Shown piece by piece: positions 1 through 64,000 of a DNA stretch of 64,000 bases. Under the pieces are notes generated by a model. That model saw nothing but the letters and a program-made list of their open reading frames with translations, searched no databases and was not told the origin of the DNA. The DNA is taken from positions 806,001 to 870,000 of the forward strand of contig NZ_UGGU01000003.1 of NCBI RefSeq assembly GCF_900450765.1, written 5' to 3'. Numbering within the stretch: the stretch's first letter is position 1; every line of letters starts with the position of its first letter. Origin of the DNA: Fusobacterium necrogenes (lineage in GTDB: Bacteria > Fusobacteriota > Fusobacteriia > Fusobacteriales > Fusobacteriaceae). The translations under genes were made by a program, and so were the position numbers.

Positions 1-690
1 AGTGTTAAATTTAGCATCATTTAAATGTATTCCTTTTAGATATTTAAAACCAATATATTTTTCAAATTCTTTCATTGTTTTATTATATCCAAATTCATCT
101 TTTAGTTCATATCCAGCAGCTAAAGTATGACAAGTATCTAGGCAAACTCCTATTCTAGTCTTATCTTCTATATTTTCTATAATTTTTCCTATATGAGCAA
201 AGTCATATCCTATATTAGAACCTTGACCAGCTGTATTTTCTAATACTACCATTACATTTTTTGTAGCAGCTAAAGCTTTATTTATAGAGTTCGCTATATT
301 TTCTATACATTTTTCTTCACTTATCTCATTGAGATGACTACCTGGATGCATATTAAGATACTTAAGGCCAAGTTGTTCACATCTTTTTATCTCATCTATA
401 AAAGCATTTAGAGATTTTTCTCTTTTCTCCATATCTTCAGCACCTAGATTGATAAGATAACTATCATGAGGTAATATATAATCTGGAGAGTAACCATATT
501 TTTGAAGATTGTTTTTAAACTCCATTATATCTTCATCTGTTAATGGTTTTGCTTCCCATCTTCTTTGATTTTTTGTAAACAGTGCAAAAGCTTTTGCACC
601 TATTTTATTAGCATTGATTGGTGCATTAAATACTCCACCTGTAGTTGTTACATGTGCCCCAATAAATTTATTTATTTTTTTATTTTCCAT
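1..690 (-). CDS. nfo: Endonuclease IV (deoxyribonuclease IV), C-terminus cut by window edge
   Basis: AP endonuclease of base-excision repair, a TIM-barrel enzyme with a trinuclear zinc site. The first 230 residues are present, starting at an ATG whose complement is at 688-690 and preceded by a GGAGA ribosome site. Family motifs are easily read: the GAHVTTTGG start, [31 protein letters not shown] and GIHLNDAK, which supply most of the zinc-binding His/Glu/Asp residues. The family is usually about 275-285 residues, so roughly 50 residues lie beyond position 1. The neighbour on the same strand, 731-913, is unrelated in function. Confidence 0.95.
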
Positions 691-730
691 TAAATAATTC
701 TCCTTAAAAAAATTATAACTTTTTATTTTC

Positions 731-913
731 TTATTCTATTTCTATAAATTTAATAATAAAGTTACAATTTAACCAAATAGTATTATTTTCAGTTTCAAAT
801 TCAATAAAATTACCAATTTGAGAAAGAATAATTCCTTTATAAGTTGGAAATAAAGTCCCATTTTGAACAGTTACAAAAAGAGTTTTATCTTTAAATTTTT
901 CAAATAATGTCAT
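731..913 (-). CDS. Small uncharacterised protein, 60 aa
   Basis: I do not recognise a family. A longer reading frame begins at 928 with ATGGAGG, but that GGAGG is the ribosome site for the next ATG (complement at 911-913), so I place the start at 913. The product ([10 protein letters not shown]... to ...KFIEIE) is a compact run of short beta-like segments with an NGT/NNT pattern, compatible with a small SH3/Sm-like barrel; that is a guess. It is soluble, with no signal peptide. A near-consensus promoter and an intrinsic terminator lie upstream in its leader (936-1018), so expression may be attenuated. Confidence 0.6.
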
Positions 914-935
914 AATATTTACCTCCATTTAGTAT

Positions 936-1018
936 AAAAAAAGAAAAGCCACCTAGTCCATATAGGCAGCTTCCCAAGGGTTGTATCTCATTATAACAGT
1001 GAGATATTCTTTTGTCAA
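936..1018 (-). promoter_or_regulatory. Promoter plus leader terminator ahead of the 60-aa gene
   Basis: On the minus strand there is TTGACA (complement 1013-1018), a 17-nt spacer and TATAAT (complement 990-995), essentially consensus sigma-70. Transcription should start near 983. About 12 nt later an RNA hairpin forms (arms 963-971 and 947-955, one G-U pair), immediately followed by a U-rich run (936-946). The hairpin precedes the coding start at 913. This is the layout of an attenuator or of a free-standing RNA of about 48 nt. It matches no riboswitch class I know. Confidence 0.6.
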
Positions 1019-1019
1019 G

Positions 1020-1925
1020 TTAAAAATTATGAGTTAAAGTTAAAGTAAGCATATCATAGTAATATTCTTTATTCCAAAAACTATTATAACCTAAACTTAA
1101 TAAAAGATCTGGGTATACATAATATCCAAGCTTTACATTAAATACTCCAGTATCTCTTCCTACCTCTAGTTCTTTTATTTTTCTATTATTATTAAGCCTA
1201 ATACTTTTTCTATTAGAAAAATCATAGTCCCATTCTCCAGAAAGAGTAAATAAAAATTTTTCTTTAAATTCTTTGACATAAGTTAGTCCTAAAGCTCCAC
1301 TTCCAATTCTATCATCATTATCTTTTATATTATTATGTGCCTTTGTGGTATATTGATTCCAATCTAAAGAAATATAAGGATAAAATATAGTTTTTCTGCT
1401 TAAAGAGTATGTATACCCAGTTTCTATTCCTAAAGAATAATCTTTAGTACGATATCTATAATTTTTATAGACATTTTTATTCTCAGCATAACCAGCTTTT
1501 CCAAATATTAACCAATTATCTATATTTTTTCCAAAGTAGTAGTCTATACCATAAGTTCTCACTTTAGCATCTTCATAATTATAGGAAAGGTTAGACTTTA
1601 AATAACCAAGACTTACTCCAATATAGGTATTAGGAGTAGAAAGAATATTACTATTAGTTCCCATCAAAAATCCTTTTGTTTTCACATCATATTTTGATGA
1701 ACTATTATCATAGCTACTCTTTTTTTCAGCAATATATTCAAGATATTGGTTACTATTACTATAGCCATTTCTATTAATTTTTTTAAATATTATACTTTCT
1801 CTAAATTGTTCTTTTCCTCTATTTCCTAAAATTTTACTGTGTATTTCCCCCAGATTATTAAAATTTTCTTGTGCAATGAGAAGAGAAGATGATAAAAGAA
1901 AGATCATTCCTAAATATTTTTTCAT
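1020..1925 (-). CDS. Autotransporter-type outer-membrane beta-barrel protein
   Basis: 301 residues. A cleavable signal peptide is clear (MKKYLGMIFLLSSSLLIAQ, cut after Ala-Gln or nearby). From about residue 85 the sequence alternates polar and hydrophobic residues with many aromatics (Tyr/Trp/Phe), and it ends in LTLTHNF, the terminal-Phe signature recognised by the BAM machinery. That resembles the barrel domain of autotransporters (PF03797-like), here with only about 60 residues of passenger region, so it probably acts as a small barrel in the outer membrane, not as a long adhesin. Its stop codon abuts the promoter of the 60-aa gene. Confidence 0.7.
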   Translation of the reverse strand: MKKYLGMIFLLSSSLLIAQENFNNLGEIHSKILGNRGKEQFRESIIFKKINRNGYSNSNQYLEYIAEKKSSYDNSSSKYDVKTKGFLMGTNSNILSTPNTYIGVSLGYLKSNLSYNYEDAKVRTYGIDYYFGKNIDNWLIFGKAGYAENKNVYKNYRYRTKDYSLGIETGYTYSLSRKTIFYPYISLDWNQYTTKAHNNIKDNDDRIGSGALGLTYVKEFKEKFLFTLSGEWDYDFSNRKSIRLNNNRKIKELEVGRDTGVFNVKLGYYVYPDLLLSLGYNSFWNKEYYYDMLTLTLTHNF

Positions 1926-1942
1926 AAATTACTCCTAACTTC

Positions 1943-2650
1943 TTAATTTCTTTTTTTCCCAAAGATTCTTAATAGATAAAGAAATAGATTGATAAAATCT
2001 AGATATAAATTTAAAGCTCCTATTATTCCCATTTTTTCAATCATTTCTTTATCATTATCGGCTATATTATAAGCAATATACTTTATTCTATTGAGATCAA
2101 AAGCTATAAGTCCAGAAAAAATAACAACTCCAAGTATAGTTCCAACCCAATAAAGCATAGGAGCTTTCAGAAATATATTAATGAGAGAAATTAAAATAAT
2201 TGTGATTAATCCAGTCATAAAAAATTTACTATATTTTGTTAAATCCTCTTTTGTAGTATATCCATATACTCCAATTACTATAAACATTATTACTGTAATC
2301 CCTAATGTATAAAGTATCGACATAGGATGAAATATAAAAGCTAAACTAGAAAAAAGTATTCCATTCATCAGTGAGTATAAGAAAAATACTAGTTTTGCAG
2401 TGACAGGTGATATTTTATTTATTCTAAAACTTAAGAAAAGAACTAGAGCAACTTCAGCAATAGCTATTATTTGAAAATATCTAGTTAAAGTAATTACTAG
2501 CTCATAATTAAAGAAAAATAGATATAGAGGAACTAGAGTTGTAAGAATAAGACCACTTATCATGTAAGACATCACTTTTCTTACAAATGCATTAGTTACT
2601 TCCGTATTCATATTAATTATCTCTCTATTATAATAATTATTAAAATTCAT
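1943..2650 (-). CDS. Bax inhibitor-1 / YccA-family membrane protein
   Basis: 235 residues with about seven hydrophobic spans and the family's conserved middle (GVYGYTTKEDLTKYS) and C-terminal block (YLDFINLFLYLLRIFG). Family members are pH-sensitive calcium-leak channels or FtsH-modulating proteins in the inner membrane; the substrate here is not known. The chosen start has AAGGAG eight bases upstream. A second Met (MNTEVTNAFVRKVM) also begins where family alignments usually start, so the first 14 residues are optional. It lies 18 bases from the outer-membrane barrel gene on the same strand. Confidence 0.88.
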   Translation of the reverse strand: MNFNNYYNREIINMNTEVTNAFVRKVMSYMISGLILTTLVPLYLFFFNYELVITLTRYFQIIAIAEVALVLFLSFRINKISPVTAKLVFFLYSLMNGILFSSLAFIFHPMSILYTLGITVIMFIVIGVYGYTTKEDLTKYSKFFMTGLITIILISLINIFLKAPMLYWVGTILGVVIFSGLIAFDLNRIKYIAYNIADNDKEMIEKMGIIGALNLYLDFINLFLYLLRIFGKKRN

Positions 2651-2683
2651 CTCATTAACTCCTTTTTTAATAATATTTTTATT

Positions 2684-3856
2684 CTATAAAGCCATTTTAT
2701 AAATAGCAAGTACATCTTCTTTATATAATTTTTTCATACAACCAAGAGCTCCAAACATTGTAGCTTGCTCTGCCATTTCTTCTAATTTACTTCCATCTAT
2801 TCCAACTTCTTCTAGAGTACTTGGAATACCTATTGAAGTGAAGAATTCTCTTGTCTTTTCAATAGCTAAATTAGCTAGCTCTATTTCATCATTTCCACTT
2901 AAATTCCATACATTTCTAGCATACTCCACAAATCTATGTACTGTATCTTTTGATAAAACATATTTCATCCAATATGGTGTAAGAATTCCTAAACCAACTC
3001 CATGGGTAATATCATAAAAAGCACTTAATTCATGTTCCATTCCATGAGTAGCCCAATCAGTAGAAACTTTTCCATATGTTACCATTCCATTTAAAGCAAG
3101 GGAACTTGTCCACATGAGGTTAGCTCTAGCTTCATAATTATTAAGTTCCTGATAAGCTATAGGACCATACTCAATAACTGTCTTCATCATAGCTTCCATC
3201 ATACGATTTTGTAAATATCCATCATGGTCTGGAGTAAAATATTGCTCAAATAAATGACTTAAAATATCTACTATACCAGCAGCAGTATGGTACTGATTTA
3301 CAGTAAAAGTATATTCAGGATCTAATATAGAAAAAACAGGTCTTAATAAATCATGTCCTATTGCTAATTTTTGATTAGTATGCATATTAGAAATTACACT
3401 ATTTCCATTCATTTCACTTCCAGTAGCAGCTAAAGTAAGAACTGAAGCCACAGGTAAAACAGATTTTAAGTCTTGTAATTTTTGTTCTACATAAAGGTCT
3501 TGCCATATATCTCCACAATAATTAGCCTGAGCAGCAATAGCCTTAGAACAATCTATTACACTTCCACCTCCTACAGCTAATATAAGTTTTACTCCTTCTT
3601 TTCTACATATTTCAGCTCCTTTATACACAGAATCAATTCTAGGATTAGGATCTATATTATCCAACTCATATACATAAATTCCATACTCCCTTAAATTATT
3701 TATTATTACATCAAAAAGTCCATTTCTTTTAACGCTACCTTTTCCGTATACAATTAAGACTTTATCTCCATATTTTTTTACTTCTTTTCCTATTTCATTT
3801 ATCTTTCCTCTTCCAAAAAGAATTCTAGTAGAAACATTGTAATTAAAATTTTTCAT
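2684..3856 (-). CDS. Iron-containing alcohol dehydrogenase (BdhA/YqhD-like)
   Basis: 390 residues, normal length for NAD(P)H-dependent butanol dehydrogenase-type enzymes that reduce aldehydes to alcohols at the end of fermentation. The N-terminal domain carries the dinucleotide-binding GGGSVIDCSKAIA block. The C-terminal all-helical metal domain shows the metal-binding histidine segments ILSHLFEQYF and FYDITHGVGLGILTP, plus the conserved Asp in SILDPEYTF. The start is preceded by a GGAGGG-like site. The gene runs with its downstream neighbour but has no functional partner nearby. The in vivo substrate cannot be told from sequence. Confidence 0.93.
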   Translation of the reverse strand: MKNFNYNVSTRILFGRGKINEIGKEVKKYGDKVLIVYGKGSVKRNGLFDVIINNLREYGIYVYELDNIDPNPRIDSVYKGAEICRKEGVKLILAVGGGSVIDCSKAIAAQANYCGDIWQDLYVEQKLQDLKSVLPVASVLTLAATGSEMNGNSVISNMHTNQKLAIGHDLLRPVFSILDPEYTFTVNQYHTAAGIVDILSHLFEQYFTPDHDGYLQNRMMEAMMKTVIEYGPIAYQELNNYEARANLMWTSSLALNGMVTYGKVSTDWATHGMEHELSAFYDITHGVGLGILTPYWMKYVLSKDTVHRFVEYARNVWNLSGNDEIELANLAIEKTREFFTSIGIPSTLEEVGIDGSKLEEMAEQATMFGALGCMKKLYKEDVLAIYKMAL

Positions 3857-3877
3857 GTAAGTCCCTCCATCTATATT

Positions 3878-5458
3878 TTAGTTTATTTTTGTAAAAGCTA
3901 AATCTACTATTTTTACACCGTCAACTGCAGCACTTATAATTCCACCAGCATATCCAGCTCCCTCACCTATTGGATATAATCCTTGTACATTTACAGACAT
4001 TCCATTTATATCTCTTATAATTCTCACAGGGGCAGAAGTTCTTGTTTCTGGTGCTATGAGATTTACATTCTTAGAAATAAATATGGGATTTTTACTCCAA
4101 TATTCAAAAGCAGATTTCATATTATTTACTACTATTTCTGGAAAAAAATTATTTAAATTATATGAAGTTTTCTTCATTTCATAACTACTTTCTATTTCAT
4201 GAGTAGTTTTCTTATCTTTCATAAAATCTAATACTCCTTGATATAAAGCACCATATCCTTCTACTAATTCATAAGTTTTTCTTTCTAATTTTTCTTGAAA
4301 TTCCATTCCAGAAAATAAATGATCACCAAAATCATTTTCTTTTATTCCCACTACAATAGCAGAATTTGAAAATTTTCCATTTCTTTGTGAATAACTCATA
4401 CCATTTACAAGAGAAGTATTTAATTCAGAAGAAGCATTTACTATAATACCACCAGGGCACATACAAAAAGAAAAAACTCCTCTTTCTTCGGCCCTATTAT
4501 TGTAAGTTACATTATAAGTAGCTGAGCCTAATAATTCATTATCTGCAAATTTGCCATATTGCATTCTATCTATATCACATCTAAAATGCTCTATTCTAGT
4601 TCCAATGGCAAATGCTTTACTTTCCATTTCTACACCATTTTTATGTAACATTTTATATGTATCTCTTGCTGAGTGTCCAATGGCAAGGATCACAGAATTA
4701 AAATTATGAAATTCAGTTGTCCCAGTTAAATTAGTTATAGTAATTCCGAATATTTTCCCATTTTTTATATGAATATTTTCTAATTTATGATTGAAAAAAA
4801 ATTTTCCTCCAAGTAATTTAATTTTCTCTCTTAAATTTTTAACAACTATTTTTAAAATATCAGTCCCAACATGTGGTTTATAATCCCACAATATATTTGA
4901 TGGAGCCCCGCACTCTACTAATGTTTCAAATACTTTATCCATATATTCACTTTTTATTCTAGTATTTAATTTTCCATCTGAGTAAGTTCCAGCTCCTCCT
5001 TCTCCAAATTGTATATTGGAGTTTGGATTAAGAAGAGAATTTCTTATAAAATTTTCAGTTGTAATATCTCTTTTATCTATTTCTTCTCCTCTTTCAAATA
5101 TGATAGGAATAAAACCATATTCTGCAAGTCTAAGAGCAGCAAAGAGTCCAGCTGGACCAGAACCTATTATAGCAACCTCCTTATTAATAGAAAATATCGG
5201 TTTTCTTGCGATTTTTTCTACATCTTTTATCAAAGAAACATTTTTTAAAGATGTAATATCAATTCTTTTTTTTAATTCTACTTCTAAATTATATATTAGT
5301 TTAATATCAAATTTCTTTCTACTATCAATAGATCTTTTATTCCATATTATGCTTTTTATGTTATTTTTTTTTATTCCTCTTTTTTCCATCTCTTTTATTA
5401 TTTCATTATCTTGGTCTTTTCCAAGAGAAATAATAATATTATTGAAACTTAATCTCAA
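3878..5458 (-). CDS. FAD-dependent dehydrogenase, COG2509 type
   Basis: 526 residues. After an N-terminal domain of about 90 residues the FAD/NAD(P) Rossmann motif VAIIGSGPAGLFAALRLAEY appears, then FGEGGAGTYSDGKLNTR, a block typical of this uncharacterised flavoprotein family, then FCMCPGG and a C-terminal GEGAGYAGGI FAD contact. Members resemble tRNA-modifying and geranylgeranyl-reductase-like flavoproteins, but the reaction is not established. A TATAAT-like -10 lies upstream near 5519 on the minus strand. There is no obvious partner gene. Confidence 0.88.
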   Translation of the reverse strand: MRLSFNNIIISLGKDQDNEIIKEMEKRGIKKNNIKSIIWNKRSIDSRKKFDIKLIYNLEVELKKRIDITSLKNVSLIKDVEKIARKPIFSINKEVAIIGSGPAGLFAALRLAEYGFIPIIFERGEEIDKRDITTENFIRNSLLNPNSNIQFGEGGAGTYSDGKLNTRIKSEYMDKVFETLVECGAPSNILWDYKPHVGTDILKIVVKNLREKIKLLGGKFFFNHKLENIHIKNGKIFGITITNLTGTTEFHNFNSVILAIGHSARDTYKMLHKNGVEMESKAFAIGTRIEHFRCDIDRMQYGKFADNELLGSATYNVTYNNRAEERGVFSFCMCPGGIIVNASSELNTSLVNGMSYSQRNGKFSNSAIVVGIKENDFGDHLFSGMEFQEKLERKTYELVEGYGALYQGVLDFMKDKKTTHEIESSYEMKKTSYNLNNFFPEIVVNNMKSAFEYWSKNPIFISKNVNLIAPETRTSAPVRIIRDINGMSVNVQGLYPIGEGAGYAGGIISAAVDGVKIVDLAFTKIN

Positions 5459-5548
5459 ATCTTCACCTCTATAAATTATTCAAGTAATATTTTTAATTTT
5501 GATTTATTAACTATGATTATAGCATAAAAAAAAGAAATACTAAAGAAA

Positions 5549-5573
5549 AAAACCTGTGAATCACAGGTTTTTT
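5549..5573. terminator. Palindromic terminator after HU
   Basis: AACCTGTGAATCACAGGTT forms an 8-bp stem with A-run and T-run on opposite sides, so it can end transcripts in both directions. It serves the HU gene on the minus strand and insulates the flavoprotein gene. Confidence 0.8.
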
Positions 5574-5578
5574 ACAAT

Positions 5579-5851
5579 TTATTTTACTTTTTCAGCTAAA
5601 AGTTTTCCAGTTTTGAATTTAATAGCTTTTTTTGGTTCTATTCTCATTAGTTCCTGTGTTTGAGGGTTTCTTACATCTCTTCCAGCTCTTTCAACTACTT
5701 CCCATTTTCCCCAACCCACGAAAGATACTTCTTCACCTTTTACTAAAGACTCTTCTACAGTTTCTAAAAAAAGGTTGATGTTTCTCTCAGCTTCTTTTTT
5801 GGATACTTTTCCTTTTTCAGCATACAATTCTACAAATTCTTTTTTAGTCAT
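5579..5851 (-). CDS. HU-family histone-like DNA-binding protein
   Basis: 90 residues, exact family size. It starts MTKKEFVELYAEKGKVSKKE, has the helix-helix body and the beta-arm region GRDVRNPQTQELMRIEP, where the intercalating proline sits (RNPQT), and ends GKLLAEKVK. It bends and compacts DNA and assists recombination and replication. A promoter with TTTACA (complement 5916-5921), a 17-nt spacer and TATATA (complement 5893-5898) is upstream, with an AGGGAGG ribosome site. The next gene is a tyrosine recombinase; HU-like proteins often assist such enzymes, but this adjacency may be chance. Confidence 0.95.
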   Translation of the reverse strand: MTKKEFVELYAEKGKVSKKEAERNINLFLETVEESLVKGEEVSFVGWGKWEVVERAGRDVRNPQTQELMRIEPKKAIKFKTGKLLAEKVK

Positions 5852-5892
5852 AATACATCCCTCCCTTATTTTCTAGCTTTTTCTTACTATTA

Positions 5893-5921
5893 TATATACT
5901 ATCTAAATGAGAATTTGTAAA
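5893..5921 (-). promoter_or_regulatory. Promoter of the HU gene
   Basis: TTTACA, 17-nt spacer, TATATA on the minus strand. It overlaps the stop-proximal end of the recombinase gene, so HU has its own transcription start. Confidence 0.5.
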
Positions 5922-5927
5922 GAGATT

Positions 5928-6483
5928 TTAAAAAATAATCTTAAATTTTTTTGAAGCTTCATCTACTTCGTTATCTGTTATACCTAAATATCTCTGTGTA
6001 ATAGAAATAGACGAATGGTTAAGTAATCGTCTAACTAGCTCTATATTATGATTACTATTAATATATTGAAGATGTGCATATGTTTTCCTAAAGCTATGTG
6101 TTGAAATCATATTTATCCCAATTATTCCAGTAATTTTTTGTAAATATTTTTGTACCCATCGGACTTTTATAGAAAAGATTTGATCATTCTGTCCAATCTT
6201 ATTAAAAGTACAGTAACTTTCAATTTTCTCCAATATTTCTTTATTAATTTTTCTATTTTGGAGCTTTCCAGTTTTCTGCTCTATTATTTTAAGATAATTT
6301 CCATCAAAGTTTTTTCTTTTTAAACTTAATACATCACCTATTCTTAATCCAGTATTTAATTGAATAAGAAAGATGAGATATACTTGATGGTTAGAACGAA
6401 TAGAAATACTTTCTCCTAAATATCCATTTTTACAAAAAAAAAATTTTTTGTAATTCTCTAGTAGTCAATCTTCTAGTTGTCAT
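5928..6483 (-). pseudogene. FimB-sized tyrosine recombinase with a frameshift in a 10-base homopolymer
   Basis: A tyrosine recombinase of about 185 residues, like FimB/FimE-type invertases that lack the N-terminal arm-binding domain. The start ATG (complement 6481-6483) has a perfect GGAGG site. The reading frame runs MTTRRLTTRELQKIFF and then stops just after a run of ten T (complement 6434-6443). Removing one T restores one frame to the end at 5928. The catalytic set is complete across that frame: Arg in NTGLRIGDVL, Lys in QKTGK, HSFRK, the His in LLNHSS and the Tyr in QRYLG. It could be a phase-variable or slippage-read gene, a recent pseudogene, or a sequencing error. A 101-residue frame from a TTG at 6233 is only its C-terminal half. 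Confidence 0.75.
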
Positions 6484-6594
6484 AATCACCCTCCAATTTT
6501 TTCCCAAAAATATTTAGACAATCTCCATATAATTTTTTAGTAATGTTCTTTAAAATTTTATAAGTAGATTTAGCTATAGTTTGAGAGAATATTC

Positions 6595-7440
6595 TTAGGA
6601 ATCAAACTTATAATCTATTGAAAAAGTAATTCGAGAGTCATTTTGCATAGAATTATTTTTTTTATAAGCATTTTTATTGACTTGATAGATCAAATCAAAA
6701 GAAAGAATTTTATATTCTATTCCAGCTCCAATTCCATAATAAATTCCACTTTGTTTTTTTTTATCTATATATTCTTCATCGTTAAATGTTCCTATAGCGT
6801 AACCTAGATTTATTTTTAAATATTTTGTATTTATTGAATTATCGGACATTTTATATTTTCCAGTAGCATAAATAGGGGTATGAGTCCAAATGTCCAAATT
6901 TTTATTTTCATATTTAGAATCATAATATTCATGATTTTTATAAGCAACTCCTATTCCAAACTCTAAATTATTTATAATTTTATCCGAAGTTAATTCTTTA
7001 GAGGTAATCTGTCCTCCATAAATTTCTTCGCTTTTATCTGAAAAATCATATTTGTCCAAAGCTTTTTGTATATCTATAAAAAAATCTGACTGAGTTGTAT
7101 CAAACTTATATACTGGTATAAACTCTTTCTTATTTTCTACACTATTTTCTGGAAGAGGGGAGTTCTTAGCAAATTCTATTATCTCTTGAATTTTCTCTTC
7201 AGTTATGAGAGTAATTTTATTTTTTTCTATAATATTTTTTATCTGCTCATCATCTTTTATTTGAGTAGCTTCAGAAATATTTTCTTTTCTTTGAATTTCA
7301 GTTTCTATTTTTTTATCTACTTTTGATTCAAAATTTTTTTTAAAATTAGAACTATTCCCCTCCAAAGAAAATACTTCTATAAAATTAGAATAACTGGTTT
7401 TTACAATTAATATATAAAAAAATAAAATAGATTTCTTCAT
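6595..7440 (-). CDS. Putative outer-membrane beta-barrel protein
   Basis: The start is placed at the ATG (complement 7438-7440), eight bases from a GGGGG site; a GTG at 7455 is less likely. The signal peptide MKKSILFFYILIVKTSYSN is followed by a charged, probably helical linker rich in Lys/Glu/Ile (about residues 25-105). The last 130 residues have an alternating amphipathic pattern ending ITFSIDYKFDS, as in a small 8-strand barrel. No named family was recognised. It is next to the tyrosine recombinase, which might control a switchable surface gene, but I found no convincing inverted repeats around its promoter. Confidence 0.6.
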   Translation of the reverse strand: MKKSILFFYILIVKTSYSNFIEVFSLEGNSSNFKKNFESKVDKKIETEIQRKENISEATQIKDDEQIKNIIEKNKITLITEEKIQEIIEFAKNSPLPENSVENKKEFIPVYKFDTTQSDFFIDIQKALDKYDFSDKSEEIYGGQITSKELTSDKIINNLEFGIGVAYKNHEYYDSKYENKNLDIWTHTPIYATGKYKMSDNSINTKYLKINLGYAIGTFNDEEYIDKKKQSGIYYGIGAGIEYKILSFDLIYQVNKNAYKKNNSMQNDSRITFSIDYKFDS

Positions 7441-7545
7441 TTTTAATTCCCCCACTCTATTTCATATTTCCCATTAATTTGATTATAGCATTTTTTTATA
7501 AAATATTATATAATAAATAGAAATATTTTTATGGAGGACAAATTT

Positions 7546-8637
7546 TTGAATATAAATACTTTTATTATCTATACTATGGTATTTTTTATGTTAGTTGGAG
7601 CAATAGATAGGATCTTTAATAATAAATTTGGGTATGGTAAAAAATTCGAAGAAGGAATGATGACAATGGGAACATTAGCATTGGCAATGCTGGGAATTAT
7701 CTCATTTTCTCCTGTGATATCATCATTTTTAAAACCAATTATTTCACCGCTTTACAAATTAATAAAAGTTGATCCTGCTACATTTGCTGGAGCAATTTTA
7801 GCTAATGATATGGGAGGATATATACTTTCACAAGAGTTAGCTCTTACACATGAAACTGCTATGTTTGCTGGTTTATTTCTAAGTGCTACGCTAGGTACCA
7901 CTCTTTCATTTTCTATTCCTATAGCTTTAGGAATAGTTAGAAAAGAAGATGAAAAATATCTTTCTAAAGGCATTTTAGCAGGAATTTTAACTATTCCACT
8001 AGGATGTTTTACAGGTGGTCTAATTGCTGGTTTTTCTATTAAATTGCTCATTTTTAACTTGATTCCTATTATACTTTTTAGCTCTTTTATGTGTTATCTC
8101 CTTTTAAATTTCCCTAAATTAGTAGCTAAATTTTTTCTTATATTTGAAAAATTCATGTTCATACTAACTACACTTGGATTAGTTCTGCAAATAATAGAAG
8201 CTTTAACTGGAATAATTATTGTAAAAGGAATGTTACCCATATCTCAAGGCATAAATATAATAGGAAATATAGCCATTACACTTACAGGTGCATTCCCAAT
8301 GTTACATTTTATTACTTCAGCATTTACTAAACCTTTAACTAAATTTGGAAAAATATTTAAAATAAACGAAAAATCCGTTCTTGGTCTTATTGCTTGCTTA
8401 GCTCATAATATTCCAATGTTTAATATTTTAAAAGATATGGATGAAAAAGGTAAACTTTTAAATATCTCTTTTTCTGTAAGTGGTGCTTTTATATTAGGTA
8501 GTCATTTAGGTTTTACTGCAGGAGTAGATAAAAATTTAGTTTTTCCTGTAATTATTAGTAAATTTGTAGGTGGTATATCTGCTATGTTTATTGCTAATTT
8601 TTTCTATAATAAAGAATTAAAGCAAAAAGATATTTAA
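7546..8637 (+). CDS. eutH: Ethanolamine utilisation protein EutH (ethanolamine permease)
   Basis: 363 residues with about ten membrane spans and family blocks MVFFMLVGAIDRI, GMMTMGTLALAMLG and AGAILANDMGGY. EutH moves ethanolamine across the inner membrane. An ATG exists at 7531, but the sequence ATGGAGGACAAATTTTTG makes GGAGG the ribosome site for the TTG at 7546, giving the N-terminus NINTFIIY usual for EutH. None of the other eut genes (lyase, microcompartment shell, EutVW) is in the window, so this is a stand-alone copy. The gene downstream on the same strand is a hybrid sensor kinase behind its own leader. Confidence 0.9.
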   Translation: MNINTFIIYTMVFFMLVGAIDRIFNNKFGYGKKFEEGMMTMGTLALAMLGIISFSPVISSFLKPIISPLYKLIKVDPATFAGAILANDMGGYILSQELALTHETAMFAGLFLSATLGTTLSFSIPIALGIVRKEDEKYLSKGILAGILTIPLGCFTGGLIAGFSIKLLIFNLIPIILFSSFMCYLLLNFPKLVAKFFLIFEKFMFILTTLGLVLQIIEALTGIIIVKGMLPISQGINIIGNIAITLTGAFPMLHFITSAFTKPLTKFGKIFKINEKSVLGLIACLAHNIPMFNILKDMDEKGKLLNISFSVSGAFILGSHLGFTAGVDKNLVFPVIISKFVGGISAMFIANFFYNKELKQKDI

Positions 8638-8708
8638 GATAATTATTAATAATGATTAAAGAATACACATATTCAGGATATAAAATTATCAAAATTTAAA
8701 ATATTTCA

Positions 8709-8737
8709 TTGACATTTTTATAATAGTATGATAGTAT
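8709..8737 (+). promoter_or_regulatory. Promoter of leader RNA / hybrid kinase
   Basis: TTGACA at 8709-8714, a 17-nt spacer, TAGTAT at 8732-8737. Expected start near 8744. Confidence 0.6.
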
Positions 8738-8743
8738 AAAAGA

Positions 8744-8842
8744 GTAGAACAATGACAGTTTGTTTCTAATACCCATGGTTCACAAACGTGAACAAAACCC
8801 ATATGACCCTAACTTACCCAGGTTAGGGTTTCCCTATTTTTT
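8744..8842 (+). ncRNA. Structured leader RNA with terminator, class unknown
   Basis: About 100 nt between a good promoter and an intrinsic terminator, followed by the hybrid kinase ORF. Hairpin 1 is GTTCAC-AAAC-GTGAAC (8778-8793), flanked on both sides by CCCAT repeats (8772-8776 and 8798-8802). Hairpin 2, ACCCTAAC/GTTAGGGT (8806-8829), is followed by a T-rich stretch to 8842 and is likely the terminator. This is the architecture of a riboswitch, attenuator or small RNA. I compared it mentally with preQ1, glycine, TPP, SAM, cobalamin, c-di-GMP, fluoride and guanidine classes and with EutVW dual-hairpin sites, and found no match. Confidence 0.5.
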
Positions 8843-8905
8843 GAAAAAATTATAAATCTATTCTTAATTGTTTCTTTAAAATTAAAAAAGGAGAGTTGTT
8901 AAGAA

Positions 8906-10894
8906 ATGATTGATGATAAAATCATGTATAAAATTTTAAATGGAATAAATATTGGTATTTGGGAGATGGAATTCGTTGAAAACAAAAAGCCTAAAATGTA
9001 TGCTAATAAGACTATGCTAAGACTTCTACAAGCACCAGAAGAAATTTCACCAGAAAGTCTTTTTGAAATTTGGTATAAAAATATACCTGAAGAATCTTTA
9101 GAAATTTTAAATAATGCTATTGATACAGTAAAAAGGGATGGTAACCTAGAAATAGAATATTTTTGGAACAATCCAATCACTGGAAAATGTTTTATTAGAT
9201 GCAATGGTACTATAGATATCACTTTTACAGAAGGTATAAGGCTTGTAGGTTATCATCAAGATATCACTGAGTTCTATCTAGCTCAAAAAGAAAAGGAGAG
9301 ATTTCATCGAACTAATGTAGATATTTTAAATATTATAGGAACCCTTTATGATGGAATTTATAAAGTTGATTTAATTCGAAGAGAACTTTTTATATTAAAG
9401 CCATTTTTAGATGGAAATTTGACAGGTAAAAGTTTAGAATATGATATTTTTTTAGAAAAATTTTCTAATTTTTTCAGTAAAAAAGAAAATGTAGATTTTG
9501 ATAAAGTTTTTAAATTAGAAAATTTATTAAATATTTTTAGTTCAAATAAGAGATATAGTGGTGAATTAAAAAGACTTGATAAATTTAACTCTTATATTTG
9601 GTATGAATATACTATTTCTCAACAGAAAAGTTTTTTCGATGGAGACTTTTTAATTATGACCTTCAAAGATATTACTTCAAGAAAAAGAATGGAAGAAAAA
9701 GACAAGAGAGTGCTAAAAGAAGCCTATATTTCAGCTAATCAAGCTAACAATGCAAAAAGTAGTTTCCTTTCAAGATTATCACATGACATCAGAACTCCTA
9801 TGAATGCTATAATTGGAATGACAAGAATGGCTCTTTCAAATTTAAATGATATAAAAAAGGTAGAGCTCTGTCTAGAGAAAATACATACAGCGGGAGAAGT
9901 TTTATTAAATATTATAAATCAAGTTTTAGATATGACTAAAATTGAAATAAATAAATATGAAGTAAAGGAAGAAGTCTTTAGATTGGATCATTTTATAGAA
10001 AATTTAATTGATATTTATCAAGAAAATATCCTTGAAAAAAAACAAACCTTGATTTTAGATATTGAAGATATCAGAGAAAAATATATACGAACTGATATTA
10101 TTATTTTGCAAAGAGTCTTGACTAATTTAATTTCTAATGCAATTAAATATACTTCTTATAATGGGAAAATAGAAATTAAAATAATAGAGGATCAGTTTGA
10201 AAAAGAAAATAGAAGGGTTTACCAGTTTATTATAAAAGATAATGGAATAGGGATGAGTAAAGAGTTCTTAGATAGAATATATGAACCTTTTAGTAGAGAG
10301 ATAAACGAGGAAACTAGAGATATTTCAGGATCTGGATTAGGAATGTCAATTGTTCGTAATCTTGTATCTCTTTTAAATGGGAAAATTCATATAGAAAGCG
10401 AACTAAAAAAAGGAACTACTTTTTTACTTACACTTGAATTAGAGGTAATAAAAAAAGAGACCTTTAATCAAACTTCGAAAATACAGGAAGCTTTGACTTT
10501 AGATAAATTAAATTTAAAAGGGAAAAAAATTCTTATTGTTGAAGATAACGAAATTAACAGAGAAATAATCTGTGATTTGCTTTCTATTACTAAAGCAGAT
10601 TTAGTAACAGCAGAGAATGGGGAATTGGCTTTTGAAATATTTAAAAACTCTAAAACAAATGAGTTTGATTTAATTTTAATGGATATACAAATGCCAATTA
10701 TGAATGGTTATGAATCCACAAAAAAAATTAGAAACCTAGATAGAAAAGATGCGTGTAAAGTTCATATATCAGCAATGACAGCAAATAGTTTTTCTGATGA
10801 TATAGCTTTAGCTAAAGAAGCTGGAATGAATGATCATATATCTAAACCATTAGATATTCCTAAACTTATAAAAGTTTTAAAAACTATATTATAA
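8906..10894 (+). CDS. Hybrid sensor histidine kinase / response regulator with PAS domains
   Basis: 662 residues, no transmembrane segment, so a cytoplasmic sensor. Residues 1-125 and about 130-260 look like PAS folds (the first ends in VGYHQDITEFYLAQKE, the second in DFLIMTFKDITSRKRMEE). A short coiled linker leads to HisKA with the phospho-accepting His in SRLSHDIRTPMNAIIG, then HATPase boxes NLISNAIKYT, DNGIGMS and SGSGLGMSIV. A C-terminal receiver starts KILIVEDNEINR and has the phospho-Asp in LILMDIQMPIMNGYES. There is no HPt or output domain, so phosphate must pass to another protein. The start has an AAAGGAGAG site. Confidence 0.93.
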   Translation: MIDDKIMYKILNGINIGIWEMEFVENKKPKMYANKTMLRLLQAPEEISPESLFEIWYKNIPEESLEILNNAIDTVKRDGNLEIEYFWNNPITGKCFIRCNGTIDITFTEGIRLVGYHQDITEFYLAQKEKERFHRTNVDILNIIGTLYDGIYKVDLIRRELFILKPFLDGNLTGKSLEYDIFLEKFSNFFSKKENVDFDKVFKLENLLNIFSSNKRYSGELKRLDKFNSYIWYEYTISQQKSFFDGDFLIMTFKDITSRKRMEEKDKRVLKEAYISANQANNAKSSFLSRLSHDIRTPMNAIIGMTRMALSNLNDIKKVELCLEKIHTAGEVLLNIINQVLDMTKIEINKYEVKEEVFRLDHFIENLIDIYQENILEKKQTLILDIEDIREKYIRTDIIILQRVLTNLISNAIKYTSYNGKIEIKIIEDQFEKENRRVYQFIIKDNGIGMSKEFLDRIYEPFSREINEETRDISGSGLGMSIVRNLVSLLNGKIHIESELKKGTTFLLTLELEVIKKETFNQTSKIQEALTLDKLNLKGKKILIVEDNEINREIICDLLSITKADLVTAENGELAFEIFKNSKTNEFDLILMDIQMPIMNGYESTKKIRNLDRKDACKVHISAMTANSFSDDIALAKEAGMNDHISKPLDIPKLIKVLKTIL

Positions 10895-10989
10895 AAATAA
10901 ATTAGCACTTTACTCAAATTTAAAGTTTTATTTTATGAAAAAAAATGTTAAAATGTTATAGTAGTAATTTATTATCGCAGAGGGAAAAA

Positions 10990-11937
10990 ATGTCTGAAAA
11001 AAAAAATCAAAAAATAACTCTTTTAACATTTGAAAATTTTAATGAAAAAATAGAAGATGTACTTATCAATACTGATGTTGAATATTTAATCTTACTTTAT
11101 TTTGATTCCAATATGGATAAGAACAAATTTCTTTTAAAAAATACAAAAAAATATTTTTTCAATTTTTCTAAAGATAAATACATGAAAAATGTTATACTTA
11201 TTTCTAAAAAGGAGTATATAGCTAATGATTTACTGGTAAGGGGAGTTATTACTCCAAAAAATCTAGAGAAATTTGATTATTTCAAATTTATTACTCTTTA
11301 TGAACATAGCAAACCCAAAAATATAAATAAATTTTTATCAGAAAATTCTCAAGTTTTTAATTATAAATTAGATTTATACAACGAAAGCTCTCCTTGGATA
11401 TATTTTCAAAATAAAACTGGTATTTTAATCGTAAATGAAAAAACTAAAGATATCATTTTAGAAAATTATCATAAGATAAAATTTATTATCCCAGAGATTA
11501 TTTTGACAACCTTAGGTGGAGCTTCTGATGATAAAATTATAAAACTTTTAAAACTAATTGGAGCTGATGCTCATATAACTCTAGGGTTTATCAATAAAAT
11601 GATTGTACCATATACTAAAAGAACAGATGCTTATATCTATATAGAAGATGAAAATTTTGAACAAATTGGAAGAGAATTTATAGATGAATTTTTAAATTTA
11701 GAAACTTATCCAGATGGAATTATCCAATTAAGAAATTTTTTAGGAGTTCCAGAAAAGAATTTCGATGCTGATATGACTTATGATGAGGAGAGAGAGATAA
11801 ATAAGAAAGAGATAAAATATTATTCTTTAAAGTGTGAAAAAGGAATTTCATTAAAAGCTAGTTATACTATTAAAGAAAATACTTTAATTCTTAATACAGG
11901 TCTTCAAAAAAGATATATTCTAAATAAAATAATTTAA
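10990..11937 (+). CDS. Uncharacterised protein, 315 aa
   Basis: No family recognised. The frame is open from 10945, but AGAGGG lies five bases before the ATG at 10990 (MSEKKNQKITLLTF), so I use that start. It is soluble and rich in Ile/Lys/Asn, without a signal peptide or repeats. A glycine-containing segment (IILTTLGGASDDKIIKLLK, about residues 180-198) and LGVPEKNFDADMTYDEE are the only distinctive parts. A promoter is likely in 10920-10980 (ATGTTATAGT-like -10). The gene stands alone and ends in a strong terminator hairpin. Confidence 0.65.
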   Translation: MSEKKNQKITLLTFENFNEKIEDVLINTDVEYLILLYFDSNMDKNKFLLKNTKKYFFNFSKDKYMKNVILISKKEYIANDLLVRGVITPKNLEKFDYFKFITLYEHSKPKNINKFLSENSQVFNYKLDLYNESSPWIYFQNKTGILIVNEKTKDIILENYHKIKFIIPEIILTTLGGASDDKIIKLLKLIGADAHITLGFINKMIVPYTKRTDAYIYIEDENFEQIGREFIDEFLNLETYPDGIIQLRNFLGVPEKNFDADMTYDEEREINKKEIKYYSLKCEKGISLKASYTIKENTLILNTGLQKRYILNKII

Positions 11938-11944
11938 ACTAAAA

Positions 11945-11980
11945 AACTCAAGAGCAACTAATAGCTTCTTGAGTTTTCTT
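11945..11980. terminator. Bidirectional terminator
   Basis: AACTCAAGA at 11945-11953 pairs with TCTTGAGTT at 11967-11975, with T-rich sequence on one side and A-rich on the other. It separates the convergent genes at 10990 and 12017. Confidence 0.8.
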
Positions 11981-12016
11981 AAATTAATTTACTGACTTAG
12001 CAATTATTTTATATTA

Positions 12017-12433
12017 TTATTTAGAAATATTTTTACAGATTTTTTTTAAAATTTCATCCACTATTTTTGATTTTTCTAATTCTATTTCTAAAGTTAATGA
12101 CTTTAAAAATTCATCTTCATACTTTTTTATTTTAGGAATAGTAGCTTTGGCTTTTTCTGTAAGATATAGAGAATAAGCTCTTTTAATTGAATCTATAAGA
12201 ATTATTCCATCTGAAGTTGTAATTGCCCAAGCAATAACACTGACACTTCCTATGCAATATACATTGTCAAAAACTTTTGTAGGTACTAATCGAGTATCAT
12301 CATGCAAATATTCCATTATTGTTTTAGCTCTCCCATCAACAGCTCTTATAGCATTTACATCAATATCTTGAGCTAAAATTAAAGAATTTACTAAAAAATA
12401 AGTAAAACATACACTTTTTAAAAAGTTTTTCAT
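12017..12433 (-). pseudogene. Chimeric remnant: N-terminus of a secreted metallo-beta-lactamase-fold protein joined to a MarR-like C-terminus
   Basis: 138 residues in one frame. A signal peptide (to LILAQ) is followed by LVPTKVFDNVYCIGSVSV and AITTSDGIILIDS, the first strands of an MBL-fold (subclass B3-like) hydrolase. Every metal-binding motif (HxHxDH and later His/Asp) is missing. Right after IDS the sequence changes to AYSLYLTEKAKATIPKI and a charged helix ending ICKNISK, which looks like the wing/C-terminal helix of a MarR regulator (typical ..YYLTEKGK..). I infer an in-frame deletion that fused two once-adjacent genes. A working hydrolase or regulator is unlikely. The ribosome site is weak. 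Confidence 0.6.
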
Positions 12434-12528
12434 ACTATTACTTCTTCTATATTAAAATATTATAATGAAATTGTAGTATTTATAGCTACTTTTTATCAAG
12501 TGATATATTTAACTTTCTCTTTAGAATA

Positions 12529-13011
12529 TTATCTATTATCCACTTTTTCAGGATACATATCATGATTAGCTAATCTATTTAAAGCTATCTCTTCCCATTT
12601 ACTTCCTTTTTTCCCATAATTACAATAAGGATCTATTGAGATTCCTCCTCTTGGAGTAAATTTTCCCCATACTTCTATATATTTAGGATCCATTAATTTT
12701 ATTAAATCTTTCATAATAATATTTACACAGTCCTCATGGAAATTTCCATGATTACGAAAACTAAAAAGATATAACTTTAAAGATTTACTCTCTACCATTT
12801 TTATATTTGGTACATAAGATATTATAATATTAGCAAAGTCTGGTTGCCCTGTGATAGGACATAAACTTGTAAATTCTGGGCAATTAAATTTTACAAAGTA
12901 ATCATTTTCAGGATGTTTATTATCAAAAGTTTCTAAAATCTCTGGGGCATAATTATCTGGATATTTTACTCCTTGATTTCCTAGTAGTGTTAAATCTTTT
13001 AAATCTCTCAT
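12529..13011 (-). CDS. queF: PreQ0 reductase (NADPH-dependent 7-cyano-7-deazaguanine reductase)
   Basis: 160 residues, the short YkvM-type QueF. It reduces preQ0 to preQ1, the last pathway step before tRNA insertion. The catalytic cysteine sits in [15 protein letters not shown], the QueF motif with E and PITGQPD is intact, and the NADPH-binding helix region [11 protein letters not shown] follows. It is the last gene of the queD-queE-folE-queC-queF operon, and its ATG touches the queC stop codon. The operon is headed by a preQ1-I riboswitch, so the end product should repress this enzyme. Confidence 0.96.
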
Positions 13012-13710
13012 CTATTTATCTCCTTTTCTTAATTTTACTAGTGGATCAATTGAATTATTAATCTCAAAAGCCTTTTCTCTGTCAATGCAAGTTCCACATT
13101 TACCACAAGGATATTCTCCTCCTTCATAACAACTCCAAGTTAATTCATATGGCAGATTTAATTCTAGTCCCTTTTTTACAATATCGCTTTTATGCATATT
13201 TACAAAGGGAGCTTCTATTTTTAATTCTTTTCCACTTCCTAAATATATAGCTCTATTCATAGCTTCATTAAACTCTGGACTACAATCTGGATAAGCATCT
13301 CCAACTGAGTCATCACTATGAGCTCCATAATATATTACTTGACAATTTTTAGAAAGTGCTATACTTGCTGCTGTAGACAAAAATAATCCATTTCTAAATG
13401 GTACATAGGTAGAAAGTTTCTCTCCATCAATATTTTTTAATTGTTCATCATAACTACCTTGTGGTATCTCTTTATCTGAATGAGAAAGGAGAGAACAATT
13501 ACTAAATGAAAAAATCTTCCCTAAATTTATCTCTATTAATTCCACTTGATAATAATCAGCTATTTTCCTAGCAGACTCTAATTCCTTAGTATGTTTTTGT
13601 CCATAAGATGCAGACAAAGCTACAACATTATCTTTTCCATACCTATCTACAGCCATAGCCAAACAAGTTGAGCTATCTACTCCACCACTTAATAATACTA
13701 AAACTCTCAT
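13012..13710 (-). CDS. queC: 7-cyano-7-deazaguanine (preQ0) synthase
   Basis: 232 residues. An ATP-dependent ligase that converts 7-carboxy-7-deazaguanine plus ammonia to preQ0. The N-terminal PP-loop LVLLSGGVDSSTCLAMA is clear, and the C-terminal zinc cluster CYEGGEYPCGKCGTC supplies the cysteines. The second substrate-binding block PFRNGLFLSTAASIAL is also present. It sits between folE (12-base gap) and queF (adjacent) in the preQ1 operon. Confidence 0.97.
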   Translation of the reverse strand: MRVLVLLSGGVDSSTCLAMAVDRYGKDNVVALSASYGQKHTKELESARKIADYYQVELIEINLGKIFSFSNCSLLSHSDKEIPQGSYDEQLKNIDGEKLSTYVPFRNGLFLSTAASIALSKNCQVIYYGAHSDDSVGDAYPDCSPEFNEAMNRAIYLGSGKELKIEAPFVNMHKSDIVKKGLELNLPYELTWSCYEGGEYPCGKCGTCIDREKAFEINNSIDPLVKLRKGDK

Positions 13711-13722
13711 CTCTTTTCTCCT

Positions 13723-14298
13723 CTATAACCTGTTGAATAATCTATTTTGTAATACATAGTTTTCTTTGAACTCTCCCATAAAAATTGAAGTCTCAGTAAA
13801 ACTATTTGTTTTATTTATTCCTCTAGCTGTCATACAACTATGTTTTCCTTTAATAAGAACAGCAATATCTTCTGAGTTAATGATTTTACTAACTATATAA
13901 GCTATATCTCTTCCTATTCTCTCTTGAAGTTGTAACCTTTTTCCTATCATATCACAAATTCTAGCAATTTTACTAAGTCCAATAACTTTATCTTTAGGAA
14001 TATATGCTACTGTTACACTCATATCATACATAAGAGCTAAGTGATGTTCACAACAGCTAAAAATTTCAATATCTTTAACTATAACCATATCATTACTTTC
14101 TAAATTATTTAAAACTTCAAAACTTTTATTATACATCTCAACTATTTCATCATTGGTATAATTCATACCTTGGAAAATCTCTTCATACATATTAGCTACT
14201 CTTTTAGGTGTTTCTATAAGTCCCTCTCTATCTGGATTATCTCCCAAAGCTATGAGTATTCCCCTAATATGTTTTTCTATTGCTTCTTTATCTATCAT
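13723..14298 (-). CDS. folE: GTP cyclohydrolase I
   Basis: 191 residues. It converts GTP to 7,8-dihydroneopterin triphosphate, the entry compound for QueD as well as folate. The zinc and catalytic residues are in [11 protein letters not shown], followed by [16 protein letters not shown] and the C-terminal [11 protein letters not shown] block. The ATG overlaps the queE stop. No folate genes accompany it, so this copy is probably dedicated to preQ1 production, which fits its place under the preQ1 riboswitch. Confidence 0.96.
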
Positions 14299-14966
14299 TA
14301 TACACCTTTACTTTCTGGGTCCCATATAAACTTATGAATTTGCAATTGTAGATTTACTCCATTTAATCTCTTTTCTTTCATAAATTCCACTATTTCAACT
14401 GGGTCAATGGAATTAAAAACTGGACTAAAATATACAGCACATTTTCCTATTAAAGAGTATCTTTCAATTATCTCTTTGGCTTTTTTTAAATCTTCAATAG
14501 TCCCTACTACAAATTTTACTGTGTCTTTTGCTGTTAAATATTTAAAATTATCTAAACACATCTTGCTTTCCATTTTGCTACTTGGTAATTTATAGTCCAT
14601 AGTAAATGATGGTGGATTTTTCAACTTAGAAAATCTTTCTAACTCTATGCTTCCATTTGTTTCTATCTCTAAGCTTAAGTTTAGGTTATTTCCTATTTTC
14701 TCTAGTAGTATCTCCACATCTTTATGCAAAAGTGGTTCTCCTCCAGTAAGAGTTATATTTTTTATTCCACTTTCCAATATTCTATTATATATCTCTTTCT
14801 CATTCATTAAAGTATAAGGGGCATCATCTCCATTAGCCCACTTTGTATCACAGTAACTACAATTTAGATTACATTTTTGCAATCTTATAAAAATAGCTAG
14901 TTGTCCAGCTTTTCTTCCCTCTCCATTTATACTTTCAAACATCTCTACAACTTTAAAATTTGCCAT
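14298..14966 (-). CDS. queE: 7-carboxy-7-deazaguanine synthase (radical SAM)
   Basis: 222 residues. A radical-SAM ring contraction of 6-carboxytetrahydropterin to CDG. The Fe-S motif is CX3CX2C in [13 protein letters not shown], preceded by [20 protein letters not shown] as in QueE, then [10 protein letters not shown]. Start and stop overlap both neighbours by one base, which indicates coupled translation in the order queD-queE-folE. Confidence 0.96.
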
Positions 14967-15394
14967 TATTTTATCCCCTCACTATATGTTGCACAGTTAT
15001 TTGGAGTTTCATATACTATTACTTTTTTTACAGGAATTTTTCTTTCTTTAAAGTAATCAAAAATATATTTAGAAAAATTTTCAGCTGTTGGTCTAAAATC
15101 TATTTCAATAATTCTAAAACCATCTTCTTTCAAATAATTTAATGTAGCATTTCTCATACTGTCTTTTTCTATAATCAAAGAGTGATCAAAATAATCAGCT
15201 AACTCTTTTAACATAGATTTTATATCTCCAAAATCTAAAAGCATTCCTCTTAAATGTCCTTCATTTTCTAATTTTTCTCCACATATCTCCATCTTTATTG
15301 TCCAACGATGTCCATGGATATTTTTACATTTTCCATTGTATCCAGATAAAAAATGAGCACTATCAAAACTTGCTTCACTAATTAATGTATACAT
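14966..15394 (-). CDS. queD: 6-carboxy-5,6,7,8-tetrahydropterin synthase
   Basis: 142 residues. A pterin-synthase fold enzyme that acts on dihydroneopterin triphosphate. The zinc histidines are in SFDSAHFLSGYNGKCKNIHG (the Cys is the catalytic thiol) and GHRWTIKM; the C-terminal IDFRPTAENFSKYIFD carries the Glu motif. AAGGAGG lies seven bases upstream. First gene of the preQ1 operon, directly after the riboswitch terminator. Confidence 0.96.
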   Translation of the reverse strand: MYTLISEASFDSAHFLSGYNGKCKNIHGHRWTIKMEICGEKLENEGHLRGMLLDFGDIKSMLKELADYFDHSLIIEKDSMRNATLNYLKEDGFRIIEIDFRPTAENFSKYIFDYFKERKIPVKKVIVYETPNNCATYSEGIK

Positions 15395-15423
15395 TATTTG
15401 CCTCCTTAAAATAATTTTGAGAA

Positions 15424-15489
15424 TAAAAAAAGAAAAGTCTACTTTTATCCTCCTATCAACAAAGAAACTAAATAAGCAAACTTTTCTTT
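15424..15489 (-). terminator. Expression-platform terminator of the preQ1 riboswitch
   Basis: On the minus strand AAAGAAAAGT (complement 15480-15489) pairs with ACTTTTCTTT (complement 15429-15438), followed by a U run reaching 15424. It lies between the aptamer and queD. The loop is long, so an alternative pairing probably competes with it. Confidence 0.6.
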
Positions 15490-15515
15490 AATTCAAAAAA
15501 TTACAATAAAAAAAG

Positions 15516-15562
15516 AGCCCTAGTTTTGTTTATAGACAGGATGGTACAAATGAACTGTCTTT
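15516..15562 (-). promoter_or_regulatory. PreQ1-I riboswitch aptamer
   Basis: On the minus strand: stem GACAG ... CTGTC (complement 15555-15559 and 15534-15538), a pyrimidine/ACC-containing loop, then the A-rich tail TATAAACAAAACTAGGG. This closely follows the preQ1-I pattern (small stem-loop, then AACAAAACnAGGG tail that makes the H-type pseudoknot). Its position ahead of a complete preQ1 biosynthesis operon supports the call. Binding of preQ1 should favour the downstream terminator and shut the operon off. Confidence 0.85.
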
Positions 15563-15579
15563 CAGCTTTATTCTTTTTT

Positions 15580-15608
15580 ATGATAGCACATTTATAATAT
15601 TTTGTCAA
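15580..15608 (-). promoter_or_regulatory. Promoter of the queDE-folE-queCF operon
   Basis: TTGACA (complement 15603-15608), 17-nt spacer, TATCAT (complement 15580-15585). The start falls about 10 bases before the riboswitch stem. Confidence 0.7.
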
Positions 15609-15634
15609 AAAATATGAGAGGGGAGTTCCCTCTC
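15606..15634 (-). terminator. pyrG terminator
   Basis: GAGAGGG/CCCTCTC with a 5-base loop, followed on the minus strand by ATATTTTTT. It sits directly after the pyrG stop, and its U run overlaps the queD promoter -35. Confidence 0.85.
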
Positions 15635-15638
15635 AATT

Positions 15639-17228
15639 CTATTTTGTACTTGCTTCTATAAATCCTTTAAATAATGGGTGAGGTCTATTTGGTCTTGTCT
15701 TAAATTCTGGATGGAATTGCCCAGCTATATAGAATGGATGTATATCTTTTGGTAACTCTACTATTTCAACAAGAGTATTATCAGAAGATGTCCCAGAAAC
15801 TTTTAAACCTGCTTTTTCTAATTCTTCTCTATATATGTTATTATACTCATATCTATGTCTATGTCTTTCACTTATCTCTTTAGATTCATATAACTCTTTT
15901 GCTAAAGTTCCATCTCCTAAAATACATGGATAAGCTCCTAATCTCATAGTTCCTCCCATCTTTTCAATATATTTTTGATCTTCCATTATATGAATAACAG
16001 GATGAGTAGTATTTTCATCTAATTCACTTGAGTTAGCATCAGTGTAACCTAAAACATTTCTAGCAAATTCTACAACTGCTAATTGCATACCCAAACATAT
16101 TCCTAAGAAAGGGATTTTATTCTCTCTAGCATATTTTATAGCTGCTATTTTTCCCTCTACTCCTCTATTACCAAATCCACCAGGAACTAGTATACCTTGA
16201 TACTCTTTTAGAGACTCTACATCTAAATTTTCAGCTTGTATATATTTTATTCTAGCCTTATATCCTAAAGAGTAAGCAGCATGTTCTAAAGATTCATTTA
16301 TACTGATATAGGCGTCTTTTAATTCAACATATTTTCCTACCACAGCTATTTTTACCTCTGCTTTAGGATTTTTTATATCATATACTATTTTTTCCCATGG
16401 AACTAAGTCAGCTTTTTTATTTTCTATACCTAATTTTTTACAAGTTACATCTGCTAGTCCTTCTTTTTCCATGATTAGAGGGATTTCATATATAGTGCTA
16501 GCGTCTTTTGCTTCTATCACGGCATCATAATCTATATCACAGAACATAGCTAATTTTTTTCTAAGCCCTTCGTTTAAGTCATGCTCAGTTCTACAAACTA
16601 ATATATCTGGACGAATTCCTAAACTCATTAACTCTTTTACAGAGTGTTGAGCTGGTTTTGTTTTTAGCTCTCCAGCTGCTTTTAAATATGGAACTAAAGC
16701 CACATGAATGTACAGTACATTTTCACGACCTATATCATATTTAAATTGTCTAATAGCTTCTAAAAATGGAGTAGATTCTATATCTCCTACTGTTCCTCCT
16801 ATCTCTGTTATAACGATATCAGAGTTATTAACTTTTCCAGCTATCTCTATCTTTGATTTTATCTCATTTGTTATATGTGGAACTACTTGTACAGTTTTTC
16901 CAAGATACTCTCCATTTCTCTCTTTTTCTATAACAGTTTGATATATTTTTCCAGTAGTTATATTGTTATATTTAGTTAAATTTTCATCAATAAATCTTTC
17001 ATAATGTCCTAAATCTAAGTCTGTTTCAGCTCCATCATCGGTTACAAATACCTCTCCATGCTCATATGGATTCATTGTTCCTGGGTCTACATTGATATAA
17101 GGGTCAAACTTTTGTATAGTCACATTATACCCTCTAGCTTTTAATAAATTTCCTAATGAGGCAGCAGTAATTCCTTTTCCAAGTGATGATACAACTCCTC
17201 CAGTAACAAAAATATACTTTGTATTCAT
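15639..17228 (-). CDS. pyrG: CTP synthase
   Basis: 529 residues, full length. Aminates UTP to CTP with glutamine and ATP. The N-terminal synthetase domain begins [20 protein letters not shown] (P-loop) and has the [20 protein letters not shown] substrate loop. The C-terminal class I glutamine amidotransferase has the nucleophile Cys in [13 protein letters not shown] and the HPEF histidine near the end ([18 protein letters not shown]). AGGAGG precedes the ATG. A G+C hairpin in the leader suggests attenuation. Confidence 0.98.
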
Positions 17229-17253
17229 TCTAATATCCTCCTAAAAAATTTAA

Positions 17254-17283
17254 TAAAAAAAGGCGAAAAAAAAAATTCGCCTT
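17254..17283 (-). terminator. Attenuator hairpin in the pyrG leader
   Basis: AAGGCGAA ... TTCGCCTT with a U-rich loop and a trailing U tract, between the predicted start near 17349 and the pyrG ATG. In Bacillus-type bacteria pyrG is controlled by such a leader terminator through CTP-dependent reiterative transcription. The 5' end here is not a clear GGG run, so the mechanism may differ. Confidence 0.65.
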
Positions 17284-17355
17284 GACTGTTTTTTATTTTT
17301 TAAGAAAATACTGATTTATTTTCTTTTATATTTGGTTTTATTAACTAACATAGTT

Positions 17356-17384
17356 ATAATATCATAAAATTAATTAAATTGCAA
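17356..17384 (-). promoter_or_regulatory. pyrG promoter
   Basis: TTGCAA (complement 17379-17384), 17-nt spacer, TATTAT (complement 17356-17361). The -35 touches the stop end of the upstream deacylase gene. Confidence 0.5.
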
Positions 17385-17385
17385 A

Positions 17386-18330
17386 TTAAATTTTTCCATA
17401 AGCTAAAATTTCTTCATTTTTTCTTACTGCTAAAGAAAAAACTCCATATAATATTACTCCATCAAATTCAGCAAAATATGAAGTTATAATATTTCCAAAA
17501 CAATCTCTAATTTCTCCTAATAATTCACCCTTTTTAAATTTTTCCCCAGCTTTATAAGTAGGATACCAAAATCCATCTATTTCTGAAGAGATATATTTAG
17601 CAGTAGTAATTTCTTTTTGAAGTAAATTTTTATTAATTGAATAGTCTATAATATTAAAATATCCTAATATAGAAAGAATATCTTTTTTATAATCTTGTAC
17701 TTCCTCATTACTCCAAAGTCCATTTCCTCCTCTTTCTATTAACATAGAGGGAACTCCTTGAATAGCAGCAGAATTATATGCTCCTGTTTTAGCTGAAGAT
17801 CTAACTCTATATGGAACTGCTAAATATTGAGCTACCTCATGAGAAAATCTTATAGTCTCTTCATCTCCAATTCCTGGAGAATATACAAAAGCTGTCGCTC
17901 TTTCATAAAGATCTCCGCCATGTACATCTATAAAAAAATCTAATTGAGGATATAAAAATTTAGAAAAATGATAAGCAATTTTATCTGAAATTGTCCCTGT
18001 CTTTTCACCAGGAAATGCTCTATTTAAATTTTTATTATCTTCTGGCATCACTGTTGGAATCTTTTTAAAAAACCCAGAATAATTAACAGGATGAAAAATA
18101 ATAACTGTTCCACTTGTATTTTCTGGTTTAAGTTCTTGTGAAAGTTCAATAGCACTTTGTATTCCCAAATATTCGCAATTATGTATTCCAGAAGATATTG
18201 CTATTACTTTCCCTTCCTTCTCTCCATTTATTATAGTAGTTGGAATACTATATCCTTCAATGTTCCAAAAGCCAGATATTTTTTTTCCAGCTTCACAAAC
18301 TAAATTTTCTAATTTAAAATCCATACTCAT
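17386..18330 (-). CDS. M14-family deacylase (succinylglutamate desuccinylase/aspartoacylase-like)
   Basis: 314 residues. Zinc carboxypeptidase-fold enzymes of this group cleave N-acyl amino acids. Zinc ligands: ISSGIHNCEYLG gives His and Glu, FFIDVHGGD the second His. The Arg/Asn substrate block NKNLNRAFPG and the late catalytic-Glu segment SMLIERGGNG are present. A C-terminal beta-domain (about 240-314) is typical of the AstE/AspA type. It begins five bases after the MATE gene and appears to be the last gene of the nik operon, so its substrate may be something that operon imports. The exact substrate is unknown. Confidence 0.82.
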   Translation of the reverse strand: MSMDFKLENLVCEAGKKISGFWNIEGYSIPTTIINGEKEGKVIAISSGIHNCEYLGIQSAIELSQELKPENTSGTVIIFHPVNYSGFFKKIPTVMPEDNKNLNRAFPGEKTGTISDKIAYHFSKFLYPQLDFFIDVHGGDLYERATAFVYSPGIGDEETIRFSHEVAQYLAVPYRVRSSAKTGAYNSAAIQGVPSMLIERGGNGLWSNEEVQDYKKDILSILGYFNIIDYSINKNLLQKEITTAKYISSEIDGFWYPTYKAGEKFKKGELLGEIRDCFGNIITSYFAEFDGVILYGVFSLAVRKNEEILAYGKI

Positions 18331-18334
18331 CTCC

Positions 18335-19639
18335 TTAACTCAATGTCTTCTTTAATTGAGAAATTAAAAACACTCCTCTTCCAAAATAAAATACAAGTAA
18401 AGAAATCCATACTCCATTATTTTCATATAGTGGTATTAGGTATTTCCAAGATATAAAAAATAGTATAAAAGCTATAACAGTAGATGTCATAATGGGAAAT
18501 GTTTTAGCCGAACCAGTAAATACCCCATAAAAAGTTAATCCTAAAAATGCTATAGATGGATATAATAATATCCATTTTGAATACTCTTTTGCCAATAAAA
18601 TAATATTAGGTAGTTTAGTAAATATTCTAATAATACTATCTGAAAATATCAAATAAATTACTGTTGTTAAAATAACAAAAATAACTCCCCAATAAAAAGT
18701 CTTCTTCCAACAATTTTTCATAAGCAGATTATCTTTTTGCCCTCTTGCTCTTCCAGCAAATACACTAGCTGTATTAGCTATTCCATCAAAAGCATAAGAG
18801 ATAATTGACATTATTTGAAAAAGTATAGCATTAGTTGCTAAAATATCTCCACCTAAATTAGAACTTGCCATTGTAAAAAGATTATTATGTGAAACTAAAC
18901 ATATAGTTCTAACCATCAAATCCCTATTTACACAAAAGATACCTATTAACTCTTTTTTATTAATAATTGATTTTAAATCTATATACTTATGGTAAGTGTA
19001 TGGAAAGATAAAATATACTCCTAAAAAAGTTGAAAAAATTTGTGAAATAAGGGTTGCATAAGCTACTCCTTCAACTTTAAAATTAAATACTGTTACAAAA
19101 ATTATATCCAATATAATATTTAAAAGATTTCCTGAAATCTGCATAGTCATAGAAGCTTTTATATTTCCTAATCCCATAAGCCAACCTAAAAGTACATAGT
19201 TAATTAAAACAAAAGGAGCTCCCCAAATCAAAATTTTAAAATAAGTTGTTGCTGCTTTTTCTATTTCTAATTCTGGTTTTATAAATTTCATAGAACTTTC
19301 AAAAATTATATTTTGAAAAACAACTATAATTAAACTTATAAACAAAGCTATCATTATTGGTCTAAAAAATATGTCACTTACTCTTTTCTTATCACCATAG
19401 TGACTAGATTGAGCACTAAAAGCTGTAGTACTTACTCTTAAAAAGCCAAAAATCCAATATATAGTGTTAAAAATAAGTGTTCCTATAGATACTCCAGAAA
19501 TATAATTTACATTATTTAATTTTCCAACTACAGCAATATCTACTGCTCCAAGTAAAGGTTGTGTTATAGTAGATAAAATAAAGGGAATCATCAAGCTTAA
19601 AAACAACTTATGTGTTATATTACTATTATTCATCAACAT
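18335..19639 (-). CDS. MATE-family multidrug/metabolite exporter
   Basis: 434 residues, twelve hydrophobic spans, two homologous halves, DinF-like branch. Motifs such as TITQPLLGAVDIAVVGKL at the start of the first half and the GxARGQ-type loop VFAGRARGQKD at the start of the second are visible. It extrudes organic compounds with Na+ or H+. The start overlaps the end of nikE by 14 bases (ATGTTGATG; either ATG is possible, both just after GGAG in the nikE end). That translational overlap makes a functional link to metal or peptide uptake likely. Confidence 0.87.
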   Translation of the reverse strand: MLMNNSNITHKLFLSLMIPFILSTITQPLLGAVDIAVVGKLNNVNYISGVSIGTLIFNTIYWIFGFLRVSTTAFSAQSSHYGDKKRVSDIFFRPIMIALFISLIIVVFQNIIFESSMKFIKPELEIEKAATTYFKILIWGAPFVLINYVLLGWLMGLGNIKASMTMQISGNLLNIILDIIFVTVFNFKVEGVAYATLISQIFSTFLGVYFIFPYTYHKYIDLKSIINKKELIGIFCVNRDLMVRTICLVSHNNLFTMASSNLGGDILATNAILFQIMSIISYAFDGIANTASVFAGRARGQKDNLLMKNCWKKTFYWGVIFVILTTVIYLIFSDSIIRIFTKLPNIILLAKEYSKWILLYPSIAFLGLTFYGVFTGSAKTFPIMTSTVIAFILFFISWKYLIPLYENNGVWISLLVFYFGRGVFLISQLKKTLS

Positions 19640-20423
19640 TTATCTCCAATATAGAATTTAAAAGTTTTTTAGCATAAGGACTTTTTACTTGAGAAAGTTT
19701 ATAAATATCCTCAACCTCTTCTACAACATTTCCCTCATAAAAAAATAGAACTCTATCACACATATAAGTAACAGAAGGAAGATCATGGGTTATAAAAATA
19801 TAAGAAAGTCCATATTTTTTTTGTAAATCTTTTAATAGATCCATCACTTGTGTTTGAGTAGAAGCATCTAATGAACTAATAGCTTCATCTAAAAGAATAA
19901 ATTGAGGGTTAGTTGCTACAGCTCTAGCTATACACACTCTTTGTAACTGCCCGCCACTCAATTCATGGGGATATCTATTCATAAAATTTTCATTTAATCC
20001 AACTACTTCTAATAATTCCTTTGTTTTTTTATCTCTATCTACTTTTTCTCCTAGTTTCTTTTCTAATACTCTTAAAGCCTCTCCTATAATATCTTTTACA
20101 AGAAAACGAGGATTAGCTGAAGATGTATAATCTTGAAAAACTATACTTATCATCTGTTGAATTTTTTTTCTATTTTCTCTATTAGCATTATACATATCTA
20201 TTCCCTCTAAATAGATATTTCCACTATCTGGTTTTAAAAGTCCAATTAAAGTTTTTCCTAAAGTAGATTTACCACTTCCACTTTCTCCAATTATTCCAAG
20301 ACACTCTCCTTTTTTTAATGAAAGAGAAACATTTTTTACTACTTGCTGTCTTTCTTTACCAAAAATTGTTTTTTGATTTTCTTTCTTAAAACTTACATTT
20401 ATATTTTTAGCCTCTAACAGCAT
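19626..20423 (-). CDS. nikE: Nickel/oligopeptide-type ABC transporter ATPase, second subunit
   Basis: 265 residues. Walker A GESGSGKSTLGKT, Q-loop QMISIVFQDYTSSANPR, signature ELSGGQLQRVCIARA, Walker B FILLDEAISSLDAS, and the switch His in IFITHDL. It pairs with NikD below the two permeases to power import. Family C-terminal region (peptide/nickel subfamily) is present. Overlaps nikD by 17 bases and the MATE gene by 14. Confidence 0.9.
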   Translation of the reverse strand: MLLEAKNINVSFKKENQKTIFGKERQQVVKNVSLSLKKGECLGIIGESGSGKSTLGKTLIGLLKPDSGNIYLEGIDMYNANRENRKKIQQMISIVFQDYTSSANPRFLVKDIIGEALRVLEKKLGEKVDRDKKTKELLEVVGLNENFMNRYPHELSGGQLQRVCIARAVATNPQFILLDEAISSLDASTQTQVMDLLKDLQKKYGLSYIFITHDLPSVTYMCDRVLFFYEGNVVEEVEDIYKLSQVKSPYAKKLLNSILEINVDE

Positions 20424-21246
20424 TTTTTCCTCCCTTCATAATCTCTTTATACCTATTCATTACTACTAATTTCTTCTCTATTAACATTTTTGTAAATTCA
20501 TCTTTTGCTTCTTTAAATACTTCATCTTTTTTGCCTTGTGAAATAATTTTCCCTTTATTCATTACGATAACATAATCTGAAATCTCTGAAATTACTCCCA
20601 AATCATGAGATATAAATATCATTCCAACTTTTCCATCTTTTTTTATTTTTTGAAACTCTTTCATGATTTCATATTGAGTAATAGCATCTATAGCTGTAGT
20701 AGGTTCATCTGCTATTATAAATTTAGGATTCATTGCTAAAGCTAATCCAATCATTATCCTTTGTAACATTCCCCCACTTAACTGATGAGGAAATTTCAAT
20801 AAAATATCTTCAGGATTTTTCAATTGCATTTTTTCTAAAATTTCAATAGACTTCTTTTTTATCTCTTCAGCTGAATAAGATCTATGTTCTGTAAAAGTTT
20901 CTGCTATTTGATAACCAACTGTATATAAAGGATCAAAACATGTCATTGGATTTTGTAAAATCATAGCGATCTCTTTTCCTCTTAATTTTCTTAACTCTTC
21001 TCCTCTACATTCAAGTAAATTTTCTCCATTATATATAGCTTTTCCTTCTGTAAAAAAAGTTTTATTATCCAATAATCCCATAATAGATTTACATGTTAAG
21101 CTTTTTCCACTTCCACTCTCTCCTAAAATTCCAAGACACTCCCCCTCTTTTAATTCAAAGGAGATATTTTCAACTAAATAATTTTTTATATTCTTTTTCT
21201 TAAGATATATAGAGATATTTTCTATCTTTAACAACGTTTTTTTCAT
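20407..21246 (-). CDS. nikD: Nickel/oligopeptide-type ABC transporter ATPase, first subunit
   Basis: 279 residues. Walker A GESGSGKSLTCKS, Q-loop IAMILQNPMTCFDPLYTVG, signature LSGGMLQRIMIGLA, Walker B FIIADEPTTAIDA, switch His in FISHDLG. The Asp-Pro-containing Q-loop is typical of DppD/NikD subunits. Its ATG abuts the nikC stop. Confidence 0.9.
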   Translation of the reverse strand: MKKTLLKIENISIYLKKKNIKNYLVENISFELKEGECLGILGESGSGKSLTCKSIMGLLDNKTFFTEGKAIYNGENLLECRGEELRKLRGKEIAMILQNPMTCFDPLYTVGYQIAETFTEHRSYSAEEIKKKSIEILEKMQLKNPEDILLKFPHQLSGGMLQRIMIGLALAMNPKFIIADEPTTAIDAITQYEIMKEFQKIKKDGKVGMIFISHDLGVISEISDYVIVMNKGKIISQGKKDEVFKEAKDEFTKMLIEKKLVVMNRYKEIMKGGKNAVRG

Positions 21247-22070
21247 TAAATTTCTGCCTCCTTTGGATCAAAAGCATCTCTTAAACAATCACCTAAAAAG
21301 TTAAAAGCTGCTACTAATATAACAACAGCTACTCCTGGAGCTATCATCTGTATTGGATTTGTAGTCATTACATTTTTTGCTTCATTTAACATAGCTCCCC
21401 ACTCTGGAATAGGTGCTTGTACTCCAAGTCCTAAAAAAGATAAAGTTGATATATTTAAAACTGCCCAACCTATGTCTAATGTAGCTAATACTACCATTTC
21501 TGAAGCAATACAAGGAATCATATGTCTAAATAGAATAAATCTTTCTCCTGAATCTATACATCTTGAAAAAAGAATAAAATTTTTATCTGTATATTTTATA
21601 ACATTAGTTCTAATCATTCTTGCATACCAAGCCCATTTAATAAAAACATTAGCTATAATAACATTTCTAATATCTACACCTAATAAAGCAACTATAGCCA
21701 GTATCATTATTTGACTAGGAAAAGACAGCATCATATCTACTATTCTCATTATTACATCATCAATTATTCCTTTGAAATATCCAGATAATAATCCCATCAA
21801 TGTTCCTAATCCAATAGTTCCCACCATTGTAACTAATGATAAGAAAAGAGTTGGTCTTATTCCATATATCATTCTTGAAAAAACACATCTTCCCAAGTGA
21901 TCAGTTCCTAAAGGATATTCCCATGAATATGGAGCAAATTTATTTAAAATATTATTTTCATAAGGATCATTTGGAGCAAAAACAGGAGCAAAAACTCCTA
22001 GGATAATTAATATAAAAATTAAAGTTATACACATTAAAGACATTTTATTTTTTAAAAGTCTTTTTAACAT
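21246..22070 (-). CDS. nikC: Nickel/peptide ABC transporter permease
   Basis: I place the start at the ATG (complement 22068-22070), which follows GGAG and comes just after the nikB stop; a longer frame to 22127 would overlap nikB by 53 bases. About 275 residues, six spans, N-terminal DppC-type segment APNDPYENNILNKFAPYS with PLGTDHLGR. The EAA loop in the C-terminal third (NVIKYTDKNFILFSRCIDSG then RHMIPC) contacts the ATPases. Confidence 0.9.
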   Translation of the reverse strand: MLKRLLKNKMSLMCITLIFILIILGVFAPVFAPNDPYENNILNKFAPYSWEYPLGTDHLGRCVFSRMIYGIRPTLFLSLVTMVGTIGLGTLMGLLSGYFKGIIDDVIMRIVDMMLSFPSQIMILAIVALLGVDIRNVIIANVFIKWAWYARMIRTNVIKYTDKNFILFSRCIDSGERFILFRHMIPCIASEMVVLATLDIGWAVLNISTLSFLGLGVQAPIPEWGAMLNEAKNVMTTNPIQMIAPGVAVVILVAAFNFLGDCLRDAFDPKEAEI

Positions 22071-22074
22071 TTTA

Positions 22075-23016
22075 TCACTCCATTCCCTTTCTAAGTCTTG
22101 GATCAGAAATATATTGGACAATATCAAATATTAAATTGAATATTACAAATAATGTTCCAACCATTAAAACATATGCTTGTATTACTGGATAATCTCTATT
22201 AAAAATAGATGCTATACAAAGTTTTCCTATTCCAGGCCAAGCAAAAACATTTTCTACAACTATAGTTCCAGCAATCAGTTGTGGAATACTCATACCAATT
22301 GCTGTAATGAATGAATGAAGAGAGTTTTTTAAAATATGTTTCCTTAAAATATTTTTCTGTTGTAGTCCTCTTACATTAGCATATAAAACATAATCTTCTT
22401 TCATATTTTCTAACATATTATTTCTAATCAATCTGATATATGTAGAAATATAAGTAAGAGCAACTGTGAAAGATGGTAAAATAAGATGTTTAAAAGATCC
22501 TGCTCCACTTGTAGGAAGTAAATCAAATTTTATGCTGATTAACCATATCATTAAAAGCCCTACCCAATAAGCTGGCATAGCTGTTGTCATAAAAACAATT
22601 CCTCTCATCACTTTATCAAACCATGAGTCTTTATATACAGCACATAAGAAACCTATAGGTAAACTTAAGAAAATTACAAAAACTAATGACATTCCAGCCA
22701 ATTGTAAGGTTGCAGGAAGGCATCTTCCAATCTCTCCTATAACTGTACGAGCTGGATTAGTATAACTTACTCCAAAATCTAAAACTAAACATTGAAAAAA
22801 CCATTTTATATATCTTATAAAAAATGGATCATTTAATCCTAATTCCGCTCTCACTTGTGCAATTGCCTCTTCTGTGATTATCGGAGTCTGTCTAACTCTA
22901 AGGGCTACTTCAGCTGGATCTGAAGGTATCAAATTTATGAATATAAAACAAACAAAAGATATACATATAAGTAAAGGAATAGTCATTAAAATTCTTTTAA
23001 TTATATAATTTTTCAT
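22075..23016 (-). CDS. nikB: Nickel/peptide ABC transporter permease
   Basis: 313 residues, DppB/NikB type: first span after MKNYIIKRILMTIPLL, the periplasmic domain containing LIPSDPAEVALR and LGLNDPFFIRYIKW, then the EAA loop (YVLYANVRGLQQKNILRKHI) and ENVFAWPGIGKL. Preceded by AAGGAGG. It is separated from nikA by a stable stem-loop. Confidence 0.9.
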   Translation of the reverse strand: MKNYIIKRILMTIPLLICISFVCFIFINLIPSDPAEVALRVRQTPIITEEAIAQVRAELGLNDPFFIRYIKWFFQCLVLDFGVSYTNPARTVIGEIGRCLPATLQLAGMSLVFVIFLSLPIGFLCAVYKDSWFDKVMRGIVFMTTAMPAYWVGLLMIWLISIKFDLLPTSGAGSFKHLILPSFTVALTYISTYIRLIRNNMLENMKEDYVLYANVRGLQQKNILRKHILKNSLHSFITAIGMSIPQLIAGTIVVENVFAWPGIGKLCIASIFNRDYPVIQAYVLMVGTLFVIFNLIFDIVQYISDPRLRKGME

Positions 23017-23032
23017 CTTTTCCTCCTTCTAA

Positions 23033-23059
23033 TAAAAAGGATAGGCTATGCCTATCCTT
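23033..23059 (-). terminator. Intercistronic stem-loop between nikA and nikB
   Basis: AAGGATAGGC/GCCTATCCTT with a 3-base loop and a short U run on the minus strand. Such partial terminators usually allow more binding protein than permease to be made. Confidence 0.7.
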
Positions 23060-23071
23060 ATGGTATTTATA

Positions 23072-24679
23072 TTATTCAAAAGTCATTTCTGCAAATGGAA
23101 CTTCATATTGAGTTTGTGTAAAGTTAACATTTTTTAATTTAGAAGTATAAATTGCTTTATTACACTCATAAGTAAGTGGAACATACACAGCATCTTCATG
23201 TAATCTTGTTAAAACAAATGTATATAATTTTTGTCTCTCTTTTTCATCTGTAGAAACAAGAATCTTGGTTATAGCTTTATCAATTTCAACCTTATCTTTC
23301 AATCCTAATTGAGCGGCATAATCTCCATATACACGTTGACGCATTGCTGCTAAAGAAGATTGAGGATCATAAGGTGTTCCCCAACAAATATTAAATACCA
23401 TATCAAAATTTCCAGCTTTCATATTATCACGATAAGATTGCTCTTCTTGCCCAGTAATATTTATAGCTATTCCTAATTTTTTATATTCAGCTTGTAAATA
23501 TTCAGAAATAGTTTTTTCAGTAACACTATCACTATTATACAGTAAATTTAATTCTAGTTTTTTTTCATCTTTAGTACGAATACCATCTTTTCCTTTTATC
23601 CAACCACTCTCATCAAGATATTTATTAGCTAAAGCCATATCAAAGTTAAATGGTTTTAAATCAATATTACAATATGGAACTGTTCTAGCAAAAAGTGTAT
23701 CAGCAGGTTTTTCTAATCCATAGAATATCCCTTGAGATATTGCTTCCTTATTAGTTCCATGTTGTAAAGCATATCTAATATTCTTATCTTTTAAAATCTC
23801 ATTACTTGTATTTATGACAATCTGTCTAGTAGATGTTGGTTCTGATAAAGCAACAGTAAATTTTTCACTATTTTTATATTTATTTACAGCATCAGCATCT
23901 ATCATATTTTTTCCAAATATTAAATCAATCTCTCCTTTTTCTAAAGCCAAGATACGAGTTTGATTATCTGGAATAACTTTTACTAATATTTTCTTTATCT
24001 CAGGAACTTTTCCCCAATAATTTTCATTAGCTTCAAATATTGCATATTCATCTGTTACAAATTTCTTTAAAACATATGGTCCAGTTCCTATGTAAGCATT
24101 TACTCCATCTTTAGTTGATCCATTTTTCATAGCTTTAGGGGATATCATTGCAAATGGTCTAGTTACTCCTAACTCTGTAAGCATTGGATAATATGGTTTA
24201 CTTAATTTTATCTGTATTGTATAGTCATCTATCAAATCAACACTTTCTAGGAGGTGCATCATTTCTAGCCAAGTATGTCTGCTTTTATTTTCTAAAATTG
24301 CGTCAAAATTTGCTTTAATAGCATGAGCATCACAAATTGTTCCATCAGAGAATGTTACACCTTTTCTTATATTAAATGTATAAGTTTTTCCATCTTCACT
24401 TATATTCCAACTTTCTGCGAGACATGGCTCATATCCATTAGGTCCTATATTTACAAGAGTTTCATATAACATTTCCTGAGCATACATCTCTCCAGCATAA
24501 AGATAAGGATTTAAATCTCTAATATCTCTATAGTTTACAAAGATAAGTTCTTCTTTTTTTTGAAGTTGATTTTCTTTATTGTCTACTTCAAGATTATCAT
24601 TTTTATTTTTGGAAGTACATCCGATAACTCCAGCTACTATTAATGTACTAGCTAAAAATTTACTTATAGTTTTTTTCAT
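23072..24679 (-). CDS. nikA: Nickel-type ABC transporter substrate-binding lipoprotein (NikA-like)
   Basis: 535 residues. A lipoprotein signal ends at GVIGCTSK. The mature protein follows E. coli NikA closely from memory: RDLNPYLYAGEMYAQEM, LAESWNISEDGKTYTF, RHTWLEMMHLLESVD, NENYWGK, ADTLFARTVPYCNIDLKP, CWGTPYDPQSS and TRLHEDAVYVPL. NikA binds nickel through small chelators such as histidine, so the ligand may be a metal chelate and not a peptide. First gene of the operon, with a Fur-like box over its -35. Confidence 0.87.
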   Translation of the reverse strand: MKKTISKFLASTLIVAGVIGCTSKNKNDNLEVDNKENQLQKKEELIFVNYRDIRDLNPYLYAGEMYAQEMLYETLVNIGPNGYEPCLAESWNISEDGKTYTFNIRKGVTFSDGTICDAHAIKANFDAILENKSRHTWLEMMHLLESVDLIDDYTIQIKLSKPYYPMLTELGVTRPFAMISPKAMKNGSTKDGVNAYIGTGPYVLKKFVTDEYAIFEANENYWGKVPEIKKILVKVIPDNQTRILALEKGEIDLIFGKNMIDADAVNKYKNSEKFTVALSEPTSTRQIVINTSNEILKDKNIRYALQHGTNKEAISQGIFYGLEKPADTLFARTVPYCNIDLKPFNFDMALANKYLDESGWIKGKDGIRTKDEKKLELNLLYNSDSVTEKTISEYLQAEYKKLGIAINITGQEEQSYRDNMKAGNFDMVFNICWGTPYDPQSSLAAMRQRVYGDYAAQLGLKDKVEIDKAITKILVSTDEKERQKLYTFVLTRLHEDAVYVPLTYECNKAIYTSKLKNVNFTQTQYEVPFAEMTFE

Positions 24680-24728
24680 ACATCCTCCTCACAATATTTT
24701 ATATTTCAATATATTTAACTTAGATATT

Positions 24729-24762
24729 ATTATATCATAATTTTAAATTATATTCAATATAA
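24729..24762 (-). promoter_or_regulatory. nik operon promoter with overlapping Fur-family-like operator
   Basis: Minus strand: TTGAAT (complement 24752-24757), 17-nt spacer, TATAAT (complement 24729-24734). The -35 lies inside TTATATTGAATATAA (complement 24748-24762), a perfect 7-1-7 inverted repeat. The 7-1-7 layout is the one used by Fur, Zur and PerR proteins. A second imperfect half-site pair follows near 24769-24785. This suggests metal-dependent repression. No regulator gene is adjacent. Confidence 0.6.
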
Positions 24763-24789
24763 ATATTTTTATATTCAAAATATATTTTA

Positions 24790-25372
24790 TACATTTTCAT
24801 ATTATAAAATATTATAATAATAATCAATTTATAAATAAATCAGGAAATATAATTATAAATTTAAAAAATATTATTTAAAATCAAAAATTTATTAAAGATT
24901 TAGTATTGAACTTCATCTAAATTGATTATGTAATTAGAAAAGTATATAAAAATTTTTATAACTGTAATTGGTAATTAAGCTACTTGTAATATTGTTGTGA
25001 GTAACTTAAAATTTTTAAAGAAAAAAAAGATATCTATCATAATTTTATAAAAAAATATGTAAATTTAAATAATAATTGAAAAGTCAGATTTAGATCGGTA
25101 ACTTTATTTGGTTATCATATAGAAGAGAAATATATTGATAAGATTTTTTCTCTTTACAGTAATATCACTAACAAAGAATATTATGTAAAAATACTCAAGC
25201 TTGATTAATTTCAATAATGTTTACTAAATTTAGAGAAAAAACTCTGAAGTATCTGAAAAATAATGGCTTAGACAACTGGACACAAAATAAAGCAATACAA
25301 AAGATAAAAGAATCTACAAGAATAAGTAAAGAGGATAAAAATTTTATACTTATATTTAAAAGATAATAAGGT
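24790..25372 (+). pseudogene. Gene-poor stretch with remnants of an unrecognised ORF
   Basis: Between the nik promoter and the liv terminator there is no intact gene. Two short plus-strand frames remain: one ends at 25206 and reads FRSVTLFGYHIEEKYIDK and onwards; the other begins near 25218 and reads MFTKFREKTLKYLKNNGLDN to IFKR before the stop at 25366. They look like parts of one broken protein. I cannot name it. The rest is extremely AT-rich spacer. Confidence 0.3.
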
Positions 25373-25402
25373 GAGGGTGCTGTAAAAACTTACAACACCC
25401 TC
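25373..25402 (-). terminator. Terminator of the liv operon
   Basis: GAGGGTGCTGTAA/TTACAACACCCTC, one mismatch, loop of four, at the 3' side of livF on the minus strand. Confidence 0.75.
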
Positions 25403-25431
25403 TATTTGAAAGTAGTGAGAAAGCAAATTTA

Positions 25432-26154
25432 TTAAGCTCCTAAATAAGCTTTTTTAACATTAGCATCATTTAATAAATCTAGAGCTTTTCCTTCCATTGT
25501 TATTTTTCCTGTTTCTATAACATAGGCATAGTCAGCAACTGAAAGAGCCATCTTTGCATTTTGTTCTACTAGAAGTATAGTAGTTCCAGCCTCTTTTAAT
25601 CTTTTAATAACAGCAAATATCTCTTTAACAAACAGAGGAGATAATCCCATTGATGGTTCATCTAGAATAAGTAATTTAGGTCTACTCATTAAAGCTCTTC
25701 CCATAGCTAACATCTGTTGTTCTCCTCCAGATAAAGTTCCTGCTAATTGATTTTTTCTCTCTGCCATTCTAGGAAAAACTTCATAAAATCTAGCTCTATC
25801 TTTTTCAAGATTTTCTGGAGTATCATCAATCGTAAAAGCTCCTAATTTTAAATTATCTTTTACAGGTAGTCTAGTAAATACTCTTCTTCCTTCAGGAACT
25901 TGAGCGATTCCCATTTTACAAATTTTATGGCACTCTACCTTTGTGATATCTTCTCCTTCAAATAATACACTTCCCTCTCTAGCTCGAATAAGCCCAGATA
26001 TTGTTTGAAGAGTAGTAGTTTTTCCAGCACCATTAGCACCTATAAGAGATACAACCTCTCCCTTTCCTACTTTTAAAGAGATTCCCTTTAAGGCATGAAT
26101 ATTATCATAATATACATGTAAATCTTTTACTTCAAGCATAATATCTCTTTCCAT
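25432..26154 (-). CDS. livF: Branched-chain amino acid ABC transporter ATPase
   Basis: 240 residues. Walker A GANGAGKTTTLQTISGL, VPEGRRVFTRL (LivF-specific), signature TLSGGEQQMLAMGRALM, Walker B LLILDEPSMGLSP, switch VEQNA in which the usual switch His is replaced by Gln, a normal LivF trait. Last gene of the livK-H-M-G-F operon; its start abuts livG. Confidence 0.95.
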   Translation of the reverse strand: MERDIMLEVKDLHVYYDNIHALKGISLKVGKGEVVSLIGANGAGKTTTLQTISGLIRAREGSVLFEGEDITKVECHKICKMGIAQVPEGRRVFTRLPVKDNLKLGAFTIDDTPENLEKDRARFYEVFPRMAERKNQLAGTLSGGEQQMLAMGRALMSRPKLLILDEPSMGLSPLFVKEIFAVIKRLKEAGTTILLVEQNAKMALSVADYAYVIETGKITMEGKALDLLNDANVKKAYLGA

Positions 26155-27005
26155 TAAACTTCCTCCTCATCATTAAATATCTCAGCTTTTATAGAAGCAA
26201 TCTCTTTATTTTTGGCTTCCTCTTCATCAATTTCATCATCATCTTTTCCTAAGTAAGCTGTCACAACTGCTGGGTCATTAACAACTTTTTGTGGATCTCC
26301 ACTTGCTATAATAGTTCCATGATCTAGTACAATAAGTCTTTCACAGATTCCTAAAACTAATTTCATATCATGCTCTATTAACAAGATAGCAATTCCAAAT
26401 TTATCTCTAATAAGCTTGATAGTTTTCATAAGCTCTTCAGTTTCTGTTGGATTCATACCAGCTGCTGGCTCATCTAGAAGTAAAACTTTTGGATTAGTAG
26501 CCATAGCTCTAGCTATCTCTAATTTTCTTTGTTGTCCATATGGAAGACTTCCAGCTGGAGCATCTGCATATTTATCTAAGTCAAAAATTCTTAAAAGTTT
26601 CATAGCTTTTTTCTTGGCTTTTCTTTCTTCTAGCCAGAATTTTGGTAAACGGAAAGTTCCTGTTAAAACTCCATACTTCATATTAAAGTTATTAGCAACT
26701 AAGACATTATCTAATACACTCATATATTTAAAAAGTCTGATGTTTTGGAAAGTTCTAGCAAGTCCCTTTCTTATAAGCTTATGTGTAGGAGTTTTTTTTA
26801 CTTCCTCTCCATTGAATGTATAAATTCCTGATGTAGCTGAATATACACCAGTTAATATATTAAATACAGTAGTTTTTCCAGCACCATTTGGCCCAATAAG
26901 TCCTACTAATTCTTTTTCTCTTAACTCTAAATTAAAATCACTTACAGCTCTAAGAGCACCAAAAGTAATATTTATATCTTTAGCATGTAAAATTCTATTT
27001 ACCAT
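26154..27005 (-). CDS. livG: Branched-chain amino acid ABC transporter ATPase
   Basis: 283 residues. Walker A GPNGAGKTTVFNILTGV, LARTFQNIRLFKYMSVLDNV (LivG type), PYGQQRKLEIARAMATNP as signature, Walker B LLLDEPAAGMNPTE, switch IEHDM. The last 30 residues are a Glu/Asp-rich tail not usual in LivG. Overlaps livM by 11 bases. Confidence 0.95.
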   Translation of the reverse strand: MVNRILHAKDINITFGALRAVSDFNLELREKELVGLIGPNGAGKTTVFNILTGVYSATSGIYTFNGEEVKKTPTHKLIRKGLARTFQNIRLFKYMSVLDNVLVANNFNMKYGVLTGTFRLPKFWLEERKAKKKAMKLLRIFDLDKYADAPAGSLPYGQQRKLEIARAMATNPKVLLLDEPAAGMNPTETEELMKTIKLIRDKFGIAILLIEHDMKLVLGICERLIVLDHGTIIASGDPQKVVNDPAVVTAYLGKDDDEIDEEEAKNKEIASIKAEIFNDEEEV

Positions 27006-27972
27006 TTTTTGCTGCCCCCTTCTTAGTAATAAATATTTCTACAAATTTTGAAATTTGGAATTCTTTACGTCCTAATAATCCTGTTGGACGGAAAATCATA
27101 GTTAAGATTAATAATAAAGAGTAAACAATCATACGATAATCAGAGAACTCTCTAAGTACTTCTGGTAAAATTGTTAAAACAATGGCAGAAAGAATTGAAC
27201 CTGTAAAACTTCCCATTCCTCCTAATACAACCATAACTAAAATATTGATTGAGTAGTTAAAGTCAAATTGTCTAGCTCCTAATATTCCTAAGTTATGAGC
27301 ATAGATTCCTCCAGCTACTCCAGCAAAAATAGCTGAAACAGTGAAAGCAAAAGTCTTATAATAAGTTGTATTTATTCCTGAAGCTCCACTTGCTATTTCG
27401 TCATCTCTAATAGCTAGGATAGCCCTTCCATGACGGCTTGTCATAAGTGAAAACATCATCATTACACATAATACCATTATAATATATATAACACCAAATT
27501 TATTAAAACGAGGAATTCCTCTAAGTCCTTGAGCACCACCTGTAAAATCAAAGTACTCAACTAAAACCCTGATAATCTCTCCAAAAGCAAGAGTAATAAT
27601 TGCTAAATAATCTCCATTCAATCTCAAAGCTGGAATACCAATTATTATTCCTACAATTCCAGCAACAATTCCTCCTACAATAAGAGCAATAACATAACCA
27701 GGTAATCCTTCAATAATTCCAGTCTTAGCAAATAGTGCTGCTGTGTAAGCTCCTACTGACATAAACCCAGCATGTCCAATAGTAATTTGTCCAAGACAAC
27801 CAACAGTTATATTTAAACTCACAGCTAAAATAATATTAATACAGATAAAAATCATTACAGTAGTTTGATATCTTGAAATCATTCCTGATGAGATAAGTCC
27901 TGTCAATAAAAAATATCCAATTATTACTAAAATCAGAGTTAAAGCATAACTCCATCTTTTTGTATGATTCAT
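26995..27972 (-). CDS. livM: Branched-chain amino acid ABC transporter permease
   Basis: 325 residues, about nine spans, with the family blocks TVGCLGQITIGHAGFMSVGAY, LRLNGDYLAIITLAFGEIIR, FTGGAQGLRGIP and VVLGGMGSFTGS. Works with LivH as the membrane channel of the HAAT transporter. Only 12 bases separate it from livH. Confidence 0.94.
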   Translation of the reverse strand: MNHTKRWSYALTLILVIIGYFLLTGLISSGMISRYQTTVMIFICINIILAVSLNITVGCLGQITIGHAGFMSVGAYTAALFAKTGIIEGLPGYVIALIVGGIVAGIVGIIIGIPALRLNGDYLAIITLAFGEIIRVLVEYFDFTGGAQGLRGIPRFNKFGVIYIIMVLCVMMMFSLMTSRHGRAILAIRDDEIASGASGINTTYYKTFAFTVSAIFAGVAGGIYAHNLGILGARQFDFNYSINILVMVVLGGMGSFTGSILSAIVLTILPEVLREFSDYRMIVYSLLLILTMIFRPTGLLGRKEFQISKFVEIFITKKGAAKNGK

Positions 27973-27984
27973 CTTTTCTTCCTC

Positions 27985-28869
27985 CTATACTTTCTCTCTC
28001 ATATTTTTTCCTAAAAGTCCTGTTGGTTTAACAAGTAAAACTATAATAAGGATAGCAAATACAAAGGCATCTGCTAATTGTGATGATAAATAAGCTCTTG
28101 TTAAACTTTCAACTATTCCAAGAATAAATCCTCCTATAACAGCTCCTGGTAGAATTCCAATTCCTCCAAGTACAGCAGCTATAAAAGCTTTTATTCCTAA
28201 CATAGAACCCATAAGTGGTTGAACTTGTGGATAAGCTGAGACATAAAGTACAGAAGCAATAGCAGCAAGTCCACTTCCTATTGCAAAAGTAAGTTGGATA
28301 GTGCTATTTACATTAATACCTACAAGTTTTGCTGCTCCATAGTCCTCACTTGTAGCTAGCATAGCTTTTCCATATTTTGTCTTTTTCATAAAATATTGTA
28401 ATCCTACTGAAAGGATAAGAGTTAATACGATAGTAACAACAGTTCCATAGTTAAGATAAATATCTCCAAATCTAAGTGGCTCTTGAGTAAACACTTTTGG
28501 AAATGCTCTTGTATTTGGAGTAAAAATTTTCATAAATAAATTTTCTAAGAATAAACTTACTCCTATGGCTGTGATTAAATTAGAAATTCTTGGAGAATTT
28601 CTAAGAGGTCTATAAGCTACTCTCTCTGTCAACATTCCTAAGACCACACATAGTACAATAGCTGGTACTACTGTAAGCCATACGGGTAATCCCATTCTTG
28701 TAAAAACTGGAATACTAAATAGTGAAACATAAGCTCCAACCATAATAATATCTCCATGAGCAAAGTTTATAAGCTGTGCTATTCCATAAACCATTGTATA
28801 CCCTAATGACACTAATGCATATATACTACCAATTTGTAGCCCATTTATAACCTGCATAATAATTTCCAT
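27985..28869 (-). CDS. livH: Branched-chain amino acid ABC transporter permease
   Basis: 294 residues, with GLQIGSIYALVSLGYTMVYG at the N-terminus, INFAHGDIIMVGAY, EDYGAAKLVGINVN (EAA loop) and AAVLGGIGILPGAVIGGF. Preceded by GGAGAG. A long perfect palindrome separates it from livK. Confidence 0.95.
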   Translation of the reverse strand: MEIIMQVINGLQIGSIYALVSLGYTMVYGIAQLINFAHGDIIMVGAYVSLFSIPVFTRMGLPVWLTVVPAIVLCVVLGMLTERVAYRPLRNSPRISNLITAIGVSLFLENLFMKIFTPNTRAFPKVFTQEPLRFGDIYLNYGTVVTIVLTLILSVGLQYFMKKTKYGKAMLATSEDYGAAKLVGINVNSTIQLTFAIGSGLAAIASVLYVSAYPQVQPLMGSMLGIKAFIAAVLGGIGILPGAVIGGFILGIVESLTRAYLSSQLADAFVFAILIIVLLVKPTGLLGKNMREKV

Positions 28870-28927
28870 TTTTCTCTCCTCTCAATATTTTCATTTTCAT
28901 AATTACTCTATATAAATAAATTAGAAT

Positions 28928-28957
28928 ATTAGAGTAGCTAAATTTAGCTACTCTAAT
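28928..28957. repeat. Perfect 30-bp palindrome between livK and livH
   Basis: ATTAGAGTAGCTAAA is followed by its exact reverse complement. The strong hairpin has no good U run, so it more likely stabilises the livK message 3' end than terminates fully. Confidence 0.7.
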
Positions 28958-28979
28958 AAGTATTTATAAACTATTAAAT

Positions 28980-30131
28980 TTATTCCGCTTGAATTACAGA
29001 GTCAAAAGTATAATTTCCATTTACAATTTTTAAAACAGTAACTGCTTTAATTGGATTATTTTTTTCATCGAATCTCAAACGTCCTGTTACTCCTGCAAAG
29101 TCACTTTCTTTTATAGCTTTTATAATAGCATCCTTATCTGTTGACCCAGCTTTTTCAATAGCAGCTTTCATTAAGTAAGCAGCGTCATATGAAAGAGCTG
29201 AGAAAGCTGAAGGTTCATCTTTATACTTCTCTCTATATGACTCTATGAAATTTTGAACTTTTTCATTAGTATCTTCTACAGAATAATGATTTGTAAAATA
29301 ACTATTTTCAACAGCTCCATATGCTGAAGAGTCTAGAGCTTTAGCTACTCCGTCCCATCCATCTGGTCCAATAAATATTGATTTTACCCCTACTTCCCTA
29401 GCTTGAGTAGTGATTAAAGCTACTTGCTCATAATAATCTGGTACTAATAATACATCTGGATTAGTGGCAGCTACTTTAGTAAGTTGAGCTCTAAAATCTT
29501 TATCTCCTTCTGCATACCCCTCTTTAGCTACTACTTTTAATCCTAATCTTTCAGCTTCTTTAATAAAAGCTTCAGCAACTCCATCAGAATAATCACTTGA
29601 ATTATTTACCATGATAGCTACAGTATTGGCTTTTAGATTATTTTTTGCTAGGTTTGCCAAGATAACTCCTTGATATGGGTCAGTAAAGCATACACGGAAT
29701 ACATTTGGTCCAGCTTCTGTGATGTTAAATTGAGTTCCTGTTGGAGTTATCATTGGCATATTGTCTTGTGCAGCAATTTCAGCTACAGCTAGAGATGGTT
29801 TTGAAGTGATATCTCCAACTAATGCAACAATTCCCTCATCTACTAATCTATTATAAGCTGTAACAGCTTCAGTTGAATCTCCTTTTTCATCAAATAATAC
29901 AAATTCAACCTGTTTCCCTAGAATTCCACCATTTTTATTAATCTCTTCAAAAGCAAGTTTTGATCCATTTGTAGCAGTAACTCCATAGATAGCTAGCGGT
30001 CCTGTAAGTGGTCCTAATCCTCCAATTTTAATAGTTTCTGCACTTTCTCCTACTTTATTTCCTGCCTCTTTCTCTCCACAAGCAGTAATCAAAATAGATA
30101 ATCCTAAAAGCATAAGTGTAAATTTTTTCAT
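28980..30131 (-). CDS. livK: Branched-chain amino acid-binding lipoprotein
   Basis: The start is the ATG with complement 30129-30131, eight bases after GGGGG; an upstream frame to 30173 lacks a site and overlaps the promoter. 383 residues. Lipoprotein signal MKKFTLMLLGLSILITAC, then the type I periplasmic-binding fold IKIGGLGPLTGPLAIYG, GGILGKQVEFVLFDEKGD, LVGDITSKPSLAVAEIA, with TPTGTQFNIT and FRVCFTDPYQG in the cleft. It delivers Leu/Ile/Val or a related amino acid to LivHMGF. Confidence 0.94.
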   Translation of the reverse strand: MKKFTLMLLGLSILITACGEKEAGNKVGESAETIKIGGLGPLTGPLAIYGVTATNGSKLAFEEINKNGGILGKQVEFVLFDEKGDSTEAVTAYNRLVDEGIVALVGDITSKPSLAVAEIAAQDNMPMITPTGTQFNITEAGPNVFRVCFTDPYQGVILANLAKNNLKANTVAIMVNNSSDYSDGVAEAFIKEAERLGLKVVAKEGYAEGDKDFRAQLTKVAATNPDVLLVPDYYEQVALITTQAREVGVKSIFIGPDGWDGVAKALDSSAYGAVENSYFTNHYSVEDTNEKVQNFIESYREKYKDEPSAFSALSYDAAYLMKAAIEKAGSTDKDAIIKAIKESDFAGVTGRLRFDEKNNPIKAVTVLKIVNGNYTFDSVIQAE

Positions 30132-30144
30132 ATTAATTCCCCCT

Positions 30145-30173
30145 TTTATAATGTTTATATTAACTTTTGTCAA
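30145..30173 (-). promoter_or_regulatory. liv operon promoter
   Basis: TTGACA (complement 30168-30173), 17-nt spacer, TATAAA (complement 30145-30150). The leader is only about 8 nt long before the GGGGG ribosome site. Confidence 0.7.
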
Positions 30174-30237
30174 TAAAAAATGTTTGTACTAATAAAAAAA
30201 TATATTCTTCCTTAATAAATGGACAAAAATTTAAGTT

Positions 30238-30263
30238 ATAAAAAAACAGCCCGATTAGGCTGT
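30238..30263 (-). terminator. Terminator of the 30-aa peptide transcript
   Basis: ACAGCC/GGCTGT with a 6-base loop, then seven U on the minus strand. It lies 68 bases past the peptide stop codon. Confidence 0.8.
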
Positions 30264-30330
30264 ACTTTATTAGTAAAGTTCTTCACTCTATATAGATATA
30301 TGTAGTAAAAGATTTAACTATAACACTTGC

Positions 30331-30423
30331 CTAATATATTTTTGTATATAAAACTAAACTCATATTTATTTGTATGAGTAATATTATATATATGACAAAT
30401 ATTAGTACGCTAAGTGTAAGCAT
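30331..30423 (-). CDS. 30-residue hydrophobic peptide, type I toxin-like
   Basis: ATG (complement 30421-30423) six bases after AAGGAGG, an ideal site. The product is MLTLSVLIFVIYIILLIQIN plus MSLVLYTKIY: one hydrophobic helix with a small polar end. It has its own promoter (30474-30502), a 5' leader of about 45 nt, a 3' tail and terminator, so it is a monocistronic message of about 230 nt. This matches the form of type I toxins (small membrane peptide normally silenced by an antisense RNA), but I could not locate a clear antisense promoter. It might instead be a small membrane-protein partner of another gene. Confidence 0.6.
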   Translation of the reverse strand: MLTLSVLIFVIYIILLIQINMSLVLYTKIY

Positions 30424-30473
30424 AGCTTTCCTCCTTACTTCAATTTTATAATTTTATCTAAACTGTTAAAGCA

Positions 30474-30502
30474 AGTATACTCCTAAATTGAAAAAAAATC
30501 AA
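30474..30502 (-). promoter_or_regulatory. Promoter of the 30-aa peptide gene
   Basis: TTGATT (complement 30497-30502), 17-nt spacer, TATACT (complement 30474-30479). Confidence 0.6.
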
Positions 30503-30639
30503 GTATAATTTTAAAAAAATTTTTATAAAAGTATCTTTTTTAACAATATATTAAGAGTTATCTAAACTAATTTTTTACAAAAACTTCTATTTTTATATAT
30601 TTTTTATATAATTATAAAATAGTAATATTAAGTAATTAA

Positions 30640-30890
30640 ACTTTAAGAAAAGAAATGAAATATTAAAAATAGAAAAAATATATGCTAGGAAAGTAGAAAT
30701 AAGACTTGATAATGAAGATATAGTCACTAGAATAAAATTTTGTGAAAGGTATGAGGAAAATACAAAGGATCTACAATATTATATTTTAGGAATGTCAAAA
30801 TATGATATTATAAAAAAATTAGAAAAAATTGATTGTAGAGGAAGAAGAATTCTTATTCTAATCTAACTAACAAAAATTTTAAAATCTCTT
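30640..30890 (+). pseudogene. Decayed TSCPD-domain protein
   Basis: A frame from about 30660 reads EILKIEKIYARKVEIR, then LQYYILGMSKYDIIKKLEKI and DCRGRR before it breaks. TSCPD-domain proteins have the pattern ...GM(S)xxDxIxKLEGIxCRGxxTSCPDQL. After RGRR the DNA still resembles TSCPDQL codons in another frame with substitutions. No start codon with a ribosome site is present. I read it as a dead fragment. The bases on either side (30503-30640, 30890-30978) contain nothing I can identify. Confidence 0.4.
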
Positions 30891-30978
30891 TAGTTAATTT
30901 ATATATAAATAAGGGAAAATTAATCAAAACATATAGTAGTTTTCACTTTTAATAAAAAATGCTTAAATAAATATAAAT

Positions 30979-31203
30979 TTATCTTTTTAATTCTTCATCC
31001 TTATCTTCTTTTATTCTTTTAAGGAAAATATTTTTAGCTTTTATTATTAATAACATAAAAATAATATAATGGAGGACTCTTAACTCTTCAAAAGATTTTT
31101 TCAAATATTTATCACAAATAAAAATAAAAGCTCCCCACAATAAAAGTATTCCTATTAATATTAAAAAAAATCTTATCCATTCTCTCCAAAAGTTATTTTC
31201 CAT
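30979..31203 (-). CDS. Small membrane protein of unknown function
   Basis: 74 residues: an N-terminal amphipathic piece, a strong span (FFLILIGILLLWGAFIFI), a Lys/Glu linker, a second span (VLHYIIFMLLIIKA) and a charged tail ending KEDKDEELKR, which suggests both termini face the cytoplasm. The ribosome site is modest (GGAGAG). No family recognised. It lies 48 bases after the GDSL hydrolase on the same strand and may be cotranscribed. Confidence 0.5.
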   Translation of the reverse strand: MENNFWREWIRFFLILIGILLLWGAFIFICDKYLKKSFEELRVLHYIIFMLLIIKAKNIFLKRIKEDKDEELKR

Positions 31204-31251
31204 ATCAACTCTCCAAAACTATTTTATTTTATATTATAACATATATTTTTT

Positions 31252-31743
31252 TTAATACAAAGTTAATTCTAATACTTTTTTATTCAGAATTTCATTGAAT
31301 AGATCATAACCTTTATTATTCAAATGAATTCCATCAGTTGTATATTCAACTCTCATTTTTAGATTTATATCTATAAAATATAAATAAAGATTTAAAAAGT
31401 TTTTAGAATAATTCTTTTTTATCCATTTATTAAAAAGTTCTATTTTCCTATTTACAATTTCCTTATCTGTTGGAAGCAAAGAGATTAATATAATTTCTTT
31501 TACTCTTTTTTCTAGCTCTTTTACAATTTCAGCATAATAATTCTTAGATTTTTCAAACTCCATATTTGCAAAAAAATCATTAACTCCTACTAAAAGAATT
31601 CCAATATCACCGTAAATCTCCTTATTTTCATCTAATAACCATAACACATCTCTTGTCATATAGCCATTTTTTCCATAATTTATATATGAAGATTTATAAT
31701 TCCAATTTATCAAACTATCTCCTAACATAATTACTTTATACAT
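31252..31743 (-). CDS. SGNH/GDSL-family hydrolase
   Basis: 163 residues, a short cytoplasmic member (no signal peptide). Block I MLGDSLINW with the nucleophilic Ser, block II INYGKNGYMT with the oxyanion Gly, block III LLVGVNDFF with Asn, and block V YTTDGIHLNNKGYDLF with catalytic Asp and His. Esterase or lipase-like activity; substrate unknown. Confidence 0.85.
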   Translation of the reverse strand: MYKVIMLGDSLINWNYKSSYINYGKNGYMTRDVLWLLDENKEIYGDIGILLVGVNDFFANMEFEKSKNYYAEIVKELEKRVKEIILISLLPTDKEIVNRKIELFNKWIKKNYSKNFLNLYLYFIDINLKMRVEYTTDGIHLNNKGYDLFNEILNKKVLELTLY

Positions 31744-31846
31744 AAAACCACTTCCTTAAAATACTTGAATACAAATAATTATAACATAAAATAAAACAAA
31801 CTCAAATCACTCATAGCATTTAATTGAGATTTTAAAATTTTAAATC

Positions 31847-31875
31847 TTGACTTTTTATTAAAATAATAGTATGAT
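31847..31875 (+). promoter_or_regulatory. Promoter of exbB-exbD-tonB
   Basis: TTGACT at 31847-31852, 17-nt spacer, TATGAT at 31870-31875. Confidence 0.65.
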
Positions 31876-31881
31876 TTCTTT

Positions 31882-31903
31882 GAATATCTTTATTTAGATA
31901 TTC
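31882..31903. promoter_or_regulatory. Candidate operator at the exbB transcription start
   Basis: GAATATCT-TTATTT-AGATATTC is a perfect inverted repeat of 8 bp arms. It begins seven bases after the -10, so a bound repressor would block initiation. Its 8-6-8 spacing is not the usual 7-1-7 Fur layout, so the regulator is unknown. Confidence 0.5.
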
Positions 31904-31975
31904 TTTAATTTTTATAAAAATATTTTGTACTACTAAATTTTAGAAAAAATTATATTTCAAGGAGGAGAATTTATT

Positions 31976-32587
31976 ATGATGTATTATTTAAATGCTGGGG
32001 GGCCTTTAATGTGGATACTTTTTGGAATATCAGTACTTGCATTAACTATTATCTTAGAGAGAATTTTCTTTTTCTTTCGACGTGAAAAAACTCAGAATAA
32101 AAATTTTACTGCAGAAATAATTAAAGCTGTAACTTCAGATGATATGAACTATGCTATCGCTCTTTGTGATAGAGAAAAAAATTCCATTGGGTGTACTGTA
32201 AAATCTTTTCTTTGTCGTTGTGATAGAGAGGGAGACTTCCACCATTTTGATCAACTTGTTAAAGAAATTAGTATAGATGAAATAGGCTGTTTAGAAAAAA
32301 GATTACACCTTTTAGGAATTATAGGCTATATTGCACCTATGATAGGTCTTTTAGGAACTGTTACAGGAATGATAGAAGCATTTAGAAATTTGGCCACATT
32401 TGGTGCTGGAGACCCTACATTAGTAGCATCTGGTATTTCAAAAGCACTGATTACAACTGCAGGAGGACTTTCTATTGCAATTCCTACTATTATTGCTTAT
32501 AATCTTTTTAATAAAAAAATAGATGAAATTGAAGGAGATATTGATAAAATAACTACTAATCTTATTGATATTTTGAGAAAGAGGTAA
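31976..32587 (+). CDS. exbB: MotA/TolQ/ExbB proton-channel protein
   Basis: 203 residues with three membrane spans. The conserved channel region GIIGYIAPMIGLLGTVTGMIEAF followed by GISKALITTAGGLSIAIPTII is typical. With ExbD it uses the proton gradient to energise TonB. AAGGAGG precedes the start by ten bases. Three bases separate it from exbD. Confidence 0.93.
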   Translation: MMYYLNAGGPLMWILFGISVLALTIILERIFFFFRREKTQNKNFTAEIIKAVTSDDMNYAIALCDREKNSIGCTVKSFLCRCDREGDFHHFDQLVKEISIDEIGCLEKRLHLLGIIGYIAPMIGLLGTVTGMIEAFRNLATFGAGDPTLVASGISKALITTAGGLSIAIPTIIAYNLFNKKIDEIEGDIDKITTNLIDILRKR

Positions 32588-32590
32588 GAT

Positions 32591-32983
32591 ATGGGAAGAT
32601 TTAGAAAAAAAAGACCAATCATGGCATTAGATTTAACACCTCTTATAGATGTGGTTTTTCTTCTTATCATTTTTTTTATGGTGTCTACAACATTTAATAA
32701 ATATGGAAGTATAGAAATAAACTTACCAAGTGCTAATATTAATTCTTCTATACAAGAAAATAAAAGCGTAGAAATTATAATAGATAAAGAAGAAAAATAT
32801 TTCATATCTAAAGATGGAAAAATAAAAGCTATTAAATTTGAAGATCTTGAGACAATTTTACAAGGTGTAAAAGAGGTCACTGTTTCAGGAGATAAAGAGT
32901 TAAAATATCAGGTTATTATAGATACTGTTTCTAAAGTAAAAAATGCTGGAATAGAAAATTTAGGAATAAATTATTATGAATAA
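32591..32983 (+). CDS. exbD: ExbD/TolR-family protein
   Basis: 130 residues. The single N-terminal span contains the essential Asp in LTPLIDVVFLLIIFFMVS, followed by a periplasmic domain. It overlaps tonB by eight bases. Confidence 0.93.
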   Translation: MGRFRKKRPIMALDLTPLIDVVFLLIIFFMVSTTFNKYGSIEINLPSANINSSIQENKSVEIIIDKEEKYFISKDGKIKAIKFEDLETILQGVKEVTVSGDKELKYQVIIDTVSKVKNAGIENLGINYYE

Positions 32984-33731
32984 AAAAGATAATATTTTTT
33001 ATTTTTTCCTTTTAGCATTATGTATTCATCTATCTTTTTTTCTAATTAATAAAAAAAGAGTAAGTGAAGATGTTCCTGTTTTAATGAACACTAATTCTGC
33101 TCCTTTAGCCATCAATATAAAAACTTCTTTTACTAAAAGAGAAAAAATAATTTCTGCAGAAAAAGAGATAGCTTTAGCTAATAAAAGTGAAAATAAGCCA
33201 GTATTAGAAAAAATAGAGAAGCCTAAAAAAAAGATTCTAGAACCTGATATAAAAAGTAAATTAAAAAATTCTAAAAAAGAAGTAGAAACAAGAAAAAAAA
33301 ATATAGAAAAAATCGAAACTAAATCAAGCAAAGAAATTAAAAAAGATAAATTACTAACTATAGAGCAAAACTCCATTGATAATAATTACCAAATTGATTT
33401 CGGAAGAAATTTTAGCATTGAAACAGATGGAATTCTTGTTGCTGAATCTTCAGATGGAATACAGTATAAAATTTTAAAACAGATTGAACCTAATTACCCT
33501 GTACAAGCAAAAAAAGTAAGATATAAAAATAAAGTTACTGTCTCTGTTAGATTTTTAGTGGGTTTAAACGGAAGTATTGAAAAAATTGATATTATTAAAT
33601 CACATAAAAAATTAGGTTTTGATGATGAAGTATTAAAAGCTTTAAAACAATGGAAATTTAATCCTATATATTATAAAAACAAAAATATTAAAGTATTTTT
33701 TACAAAAGAATTTATTTTTGAATATAATTAA
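32976..33731 (+). CDS. tonB: TonB-family energy transducer
   Basis: 251 residues. N-terminal signal anchor (IFYFFLLALCIHLSFFLI), a long Lys/Glu-rich spacer (about residues 50-130) in place of the usual Pro-rich one, and a C-terminal TonB domain (PNYPVQAKKVRYKNKVTVSV, then FDDEVLKALKQWKFNP). It reaches across the periplasm to TonB-dependent receptors; none is encoded nearby. Confidence 0.93.
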   Translation: MNKKDNIFYFFLLALCIHLSFFLINKKRVSEDVPVLMNTNSAPLAINIKTSFTKREKIISAEKEIALANKSENKPVLEKIEKPKKKILEPDIKSKLKNSKKEVETRKKNIEKIETKSSKEIKKDKLLTIEQNSIDNNYQIDFGRNFSIETDGILVAESSDGIQYKILKQIEPNYPVQAKKVRYKNKVTVSVRFLVGLNGSIEKIDIIKSHKKLGFDDEVLKALKQWKFNPIYYKNKNIKVFFTKEFIFEYN

Positions 33732-33737
33732 TATTCC

Positions 33738-33785
33738 AAATAAAAGAGGAAAAATTTTCTCTTTTATTTTATTTTATTTTAAATA
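33738..33785 (+). terminator. Terminator after tonB
   Basis: ATAAAAGAG/CTCTTTTAT hairpin followed by a T-rich run. Confidence 0.75.
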
Positions 33786-33913
33786 GATTATTTATTATTT
33801 AAAATAATTATAATTTCTATTAATTTATAGGACTTTACTATTCCATTCTTTTATGATAAACTGAACAAAAGTAATTTTAAAATTTTTAAACAAAAGTTTA
33901 TGATGGAGGATAT

Positions 33914-35050
33914 ATGATCTATTTTGATAATGCTGCTACTACTTTATATAAACCAGAAGAAGTAGTAAAAGCTATGATTAGTGCAATGACTTTTATGGGA
34001 AATGTAGGACGAGGTAATACCTCTGCTTCAATAGCTGCTAGTCATACTGTTTTTAAAACTAGAGAAAATCTTGCTAAATTTTTTAATATAAAAGATTCTA
34101 GTAGAATAGCTTTTACTTCTAATTCTACTGAAGCTTTAAATATAGCTATAAAAGGCACATTAAAAAATGGAGATAATGTAATTACAACTATGTTAGAGCA
34201 TAACTCTGTACTCCGTCCTCTATATGAAATGGAAGAAAAAGGAGTGGAGCTCTCTTTTGTAAAAGCTGATAAACTAGGAAATATATCCTATGAAGAGATG
34301 GAGAGCCTTATAAAAAATAATACTAAGGCTATAATTTGTACACATGGTTCTAACCTCACTGGAAATCTTATAGATATTAAAAAAGTAGGAGAGATTTGTA
34401 AAAAATATAATTTACTATTTATAGTTGACGCCTCTCAAACAGCTGGAGTATTTCCTGTTGATGTAGAGGATATGAATATAGATGTACTTTGTTTTACTGG
34501 GCATAAAAGTTTACTTGGACCTCAAGGAACAGGAGGGATATTTGTAAGAGAGAGTGTTGAGATTAAGCCATTAAAATCTGGTGGTACTGGTATTCTCACT
34601 TATAGTAAAAGTCAACCTCAAATTATGCCAACTTATCTTGAAGCTGGAACTTTAAATGGACATGGTATAGCTGGACTCAATGCTGGAATAGAATTTATAA
34701 ATAAGATAGGTATGAATAAAATCAGGGAGAAAGAGGACTCCCTTATGTGGAGATTTTATAATGGAGTAAAAAATCTTCCTCATATAAAAATATATGGAGA
34801 TTTCTCTAAAAAAGAGAGGTGTCCTATTGTAACTCTTAATATTGGAGAGTATGATTCTGGAGATATAGCTGAAGAGTTACTTAACTTTGGTATCTCTACT
34901 AGAGCAGGAGGGCACTGTGCACCTCTTATGCATGAAGCTCTAGGTACTGTTGAACAAGGGGCAGTAAGATTTAGCTTTGGATATTTCAATACTGAAGAGG
35001 AAGTTGACGAAGTGATTAAAATTATAAAAAATATTATTTCAAATATTTAA
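33914..35050 (+). CDS. Class V aminotransferase, cysteine desulfurase type
   Basis: 378 residues. A PLP enzyme that removes sulfur (or selenium) from cysteine. N-terminal YFDNAATT, the PLP contacts TSNSTEALNIA and LEHNSVLRPL, VDASQTAG, and the Schiff-base Lys in CFTGHKSLLGPQGTGG. The active-site Cys region is STRAGGHCAPLMHEALGT, as in the SufS/CsdA-like (group II) branch. GGAGG precedes the ATG. No sufBCD or iscU lies beside it, so it may feed tRNA thiolation or selenium use. Confidence 0.9.
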   Translation: MIYFDNAATTLYKPEEVVKAMISAMTFMGNVGRGNTSASIAASHTVFKTRENLAKFFNIKDSSRIAFTSNSTEALNIAIKGTLKNGDNVITTMLEHNSVLRPLYEMEEKGVELSFVKADKLGNISYEEMESLIKNNTKAIICTHGSNLTGNLIDIKKVGEICKKYNLLFIVDASQTAGVFPVDVEDMNIDVLCFTGHKSLLGPQGTGGIFVRESVEIKPLKSGGTGILTYSKSQPQIMPTYLEAGTLNGHGIAGLNAGIEFINKIGMNKIREKEDSLMWRFYNGVKNLPHIKIYGDFSKKERCPIVTLNIGEYDSGDIAEELLNFGISTRAGGHCAPLMHEALGTVEQGAVRFSFGYFNTEEEVDEVIKIIKNIISNI

Positions 35051-35065
35051 AAGAAAGGAGTTAAT

Positions 35066-35338
35066 ATGAAATCTAATTCATTTATTAGATTACTTTTTTC
35101 TGCCCAAGGAAAAAAATACATTTTGCGTTGATTGGAATTTTCTTTTTCATAATATGAATACTCGTCGCATATATGCCTATATTGAAAAAGAAAATATTCC
35201 TTCTCAAAAATTATGTAAAAAATTAAATATGAAAAAAAAAGAAATTTCAAAAAATTTATTTCTTTTGCCAAAGATGATAGTGGTACTCCTTACTATGAAA
35301 ATATATATCAATATCCTATTCTAAGAAAGAATAGCTAA
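35066..35338 (+). pseudogene. Broken small gene after the desulfurase, two frameshifts
   Basis: AAAGGAG and ATG at 35066 start MKSNSFIRLLFSAQGKKYI, which stops at once. Sense continues in another frame (DWNFLFHNMNTRRIYAYIEK) and then a third (FAKDDSGTPYYENIYQYPIL) to a stop at 35336-35338. The ideal ribosome site suggests a once-active gene cotranscribed with the desulfurase. I do not recognise the family. Confidence 0.45.
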
Positions 35339-35365
35339 ATTGTAAGAATATTTAAAAATAAAATT

Positions 35366-35415
35366 AACTCAAGAATATATTTACATATAATTTTTATGTT
35401 ATTCTTGAGTTTTTA
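35366..35415 (+). terminator. Terminator before the Bat operon
   Basis: AACTCAAGAATA pairs with TATTCTTGAGTT, followed by five T. The 24-base loop is AT-rich. The rest of the gap 35416-35512 holds the Bat promoter region, including the 12-bp palindrome AACATTAATGTT at 35461-35472. Confidence 0.7.
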
Positions 35416-35512
35416 TATTACTTAATAAATTTTATAACTATTTTATAATTTCTCTCGTCTAACATTAATGTTAATAAAAATATATTAAATTTTTTATATA
35501 AAGGAGGCAACT

Positions 35513-36475
35513 ATGGAAAACTTAAAAGAAAAAATTGAAATTACAAGAGGAAATATTCTCAAACTAGAAAAGGAGATACAGAAAAAAATTGTAGGACAAG
35601 ATGATATGGTAAGAAAAATCTTAATAGGAATACTTACTGGAAACCATATCTTATTGGAAGGATTACCTGGACTTGCAAAATCTTTAACTGTAAATACTTT
35701 AGCTCAAACTCTTGGATTAAAATTTTCAAGAATACAGTTTACTCCTGATTTATTACCTAGTGATATTATAGGTACTGAGATTTATAATGAAAAGACAGGG
35801 GAGTTTTATACTAAAAAAGGTCCAATATTTGCAAATATAATCTTAGCAGATGAAATAAATAGAGCTCCAGCTAAAGTTCAATCTGCACTATTAGAAGCTA
35901 TGCAAGAAAAACAGATTACAATAGCTAATGAAACTTTTAAACTAGATAAACCCTTTATAGTATTAGCTACTCAAAACCCAATAGAGCAAGATGGAACTTA
36001 TCCATTACCTGAAGCTCAACAAGATAGATTTCTTATGAAAGTAAAAATAGAGTATCCTACTAAGGAAGAGGAAAAAAATATTTTAAAACTTTTAACATCT
36101 ACAACTGATTTTGATTCTATTGAGATAGAGGAAGTCTTAAATAAAGATAAGATAGAAGAATTAAAGCAACTTATAAAAGAGATACACATTGATGAAAAAC
36201 TTATGGATTATATCTTGGATATCATATTTAAAACTAGAGAAAGTAATCAATATATAAGTTGTGGAGCTTCTCCAAGAGCTTCTATTGCCCTTGTTGTTTC
36301 TGCTAAAGCCAATGCTTTTTTAGAGGGAAGAGATTTTGTCATACCTCAAGATATTAAAAAAGTTATCTTTGATGTATTACGTCATAGAATTATCTTAACT
36401 TATGAAGCAGAAGCAGAGGGAAAAGATGTAGAAAATATAATTACTGATATAATGGAAGGGGTAGAACTTCCATAG
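35513..36475 (+). CDS. MoxR-type AAA+ ATPase of the Bat operon
   Basis: 320 residues. Walker A in LLEGLPGLAKS, Walker B LADEINRAPAKVQSALLEAM, sensor 1 VLATQNPIEQDGTYPLPEAQ. MoxR ATPases act as chaperones for vWA proteins. First gene of an eight-gene operon running to 42720, preceded by AAAGGAGG. Confidence 0.94.
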   Translation: MENLKEKIEITRGNILKLEKEIQKKIVGQDDMVRKILIGILTGNHILLEGLPGLAKSLTVNTLAQTLGLKFSRIQFTPDLLPSDIIGTEIYNEKTGEFYTKKGPIFANIILADEINRAPAKVQSALLEAMQEKQITIANETFKLDKPFIVLATQNPIEQDGTYPLPEAQQDRFLMKVKIEYPTKEEEKNILKLLTSTTDFDSIEIEEVLNKDKIEELKQLIKEIHIDEKLMDYILDIIFKTRESNQYISCGASPRASIALVVSAKANAFLEGRDFVIPQDIKKVIFDVLRHRIILTYEAEAEGKDVENIITDIMEGVELP

Positions 36476-36484
36476 GAGGTAACA

Positions 36485-37297
36485 ATGAACAAAGAAGAGA
36501 TACTTAAAAAGATAAAAAAAATAGAGATAGCCTCTTCTCTCCTTGCTAATGAAATTTTTTCTGGAAATTATCGTTCTTATTTTAAGGGAAATGGAATGGA
36601 ATTTTCTGATATAAGAAGGTATGCTCCTGGAGATGATGTAAAAAAAATAGATTGGAAAGTAAGTGCTAGACAGAGAAAAACATATATTAAAGAGTTTACA
36701 GAGGAAAGAGAGATGAGCATATATCTTTTAATTGATATTTCTTCATCTAATAACTTTCCTGCTAAGCAAGATTTAATCTCTCAATTAGTTGGAAGTTTAG
36801 CTTTCAGTGCTATAAAAAACAATGATAAAGTAGGGGCTATATTTTTTAGTGATGATATAGAAAAGGTAATACCTCTGAAAAAAGGAAAAAAACAGGGACT
36901 TATTATCCTTGATAATTTTCTATCTATCACACCTAAAGGAAAAGGAACTGATATCTCAAAAGTACTTTACTCATTTAATAAAATCTCTAAGCAAAGAGCT
37001 ATTGTATTTTTAATAAGTGACTTTATAGATGAAAATTATGAGAAAGCTATAAAATTGGTAAGTCAAAAACATGATTTGATACCATTGAGAATAGCTGATA
37101 GAAAATTTGAAACTCTACCTAAAGGTGCTATTTTTACAATGAGTGATGCTGAAACAGGTGAGGAGATAGTTATAGAGAATTTTGATAGTAATTATCATAT
37201 TGAAGAGGAGTTACCTAAAAATATTTTAACTCTCTACACTGATGAGAATTATGTAATAAAGTTGGCTAATTACTTTAAAAGAAGGAGGAGAGTATGA
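36485..37297 (+). CDS. DUF58-domain (vWA-like) protein
   Basis: 270 residues. Family block FKGNGMEFSDIRRYAPGDDV followed by IDWKVSARQRKTYIKEFTEE, then a vWA-like fold with the metal site DISSS. Always found next to MoxR. The stop overlaps the next start by four bases (ATGA). Confidence 0.92.
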   Translation: MNKEEILKKIKKIEIASSLLANEIFSGNYRSYFKGNGMEFSDIRRYAPGDDVKKIDWKVSARQRKTYIKEFTEEREMSIYLLIDISSSNNFPAKQDLISQLVGSLAFSAIKNNDKVGAIFFSDDIEKVIPLKKGKKQGLIILDNFLSITPKGKGTDISKVLYSFNKISKQRAIVFLISDFIDENYEKAIKLVSQKHDLIPLRIADRKFETLPKGAIFTMSDAETGEEIVIENFDSNYHIEEELPKNILTLYTDENYVIKLANYFKRRRRV

Positions 37298-38001
37298 AAA
37301 AAATAATGACATTTCTTTTAATCTCATCACTCCTTTTAGCTAAGGATATAAATGTTGGAGATTTAGTAAAGGTAAAGATAACAGGAATTGAAAAAGAAAA
37401 AATAGTTGAGGGATTTAAAAAATCTAATTTAGAATTAGAAAATATAGAGAAATCTGAAAATGGATATATTCTCTCTATAAGAGGGTATAAAGTAGGAGAG
37501 AATAGCTTAGTATTAGGAGATAAAAAGTTGACTCTCAATATTAAATCTGTATTAGAGGAAAACGATAAGGAAATCTATCCACATTTAAGTGATAACAGTG
37601 ATACTATTCTTTATAAAGAAAAATTTCCCTATACCTTTATAGTAGGAATCATTTTAGGAGTTGTATCTCTACTCTATCTAGTTAAAGGAATAAAATTTAA
37701 AAAGAAAGAGAAATATATCTCTCCAGAAGAGAGATTTGAAAAGAAAGTTGCTAGTATCAACAATGAAACTTGGGACTTTGATTTAAGTATGGCAATTAGA
37801 GAGTATATTGACAGTAGATATCAAACTCACTTTATAAATGGTAATTATGAAATTGTAGGTATGATAGATAGTGAAGATATAAAATTTATAAACAATCTTG
37901 ATAGATATAAATTTTCTAAGGATAGTAGAGATTTAAAAGAGGAAACTTTAAAAAGAGTTAGAGAAATTTTTGAAAAAGTAAGGGGGGATAAAAATGTTTA
38001 A
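37294..38001 (+). CDS. Membrane-anchored protein of the Bat operon (DUF4381-like position)
   Basis: 235 residues. Signal peptide MKKIMTFLLISSLLLAKD, periplasmic domain to about residue 105, one span (YTFIVGIILGVVSLLYLV), then a cytoplasmic part with a FxxRxY-like segment near WDFDLSMAIREYIDSRY. The position and topology match the poorly conserved anchor protein between DUF58 and BatA in other Bat operons. Overlaps batA by eight bases. Confidence 0.65.
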   Translation: MKKIMTFLLISSLLLAKDINVGDLVKVKITGIEKEKIVEGFKKSNLELENIEKSENGYILSIRGYKVGENSLVLGDKKLTLNIKSVLEENDKEIYPHLSDNSDTILYKEKFPYTFIVGIILGVVSLLYLVKGIKFKKKEKYISPEERFEKKVASINNETWDFDLSMAIREYIDSRYQTHFINGNYEIVGMIDSEDIKFINNLDRYKFSKDSRDLKEETLKRVREIFEKVRGDKNV

Positions 38002-38953
38002 ATTTGCCTCTCCATATTTTTTACTTCTTATTCCTATTATTATATATCTATTTTTTAGAAAACAAAAGGTAAAGGGAATAAAAATTCCAGGTATAAAACC
38101 TCTTAAAGAGTTTAGATTGAGGAGTAAAAAATATCTAATTGGAAAAATACTTATTCTATTTTCTTTAATACTTATGTGTATTGCTTTGGCTCGTCCACAA
38201 ATCATATCTGAAAATAAAATTATAAAAAAAGAGGGAATAGATATAGTAGTAGCTTTAGATTTATCTCAATCTATGTTGCAAAGAGATTTTAAACCCAACA
38301 GATTGGAAACAGCTAAAAAACTTTTAGAAGAGTTTATAGATAAAAGAGTCAATGATAGAATATCACTTGTTGTATTTGGTGGAGATGCCTATACAAAAGT
38401 TCCTCTCACATTTGACCACAATGTAGTAAAAGATATTACCTCTAAACTGACAACAGATGATATCACTAGTAACAATAGAACAGCTATTGGTATGGGGCTT
38501 GGAGTTTCTTTAAATAGATTAAAGGACTCTGAAGCAAAATCTAAAGTTATAATACTTATGACAGATGGAGAGAATAACTCTGGAGAGATGAGCCCTATGG
38601 GAGCTAGTGAGATTGCAAAAGAGTTAGGAATAAAAATCTACACTATTGGTATTGGAGCTAGAGAGATACAGATACGTGTACCCTTTGGACATACTACTGT
38701 TAAAAACACTGAGCTTGATGAAAATCTTTTGAAAAATATTGCCTCTACAACAGGAGGAGAGTATTTTAGAGCTGGAAGTGAAAAGGAGTTTCAAGAGATT
38801 TTTAACAAAATAGACAGTTTAGAAAAAACTAAGATAGATGGAAGAAGCTATTATGAAAAAGATGAGTTATATGAAAATATTTTAAAAATTGCTCTTCTAC
38901 TTCTAGTAATAGGTGCTTTTTTTGAATATAAGAAATATATCAAAATACCATAA
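37994..38953 (+). CDS. batA: vWA-domain membrane protein BatA
   Basis: 319 residues. Two N-terminal spans, then a von Willebrand A domain with a complete metal-ion site: DLSQS (VVALDLSQSMLQ), Thr in NRTAIGMGLG and LMTDGENNSG; a final span near the C-terminus (ILKIALLLLVIGAFFEY). Bat proteins are linked to envelope or oxygen-stress tolerance in Bacteroides and Leptospira. Confidence 0.9.
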   Translation: MFKFASPYFLLLIPIIIYLFFRKQKVKGIKIPGIKPLKEFRLRSKKYLIGKILILFSLILMCIALARPQIISENKIIKKEGIDIVVALDLSQSMLQRDFKPNRLETAKKLLEEFIDKRVNDRISLVVFGGDAYTKVPLTFDHNVVKDITSKLTTDDITSNNRTAIGMGLGVSLNRLKDSEAKSKVIILMTDGENNSGEMSPMGASEIAKELGIKIYTIGIGAREIQIRVPFGHTTVKNTELDENLLKNIASTTGGEYFRAGSEKEFQEIFNKIDSLEKTKIDGRSYYEKDELYENILKIALLLLVIGAFFEYKKYIKIP

Positions 38954-38967
38954 GAAGAGGTGAAACA

Positions 38968-39936
38968 ATGGAATTTGGAAATCTACAAAACTCTATATAT
39001 CTTATCTTTCCTCTTATTCTCCTCTTAATTATGATTTTGGGTATGAGAAAAAGAAAAGATATATTAAATGTTTTAAAATTAAGAAATAAAAGACGTATAA
39101 GTATAATAAAAATTTTATTGCTGACATTAGGAAGTGTATTAGTTGTAATCTCTCTATTATCTCCCCAAAAAGAGATAGAAGATGAGGAGATAGAAGTAAA
39201 GGGTATGAATATCTATGTTCTTATAGATACATCTCGTTCTATGCTTACAGAAGATGTCTATCCCAATAGATTAGAAGCTGGGAAGAGAGTCCTTACCAAT
39301 CTTATTCAATCTCTAAAAGGAGATAGAATAGGATTTATTCCTTTCTCTGATAGTGCATATATACAGATGCCTCTTACTGATGATTATAATATTACTCAAA
39401 ACTACATAAATACCATAGATACTACTCTGATATCTGGTGGTGGAACAGAATTATACCAAGCTTTAGAGTTGGCAGAAAAATCCTTTAAAGAGATAGGTAG
39501 TGAAAATAAAGCAGTTATAGTTATCTCTGATGGAGGAGATTTTGATAAGAAATCCCTTGATTTTGTAAAAGAGAATAAGATAGATGTTTATTCTATTGGT
39601 GTTGGTACTAAGGAGGGAAATGTTATTCCAGAGTATCTTAATGGAGTAAAGAGAGGATTTATTAAAGATGAGAGTGGTTCTGCTGTTATCAGTAAGCTTA
39701 ACTCTGATTTTTTACAAAAAATATCTAATGAAAATAATGGTAAATACTATGAAGTAAATAACTTAGTTGATACCTCTAAAAATTTTGTAAATGATACTAT
39801 AAATTTAGAAAGAAAAAGTCAAAGAAATGAAAAAACTAAAAACTATGAAAAATATTTTCAATATCCTCTAGCTCTAGGTATATTATTTATATTAATTGGG
39901 TATCTATTAAAAGAGGTGATAAAAGATGAGGAATAA
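38968..39936 (+). CDS. batB: vWA-domain membrane protein BatB
   Basis: 322 residues, a paralogue of BatA with the same topology. Metal site: DTSRS in VLIDTSRSMLTEDV, Thr in SGGGTELYQAL and VISDGGDFD. Preceded by GAGGTG. Overlaps batC by 11 bases. Confidence 0.9.
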   Translation: MEFGNLQNSIYLIFPLILLLIMILGMRKRKDILNVLKLRNKRRISIIKILLLTLGSVLVVISLLSPQKEIEDEEIEVKGMNIYVLIDTSRSMLTEDVYPNRLEAGKRVLTNLIQSLKGDRIGFIPFSDSAYIQMPLTDDYNITQNYINTIDTTLISGGGTELYQALELAEKSFKEIGSENKAVIVISDGGDFDKKSLDFVKENKIDVYSIGVGTKEGNVIPEYLNGVKRGFIKDESGSAVISKLNSDFLQKISNENNGKYYEVNNLVDTSKNFVNDTINLERKSQRNEKTKNYEKYFQYPLALGILFILIGYLLKEVIKDEE

Positions 39937-40894
39937 AATAGTTGCTACAATATTTCTAGTTGCCTCTATAATATTAGTTATAAAATCTCTTAATCCCTTA
40001 AAAATCTATAACTTTGTAGAAAAGGGAAATAGTTTTATCAAAGAGGAAAAATACTCTAATGGAAGAGAGGAGTATGAAAAAGCTCTTAAACTAAGAGAAA
40101 ATAATCAAGTAAAATTAAATATTTTAAAATCTTTCTACAGTGAAAAAAACTACGAGGAAGTTACTAAATCAGATGTGGAAGAGGGATTTTTAAAAGGAAA
40201 CTCCTATGTTTATTTAAGGGATAACTCACAAGATAAAAATAAAGAGTTTTATGAGAAAGCCTTAGAAGAGTATAAATTAGCTATGAAAACTTCTGATGAT
40301 ATAAATATTAAGAAAAACTATGAGCTTACTTTAAAAAAGTTTGAAGATATGAGTAAGCAACAAAACCAAGATAATCAACAAAATCAAGAGGATAAACAAG
40401 AGAAACAGAATAAAGAAAATCAAAATAATAATAATCAAAATCAACAAAATAACTCTCAAAAAAATTCTGAGCAAAATCAAAATAGTAAAGATAATAACAA
40501 CTCTCAAAATCAAGAAGATAAAAGTTCTCAAAGTAATGAAGAAAATCAATCTTCTAATAATAAAGAGCAAGAGAAAAAAGAAAATAGTTCTCAAGAAAAA
40601 CAGAATAATGAGAAGGAACAAGAATCTAATTCTCAACAAAATGGGCAAAATAATAAACAAAATGAGGGCAATACTCAAGAGAATGAAAATCAAAATGAGT
40701 CCTCAGATAAAAAAGAGAACAACCAAAACTCCAATACTGCTCCTCAAAATATGAAAGAACTAAGCCAAGAGGAGATAAGAGAGCAAGAAGTGAGAGCTAT
40801 TCTAAAAAGATTAGAGGGAAATGAAAAACAATCTTTTAAAAATAATGAGAGAGTTATGGATATCAATAGCAATAATCCATCAAACAGATGGTAA
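39926..40894 (+). CDS. batC: TPR protein BatC with a Gln/Asn/Glu-rich tail
   Basis: 322 residues. N-terminal anchor span, then about two TPR-like helical hairpins (KEEKYSNGREEYEKALKLRE; FYEKALEEYKLAMK). Residues about 145-275 are low-complexity Gln/Asn/Glu/Lys/Ser, probably disordered. The short C-terminal block ELSQEEIREQEVRAILKRLE is the conserved BatC end. Start ATG follows GAGGTGATAAAAG. Confidence 0.85.
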   Translation: MRNKIVATIFLVASIILVIKSLNPLKIYNFVEKGNSFIKEEKYSNGREEYEKALKLRENNQVKLNILKSFYSEKNYEEVTKSDVEEGFLKGNSYVYLRDNSQDKNKEFYEKALEEYKLAMKTSDDINIKKNYELTLKKFEDMSKQQNQDNQQNQEDKQEKQNKENQNNNNQNQQNNSQKNSEQNQNSKDNNNSQNQEDKSSQSNEENQSSNNKEQEKKENSSQEKQNNEKEQESNSQQNGQNNKQNEGNTQENENQNESSDKKENNQNSNTAPQNMKELSQEEIREQEVRAILKRLEGNEKQSFKNNERVMDINSNNPSNRW

Positions 40895-40907
40895 AGGAGA
40901 TAAAAAG

Positions 40908-42539
40908 ATGAAAAAAATAGTTGCTACTCTTTTTCTTATGACATCTTTTCTATCTTTAGCTGATATAATATTGGATTCTTCTAATACTAAACCAGCTATT
41001 AATGAACCATTTAATATACAGGTAAAATTTATAAATGAAGATAAAAAAGATTATAAGATAGAGGGAATTGAAAATCTACAAATTCTATCAAAGGGAACAC
41101 AAAGTAAATATTCCTATATCAATGGGGATAAAACTAGTGAAAAAATTGATAGTTATACAGTAATGGCTAATGAAATTAAAACTTTCCCTTTAAGTGTAAG
41201 TATCACAGGAAAAAATGAAAAATCAAACACTTTAAATATAGAGGTACAAAAAGAAAGTGTACAAAATATATCTGATGATATGTCAGTAGAAACTTCTATT
41301 AAAAATGGAGATAGTTTCTACTTTGGAGAAAAAATTGTATATGAAGAAAACTTTTTAACAACTGTAAATATAAATTCAGTAGGATATAGTAGAGCACCTC
41401 AATTTAATGATTTTTCAGAAAAGGATATCAGTCCTGTTATTACAAAGGGAGGTTATGAACAATCATATTTTAGAGCTCCATCTGGTAAACAAGGTCTAAA
41501 ATTAGGAGTTTATAGAGGAATATTACAACCTAATTCCTCTGGAGAAAAAACTATTAAATCTGGACAGATGGCAGTTACTCAAAGCACTGGAAGAAGAGAT
41601 TTTTTCTTTGAAGAAACTACACCACCTAAATATTTTGGTGGAAACAATATAAAAATAAATATTCTTCCTCTTCCAACTGATAAACCTATGGGATTTCAAA
41701 ATATAGTTGGAACTCCTAAAATAGATTACTCTTGGAATAGTGATAATATAAGCTTTGGTCAATCTATAGTATTAAATGTTAAAATATTTGGAGATGCTAA
41801 CTTAGACTCATTAGAAAAAATTATAACTACTCAATTTAATGATTTTAATATTTTTGAAAGCTTGAAATCTACAGATGAGAAAGTAGAAAATGGAAAATAT
41901 TATGCTGAAAAAACTTTCGAAGTAGCTCTTATCCCTAAAAAAAGTGGAGAGCTTACTACTCCAGAGATTAAAATCCCATATTTTAATACTAAAGAGAAAA
42001 AATACGATTCTTTAATTGTCACACCTAAAAAAATAGTTGTCAATGGAAATGGAAGTATTTCTACTACACAACCAACACTAACTACACCTACTATCTCTAA
42101 TACTACTAATAAGACTATTTCAAATACTATTCAGCCTTTAGAAGAGATTAAAATAGATAGTATTGCTGTGGAGGAAAAGAGTCAAAGTAAAAATAATAAC
42201 CTATTAATTATAGGACTTATTACTTTAGTAATTGTCGAAGGAATAGTTATAGTATATCTTCTTACCAAAAAAGATAAAAAATCATCTTTAGATGATATTA
42301 ATGCTCTAAAATCTGCTAAAGATGATAAAGAATTTTATGAAGCTTACTGCCATTTTATGAAAAGAAAATATAATTTTAGTCCTAAGGTACATCTTGAAGA
42401 TAGGTTAGTTAAACTTGGATTTTCTAATGATTTTATAGAATTAAATAGAGAGTTAGAAAGTGCTTGTTACAATAATACACCAATAGATAGAAAAAATATA
42501 ATTAGAAGAATAAAAAAGGAGCTAAGAAATGAAAAATAA
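40908..42539 (+). CDS. batD: BatD-family membrane protein
   Basis: The start is the ATG at 40908 after GGAG; a longer frame from 40821 overlaps batC and lacks a site. 543 residues. Signal peptide MKKIVATLFLMTSFLSLAD, repeated Ig-like beta domains (family marker block SFYFGEKIVYEENFLTTVNI), a Thr/Ser/Pro linker, one span (LLIIGLITLVIVEGIVIVYL, about 455-475) and a cytoplasmic tail. BatD is the large periplasmic part of the Bat system. Confidence 0.88.
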   Translation: MKKIVATLFLMTSFLSLADIILDSSNTKPAINEPFNIQVKFINEDKKDYKIEGIENLQILSKGTQSKYSYINGDKTSEKIDSYTVMANEIKTFPLSVSITGKNEKSNTLNIEVQKESVQNISDDMSVETSIKNGDSFYFGEKIVYEENFLTTVNINSVGYSRAPQFNDFSEKDISPVITKGGYEQSYFRAPSGKQGLKLGVYRGILQPNSSGEKTIKSGQMAVTQSTGRRDFFFEETTPPKYFGGNNIKINILPLPTDKPMGFQNIVGTPKIDYSWNSDNISFGQSIVLNVKIFGDANLDSLEKIITTQFNDFNIFESLKSTDEKVENGKYYAEKTFEVALIPKKSGELTTPEIKIPYFNTKEKKYDSLIVTPKKIVVNGNGSISTTQPTLTTPTISNTTNKTISNTIQPLEEIKIDSIAVEEKSQSKNNNLLIIGLITLVIVEGIVIVYLLTKKDKKSSLDDINALKSAKDDKEFYEAYCHFMKRKYNFSPKVHLEDRLVKLGFSNDFIELNRELESACYNNTPIDRKNIIRRIKKELRNEK

Positions 42540-42720
42540 ATACTTAATGATGGATATTAACATAGCATACAGTATGTTAAATATGAGATTGAGAGATAAA
42601 TACTCCTCTCTTTCCGAACTATGTGATGATGAAAATATAGAAATAGAAAAACTATTAACTGAAATGGAAAAAAAAGGATATATATATAATAAAGAAAATA
42701 ATCAATTCAGAAAAAAATAA
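42529..42720 (+). CDS. DUF4250-domain small protein
   Basis: 63 residues, overlapping batD by 11 bases, with AAGGAG seven bases upstream. The sequence MLNMRLRDKYSSLSELCDDE ... EKKGYIYNKENNQF matches the DUF4250 pattern as I remember it (short helix-turn-helix-like protein). Role unknown; the tight overlap suggests it is part of the Bat operon here. Confidence 0.75.
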   Translation: MKNKYLMMDINIAYSMLNMRLRDKYSSLSELCDDENIEIEKLLTEMEKKGYIYNKENNQFRKK

Positions 42721-42841
42721 CATTAGTAATTCTATTTATTAGTACTTCATTTTCCTTATTTAATTTAAGACTGCTTTATAAATTATTAAAATTTTTCAAA
42801 TCCTTTTAAATAATCTATCCCAGAGTAATTTATGAAATAAT

Positions 42842-42885
42842 AAAAGGAACTGTTACAATAGTTATGCAACAGTTCCTTTTAAGTT
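42842..42885. terminator. Strong hairpin between convergent transcripts
   Basis: AAAAGGAACTGTT (42842-42854) pairs with AACAGTTCCTTTT (42868-42880). Ends the symporter message on the minus strand and the Bat operon on the plus strand. Confidence 0.8.
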
Positions 42886-42891
42886 TTAAGA

Positions 42892-44244
42892 TTATATTGT
42901 TTGAATGATTAAATCCTCATACTCTTTCATTGAAGTTCTAGCATATTTTCCTAAGGCTAGTAAAGCTATAAGATTAGGAAGAACCATCATTCCATTAAAC
43001 ATATCAGCCATCTCCCAAACTAATCCAACTTTTAACCCTGAACCAATAATTATCATAGTCATGACAACTAGTCTATATATATTTATCGACATCTTATTTT
43101 TAAATAGATATCTTATATTTGCTTCACCAAAAAAGTACCAACCTATTATAGTAGAAAAAGCAAAAAAGAATAAACATATAGCTATAAAGGCATCTCCAAA
43201 ACTTCCAAGAGTATTTGTAAAAGCATTTTGCGTTAAAATAATTCCTTCTCCATTTGTAACCCCAGATGTAATAATAACTAAAGCTGTCCCTGTAAGTACA
43301 ACAAAAGTATCTATGAAAACTGTAATCATAGCTACTATTCCTTGCTCTCCACAATGCTCAACTTTAGCAATAGCATGAGCATGTGGTGTCGATCCCATTC
43401 CCGCTTCATTTGAAAAAAGTCCTCTTGCTACTCCATATCTAATTGCTTTTTTTACACTTATTCCCATAGCACCACCTAAAGCAGCCTCTGGATTAAAAGC
43501 AGAATAAAATATTGAGATAATAGCTGGAATAATACCTTTATAATTTATAAAAATTATTACTATACAAGCTAATATATATAGCCCTGCCATTATGGGAACA
43601 ATTTTTTCAGTTACAGATGCTATTCTTCTTATACCACCAAAAAAAACAAAACCAGCTAAAATAGAAACTATAATTCCTACATGTATAGGTGATATACCAA
43701 AAGCATTATTAAAAGCTACAGATATAGAGTTTGCTTGAACCGCATTTCCCATAACTCCAAGTGCTAATATACAAGCTACTGAAAAAAATATTGCTAATCC
43801 TTTTGAAAAATATCTATTTTTTAAAGAACTCTCAATATAATAAGCAGGCCCCCCAGTTATTTGACCATTCACCCTTTTTTTAAATATTTGTCCTAAAATA
43901 GCTTCTACATATACAGTAGCCATTCCAAAAAAAGCACTCATCCACATCCAAAATATTGCCCCTGGTCCTCCAGATACTATAGCAGTAGCAGCTCCTGCTA
44001 GATTTCCAGTCCCTACTTGAGCAGCAACAGCTGTTGCTAACGCTTGAAATGAGGACATTCCATTTTTATCAGCTGCTGTTCCATTTAAGTTTAATGAATC
44101 TGTCACTAATTTTATTCCATCTTTAAACTTTCTAATTTGAATAAAATTTAATTTTAAAGTAAAATAAACTCCAGTTCCCATTAGTAAAACAATTAGAAAG
44201 TTTCCCCATAAAAATTCATTAATTTTTGTTACTATTTCTTGCAT
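42892..44244 (-). CDS. Alanine/glycine:cation symporter (AGCS family)
   Basis: The start is the ATG with complement 44242-44244, preceded by AGGAGG; the frame reaches 44436 but that part is the riboswitch. About 450 residues, ten or eleven spans. Family blocks SSFQALATAVAAQVGTGNLA, GGPGAIFWMWMSAFFGMATV, GGPAYYIE and ARGLFSNEAGMGSTPHAHA are intact. Imports glycine or alanine with Na+/H+. The leader has a tandem glycine riboswitch, which points to glycine as the relevant substrate. Confidence 0.95.
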   Translation of the reverse strand: MQEIVTKINEFLWGNFLIVLLMGTGVYFTLKLNFIQIRKFKDGIKLVTDSLNLNGTAADKNGMSSFQALATAVAAQVGTGNLAGAATAIVSGGPGAIFWMWMSAFFGMATVYVEAILGQIFKKRVNGQITGGPAYYIESSLKNRYFSKGLAIFFSVACILALGVMGNAVQANSISVAFNNAFGISPIHVGIIVSILAGFVFFGGIRRIASVTEKIVPIMAGLYILACIVIIFINYKGIIPAIISIFYSAFNPEAALGGAMGISVKKAIRYGVARGLFSNEAGMGSTPHAHAIAKVEHCGEQGIVAMITVFIDTFVVLTGTALVIITSGVTNGEGIILTQNAFTNTLGSFGDAFIAICLFFFAFSTIIGWYFFGEANIRYLFKNKMSINIYRLVVMTMIIIGSGLKVGLVWEMADMFNGMMVLPNLIALLALGKYARTSMKEYEDLIIQTI

Positions 44245-44285
44245 TATAATTCCTCCTATTTCCTTTTTATAAATTGAATAAAAAA

Positions 44286-44306
44286 AGAAGGTACAATATA
44301 CCTTCT
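44286..44306 (-). terminator. Expression-platform terminator of the glycine riboswitch
   Basis: AGAAGGTA/TACCTTCT hairpin followed by TTTTTTTATT on the minus strand, between the second aptamer and the symporter start. Confidence 0.8.
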
Positions 44307-44347
44307 GGAAATTGAAAAGAAGCATACAAAAAAATTGTATTGTATAA

Positions 44348-44500
44348 TTTCTCTGTCCTTTTACCTGAGAGTTTAGTCCAAAAATTTTGGGTTTGCTCCT
44401 TCGGTGCTCTATGAGTCTCTCCAGAGGTTCGTCCAATATAGGTCCATTTGCCTGAAAGATTTACTTCGTCGGCGGTTATTTTAAATAACTCTCTCCCTAT
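44348..44500 (-). promoter_or_regulatory. Tandem glycine riboswitch (gcvT type)
   Basis: Minus strand from about 44499: GGGAGAGAG, then GCCGACGAAG, TTTCAGGCAAA and GGAC form aptamer 1. After a short linker CTCTGGAGAGACTCATAGAG, GCACCGAAGGAGCAAA, then CTCTCAGGTAAAAGGACAGAG form aptamer 2. Each has the diagnostic CCGA(C)GAAG/CCGAAGGAG and CAGG(C/T)AAA(A)GGAC elements. Together with the downstream terminator it senses glycine and controls the symporter; whether on or off is not fixed by the sequence alone. Confidence 0.93.
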
Positions 44501-44586
44501 ATCTTCATCCGATTTTTATTCAATTTTTATGTTATAAATAATAAAATATTTTTTTTATTTTGTCAATAATTTTTTAAAAAATAAAA

Positions 44587-44614
44587 GAGATTAACATAAT
44601 CCTGTGCAATCTCC
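44587..44614 (-). terminator. Terminator of the small lipoprotein gene
   Basis: GAGATT/AATCTC stem with a 15-base loop and a following U-rich run on the minus strand. Confidence 0.55.
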
Positions 44615-44620
44615 CTACAT

Positions 44621-44917
44621 TTAATCTTTTAAATCTCTTAAATATTGTAATTTTATAGCTACTTCTTCTAAATAATAATTCAAATATTCAGTATCTATAA
44701 CATAATTTTTATTTCTATATTCTAACATCCCATTATAAAAATTTTCAAAATTTTTTTCTAAATTTGCTCTTTTTTTTTCCACTATCTTATCTGACATAAG
44801 ATTATCTAAATTTCTAGATAATCTCAAATATCTATTATTAATTTCTTTTGGAGTATATGATGTGCAAGCAGTAATTGATAAAAGCAATGTTAGAATAAAA
44901 AATATCTTTCTTAACAT
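44621..44917 (-). CDS. Small lipoprotein of unknown function
   Basis: 98 residues. Lipoprotein signal MLRKIFFILTLLLSITAC with lipobox ITAC. The mature 80 residues are charged and probably helical, with several Tyr/Asn/Leu heptad-like repeats (NRYLRLSRNLDNLMSDK; LNYYLEEVAIKLQYLRDL). GGAGG precedes the ATG. No family recognised. Confidence 0.6.
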   Translation of the reverse strand: MLRKIFFILTLLLSITACTSYTPKEINNRYLRLSRNLDNLMSDKIVEKKRANLEKNFENFYNGMLEYRNKNYVIDTEYLNYYLEEVAIKLQYLRDLKD

Positions 44918-44940
44918 ATATACCTCCTAAATAAATTAAG

Positions 44941-45017
44941 TGGCGACCCCGATGTGGTTTGAACACACAACCTATTCCTTAGGAGGGAATTGCTCTATCC
45001 AATTGAGCTACGGGGTC
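44941..45017 (-). tRNA. tRNA-Arg (anticodon CCT)
   Basis: Minus strand: acceptor GACCCCG/CGGGGTC, D-arm GCTC...GAGC, anticodon stem ATTCC/GGAAT with loop CTCCTAA, T-loop TTCAAAC, and an encoded 3' CCA. Reads AGG codons. Confidence 0.95.
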
Positions 45018-45067
45018 TTTACCAAAACATTATACACTATATTTCATATTTTGAAAAGCTTTTTTTT

Positions 45068-45820
45068 CTATATTAAACTTTTAATCATATAGAAAAAATG
45101 TTTTTGACCAATTCCACTTAAACTTCCTATTTTATATAAATAATCTATTATTTTTTCATTTCTAGCTAAATCCATATTGGAATACTTATAAAAAGAAATA
45201 ACTTCTCTCAAAATATGCGCATCACTTCCAAACGTCGCACATAAACCATATTTTTTTCTCAACTCCCTTGCTGATAAATTTCTTACACTTGGCAATCCAT
45301 GATTATACGTTTCCAAAGAATCTACCTTTTTTAGTATATCATAAATATATTCCTTATTATTTATAAATTTCTTTTGAGCCATTCCACATATGTGTGGAAT
45401 AGATTTATGGCATTCCCACTGATCTAAAATATTTAAATATTCATATATACTTCTGTAAGTCTTAGCCATTCTCTTTAAATTTTTGTATGGTTCAACCTCC
45501 TTACGATAAAACTCTTCTAAGTCTTCAATTTTTTTGAAATAAATTAACATTTCAAAACCATCCTTACATCCTATTTCAATTCCAGGAACATTATTAACTC
45601 CTAATTCCCTTACTCTTATTGCCCCTCTTATATCATTATGATCTGTTATCGAAAATAAATATCTTTTTTTATTCAAAAAACTTTTGAAAAATTCAGGCTT
45701 AATAAAACTATCTGATGCTGTAGTATGAATATGAAGATCATAATAAAAATTTCCAACATACCTAAAATCTACCTCTATAAAAGGAAAGAAAAAATTAGAA
45801 AGTTTTTGAAACTCTATCAT
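45068..45820 (-). CDS. PHP-domain metal-dependent phosphoesterase
   Basis: 250 residues. PHP motifs: DLHIHTTASDS (I), ITDHNDIRGA (II), the Glu in VPGIEIGC, the His in SIPHICGM (III) and FGSDAHI (IV). Similar single-domain proteins hydrolyse phosphorylated nucleotides or sugars. The substrate cannot be told. It starts 25 bases after the cardiolipin synthase stop and is probably cotranscribed with it. Confidence 0.82.
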   Translation of the reverse strand: MIEFQKLSNFFFPFIEVDFRYVGNFYYDLHIHTTASDSFIKPEFFKSFLNKKRYLFSITDHNDIRGAIRVRELGVNNVPGIEIGCKDGFEMLIYFKKIEDLEEFYRKEVEPYKNLKRMAKTYRSIYEYLNILDQWECHKSIPHICGMAQKKFINNKEYIYDILKKVDSLETYNHGLPSVRNLSARELRKKYGLCATFGSDAHILREVISFYKYSNMDLARNEKIIDYLYKIGSLSGIGQKHFFYMIKSLI

Positions 45821-45844
45821 TTATATCACTCTCCTTTTTTAAAC

Positions 45845-47290
45845 CTACATTATAGGAGCCAATAATCTACATATTGATTCCTTAAATTTAATATAATATC
45901 CACGCTTACTATACTCACTTCTAAATAATCTGTTACTAAATTCCATATCCTTATGGAAGATCTCTTTAAATAATAAAGCTATATCTTTTTCATAGATATT
46001 TATATTTATTTCAAAATTTTGATAAAAACTTCTATAATCAAAATTAGCTGTTCCTGTTGTAACGACCTCATCATCAATTATTATTACCTTACTATGAATA
46101 AATCCTCTATTATATTTATAAACTTCAATTCCCAAATCAAGTAACTCACCTACAAAATATTGATTTACCCAATATATAAAAAAATGATCAGGCTTACTTG
46201 GAATCATTATCTTTATTTTTACGCCAGAGAGAGTTGCAATTTTTAATGCTTCTAAAAGGTTGTCATCAGGAACAAAATAAGGAGTCTGTATATATATGCA
46301 CCTTTTTGCATCCATAATCAATTTTAATGCATTATCCCTTATAGTTCGAAATTGATAATTTGGACCACTACTTACAACTTGCATATGACCTGTATGCTTT
46401 CCTCTTATTTCAACTAATTTATCCAATACTTCTTTATTATACCTATAATTTTTCTCTACATTAATTTTTTCTTTTTTGACAATATCCCATGAAAAATAGA
46501 ATTCTTGCTCTAATTCTAAACATATTTCTCCTAATATTTTCATTCCTGTATCTCTCCAATAGCCAAGCTTTCCTTCTCCTAAATATTCATCACCTATATT
46601 GAAACCTCCTATATATCCAAGTTTTCCATCAATTAAGCAAAGTTTTCTATGATCTCTATAATTAGCACGTAAATTAGCCATTTTTAAAAAAGGAAAATGT
46701 GAAGGAAAAAATATTCCACTTTCTATCCCAACTTCAGCAAGTTCCTTTAACATTTTTCTATTGTATCCACCAGCACCATCAACTATTATTCTTACTTTTA
46801 ATCCCTCTTTAGCCTTTTCTTTTAAAATATTAACAATTTTCTTACCTAAATTATCATATCTAAAAAGATAGTACTCCATCGATATACTTTCTTTAGCTTT
46901 TTTTAAATCATTCATCATAGAATGAAAAAAACTCTTCCCATCTATAAATATTTCACTTATATTTAGTGATGTTAATTTACTTTTAGAGGAAATTTCAATA
47001 TAAGATATTAGTTGTTCCCATTTTACTAATTCTTTACGCTGTGAAAACCCCATAATTTCTTTACTATATAAAAATTTTCGCCTATAGTATTCGGCTACAA
47101 CTCTTTTTTTTCTGAAACTTAATCCAAAGAATAAATAGGCAATAAATCCAATATATGGAGCTAAACTCAACAATACAATCCAAAACAATGTATATAGAGA
47201 GTTTTTTCTTTCTAAAAGTACAATTATTAAAACAAATATTATATTAATAAACACTATATAGTTGGCAAAAAATCTAATAAATGATTCCAT
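45845..47290 (-). CDS. cls: Cardiolipin synthase
   Basis: 481 residues. Two N-terminal membrane spans, then two phospholipase-D motifs: DHRKLCLIDG and FIHSKVIIIDDEV, each HxK(x)4D. The downstream Asn/Gly residues (GYIGGFNIGDEY; TGTANFDYRS) are present. Condenses two phosphatidylglycerols to cardiolipin at the inner membrane. The start follows GGGGG. Confidence 0.94.
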   Translation of the reverse strand: MESFIRFFANYIVFINIIFVLIIVLLERKNSLYTLFWIVLLSLAPYIGFIAYLFFGLSFRKKRVVAEYYRRKFLYSKEIMGFSQRKELVKWEQLISYIEISSKSKLTSLNISEIFIDGKSFFHSMMNDLKKAKESISMEYYLFRYDNLGKKIVNILKEKAKEGLKVRIIVDGAGGYNRKMLKELAEVGIESGIFFPSHFPFLKMANLRANYRDHRKLCLIDGKLGYIGGFNIGDEYLGEGKLGYWRDTGMKILGEICLELEQEFYFSWDIVKKEKINVEKNYRYNKEVLDKLVEIRGKHTGHMQVVSSGPNYQFRTIRDNALKLIMDAKRCIYIQTPYFVPDDNLLEALKIATLSGVKIKIMIPSKPDHFFIYWVNQYFVGELLDLGIEVYKYNRGFIHSKVIIIDDEVVTTGTANFDYRSFYQNFEININIYEKDIALLFKEIFHKDMEFSNRLFRSEYSKRGYYIKFKESICRLLAPIM

Positions 47291-47356
47291 AACTCCCCCT
47301 TTATTTTATTTTAACATTTTTTCTCAAAAAAATCTTGACATTTTTCTATTTTTTTA

Positions 47357-47385
47357 TTGTGTATTTACAAATTTTAAGCTATACT
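47357..47385 (+). promoter_or_regulatory. Promoter of the SIR2-RelA/SpoT module
   Basis: TTGTGT at 47357-47362, 17-nt spacer, TATACT at 47380-47385; expected start near 47392. A TTGACA at 47335-47340 has no suitable -10. Confidence 0.5.
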
Positions 47386-47424
47386 AATAGTGAACAATTC
47401 TATTTATAAGGCAGGTGAACAGTT

Positions 47425-48231
47425 ATGAAAAGCTTTTTTAGTAAGTTTGAAAAAGAACAAAAATTTAATCTCTTCAGTGGAGATTTTTTAAATAAACTAT
47501 CTGGTTACCCAACTAGAAGCGATATTTCTGAAGCTATATTATCTGAAATTAAAAATTCAGTCAGAAATTATATCAAAGATATGAGTTCTTTTTCTGATAT
47601 AGTTCAAGCTTATCTTGATTCTGTTGTAGACACAAAAAAAAATTTAGTTAGGCAAATTAAAGAAAATTATGAATATAGATATAATACCAATTTAGAAATT
47701 TATGATAATATCATCTCTTCTAATCATTTTAAAACTATATTCACAATCAATTTTGATACTATTTTAGAAAATAACTTTCCTAATACTATCACAAAAATAA
47801 CTCCATGTCAGTTAAAGGAAATTCAAGATGATAAAATTGGGTATTATAAATTTTTTGGTGACATAAATAATGTAGGAACTGTCTTTATCTCTAGCCAAGA
47901 TATTAGAAAATTGAAAAGTTTAGAGTTTTATGATAATTTCTTCAATAAAGTTAGGAAAGAATTTGAATTAAGACCAACTTTATTTTTAGGTATCAGTTTA
48001 GAAGATTCTGATTTATTAGATATTTTAGATTTTATAGCTGCTCCTATAAAAAACTTACAACCTTTATATATGGTCACTTCTACTACAATTATCAGTAGTA
48101 AAGCAGCTGAATTAATTAACAAATATAATATCAAACTTATCACTTTCGGAACTAAAGATTTTATTGATTATTTTAAAGAGATTTCGAAAAAAGCTATTAA
48201 TATTTCATCTGAAAAAAAGATTGTGTGGTAG
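47425..48231 (+). CDS. SIR2-like domain protein with degraded catalytic motifs
   Basis: 268 residues in frame zero. SIR2_2-type landmarks in order: LFSGDFLNKLSGYPTR (residues 16-31) where active members have F-GAG-S--SG-P; IFTINFDTILE (105-115) for the TxNxD motif; YYKFFGDINN (140-149) where active members have a catalytic His in K-HG; and LFLGISLEDSD late in the domain. Both the GAG and the catalytic His (Phe144 here) are lost, so NAD hydrolysis is doubtful and a binding role is more likely. AGGTGA precedes the start. The 3' end has a strong -1 frameshift signal that joins it to the next ORF. Confidence 0.75.
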   Translation: MKSFFSKFEKEQKFNLFSGDFLNKLSGYPTRSDISEAILSEIKNSVRNYIKDMSSFSDIVQAYLDSVVDTKKNLVRQIKENYEYRYNTNLEIYDNIISSNHFKTIFTINFDTILENNFPNTITKITPCQLKEIQDDKIGYYKFFGDINNVGTVFISSQDIRKLKSLEFYDNFFNKVRKEFELRPTLFLGISLEDSDLLDILDFIAAPIKNLQPLYMVTSTTIISSKAAELINKYNIKLITFGTKDFIDYFKEISKKAINISSEKKIVW

Positions 48232-48265
48232 TACCAGAGGAAAGTACTCCCAAAAATACTACCAC
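48213..48265 (+). promoter_or_regulatory. Candidate programmed -1 ribosomal frameshift signal
   Basis: In frame zero the codons GAA AAA AAG give the slippery heptamer A_AAA_AAG (48213-48219), the same as in E. coli dnaX. A 5-nt spacer (48220-48224) is followed by GTGGTAGTA (48225-48233), a 23-nt loop and the perfect complement TACTACCAC (48257-48265). The zero-frame stop TAG lies inside the stem. Slipping back one base moves into the next ORF, open from 48213, giving 265 + 332 = 597 residues. Confidence 0.7.
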
Positions 48266-49217
48266 TTCTGAAATAAAAGAAAGTACTAATAATATATTAA
48301 AATTAGATTATACTCTTTCTACTAAAGACGAAATTACTTCAACGAATGAAATAGAAAATAAAATACTTAAAAACTCTGATTCAGATATAATAGAAATTCC
48401 TTTTATAAAAGGTATCGAAACAGGATTAGAAATCTCGTATACTTCACTTAAATTAAAAGAATTTCCTTTAAAAGAAAATAATCTTCCTCTCTATGAAGAT
48501 ATTATTGAAAATATAAGTTTAAATAGTTGTAATTTAAATATAAATAATTTAACTCTTTTTAATGTTAACATTAGAGTTTTAAATTATAAAAAATTTAAAC
48601 TCATTGAATTTAAGACAAGAGAATTTAAACTAGCCTTAAGCATTCAACTTTTTGATGATAAAACAATAAGAAAAGCTGGAGATTATTTTAGCTATGAGAT
48701 TTTTAGTAAACTTAAAGACATCAGGCTTATAGCTGTTGCAAATATTTTTAAACTAATTTTTTCTGGTGAAGTTATAACTTTTAATATAAATGATTTAGTT
48801 GCTGAAATTCAATTTGAAAATCCTATTCAAGTTCATAAGTTTGATAAAATTATTGAGAGTGTAAAAAAATATGAAGAAACTATGAAGCTTCTTCATATAT
48901 CTAAATGGAGAAATTTTTCTGAAGCTTCTATAAAATTCTATACTCTTCATCTTCTTCATAATTATATAAATAATATTAGAAGCATAGATACTTGGATCAA
49001 CTTCAAACTCTATAATAAATATAACATCAAACCAGGAGATAAAATCTCTTTTACAAGAATACATGAACTAAATATTCGTGGATTTAATTATAATTTAAAA
49101 GAAGAAGTTAGTATTAAATCTAGTATATCTAATACAGAAATTGATAACGAAAAAAATTTTGTATTTGGTTACAGAAAAATAGTTAATCTAAAACTGACAA
49201 CTATTCAAAAATATTAA
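48225..49217 (+). CDS. Unrecognised protein, probably the C-terminal half of a SIR2 fusion made by frameshifting
   Basis: 330 residues if it began at the GTG at 48225, but no Shine-Dalgarno lies before that codon, and the first Met is deep in the protein (in YEETMKLLHISKW). Translation by -1 frameshift from the SIR2 ORF is the better explanation. A low-complexity Thr/Ser/Glu linker (about residues 1-55) leads to a beta-rich region (SLNSCNLNINNLTLFNVNIR; FKTREFKLALSIQLF) and then helices (FDKIIESVKKYEETMKLLHI). I recognise no family, metal site or membrane span. It is followed after 24 bases by the RelA/SpoT gene. Confidence 0.6.
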   Translation: MVVPEESTPKNTTTSEIKESTNNILKLDYTLSTKDEITSTNEIENKILKNSDSDIIEIPFIKGIETGLEISYTSLKLKEFPLKENNLPLYEDIIENISLNSCNLNINNLTLFNVNIRVLNYKKFKLIEFKTREFKLALSIQLFDDKTIRKAGDYFSYEIFSKLKDIRLIAVANIFKLIFSGEVITFNINDLVAEIQFENPIQVHKFDKIIESVKKYEETMKLLHISKWRNFSEASIKFYTLHLLHNYINNIRSIDTWINFKLYNKYNIKPGDKISFTRIHELNIRGFNYNLKEEVSIKSSISNTEIDNEKNFVFGYRKIVNLKLTTIQKY

Positions 49218-49241
49218 CTTTGAGAGGTGAAATAACTTCAT

Positions 49242-50015
49242 ATGCTAAATAAAGATCAGTTTTTTAAAGATTTTTCAATAGATACAAATTACTTCAATTC
49301 TACCGGGCTTATTTGGGATGACCTCATCAAAATTTATGATGATTACTCATTATTAGTTCCTCAACTTGAAAAAGAAGCTGAATACATTGTATCTAAATTA
49401 ATAGATTTACCTAGTGTACACTCTGTTCGAAGGAGAGTAAAAAAGCCTAAACATCTTATAGAAAAAATAATTAGAAAAGGTAAAAAATATGTAGATAAGG
49501 GAATTTCAATAGAGACTTATAAAGAAATAGTAACTGATTTAATTGGAATAAGAGTCCTACATCTTTTTAAAGATGATTGGAAGGATATTCATCATGAAAT
49601 TTTAGGTCTATGGGAAATTAAAGAAACTCCACAAATTAATATAAGACGTGGAGATTATAATGTTATTCAATTACAAGAAAATATCTCTACAATGAATTGT
49701 GAAATTATTGTTAGAGATCATGGCTATCGTTCTGTACATTATTTAATAAGTATACCTGTAACAAAAAAAAATGAAATTCTTGTTGAAATCCAAGTGAGAA
49801 CTGTTTTTGAGGAAGCTTGGAGTGAAATAGATCATCTTATGAGATACCCATATGATATAGATAATCCAATTATTACTGAATATTTAGCTATTTTTAATAG
49901 AATTGTAGGAAGTGCTGATGAAATGGGAACTTTTATTAAAAATATGAAATCTCATTTTTCATTAAATCATAATAAAAACAACAATAAAAGAGAACTAGAT
50001 ACAAAATTTAAATAA
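49242..50015 (+). CDS. RelA/SpoT synthetase-domain protein (small alarmone-synthetase or toxSAS-like)
   Basis: 257 residues, only the synthetase fold: no HD hydrolase, TGS or ACT domain. Motifs intact: RVKKPKHLIEKI (R65-I76), VTDLIGIRVL with Asp99 and Arg104, DHGYRSVHY with Tyr162 and His166, and EIQVRTVFEEAWSEIDH with Glu182, Trp193 and His198. Such enzymes transfer pyrophosphate from ATP to GDP/GTP, or in toxic relatives to ATP/GDP or tRNA ends. Its AGGTG lies 12 bases from the ATG, an unusually long spacing that implies weak or coupled translation. It closes the three-ORF module. Confidence 0.88.
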   Translation: MLNKDQFFKDFSIDTNYFNSTGLIWDDLIKIYDDYSLLVPQLEKEAEYIVSKLIDLPSVHSVRRRVKKPKHLIEKIIRKGKKYVDKGISIETYKEIVTDLIGIRVLHLFKDDWKDIHHEILGLWEIKETPQINIRRGDYNVIQLQENISTMNCEIIVRDHGYRSVHYLISIPVTKKNEILVEIQVRTVFEEAWSEIDHLMRYPYDIDNPIITEYLAIFNRIVGSADEMGTFIKNMKSHFSLNHNKNNNKRELDTKFK

Positions 50016-50117
50016 AAATTATACTTTATTTTCCTTATAACCTTTGACTTAAAATACTTAGATAATTATTTCCCTTATTGAATTTTTCATTATATTTTTT
50101 ATGCTCTAAATACTATT

Positions 50118-50150
50118 AGGTCTTGAATTAATTAATTCAAGACCTTTTTT
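50118..50150. terminator. Bidirectional terminator between the RelA/SpoT and GntR genes
   Basis: AGGTCTTGAATTAA and its exact reverse complement form a 28-base palindrome, followed by T-run on the plus strand. Confidence 0.85.
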
Positions 50151-50211
50151 CTAATTTTATTAGCTTTATAAATTTAAACTTTTAAGATAATATCTAAAAA
50201 CAAGCAATGTA

Positions 50212-51006
50212 CTAAAATGTATTTGCTCTTTTTCTTTCTATACTTATATGTGAATTTTCTATCGGTAAATAGTGCTTGTGATGTACTATAGGATATTCAC
50301 TTTTTACATAAAGTATCTCCTCTAATAACCAGCTTTTATCATTTTTAGATATTGGATATTTCATAGAAGTAAAATTACCCGCTATAGAATAATTTATATT
50401 CAATGTTGAATGCCTAGCTTTTTGGTATGAACTTTCTTCTAAAAATTTGAGAAGTGAGATTTTATCATCTAAATCTATTTTTTCCTCTGTTATGGTTTCT
50501 ATAGGAATTAACGACAATGTATATGCTATCCCTTTTCCTTTTACTTTATACCATCTGTCTACAAATATCACAACTGGAGATTTTCGTCCTAATACTTTAA
50601 TTGTATAATCGCTTGGAGGCTCTATTTTAAATTCTAATTCTACTTCATCTATCTCTATATCTAATGATGTATAAATAGGATGATATAAAATTTCAAGTCC
50701 CTTTTTATAACGATTTTGTGATTGAATTATAAAATTTCCTTTCCCATGTATATTCTTTATAATTCCATCTTCTTGTAATAAAGCTAAAGCTTGTCTAAGA
50801 GTCATTCTACTTACCTCCATCATCTTAGCTAACTCTGGCTCTGTTGGTAATTTCCCATTTTCTTCAAACTCTCCATCTTTTATAAGTTTAAATAATTTAT
50901 CATAAACAGCCACACATTTAGGAAGCTTTTTACTTCCTTTTATGGCTTCTCTAATCTCTTCTATTGTCACTTTTCTCTTTCTCCCTTCAAATATATTATA
51001 ATTCAA
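50212..51006 (-). CDS. GntR-family transcriptional regulator (HutC/UTRA type)
   Basis: About 264 residues from an ATG inside the exonuclease III end; a GTG at 50970 ([10 protein letters not shown]) with GGGAG upstream is a likely alternative. The winged helix [33 protein letters not shown] and GKGNFI wing are standard GntR. Residues about 100-260 form the UTRA ligand domain, which usually binds a sugar phosphate or amino-acid derivative. Overlap with xth suggests joint transcription, though no target operon is evident. Confidence 0.88.
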
Positions 51007-51751
51007 TATTTAACACTATTGGGCAATGATCAGAACCTAAAATTTCGGTATGAATCTCTGCATCTCTCATATTTTCTTTTATTCTATCAGAAACTAAGAA
51101 ATAATCTATTCTCCATCCAGCATTTTTAGCTCTAGCACTAAATCTATAAGACCACCACGAATAAATATCTGTCTTATCTGGATAAAAATATCTAAAACTA
51201 TCTACAAAACCACTCTCTAAAAGTTTTGTCATTTTCTCTCTTTCCTCATCAGAGAAACCAGCATTTTTTCTATTAGTTTTTGGATTTTTTAAATCTATCT
51301 CTTTATGAGCAACATTTAAATCTCCACAAACTATTACAGGTTTTTTCTTATCTAATTCTAAAAGATAACTTTTAAAAGCCTCTTCCCATTTCATTCTATA
51401 ATCTAATCTAGCTAATTTTTCTTGTGAATTAGGAGTATATACAGTTATCATATAAAATTTTTCAAATTCTAATGTGATTACTCTTCCCTCTTTGTCATGC
51501 TCCTCTATTCCTATTCCATAATGAACAGAGATAGGCTTCTCCTTTGTAAAAATAGCTGTTCCAGAATATCCTTTTTTCTCAGCATAATTCCAATATTGAT
51601 AATATCCATCTAACTCTAATTCTATTTGTCCCTCTTGTAATTTTGTTTCTTGTAGACAAAATATATCTGCTTGTTGTTCTTTAAAGTAATCAAAAAAACC
51701 TTTACCTACACAAGCTCTTAATCCATTTACATTCCATGATATTAATTTCAT
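50996..51751 (-). CDS. xth: Exodeoxyribonuclease III
   Basis: 251 residues. AP endonuclease/3'-5' exonuclease for DNA repair. Motifs: [44 protein letters not shown] and SDHCPIVL, which supply the Asn, Glu, Asp and His active-site residues. GGAGAG precedes the start. It is the second base-excision-repair AP enzyme in the window, with endonuclease IV. Confidence 0.96.
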
Positions 51752-51834
51752 AAGCTCTCCTTCTATTTAATTTATATATTACACTTATAATTATATCATA
51801 TTTATATTTTTATGCAATTATTTTAGACAAAAAA

Positions 51835-51859
51835 AAGGACAACCTACTTGGTTGTCCTT
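51835..51859 (-). terminator. Terminator after the RidA gene
   Basis: AAGGACAACC/GGTTGTCCTT with a 5-base loop and flanking A/T runs. Confidence 0.85.
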
Positions 51860-51878
51860 AAGAAAATATTAGTTAAAA

Positions 51879-52256
51879 CTATTTAACAGCGATAACTTCT
51901 ATTTCAACTTTTACATCTTTTGGAAGTCTTGCTACTTCTACACAAGCTCTTGCTGGTTTTACATCCCCAAGATACTCATTGTATACTTCGTTGATAGCTG
52001 CGAAGTCGTTCATATCTTTGATGAATACTCCTGCTTTTACAACATCTTTCATTGAATATCCTGCTGCTTCAACTATTGCTTTTACATTTTCTAAAGATTG
52101 TCTTGTTTGCTCTTTTACATCTTCTGATACTAATGTCATTGTTGCAGGTACAAATGGTATTTGTCCTGATACAAATAGCATTCCATTAACCTCAATAGCT
52201 TGTGAATATGGACCTAAAGCAGCTGGTGCTTTATCTGTGTGAATTACTCTACTCAT
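51879..52256 (-). CDS. ridA: RidA family enamine/imine deaminase
   Basis: 125 residues. It hydrolyses reactive 2-aminoacrylate-type enamines made by PLP enzymes. Family marks: [20 protein letters not shown] at the N-terminus, FVSGQIPF, and the active-site Arg in [25 protein letters not shown] precedes the start. Confidence 0.96.
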
Positions 52257-52318
52257 TTTCTATTCCTCCTACATCATGTTATCTATATGTGTAAATCTCT
52301 ATATAAGAGAACTTTACC

Positions 52319-53089
52319 CTAATTAAATATTGTTCTATGGAGTAGTTTCCCTTCATTTTTTACTTTTAAAATCTCAGCTAAAATATCTATAGCTATTTCT
52401 TCAGGAGTACCATCTGAAAGATTTAATCCTATTGGTGCAAAGAGATTATCATTTATAGGGGCTATTCGTTCAAGATTTTTCTTTAAAGTTTCTATTTTCC
52501 TTTTACTTCCTATGACACCTATATATTTAGCTCCTCTATTCTTTACAAGATTTAAAACTTCTTCATCTAATAAGTGGCCTCTTGTTACTATTACTATATA
52601 AGTATTATCATCAATTCTCTCTTTTGTCAAGATATCTTTAAAATTTCCTAAGATTAGTTCAGGTATATCAAACTTTAATTCTTCTCTATCATCTATAATT
52701 TTCAGATCAAAATTTAGTGTTTTAGCTACTTTAAAAAGTTTTGCTCCAACATGTCCAGCACCACAAATTAATAATTTAGGAAAAGGAACAAAGACTTTAA
52801 TAAATCCCTTCATTGTCCCTCCACAATTCATTTGTAATTCATCTGTAGTTGTAAGATTATATTCAAAACTTTCACTTTTACCTATCTCCAAAAGTTCTCT
52901 AGCTCTATTTATAATAACACTCTCTATTTTCCCACCACCAATGGTTCCTATTAGTTCATCTTTGAATACACCCATAATAGTCCCACTTTTTCTTGGTGTA
53001 GACCCTGTAGCCTCAGTTATAGTTACTAATGCTCCTCTCTTCCCTTGTGATAATTTTTCTTCTATCTTTTTTAAAATAATTAACTCCAT
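52319..53089 (-). CDS. XdhC/CoxI-family molybdenum hydroxylase maturation protein
   Basis: 256 residues. N-terminal XdhC_CoxI domain with GALVTITEATGSTPRKSGTI and GTIGGGKIES, the CGGTMKGFIKVF block, then an XdhC_C Rossmann domain LLICGAGHVGAKLF and GVIGSKRKIETLKKNL. Inserts sulfurated molybdenum cofactor into xanthine dehydrogenase-like enzymes. Ten bases after YqeB-like gene; no hydroxylase lies in the window. Confidence 0.9.
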   Translation of the reverse strand: MELIILKKIEEKLSQGKRGALVTITEATGSTPRKSGTIMGVFKDELIGTIGGGKIESVIINRARELLEIGKSESFEYNLTTTDELQMNCGGTMKGFIKVFVPFPKLLICGAGHVGAKLFKVAKTLNFDLKIIDDREELKFDIPELILGNFKDILTKERIDDNTYIVIVTRGHLLDEEVLNLVKNRGAKYIGVIGSKRKIETLKKNLERIAPINDNLFAPIGLNLSDGTPEEIAIDILAEILKVKNEGKLLHRTIFN

Positions 53090-53098
53090 ATTGCACCT

Positions 53099-53914
53099 CT
53101 ATATATTTTTCTTATTTTTTAGATATAAAATGGCTTCTAATACAGCTCCACCTATTGCCCTAGCTTTATCTGAAATAGTAAAACAATTAGCTTGTTCTTG
53201 CTCTCTTGGATCTATATCTGCAATTTTAAATTTTTCTGGTACTTCACATCCTTCTTTAATAACTCCTCTTAATACTCCATTTATAGTAGCTAATACATCT
53301 ACTCCATCAACAGTGGCAATAACTTGATTTTTCTCTACCATATCACCTATTTTACAATTATGTCTTACTATTCCAGAACAAGGACTATATATTACTCTTT
53401 CTTTTCCTATACCATTTATAATTCCTGGGATTCCAGTATTTTCTATAGATTTACCTTCAAAAATAAGCTTTCCTAAATTATGTCCTCTCATAGTTTCAAT
53501 TACAATGTCTACATCTTTTCCAGCAACAAATCCAGGTCCTAAAGCTATAGTGATAGGAGCCATTTCTTTAACTGTTCCACAATTTTTTTTTGCCAAAATT
53601 GCATCTATAACTGCAAAAGGTCTAAATTTCTCTATACTTTTTCCTTCTGGATCTATCAATACAGGTATTTTTTTTTCATTCCAACAGCTTTCTAATTCAT
53701 TAAATGATCGACAAAACTTTGCACTAATTCCTTCTATTTTTGTTTCATTATCGTAAATAGCTTCACTAAATGAAACTTTTCTTCTTATAGAGGTAGGTTT
53801 TTCTATTTCTAGTATTAATACTTTAAATCCTACTCTATATAATTTCTGAATACTACCTGTGGCTATATCTCCACCACCTCTTACTATAACTAATTTTTTG
53901 TCTATAACTGACAT
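53099..53914 (-). CDS. yqeB: YqeB-family selenium-dependent molybdenum hydroxylase system protein
   Basis: 271 residues. N-terminal block VIVRGGGDIATGSIQKLYRV, middle MAPITIALGPGFVAGKDVDI, ETMRGHNLGKLIFEG and the C-terminal EQEQANCFTISDKARAIGGA. This protein family co-occurs with selenium-dependent, non-selenocysteine molybdenum hydroxylases. Its neighbour XdhC strengthens the call. Confidence 0.87.
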   Translation of the reverse strand: MSVIDKKLVIVRGGGDIATGSIQKLYRVGFKVLILEIEKPTSIRRKVSFSEAIYDNETKIEGISAKFCRSFNELESCWNEKKIPVLIDPEGKSIEKFRPFAVIDAILAKKNCGTVKEMAPITIALGPGFVAGKDVDIVIETMRGHNLGKLIFEGKSIENTGIPGIINGIGKERVIYSPCSGIVRHNCKIGDMVEKNQVIATVDGVDVLATINGVLRGVIKEGCEVPEKFKIADIDPREQEQANCFTISDKARAIGGAVLEAILYLKNKKNI

Positions 53915-54052
53915 TTCATCAACCTCACTTTATCTATTTCCTATTTTTAGCATAATCTAGTTTATAAAATATGTCAACTTTATTTTTTATAGAAATATTT
54001 TATTAAATATGTTATATTAAGAAAGTAAGAAAATATTTAGAAAAGAGGTAAA

Positions 54053-55027
54053 ATGAAAGATAAATTAGGAAGAGTTATAGATTATCTGAGATTCTCTCTA
54101 ACAGATAGATGTAATCTCAGATGTAAATATTGTATGGGAGATAAAGATATAGTTTTTCTTCCTAAAGATGAGTTATTGTCAGTTGAAGAGATAGGAAGAG
54201 TAACAAGGATATTTTCAGATTTAGGAATAAAAAAAGTTCGTATCACTGGGGGAGAACCATTAGTTAGAAGAAATTTTAGAGATATTATTGAAACTATAAA
54301 TAATATTAAAACCATTGAAGAGATTAATATTACTACTAATGGAATTAGGTTAAGTGAGGAATTAGAGTTTTTAAAAGATAAAAAAATTCATAGTTTAAAT
54401 ATAAGCTTGGATACGTTGAAAAAAGATTTATTTAGAGAGATTACTGGTGGTGGAGATTTAGATAAGGTATTATTCTCTTTATATAGAGCTATAGAGCTAA
54501 AATTTAAAAGAATTAAACTCAATGTTGTCCTTGTTAGAGGAAAAAATGACAGTGAGATAATGGATTTTGTAAACTTGACAGAAAAGTATCCAATCGATAT
54601 TAGATTTATTGAGCTTATGCCAATAGGACTGGGAAAAGAGTATGTTCCAATCTCAAATGATGAGGTTAAAGATATTATTTTAAAGGAGAAAAAGTTAACT
54701 CCATTTAATGAAAGAATAGGTTCGGGACCTGCAACTTATTATAAAACAGAAAAAGGAATAGGGTGTGTAGGATTTATTACTCCTATATCACATAATTTTT
54801 GTGAAAAATGTAATAGGGTAAGAGTAACACCAGAGGGATTTTTAAAACTTTGTTTACATTGGAATGATGGTTTAAATTTAAAAGAGTTACTTAGAGCAGG
54901 GGTATCTGATGAAGTAATAAAAGAAAAAATACAATTAACTATAGATAGTAAACCAGATAGACATAAAATGGAAAAAAAAGATGATGAAAATTTTGATAAA
55001 AGATATATGAATGAAATTGGAGGATAA
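54053..55027 (+). CDS. moaA: GTP 3',8-cyclase (molybdenum cofactor step 1)
   Basis: 324 residues. Radical SAM motif CNLRCKYCM, RITGGEPLVRR, ITTNGI and the second Fe-S cluster Cys in CEKCNRVRVTPEGFLKLCL. It ends MNEIGG, the GG tail needed by MoaA. Start ATG follows AGAGGTAAA. The downstream MOSC gene starts one base after its stop, in an operon. Confidence 0.96.
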   Translation: MKDKLGRVIDYLRFSLTDRCNLRCKYCMGDKDIVFLPKDELLSVEEIGRVTRIFSDLGIKKVRITGGEPLVRRNFRDIIETINNIKTIEEINITTNGIRLSEELEFLKDKKIHSLNISLDTLKKDLFREITGGGDLDKVLFSLYRAIELKFKRIKLNVVLVRGKNDSEIMDFVNLTEKYPIDIRFIELMPIGLGKEYVPISNDEVKDIILKEKKLTPFNERIGSGPATYYKTEKGIGCVGFITPISHNFCEKCNRVRVTPEGFLKLCLHWNDGLNLKELLRAGVSDEVIKEKIQLTIDSKPDRHKMEKKDDENFDKRYMNEIGG

Positions 55028-55028
55028 G

Positions 55029-55460
55029 ATGGCAAAAATAGTAGCAATATGTATCAGTGAAAAGAAAGGAACTCAAAAGGTTAATGTACATGAGGGAGTT
55101 CTAATTGAAAATTTTGGTTTAGAAGGAGATGCTCATGCTGGAAACTGGCATAGACAAGTGAGTCTACTTTCTAAAGAAAAAGTTACAGATTTCGTTACAA
55201 AAGGTGGCAATGTAATAGATGGAGATTTTGGAGAAAATCTTATAGTAGAGGGAATGGATTGTGCAAAGCTTCCTGTTGGAACTAGATTAAAAATTAATGA
55301 TGATATTATATTAGAGGTAACTCAAATTGGTAAAGAGTGTCATTCACATTGTGCAATTTACCATGCTGTAGGAGATTGTATTATGCCTAGAGAGGGAATA
55401 TTTACCATTGTAATAAAAGGTGGAAAAGTAAAAGAGGGAGATACTATTGAGATAATTTAA
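55029..55460 (+). CDS. MOSC-domain protein
   Basis: 144 residues from the ATG at 55029, five bases after GGAGG that overlaps the moaA end. MOSC blocks: LEGDAHAGNWHRQVSLLS, GDFGENLIVEGMD, PVGTRLKI, and the conserved Cys in KECHSHCAIYHAVGDCIMPR. MOSC proteins carry molybdenum-bound sulfur or selenium. Operon with moaA supports a molybdopterin role. Confidence 0.92.
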   Translation: MAKIVAICISEKKGTQKVNVHEGVLIENFGLEGDAHAGNWHRQVSLLSKEKVTDFVTKGGNVIDGDFGENLIVEGMDCAKLPVGTRLKINDDIILEVTQIGKECHSHCAIYHAVGDCIMPREGIFTIVIKGGKVKEGDTIEII

Positions 55461-55482
55461 TTATTATCTCTTTTCTTTTTTT
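55449..55482 (+). terminator. Terminator after moaA-MOSC
   Basis: GAGATAAT-TTAATT-ATTATCTC followed by TTTTCTTTTTTT. The first arm includes the end of the MOSC gene. Confidence 0.9.
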
Positions 55483-55598
55483 ATAATATATGATATAATC
55501 ATCAAAGTGATTAAAAAGTAAAATATTTTAAATAATAAAAAAAATATATTAAACTAAAAGAATTGAACACAGTAATTCTGAGTAATGGAGGTATGAGA

Positions 55599-56735
55599 TT
55601 GAAAAAAGACATAAGTATTAAAAATGTTACTAAAAGCTATGATGGAGTTCAAGTATTGAAAAACATCAACTTGGATATAAAAGATGGAGAGATTTTTTCT
55701 ATTTTGGGACCTTCGGGGTGTGGTAAAACCACCTTGCTTAGAATGATAGCAGGATTTACAGAGCCAGATGGAGGAGCTATCTACTTAGGAGATGAGGATA
55801 TTACAAAACTTCCACCTAATAAGAGAAATGTAAATACAATATTTCAAAAATATGCACTGTTTCCACATCTAACTGTATATGAAAATGTAGCTTTTCCTTT
55901 GAGATTAAAGAAAATAGATAATGCCACTATAGATAGTGAAGTTAAAAAGTTTGTAAAATTAGTGGGACTTTCTGAACATATTAATAAGATGCCTAATCAA
56001 CTTTCTGGAGGACAACAACAAAGGGTATCTATAGCTAGAGCTTTGATTAATAAACCAGGACTTCTACTATTAGATGAGCCTCTTTCAGCACTAGATGCCA
56101 AGTTAAGACAAAATCTATTGATTGAATTGGACTTGATACATGAAGAAGTAGGAATTACATTTATATTTATAACACATGACCAGCAAGAAGCTCTATCAAT
56201 ATCAGATAGAATAGCTGTAATGAATAAAGGAGAGATTTTACAAGTAGGAACTCCAGCAGAGGTATATGAATCTCCAGCTGACTCTTTTGTTGCTGACTTT
56301 ATAGGAGAGAATAACTTCTTTGAAGGAACAGTTACAGAGATTATGGATAAAGAGTTTGCAAAACTTTATAATGAAAAATTAGGAAGTCTAGTTTTTGAAA
56401 TGGACAAACCTGTAAAAATTGGAGATAAAGTTAGGGTATCTATTAGACCAGAGAAGATTAAATTATCTAAAACTATGCCTAAGGCTGTAAATGAGAATGA
56501 AAAAATAAATGTTTTAAAAGTATATGTAAATGAATTAATTTATTCTGGATTCCAAAGTAAATACTTTGTTTTCTTAAATAATGATAAAGAGTTAACTTTT
56601 AAGGTATTTAAACAACATGCTGTGTATTTTGATGATAATGATGAGGGAGCTATCTGGTGGGACGAAGAAGCATATATAGCTTGGGATGCTGATGATGGTT
56701 TCTTAGTAGAGGTGATATCTGGTGAAGAAAAGTAA
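55599..56735 (+). CDS. potA: Spermidine/putrescine ABC transporter ATPase
   Basis: The likely start is the TTG at 55599, seven bases after GGAGG; an ATG at 55593 is too close to that site, and the longer frame from 55563 has none. About 378 residues. Walker A GPSGCGKTTLLRM, FQKYALFPHLTVYENV, signature QLSGGQQQRVSIARA, Walker B LLLDEPLSALDAK, switch FITHDQ. C-terminal TOBE domain (about 240-370) is PotA-like. Overlaps potB by 14 bases. Confidence 0.93.
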   Translation: MKKDISIKNVTKSYDGVQVLKNINLDIKDGEIFSILGPSGCGKTTLLRMIAGFTEPDGGAIYLGDEDITKLPPNKRNVNTIFQKYALFPHLTVYENVAFPLRLKKIDNATIDSEVKKFVKLVGLSEHINKMPNQLSGGQQQRVSIARALINKPGLLLLDEPLSALDAKLRQNLLIELDLIHEEVGITFIFITHDQQEALSISDRIAVMNKGEILQVGTPAEVYESPADSFVADFIGENNFFEGTVTEIMDKEFAKLYNEKLGSLVFEMDKPVKIGDKVRVSIRPEKIKLSKTMPKAVNENEKINVLKVYVNELIYSGFQSKYFVFLNNDKELTFKVFKQHAVYFDDNDEGAIWWDEEAYIAWDADDGFLVEVISGEEK

Positions 56736-57579
56736 ACTTGGTACATACTACACTCTTCCAATAGCACTTTGGTTGATAGTTTTCTTTGCTATTCCAATGG
56801 CTATTGTGTTAGCATACGCCTTTTTAAAAAAGGGAACTTATGGTGGAGTAGAGATGGAGCTTTCACTAGCTAGTTTCTACATATTTACAGACAAAGTTTT
56901 TTTGACAACCCTATTTAAAACAGTTTATATATCTATTATGGTAACTATATTTACAGTACTATTATCAATACCTACTGCTTATTATATGGCTAGGTCTAAA
57001 TATAAAAAAGAATTATTATTTTTAGTAATTATTCCTTTTTGGACAAATTTTTTAATTAGAATCTATGCTTGGATAGCTGTATTGGGAAATAATGGATTTT
57101 TAAATAATATATTATTGAAATTAGGAATAATAGATACTCCATTACAACTATTGTACAATACAGGAGCTGTTATACTTATCTCTGTATATACTAGTTTACC
57201 ATTTGCTATACTTCCTCTATATGCTGTAATAGAGAAGTTTGATTTCTCTCTTATAGAGGCAGCTAGAGATCTAGGGGCTACTAATAGAGAAGCTTTTTTC
57301 AAAATTTTTATTCCTAATATAAAGCCAGGAATTATAACTGCTGTACTATTTACATTTATTCCAGCTCTAGGTTCATATGCTGTACCGAAGTTAGTAGGAG
57401 GAACACAGGCTACAATGCTAGGAAATATAATTGCTCAACATCTTACAGTTACTAGAAACTGGCCTCTAGCTTCTACAATCTCAGCAGCTCTTATAATAGT
57501 GACTTCAATAGCTATACTATTATTTATGAAGCTTAGCAATAAAGAAACAAAACTAGAGGTGGTGGCTGAAGATGAATAA
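56722..57579 (+). CDS. potB: Spermidine/putrescine ABC transporter permease
   Basis: 285 residues, six spans, with the PotB block PFWTNFLIRIYAWIAVLGN and the EAA loop EAARDLGATNREAFFKIFIP, then TFIPALGSYAVPKLVGG. Overlaps potC by eight bases. Confidence 0.93.
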   Translation: MKKSKLGTYYTLPIALWLIVFFAIPMAIVLAYAFLKKGTYGGVEMELSLASFYIFTDKVFLTTLFKTVYISIMVTIFTVLLSIPTAYYMARSKYKKELLFLVIIPFWTNFLIRIYAWIAVLGNNGFLNNILLKLGIIDTPLQLLYNTGAVILISVYTSLPFAILPLYAVIEKFDFSLIEAARDLGATNREAFFKIFIPNIKPGIITAVLFTFIPALGSYAVPKLVGGTQATMLGNIIAQHLTVTRNWPLASTISAALIIVTSIAILLFMKLSNKETKLEVVAEDE

Positions 57580-58345
57580 GAGAAGAACTTCATTATTCTT
57601 TTTTATACTTTCAATGTTATTTTTCTATATTCCCTTAGTTATATTGATAGTATATTCATTTAATGATGGAAAATCTATGGTATGGAAAGGATTTTCATTA
57701 AAATGGTATAGAGAGTTATTTATGTATTCAGATAATATTTGGAAAGCTTTTAGATATAGTGTAGGGATAGCTATTGTATCTGGGCTTACTTCTACAATTA
57801 TTGGAACTCTTGGAGCTATTGGACTTCAATGGTATGACTTTAAAGGAAAAAAATATTTACAAACACTTACTTATGTTCCTTTAGTTATTCCAGAGATAAT
57901 TTTAGGGGTTTCTCTTCTTATTTTATTTGCTACAATAAAGTTTGAATTAGGACTTACTACTATATTTATAGCTCATACGACATTTAATATTCCTTTTGTA
58001 CTATTTATAATACTATCTAGATTAGAGGAGTTCGATTATTCTATAGTAGAGGCTGCTTATGACCTTGGGGCAACAGAGTGGCAAGCACTTACAAAGGTAA
58101 TTATTCCTGCTATACTTCCGGGGATAATATCCGGATTTTTAATAGCTGTAACTCTATCTTTTGATGATTTTGTTACTACATTCTTTGTGGCAGGACCAGG
58201 TTCATCAACACTTCCACTTAGAATCTATTCTATGATAAGATTAGGAGTTTCTCCTGTTATCAATGCACTATCAGTTTTACTAATTGGTATATCTATAATT
58301 TTAACTCTATCTACTAAGAGTTTACAAAAATATTTAATTAAATAA
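57572..58345 (+). CDS. potC: Spermidine/putrescine ABC transporter permease
   Basis: 257 residues, six spans. Blocks YIPLVILIVYSFNDGKSM, EAAYDLGATEWQALTKVIIP (EAA loop) and LSFDDFVTTFFVAGPGSSTL are typical PotC. No polyamine-binding protein (PotD) follows; the next gene is a cyclophilin with its own promoter. Confidence 0.93.
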   Translation: MNKRRTSLFFFILSMLFFYIPLVILIVYSFNDGKSMVWKGFSLKWYRELFMYSDNIWKAFRYSVGIAIVSGLTSTIIGTLGAIGLQWYDFKGKKYLQTLTYVPLVIPEIILGVSLLILFATIKFELGLTTIFIAHTTFNIPFVLFIILSRLEEFDYSIVEAAYDLGATEWQALTKVIIPAILPGIISGFLIAVTLSFDDFVTTFFVAGPGSSTLPLRIYSMIRLGVSPVINALSVLLIGISIILTLSTKSLQKYLIK

Positions 58346-58348
58346 CTC

Positions 58349-58377
58349 TTGGAAAATAACAAAAAGTATAGTATAAT
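58349..58377 (+). promoter_or_regulatory. Promoter of the cyclophilin gene
   Basis: TTGGAA at 58349-58354, 17-nt spacer, TATAAT at 58372-58377. Confidence 0.65.
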
Positions 58378-58411
58378 CTACTTAGAAATTGACTTTTGGA
58401 GGATTTAAGCA

Positions 58412-59221
58412 ATGAAGAGAATATTAAAATTTTTATTGACATTTATACTTATCTTTACAGCTTATTCTTGTACTAGTTTAAAAGATATTGCTAGAAAACA
58501 AGAAGCTGCTAAATATAATGACATTAGAGCAACTTTTATTACAACTCAAGGAGATATTACTTTTTATCTTTATCCAGAAGCTGCTCCTATAACAGTAGCA
58601 AACTTTATAAACCTTGCTCAAAAAGGTTATTATAATAATACTAAAATACATAGAGCTGTTGAAAATTTTGTAGTTCAAGGTGGAGACCCTACTGGTACTG
58701 GTACTGGTGGTCCTGGATACTCTATTCCAGATGAGTATGTAGATTGGTTGGACTTCTTCCAACAAGGTATGTTGGCTATGGCTAATGCTGGTCCTGATAC
58801 TGGTGGTTCTCAATACTTTATGACTTTGTATCCTGCTGAATGGCTAAATGGTAAACATACAATATTTGGTGAATATGTAAGTGATATAGACTTTGAAAGA
58901 ATAAAAAAATTAGAAGTTGGAGATGTTATAAAAGAAATTAAATTTACTGGTGATATAGATTTTTTCTTATCATTACATAAAGATCAAATAGATGAATGGA
59001 ATCAAATTTTAAACACTACTTACCCTGGATTAAAAAATTATCCTGTAAAACCAATAGAGGAATATCAAGGTGAAGCTCTTGCTTATAAAGAAGAGTTAAC
59101 TAGAATATATACTAGACAAGAAGAAAAAAAAGAAGAAAGAGAATGGCCTATCCCTAGATTTATCAGAGCAGTTGAAAGAAAAATTAAAGGAGAGGACTCT
59201 ACATCTTCTTATGAATTTTAA
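58412..59221 (+). CDS. Cyclophilin-type peptidyl-prolyl isomerase lipoprotein
   Basis: 269 residues. Lipoprotein signal MKRILKFLLTFILIFTAYSC. The catalytic domain (about 40-175) has PITVANFINLAQKGYYNN, KIHRAVENFVVQGGDPTGTG, GMLAMANAG, DTGGSQYFMTL and LNGKHTIFGEY. A helical C-terminal extension of about 90 residues (DQIDEWNQILNTTYPGLKNY and onwards) is not part of the usual fold. It probably folds envelope proteins. Confidence 0.92.
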   Translation: MKRILKFLLTFILIFTAYSCTSLKDIARKQEAAKYNDIRATFITTQGDITFYLYPEAAPITVANFINLAQKGYYNNTKIHRAVENFVVQGGDPTGTGTGGPGYSIPDEYVDWLDFFQQGMLAMANAGPDTGGSQYFMTLYPAEWLNGKHTIFGEYVSDIDFERIKKLEVGDVIKEIKFTGDIDFFLSLHKDQIDEWNQILNTTYPGLKNYPVKPIEEYQGEALAYKEELTRIYTRQEEKKEEREWPIPRFIRAVERKIKGEDSTSSYEF

Positions 59222-59229
59222 TTATTAAA

Positions 59230-59288
59230 TACCATAAAGTTTAAGAGTAATTTTATTTAAAATAAAGGGTTATTCTTGAGCTTTATGT
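59230..59288 (+). terminator. Hairpin after the cyclophilin gene
   Basis: CATAAAGTTTAAGAGTAA can pair, with a few G-U pairs, with TTATTCTTGAGCTTTATG. The following T-rich run is short, so termination may be partial. Confidence 0.45.
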
Positions 59289-59316
59289 ATTCTATAAAAT
59301 AAAAAAGGAACCTAAA

Positions 59317-60021
59317 ATGGGAATAAGATATAATAAAATTAAAAATAAACATCCTAGAGAAATAGTTTTACTAAAAAGCTTCCCATGTAAATATAGAAAA
59401 TGCAATTTTTGTAATTACATTGAAGATAACTCTTTAGATGAAAATGAAATAGATAGAGTCAACCTCAAAACACTAAAAAAAATAACTGGAGAATTTGGTG
59501 TTTTAGAAGTAATTAATTCTGGTTCTGTATTTGAACTAACATCGAAAACTCTAACTGAAATAAGAAAAATAGTAGTAGAAAAAAAAATTAAAGTTTTATA
59601 TTTTGAAATCTACTATGGATATATAAAAAGGCTCAATGAAATAAGAGAATATTTTAAAGAAACAGAAGTTAGATTTAGAATGGGATTAGAAACTTTCAAT
59701 AATGAATATAGAATAAAAAAATATAATAAAAATTTTTCTTTAAACGAAAAACAACTTTCAGAAATTGCAAAAGAAATTTATTCTGTATGTCTATTAATTT
59801 GTACTCAAGGGCAAACTGAAGAAATGATAAAAACAGATATTGAATTAGGTTTAAAATATTTTAAATCTATAACAATCAACATTTTTGTAGATAATGGAAC
59901 AATTATTAAAAGGGATACTCAACTAGTTAAATGGTTTATTAAAAATTATTCTTTTTTAACTACTAATGATAGAGTTGAACTCTTAATTGATAATAAAGAT
60001 TTAGGTGTATTTGAACAATAA
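59317..60021 (+). CDS. Radical SAM-like protein with a CX4CX2C cluster motif
   Basis: 234 residues. The N-terminal part has FPCKYRKCNFCNY: cysteines spaced C-x4-C-x2-C, as in the Elp3/YhcC-like branch, where spacing is longer than the standard x3. A GSVFELTSKTL strand and MGLETFNNEYRIKKYNKNF, resembling the MGxET-type motif of that branch, follow. About 100 residues shorter than most relatives. Substrate unknown. Its start is preceded by AAGGAACC, a weak site. Confidence 0.7.
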   Translation: MGIRYNKIKNKHPREIVLLKSFPCKYRKCNFCNYIEDNSLDENEIDRVNLKTLKKITGEFGVLEVINSGSVFELTSKTLTEIRKIVVEKKIKVLYFEIYYGYIKRLNEIREYFKETEVRFRMGLETFNNEYRIKKYNKNFSLNEKQLSEIAKEIYSVCLLICTQGQTEEMIKTDIELGLKYFKSITINIFVDNGTIIKRDTQLVKWFIKNYSFLTTNDRVELLIDNKDLGVFEQ

Positions 60022-60059
60022 TTGAATTTTTAATTTAAATGTGTTATAATAATTGAAAA

Positions 60060-60135
60060 GCTCTAGTAGCTCACTAGGCAGAGCACTTGCATGGTAAGCA
60101 AGAGGTAGGTGGTTCAAATCCACTCTAGAGCACCA
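60060..60135 (+). tRNA. tRNA-Thr (anticodon GGT)
   Basis: Acceptor GCTCTAG/CTAGAGC, D-arm GCTC...GAGC, anticodon stem CTTGC/GCAAG with loop ATGGTAA, T-arm GGTGG TTCAAAT CCACT, encoded CCA. An IS remnant starts about 40 bases downstream. Confidence 0.95.
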
Positions 60136-60177
60136 GTTTTTAAAATTTTTATAGATAACTAGATATATTTTATAAAA

Positions 60178-61505
60178 TGAAGGGGCTGTTGCAAATTTAA
60201 ATAGCCAAAACTTTGAAATTAACTGAAGAGCTTTTTTTCTATTTAATTTTTTTCTTTTTATATTAAAAAAGGTATATAGTATTAAAAATTTTTTCAAATT
60301 TCTAATACTATATACCTATATTAACCTAACTAAATAATAACATGTCTTTTACTTTAATTCAACCTAAAATTTTTAATCTTTTACAATATCAAAATTTTTG
60401 ATGATGACCCTTCATGAAAACTTAATACCATTTTCTAGGATATAGATTTCATCAAACTTTTGTAAGTATTTTCTTACAAAACTTGTTAGAATATTTGCTA
60501 TCATTCTTTATGCTTATTCTAGAACTATTTATTCTACTCACGATATTGAAATACTTGTCTGGAAAATATTAAGTTTAGATTTCTTAATCTTCTTGATCAT
60601 TCTACTATTCCTAGATTTTTAAACAAAATTGGACATTTATTCCCTGATTTATTTGAACAATTTATGAAAAAATTTTTTAACTAGAAGATATCTCTACATG
60701 AAAATGAACAATTAAAACCAGGATATAATCTGCAAATTAAAGTTATAATTGAATATATTTGTGCTTATGATATTTTTCAAATCCTTCAAATTCAAAAACT
60801 CTAATTCTTTTTTTTGGAAAAATCAAATTACTAGATTTAAATACTAAAAATGTAGTAGCTGATTATGAATATTTAGAAAAGTAGGGATATAATTCAATAT
60901 AAAACCGATATATTTCGAAAAATTAAAAACTAAAAAATTAAATAAAGTTAAAAATTTAATATATGACTATGAAGAAAACAAACTTTTTAAAAAAGATGGT
61001 TTAGAATTAAAATTTCTTTATTCGAGCAAAAATAGGAAAAACAATATTTTTTAATCCAGAAATACAAAAGACAATAGGTTACAATACAAGATTTAGAATA
61101 TTATCTAAAAAATCTTAAAAAAATATATTAAGCACCTACAGAAAGTATCTAAGAATAAATAGAAGTATTCAAGTAGAAGAAGCTTTTGTAGTTTTAAAAA
61201 AATATAAAATTAAGAAAATTAAAAGTTCGAAGGGAAATAGTGTATTAAGAGAAATTTGTTTATTTTGTCTAGAATATAATTTAAATCGCTTGATACAAAG
61301 AGGAAAACTAATAAAAAAGTAAGAACACTTTATCCCTTAAAAACAGCATAAAAAATAAAAAAGAGGGATGTTTTTTGTGTTACCTAAAAATAAATAAGAA
61401 ATGAAAAATTTAAAGAAATCAATAAAATGATTTCTATTTTTTATACCAAAATAAAAATGTTGCAAACTAATGATTAAAAATCATTAATTTGCAACAGCTC
61501 CTTCA
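60178..61505 (+). mobile_element. Decayed IS1182-type insertion sequence
   Basis: The ends carry a 20-bp inverted repeat with one difference: TGAAGGGGCTGTTGCAAATT at 60178 and TGAAGGAGCTGTTGCAAATT as the complement of 61486-61505. Between them are frameshifted transposase fragments on the plus strand, such as HENEQLKPGYNLQIKV (about 60702-60750), GYNTRFRILSKKS (about 61078) and QVEEAFVVLKKYKIKKIKSS with CLFCLEYNLNRLIQRGKL to a stop near 61321. These resemble the middle and C-terminal parts of IS1182 transposases. No intact frame is left, so the element cannot move by itself. Confidence 0.75.
61459..61494. terminator. Hairpin at the IS right end
   Basis: TTGCAAACTAATGATT and AATCATTAATTTGCAA pair with one mismatch around a short A loop. 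It can terminate the TetR gene transcript and overlaps the inverted repeat. Confidence 0.5.
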
Positions 61506-61507
61506 CT

Positions 61508-62080
61508 TTATTTTGTATAATCTTCTAATCTTTTATAGACCATAGTAGCCGCTACTTCCATTAATCTTTCTTTTATAACATCATCAGTTATATTTTCATA
61601 ATAATTCGTAGCTATAAGAGTAGCAAATCCATGTGCATACATCCAACAATCTAAATAGAGATTTGTTTTAAATTCCTCATCTAAATTATCAAATCTATTA
61701 TCCTTAGACATCTCTTCTTTTATTAAATCTCTAAACTCTCTAATTACTTCATTTCTCTTTCCTAAACTTTCTCTTAAAAATATAGCTTGAAAAAGCTCCT
61801 TCTGCTCTCTAGCAAAAATACATATTCCCATTCCTATATTCAAAAATATAAAATTTGTTCTCTCCTCCTTCACATATTCAAGAAAAAGTTTTTTAGCTTC
61901 ATCTAATAATTCATGTTTTAGATTATCTATGGAATCATAAAAACTATATATAGGTGCAGGAGATGCCCCTAATGATTTTGCAAGGTTTCTAGCACTAATT
62001 CCATCTATCCCCTCAACTTTAAATACTTCAAAGGCAGTCTTATATACTTGTTCCTTCGTAAATATTGGTTTTTTTGGCAT
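61508..62080 (-). CDS. TetR/AcrR-family regulator
   Basis: 190 residues. Helix-turn-helix at residues 8-50: KEQVYKTAFEVFKVEGIDGI, SARNLAKSLGASPAPIYSFY. The C-terminal ligand domain ends KERLMEVAATMVYKRLED. It lies 26 bases after the FadL-type gene on the same strand, so it may control that porin in response to a fatty or aromatic compound. AGGAGG precedes the start. Confidence 0.87.
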   Translation of the reverse strand: MPKKPIFTKEQVYKTAFEVFKVEGIDGISARNLAKSLGASPAPIYSFYDSIDNLKHELLDEAKKLFLEYVKEERTNFIFLNIGMGICIFAREQKELFQAIFLRESLGKRNEVIREFRDLIKEEMSKDNRFDNLDEEFKTNLYLDCWMYAHGFATLIATNYYENITDDVIKERLMEVAATMVYKRLEDYTK

Positions 62081-62105
62081 ATGCTTTCCTCCTTAACAAA
62101 TTCTA

Positions 62106-63476
62106 TTAAAATCTCTTAGTATATGATACTCCAAAGGCAGTTATACTCTTATCATATGATGGATTAGGTACTGCTCCTTGATATTTAATATCATAATGTC
62201 CATTTTCTGAATCATAGAAGAAATGACATACTGTAAATACCCATTCAGTAGTTTCATCTGGATTATATTTTAATCCTGTTCCTAATGTTACAGAGTTTAG
62301 TGCATACTCTACATCATCATAAGAAGTAACCTTTGCTCCTGTATCTGCATAGTTAATACTTCCAAGTACAGCCCACTTAGGAGAAAATCTATACTCTGTT
62401 CCTAATGCTAATTCCCAACCATTATCATATTCTGCTTCTAATCCTTTTAATGGTACTCCACCTAGATTTCCACTTCCAGCTACTCTATCCATTTTAGCAT
62501 CTTTATTAAAATAGTAGTTTCCAGATAAACCTACTATCCAATTATCTGTAACCTTATATGACATACCTGCTGCTAAAATAGCTGGTAAATCTCTCCTTAT
62601 TTTAGTTCCAGGCATATATTCTGGATAGAAATTTCCAAATCCTAAATCTAAAATTCCAGGTATTACGACATTATTATAACTTCCTTTTGCCTCAAAATTT
62701 AATTTTACTCTACTATCATATCTCATAGATAAATTTAGTTTTTCATTAACTTGATAATTTGCTCCTAGTTGAAAACCATAACCCCAAGCTGTTCTCTCTG
62801 AATCTATATCAGCATGCAATTTCCCACTAAATTTTGCATCAATAAGTGCTTGTGTAGCTAGATCTGTACTTTTTAAATTTAAATCTCCTTTTAACTCTCT
62901 AATCCCATAAACTAATCTACCAGCTGCTGATAATGATAACTTATTATCTACTTTCCAAACTTTTCCTAAAGTAGTTTGAGCATAAAGATTTTTTCCCTCT
63001 GCTGATGAACCTGCATCTTTTAAATCTTTAATTGCTCCAACACCAGAAATAGAAATTCCACCCATTGCATTCACTATGTCAGGAATTACAGCTGTACCAG
63101 CTACACCATTATCATATTTAAGATCTCCTCCACCTGCTATTCCTCCAAATGTCCAATAAAGGGTGGAATCATCTTCTACTCTATACAAAGCAAAGTTAGG
63201 GATAGGTTGAAATAAGTCAGCCTTATACTCTTCCCCTTTATATTCCATTTTCTCATGTCCAACAGCTAATTGAGCTCCTATATGAACATAAATTCCCTTT
63301 TCTAAATTTATAATACCAGCTGGGTTATAATAAACAGAAGCATTGTTTATCATTCCATTTTGAGCTTGGTTTCCTAAATATTCTGTTGTATATGTTTGAA
63401 TGTGGTCGATAGAAGCTCCATAAGCCACTGATGTCAATACAGTAGTTAGAGCTAATAATCCTAATCTTTTTTTCAT
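62106..63476 (-). CDS. Outer-membrane transport protein, OMPP1/FadL/TodX family
   Basis: The start is the ATG with complement 63474-63476, five bases after AGGAGG. 456 residues. Signal peptide MKKRLGLLALTTVLTSVAYG. The N-terminal plug region has NGMINNASVYYNPAGI (the NPA motif of FadL proteins), then alternating barrel strands (for example LSMRYDSRVKLNFEAKGSYN) to a terminal GVSYTKRF. It is a channel for hydrophobic compounds such as fatty acids. Paired with a TetR gene. Confidence 0.9.
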   Translation of the reverse strand: MKKRLGLLALTTVLTSVAYGASIDHIQTYTTEYLGNQAQNGMINNASVYYNPAGIINLEKGIYVHIGAQLAVGHEKMEYKGEEYKADLFQPIPNFALYRVEDDSTLYWTFGGIAGGGDLKYDNGVAGTAVIPDIVNAMGGISISGVGAIKDLKDAGSSAEGKNLYAQTTLGKVWKVDNKLSLSAAGRLVYGIRELKGDLNLKSTDLATQALIDAKFSGKLHADIDSERTAWGYGFQLGANYQVNEKLNLSMRYDSRVKLNFEAKGSYNNVVIPGILDLGFGNFYPEYMPGTKIRRDLPAILAAGMSYKVTDNWIVGLSGNYYFNKDAKMDRVAGSGNLGGVPLKGLEAEYDNGWELALGTEYRFSPKWAVLGSINYADTGAKVTSYDDVEYALNSVTLGTGLKYNPDETTEWVFTVCHFFYDSENGHYDIKYQGAVPNPSYDKSITAFGVSYTKRF

Positions 63477-63564
63477 TTTTCCTCCTACTATCTTTAATAA
63501 CATATGTAATATATCATTTTTTCTTTAATATTTTATTAAATAAAGATTAAAATTTTTTAATTTT

Positions 63565-64000
63565 TTAGATAGTTTGAGAAATTAAACCTTTATTATAAGC
63601 ATTTAAAAGTTTCTTTAAATCATTTACTTGAGTTTGTAGTTCTTTTCCTATATCTGTGTCTTTTACTCTTATTCTATTTACACTTGTATCCTCTATTAAT
63701 CTTGTAGATGAGATAATATCTCTTCCCTCTTTTACAGCTTTTTCTACTGATTCAAAAGGTTCATGAGCTACTATTTTAAGTCCATAAGAGTTATATATAA
63801 GAGTATACCCAGCTATACCTGTTTCTTTTTGGTAAGCTTTAGAAAATCCCCCATCTATTATATACAACTTTCCATTAGCTTTTACAGGACTCTCTCCTTT
63901 AAGAGTCTTTACAGGTACATGTCCATTTATAATATGTGATATATTGGGATTTAATCCAAATTCTTCTAATATTTTTCTACAAATACTCTCTTCATTACAA
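63565..64000 (-). CDS. fbp: Fructose-1,6-bisphosphatase class III, C-terminal part
   Basis: The 3' end only; the frame is open to the window edge. Class III blocks: [55 protein letters not shown] and the tail [17 protein letters not shown]. This Firmicutes-type phosphatase works in gluconeogenesis. A TTG at 63867 is internal, not a start. Confidence 0.95.

Follow-up and report, generated by a model that had tools for sequence, protein, structure and literature searches.

Comparative evidence for programmed −1 ribosomal frameshifting in a SIR2-like gene of Fusobacteriaceae

The SIR2-like locus, its products and its neighbours

Within the window (the whole stretch of 64,000 nucleotides that was analysed), a zero-frame ORF for a SIR2-like protein is overlapped by a −1-frame ORF that comprises a linker and a C domain and is followed by a probable co-operon gene of the RelA/SpoT type (Table 1). 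The zero-frame codons of the overlap are TCT GAA AAA AAG ATT GTG TGG TAG. The heptamer, 5-nt spacer, 9-bp stem and stop within the stem that were described in the initial annotation all proved exact when the sequence was read again, and the second ORF was open in the −1 frame as claimed. The proposed product sizes, 268 aa for the short form and 597 aa (265 + 332) for a fusion, were likewise correct. The annotation had further stated that the second ORF lacks a ribosome site; this held with the added detail that a −1-frame GTG (48225–48227) lies inside the stem but is without a Shine-Dalgarno sequence.

Table 1. Features of the SIR2-like locus, with positions in the window.
Feature	Position	Strand	Evidence or remark
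Divergent gene, conserved context	45845..47290	−	Same flank in genera g1, g6, g8 and g9; other side in g4
Zero-frame ORF, 268 aa, SIR2-like short product	47425..48231	+	PF13289 SIR2_2, 63.1 bits, E 4e-17
−1-frame ORF (linker and C domain)	48213..49217	+	334 open codons; stop 49215–49217
Slippery heptamer A_AAA_AAG, zero frame	48213..48219	+	Sequence; identical in 22 genomes, four genera
Spacer, 5 nt, ATTGT	48220..48224	+	Sequence
Linker	48220 to about 48410	+	Part of −1-frame ORF
Candidate stimulatory stem, 5' arm GTGGTAGTA	48225..48233	+	Fold z −3.5; 10/10 congeners with compensatory changes
Zero-frame stop TAG, within stem 5' arm	48229..48231	+	Sequence; TAG/TAA exchange compensated on 3' arm
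Candidate stimulatory stem, 3' arm TACTACCAC	48257..48265	+	Fold and covariation
C domain, family without assignment	about 48411–49214	+	Conserved across family
Probable co-operon gene for a RelA/SpoT-type synthetase of 257 aa	49242..50015	+	PF04607, 73.8 bits vs cut-off of 27

The C domain is under purifying selection near the level of the N domain, as was evident from dN/dS values of 0.10–0.23 for the −1-frame codons of the C domain and 0.06–0.15 for the N domain. The corresponding values for the acidic linker were 0.3–1.1, and this region, between two conserved domains, evolves almost neutrally and differs in length between species, being almost absent in some and reaching about 250 codons in others. 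Nine genomes had no ATG, GTG or TTG anywhere from the slip region to the C domain, among them one (G001) with a linker of 236 codons and another (G021) in which the linker is almost absent; translation of the C domain from a start codon of its own therefore cannot be the general rule. Ribosomes could in principle reinitiate at GTG 48225, or at another in-frame codon past the stop, and so yield the C domain as a separate protein, and a GTG or ATG does occur four codons into the −1 frame, near the stop, in six genomes. However, besides lacking a Shine-Dalgarno sequence in the window, this codon is missing from g4, g14, G001 and others, and reinitiation leaves unexplained both the invariant heptamer described below and the fusion of the two domains in one ORF in other lineages. 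Given this and the nine linkers devoid of start codons, we regard reinitiation as very improbable.

The RelA/SpoT-type gene begins 3–27 nt past the C domain in most species, and relatives of it were found in 57 of 61 family genomes, in some of them without adjacency to the SIR2-like gene. In 35 aligned sequences the synthetase motifs RxK, D99, GYRS and E182 were invariant, and the position of the Ser in the RelP motif RxKxxxS was occupied by His71 in all 35. This protein was much better conserved than its SIR2-like neighbour. A functional tie between the SIR2-like gene and the alarmone synthetase, suggested by gene order, is a speculation. The divergent gene on the other side is presumably cardiolipin-synthase-like, judged from reading its sequence. 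In g14 and g5 the SIR2-like gene comes instead after a different gene, which on similar reading we take to resemble Lon protease.

Domain identity, distribution and architecture

The initial annotation of the first domain as SIR2-like was borne out as to relationship: the PF13289 score was well above the curated cut-off of 24.5 bits, and an N-domain profile matched the SIR2 domain of ThsA (6lhx, E 4.8e-12). Enzymatic function fared less well. F144 of the window protein (YKFFGD) aligned with the His of ThsA YKMHGD, which we take to be the catalytic His of SIR2 enzymes, and this position was F, L, M, N or Y in 16 of 16 aligned SIR2-like proteins. The Asn of TTNYD was present in the window (TINFD) and replaced by Asp in most g4 sequences. 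Because the catalytic His is missing, standard NADase activity is unlikely for this domain; a role as a ligand-binding or assembly module may be suggested speculatively. For the −1-frame ORF, no Pfam family, SLOG included, was matched above its cut-off, and a profile search of the PDB with the C domain returned nothing credible. Structure predictions of the two domains from two-row alignments were poor, with pLDDT values of 39.8 and 44.4.

Relatives of the N-terminal protein were detected in 51 of 61 family genomes (43 of 47 among those of good quality), as a single copy in each with the exception of G031. In that genome the locus appeared twice with equal match scores, near 14 kb and 1.8 Mb, at opposite ends of a 1.8-Mb contig (G031:C1, L066 and L067), which is probably an assembly overlap and no duplication. 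The C-domain profile matched 52 family genomes and none of 37 other genomes of the phylum. Thus, within the phylum as sampled (61 family and 37 other genomes), the gene is confined to the family, of which it is a core gene, and it is not in an evident defence island.

Comparison of 50 loci indicated the same order of SIR2-like domain, variable acidic linker and C domain in every intact member, with the second domain in the −1 frame in 32 of 47. In 28 of these members, from six genera, a zero-frame A_AAA_AAG or A_AAA_AAA joins the domains; in four more, from two genera, the frame is broken without a slip site of that type. The form A_AAA_AAG, exactly 16 nt 5' of a zero-frame stop that always appears as NGG TAR, was noted in 22 genomes (10 of g1, 10 of g4 and one each of g11 and g8), while site variants occurred in g8, g5 and g14. 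In four of seven g8 members, and in g2, g12 and g13, a single ORF encodes both domains, which indicates that the fused protein is functional and also that not every species requires two products. In a phylogeny of 47 members, in which some deep branches were long and of unsure placement, the slip state was parsimoniously ancestral except for the g13 outgroup, with losses later. A further candidate for a one-ORF member, G032 (L041), was rejected as a counter-example and grouped with the members that carry the signal. There an A10 run at the end of the SIR2 domain sets both domains in one frame, and removal of one A restores the usual layout (A AAA AAG CTC TCT CGG TAA); slippage, phase variation or assembly error could each account for the run.

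The slip site and its candidate stimulators

In-frame A_AAA_AAG was common in the window as such (13 in 17,797 codons), and just one of the 13, that at 48213, combined a long −1 frame with a strong downstream fold. Thus, the −1 frame was open for 334 codons at 48213 as opposed to 3–28 at the other 12, and the downstream fold had a z of −4.4 at 48213 whereas none at the other 12 fell below −2.2. The 9-bp stem itself had a fold of −16.7 kcal/mol, a value not equalled in 200 dinucleotide shuffles. Since a TGA in the −1 frame directly 5' of the heptamer sets an upstream bound, any shift must happen within about 16 nt of the zero-frame TAG. No stimulator resembling a Shine-Dalgarno sequence was noted in the window about 10 nt upstream of the heptamer (ATTAATATTTCA).

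In a codon alignment of the 22 genomes with A_AAA_AAG, Lys264 was AAA and Lys265 was AAG in 22 of 22, although AAG accounts for just 12–20% of Lys codons in the genera concerned. Only 4 of 26 conserved degenerate columns were codon-invariant, and two of these four were the Lys codons of the heptamer. By these codon counts, the slip site has been kept beyond the need of the protein.

The stem was present in 10 of 10 species of the genus to which the window belongs (fold z −1.8 to −4.5; p 0.003–0.03 per species against shuffled downstream sequence). It comprised nine or ten uninterrupted pairs around a loop of 11 to 29 nt, and three of the pairs were altered on both strands within the genus. One consists of the third stop base and its partner, G-C in five species and A-T in five, and the others are a T-A/A-T and a C-G/T-A exchange. 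The check proposed with the initial annotation, alignment of homologues, thus gave the outcome expected of a programmed site and not of a mutation, as split and stem were conserved with compensatory changes.

The competing explanation offered there is that a single long ORF was broken in the A7 run, by gain or loss of one base or by a sequencing error. It draws on the one-ORF relatives and on the tendency of A runs to gain or lose bases, as in the A10 of G032. It is opposed by the recurrence of the break in 28 slip-site members from six genera and in four others of two genera, by its occurrence in dozens of independent assemblies, many with A6 instead of A7, by purifying selection on both sides of the break, by the covarying stem and by the closeness of the TGA in the −1 frame to the TAG in the zero frame, which lie within 16 nt of each other. 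Recurrence and selection together exclude a sequencing error or pseudogene, and an indel, refuted for the family as a whole, retains next to no probability.

The candidate stimulators varied between genera. Nine of ten g4 species had a Shine-Dalgarno-like GAGG about 10 nt upstream, with no clear stem, and G053 of g8 had a stem of 12 pairs with a long loop. A clear stem was not found in g4, g11, g14, g5 or G018, and no clear stimulator of any kind in G018, g14 or g5. The site of g6 (L057 in G028, L060 in G016) was degraded to CAA AAA CAG, which retains an A_AAA tetramer and is followed directly by a hairpin of about 11 pairs; possibly this is a case of a tetramer assisted by a stronger stimulator. 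In E. coli, A_AAA ranked lowest of four frameshift-prone Z_ZZN tetramers (PMC4066793). Members of g9 (L064 in G019, L066 in G031) kept the frame break with an overlap of 19–22 nt and a hairpin (GAGGA..TCCTC). At their junction (GGT GAT GCY ... TAT GCC TRA), neither a slippery heptamer nor a Z_ZZN tetramer was present, and a search for identical-codon bypass gave nothing convincing.

Run lengths also bear on programmed transcriptional slippage, in which RNA polymerase adds or drops an A and the fusion arises by ordinary decoding of the changed transcript. In bacteria, such slippage has been described where nine A stand in a row (PMC5009743), and relatives of the gene carry A9 (g14, g5 and two g1 species), A8 (two g8 species) or A10 (G032). 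The run is A7 in the window, however, and A6 followed by G in two congeners and nine g4 species; moreover, transcriptional slippage would leave the invariant AAG, the covarying stem and the fixed distance to the stop unexplained. While possible in the A9 and A10 relatives, it is thus unlikely in those with A6 or A7, and as an account of the gene in general it is improbable.

Probable programmed frameshifting, its precedents and its meaning

The signal and its conservation, the stem covariation, the selection on both frames and the lack of usable start codons were computed directly. With a conserved site, a covarying stem and a coding −1 frame, this comparative computation points to programmed −1 ribosomal frameshifting of the X_XXZ_ZZN class, the reading first advanced in the initial annotation, with a probability of roughly 0.9. 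Ribosomes would read GAA AAA AAG and pause at the stem that holds the zero-frame stop in its first strand. In a fraction of them, both tRNA-Lys would re-pair one base back on A_AAA_AAG and translation would go on in the −1 frame, while the remaining ribosomes would terminate four codons past the heptamer. Two products with a common N-terminus would result, the short SIR2-like protein and a fusion of about 597 aa that consists of SIR2-like domain, linker and C domain; the ratio of the two is probably set. From these patterns we infer the frameshift event, its efficiency and the need for both products. Mixed assembly of the two, like that of tau and gamma of dnaX, is the favoured though speculative mechanism, and the assembled short and long forms may possibly work with the RelA/SpoT synthetase.

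The closest mechanistic parallel is E. coli dnaX (tau/gamma), which shares A_AAA_AAG, a stem a few nt downstream and two products with one N-terminus; the GAGG of g4 adds a further likeness. In E. coli, A_AAA_AAG shifts more readily than a number of other heptamers of A or U, and 5' Shine-Dalgarno stimulators act in dnaX and in many IS elements (PMC5009743). Unlike dnaX, the SIR2-like gene has its stop inside the stem, has no Shine-Dalgarno stimulator in the window and encodes an unrelated protein, and of its two products the longer results from the shift, as reported for a minority of dnaX genes (PMC5009743). The dnaX gene of the same genome is one ORF and so could not serve as an internal positive control. 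Similarly, orfA/orfB of the IS3 family combine an A_AAA_AAG-type site with a structure, and the shift gives a longer fusion, whereas the present gene encodes no transposase and is a single-copy core gene in conserved context. Thoeris ThsA, an NADase with SIR2 and SLOG domains, has a detectably related SIR2 domain; it differs from the present protein, in which the catalytic His is missing, the C domain has no Pfam match and a RelA/SpoT gene lies next door.

Clusters in the GeneTack survey resemble this family in a conserved frame transition with a slippery motif and fused homologues elsewhere (PMC3711429). The survey covered 4 Fusobacteria genomes and clusters of at least five genes, so that it could hardly have picked up a family restricted to Fusobacteriaceae (PMC3711429). 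No report of frameshifting in this SIR2-like gene family was found in the open-access literature. The mechanism is of a known kind; the gene family and the turnover of stimulators are, as far as could be checked, new.

To our knowledge, conserved programmed frameshifting in bacterial chromosomal genes beyond dnaX, prfB, transposons and phages is rare. The SIR2-like gene offers a strong comparative case, being a family-wide core gene and a long natural experiment, with the slip site fixed, the stimulator varying (stem, Shine-Dalgarno-like sequence or longer A run) and some lineages reverting to one ORF. The reason for which a cell requires the SIR2-like domain in free as well as in fused form is thereby made testable, for a pair of products whose gene sits beside that of an alarmone synthetase. 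A bolder proposal, which we consider doubtful, is that the slip rate itself may serve as a sensor, stalling at Lys codons or altered tRNA-Lys supply shifting the ratio of short to fused product and this ratio governing the synthetase. If that were true, a core operon of Fusobacteriaceae would contain a switch responsive to the state of translation, and g9 would have swapped the slip site for an undescribed frame-changing device.
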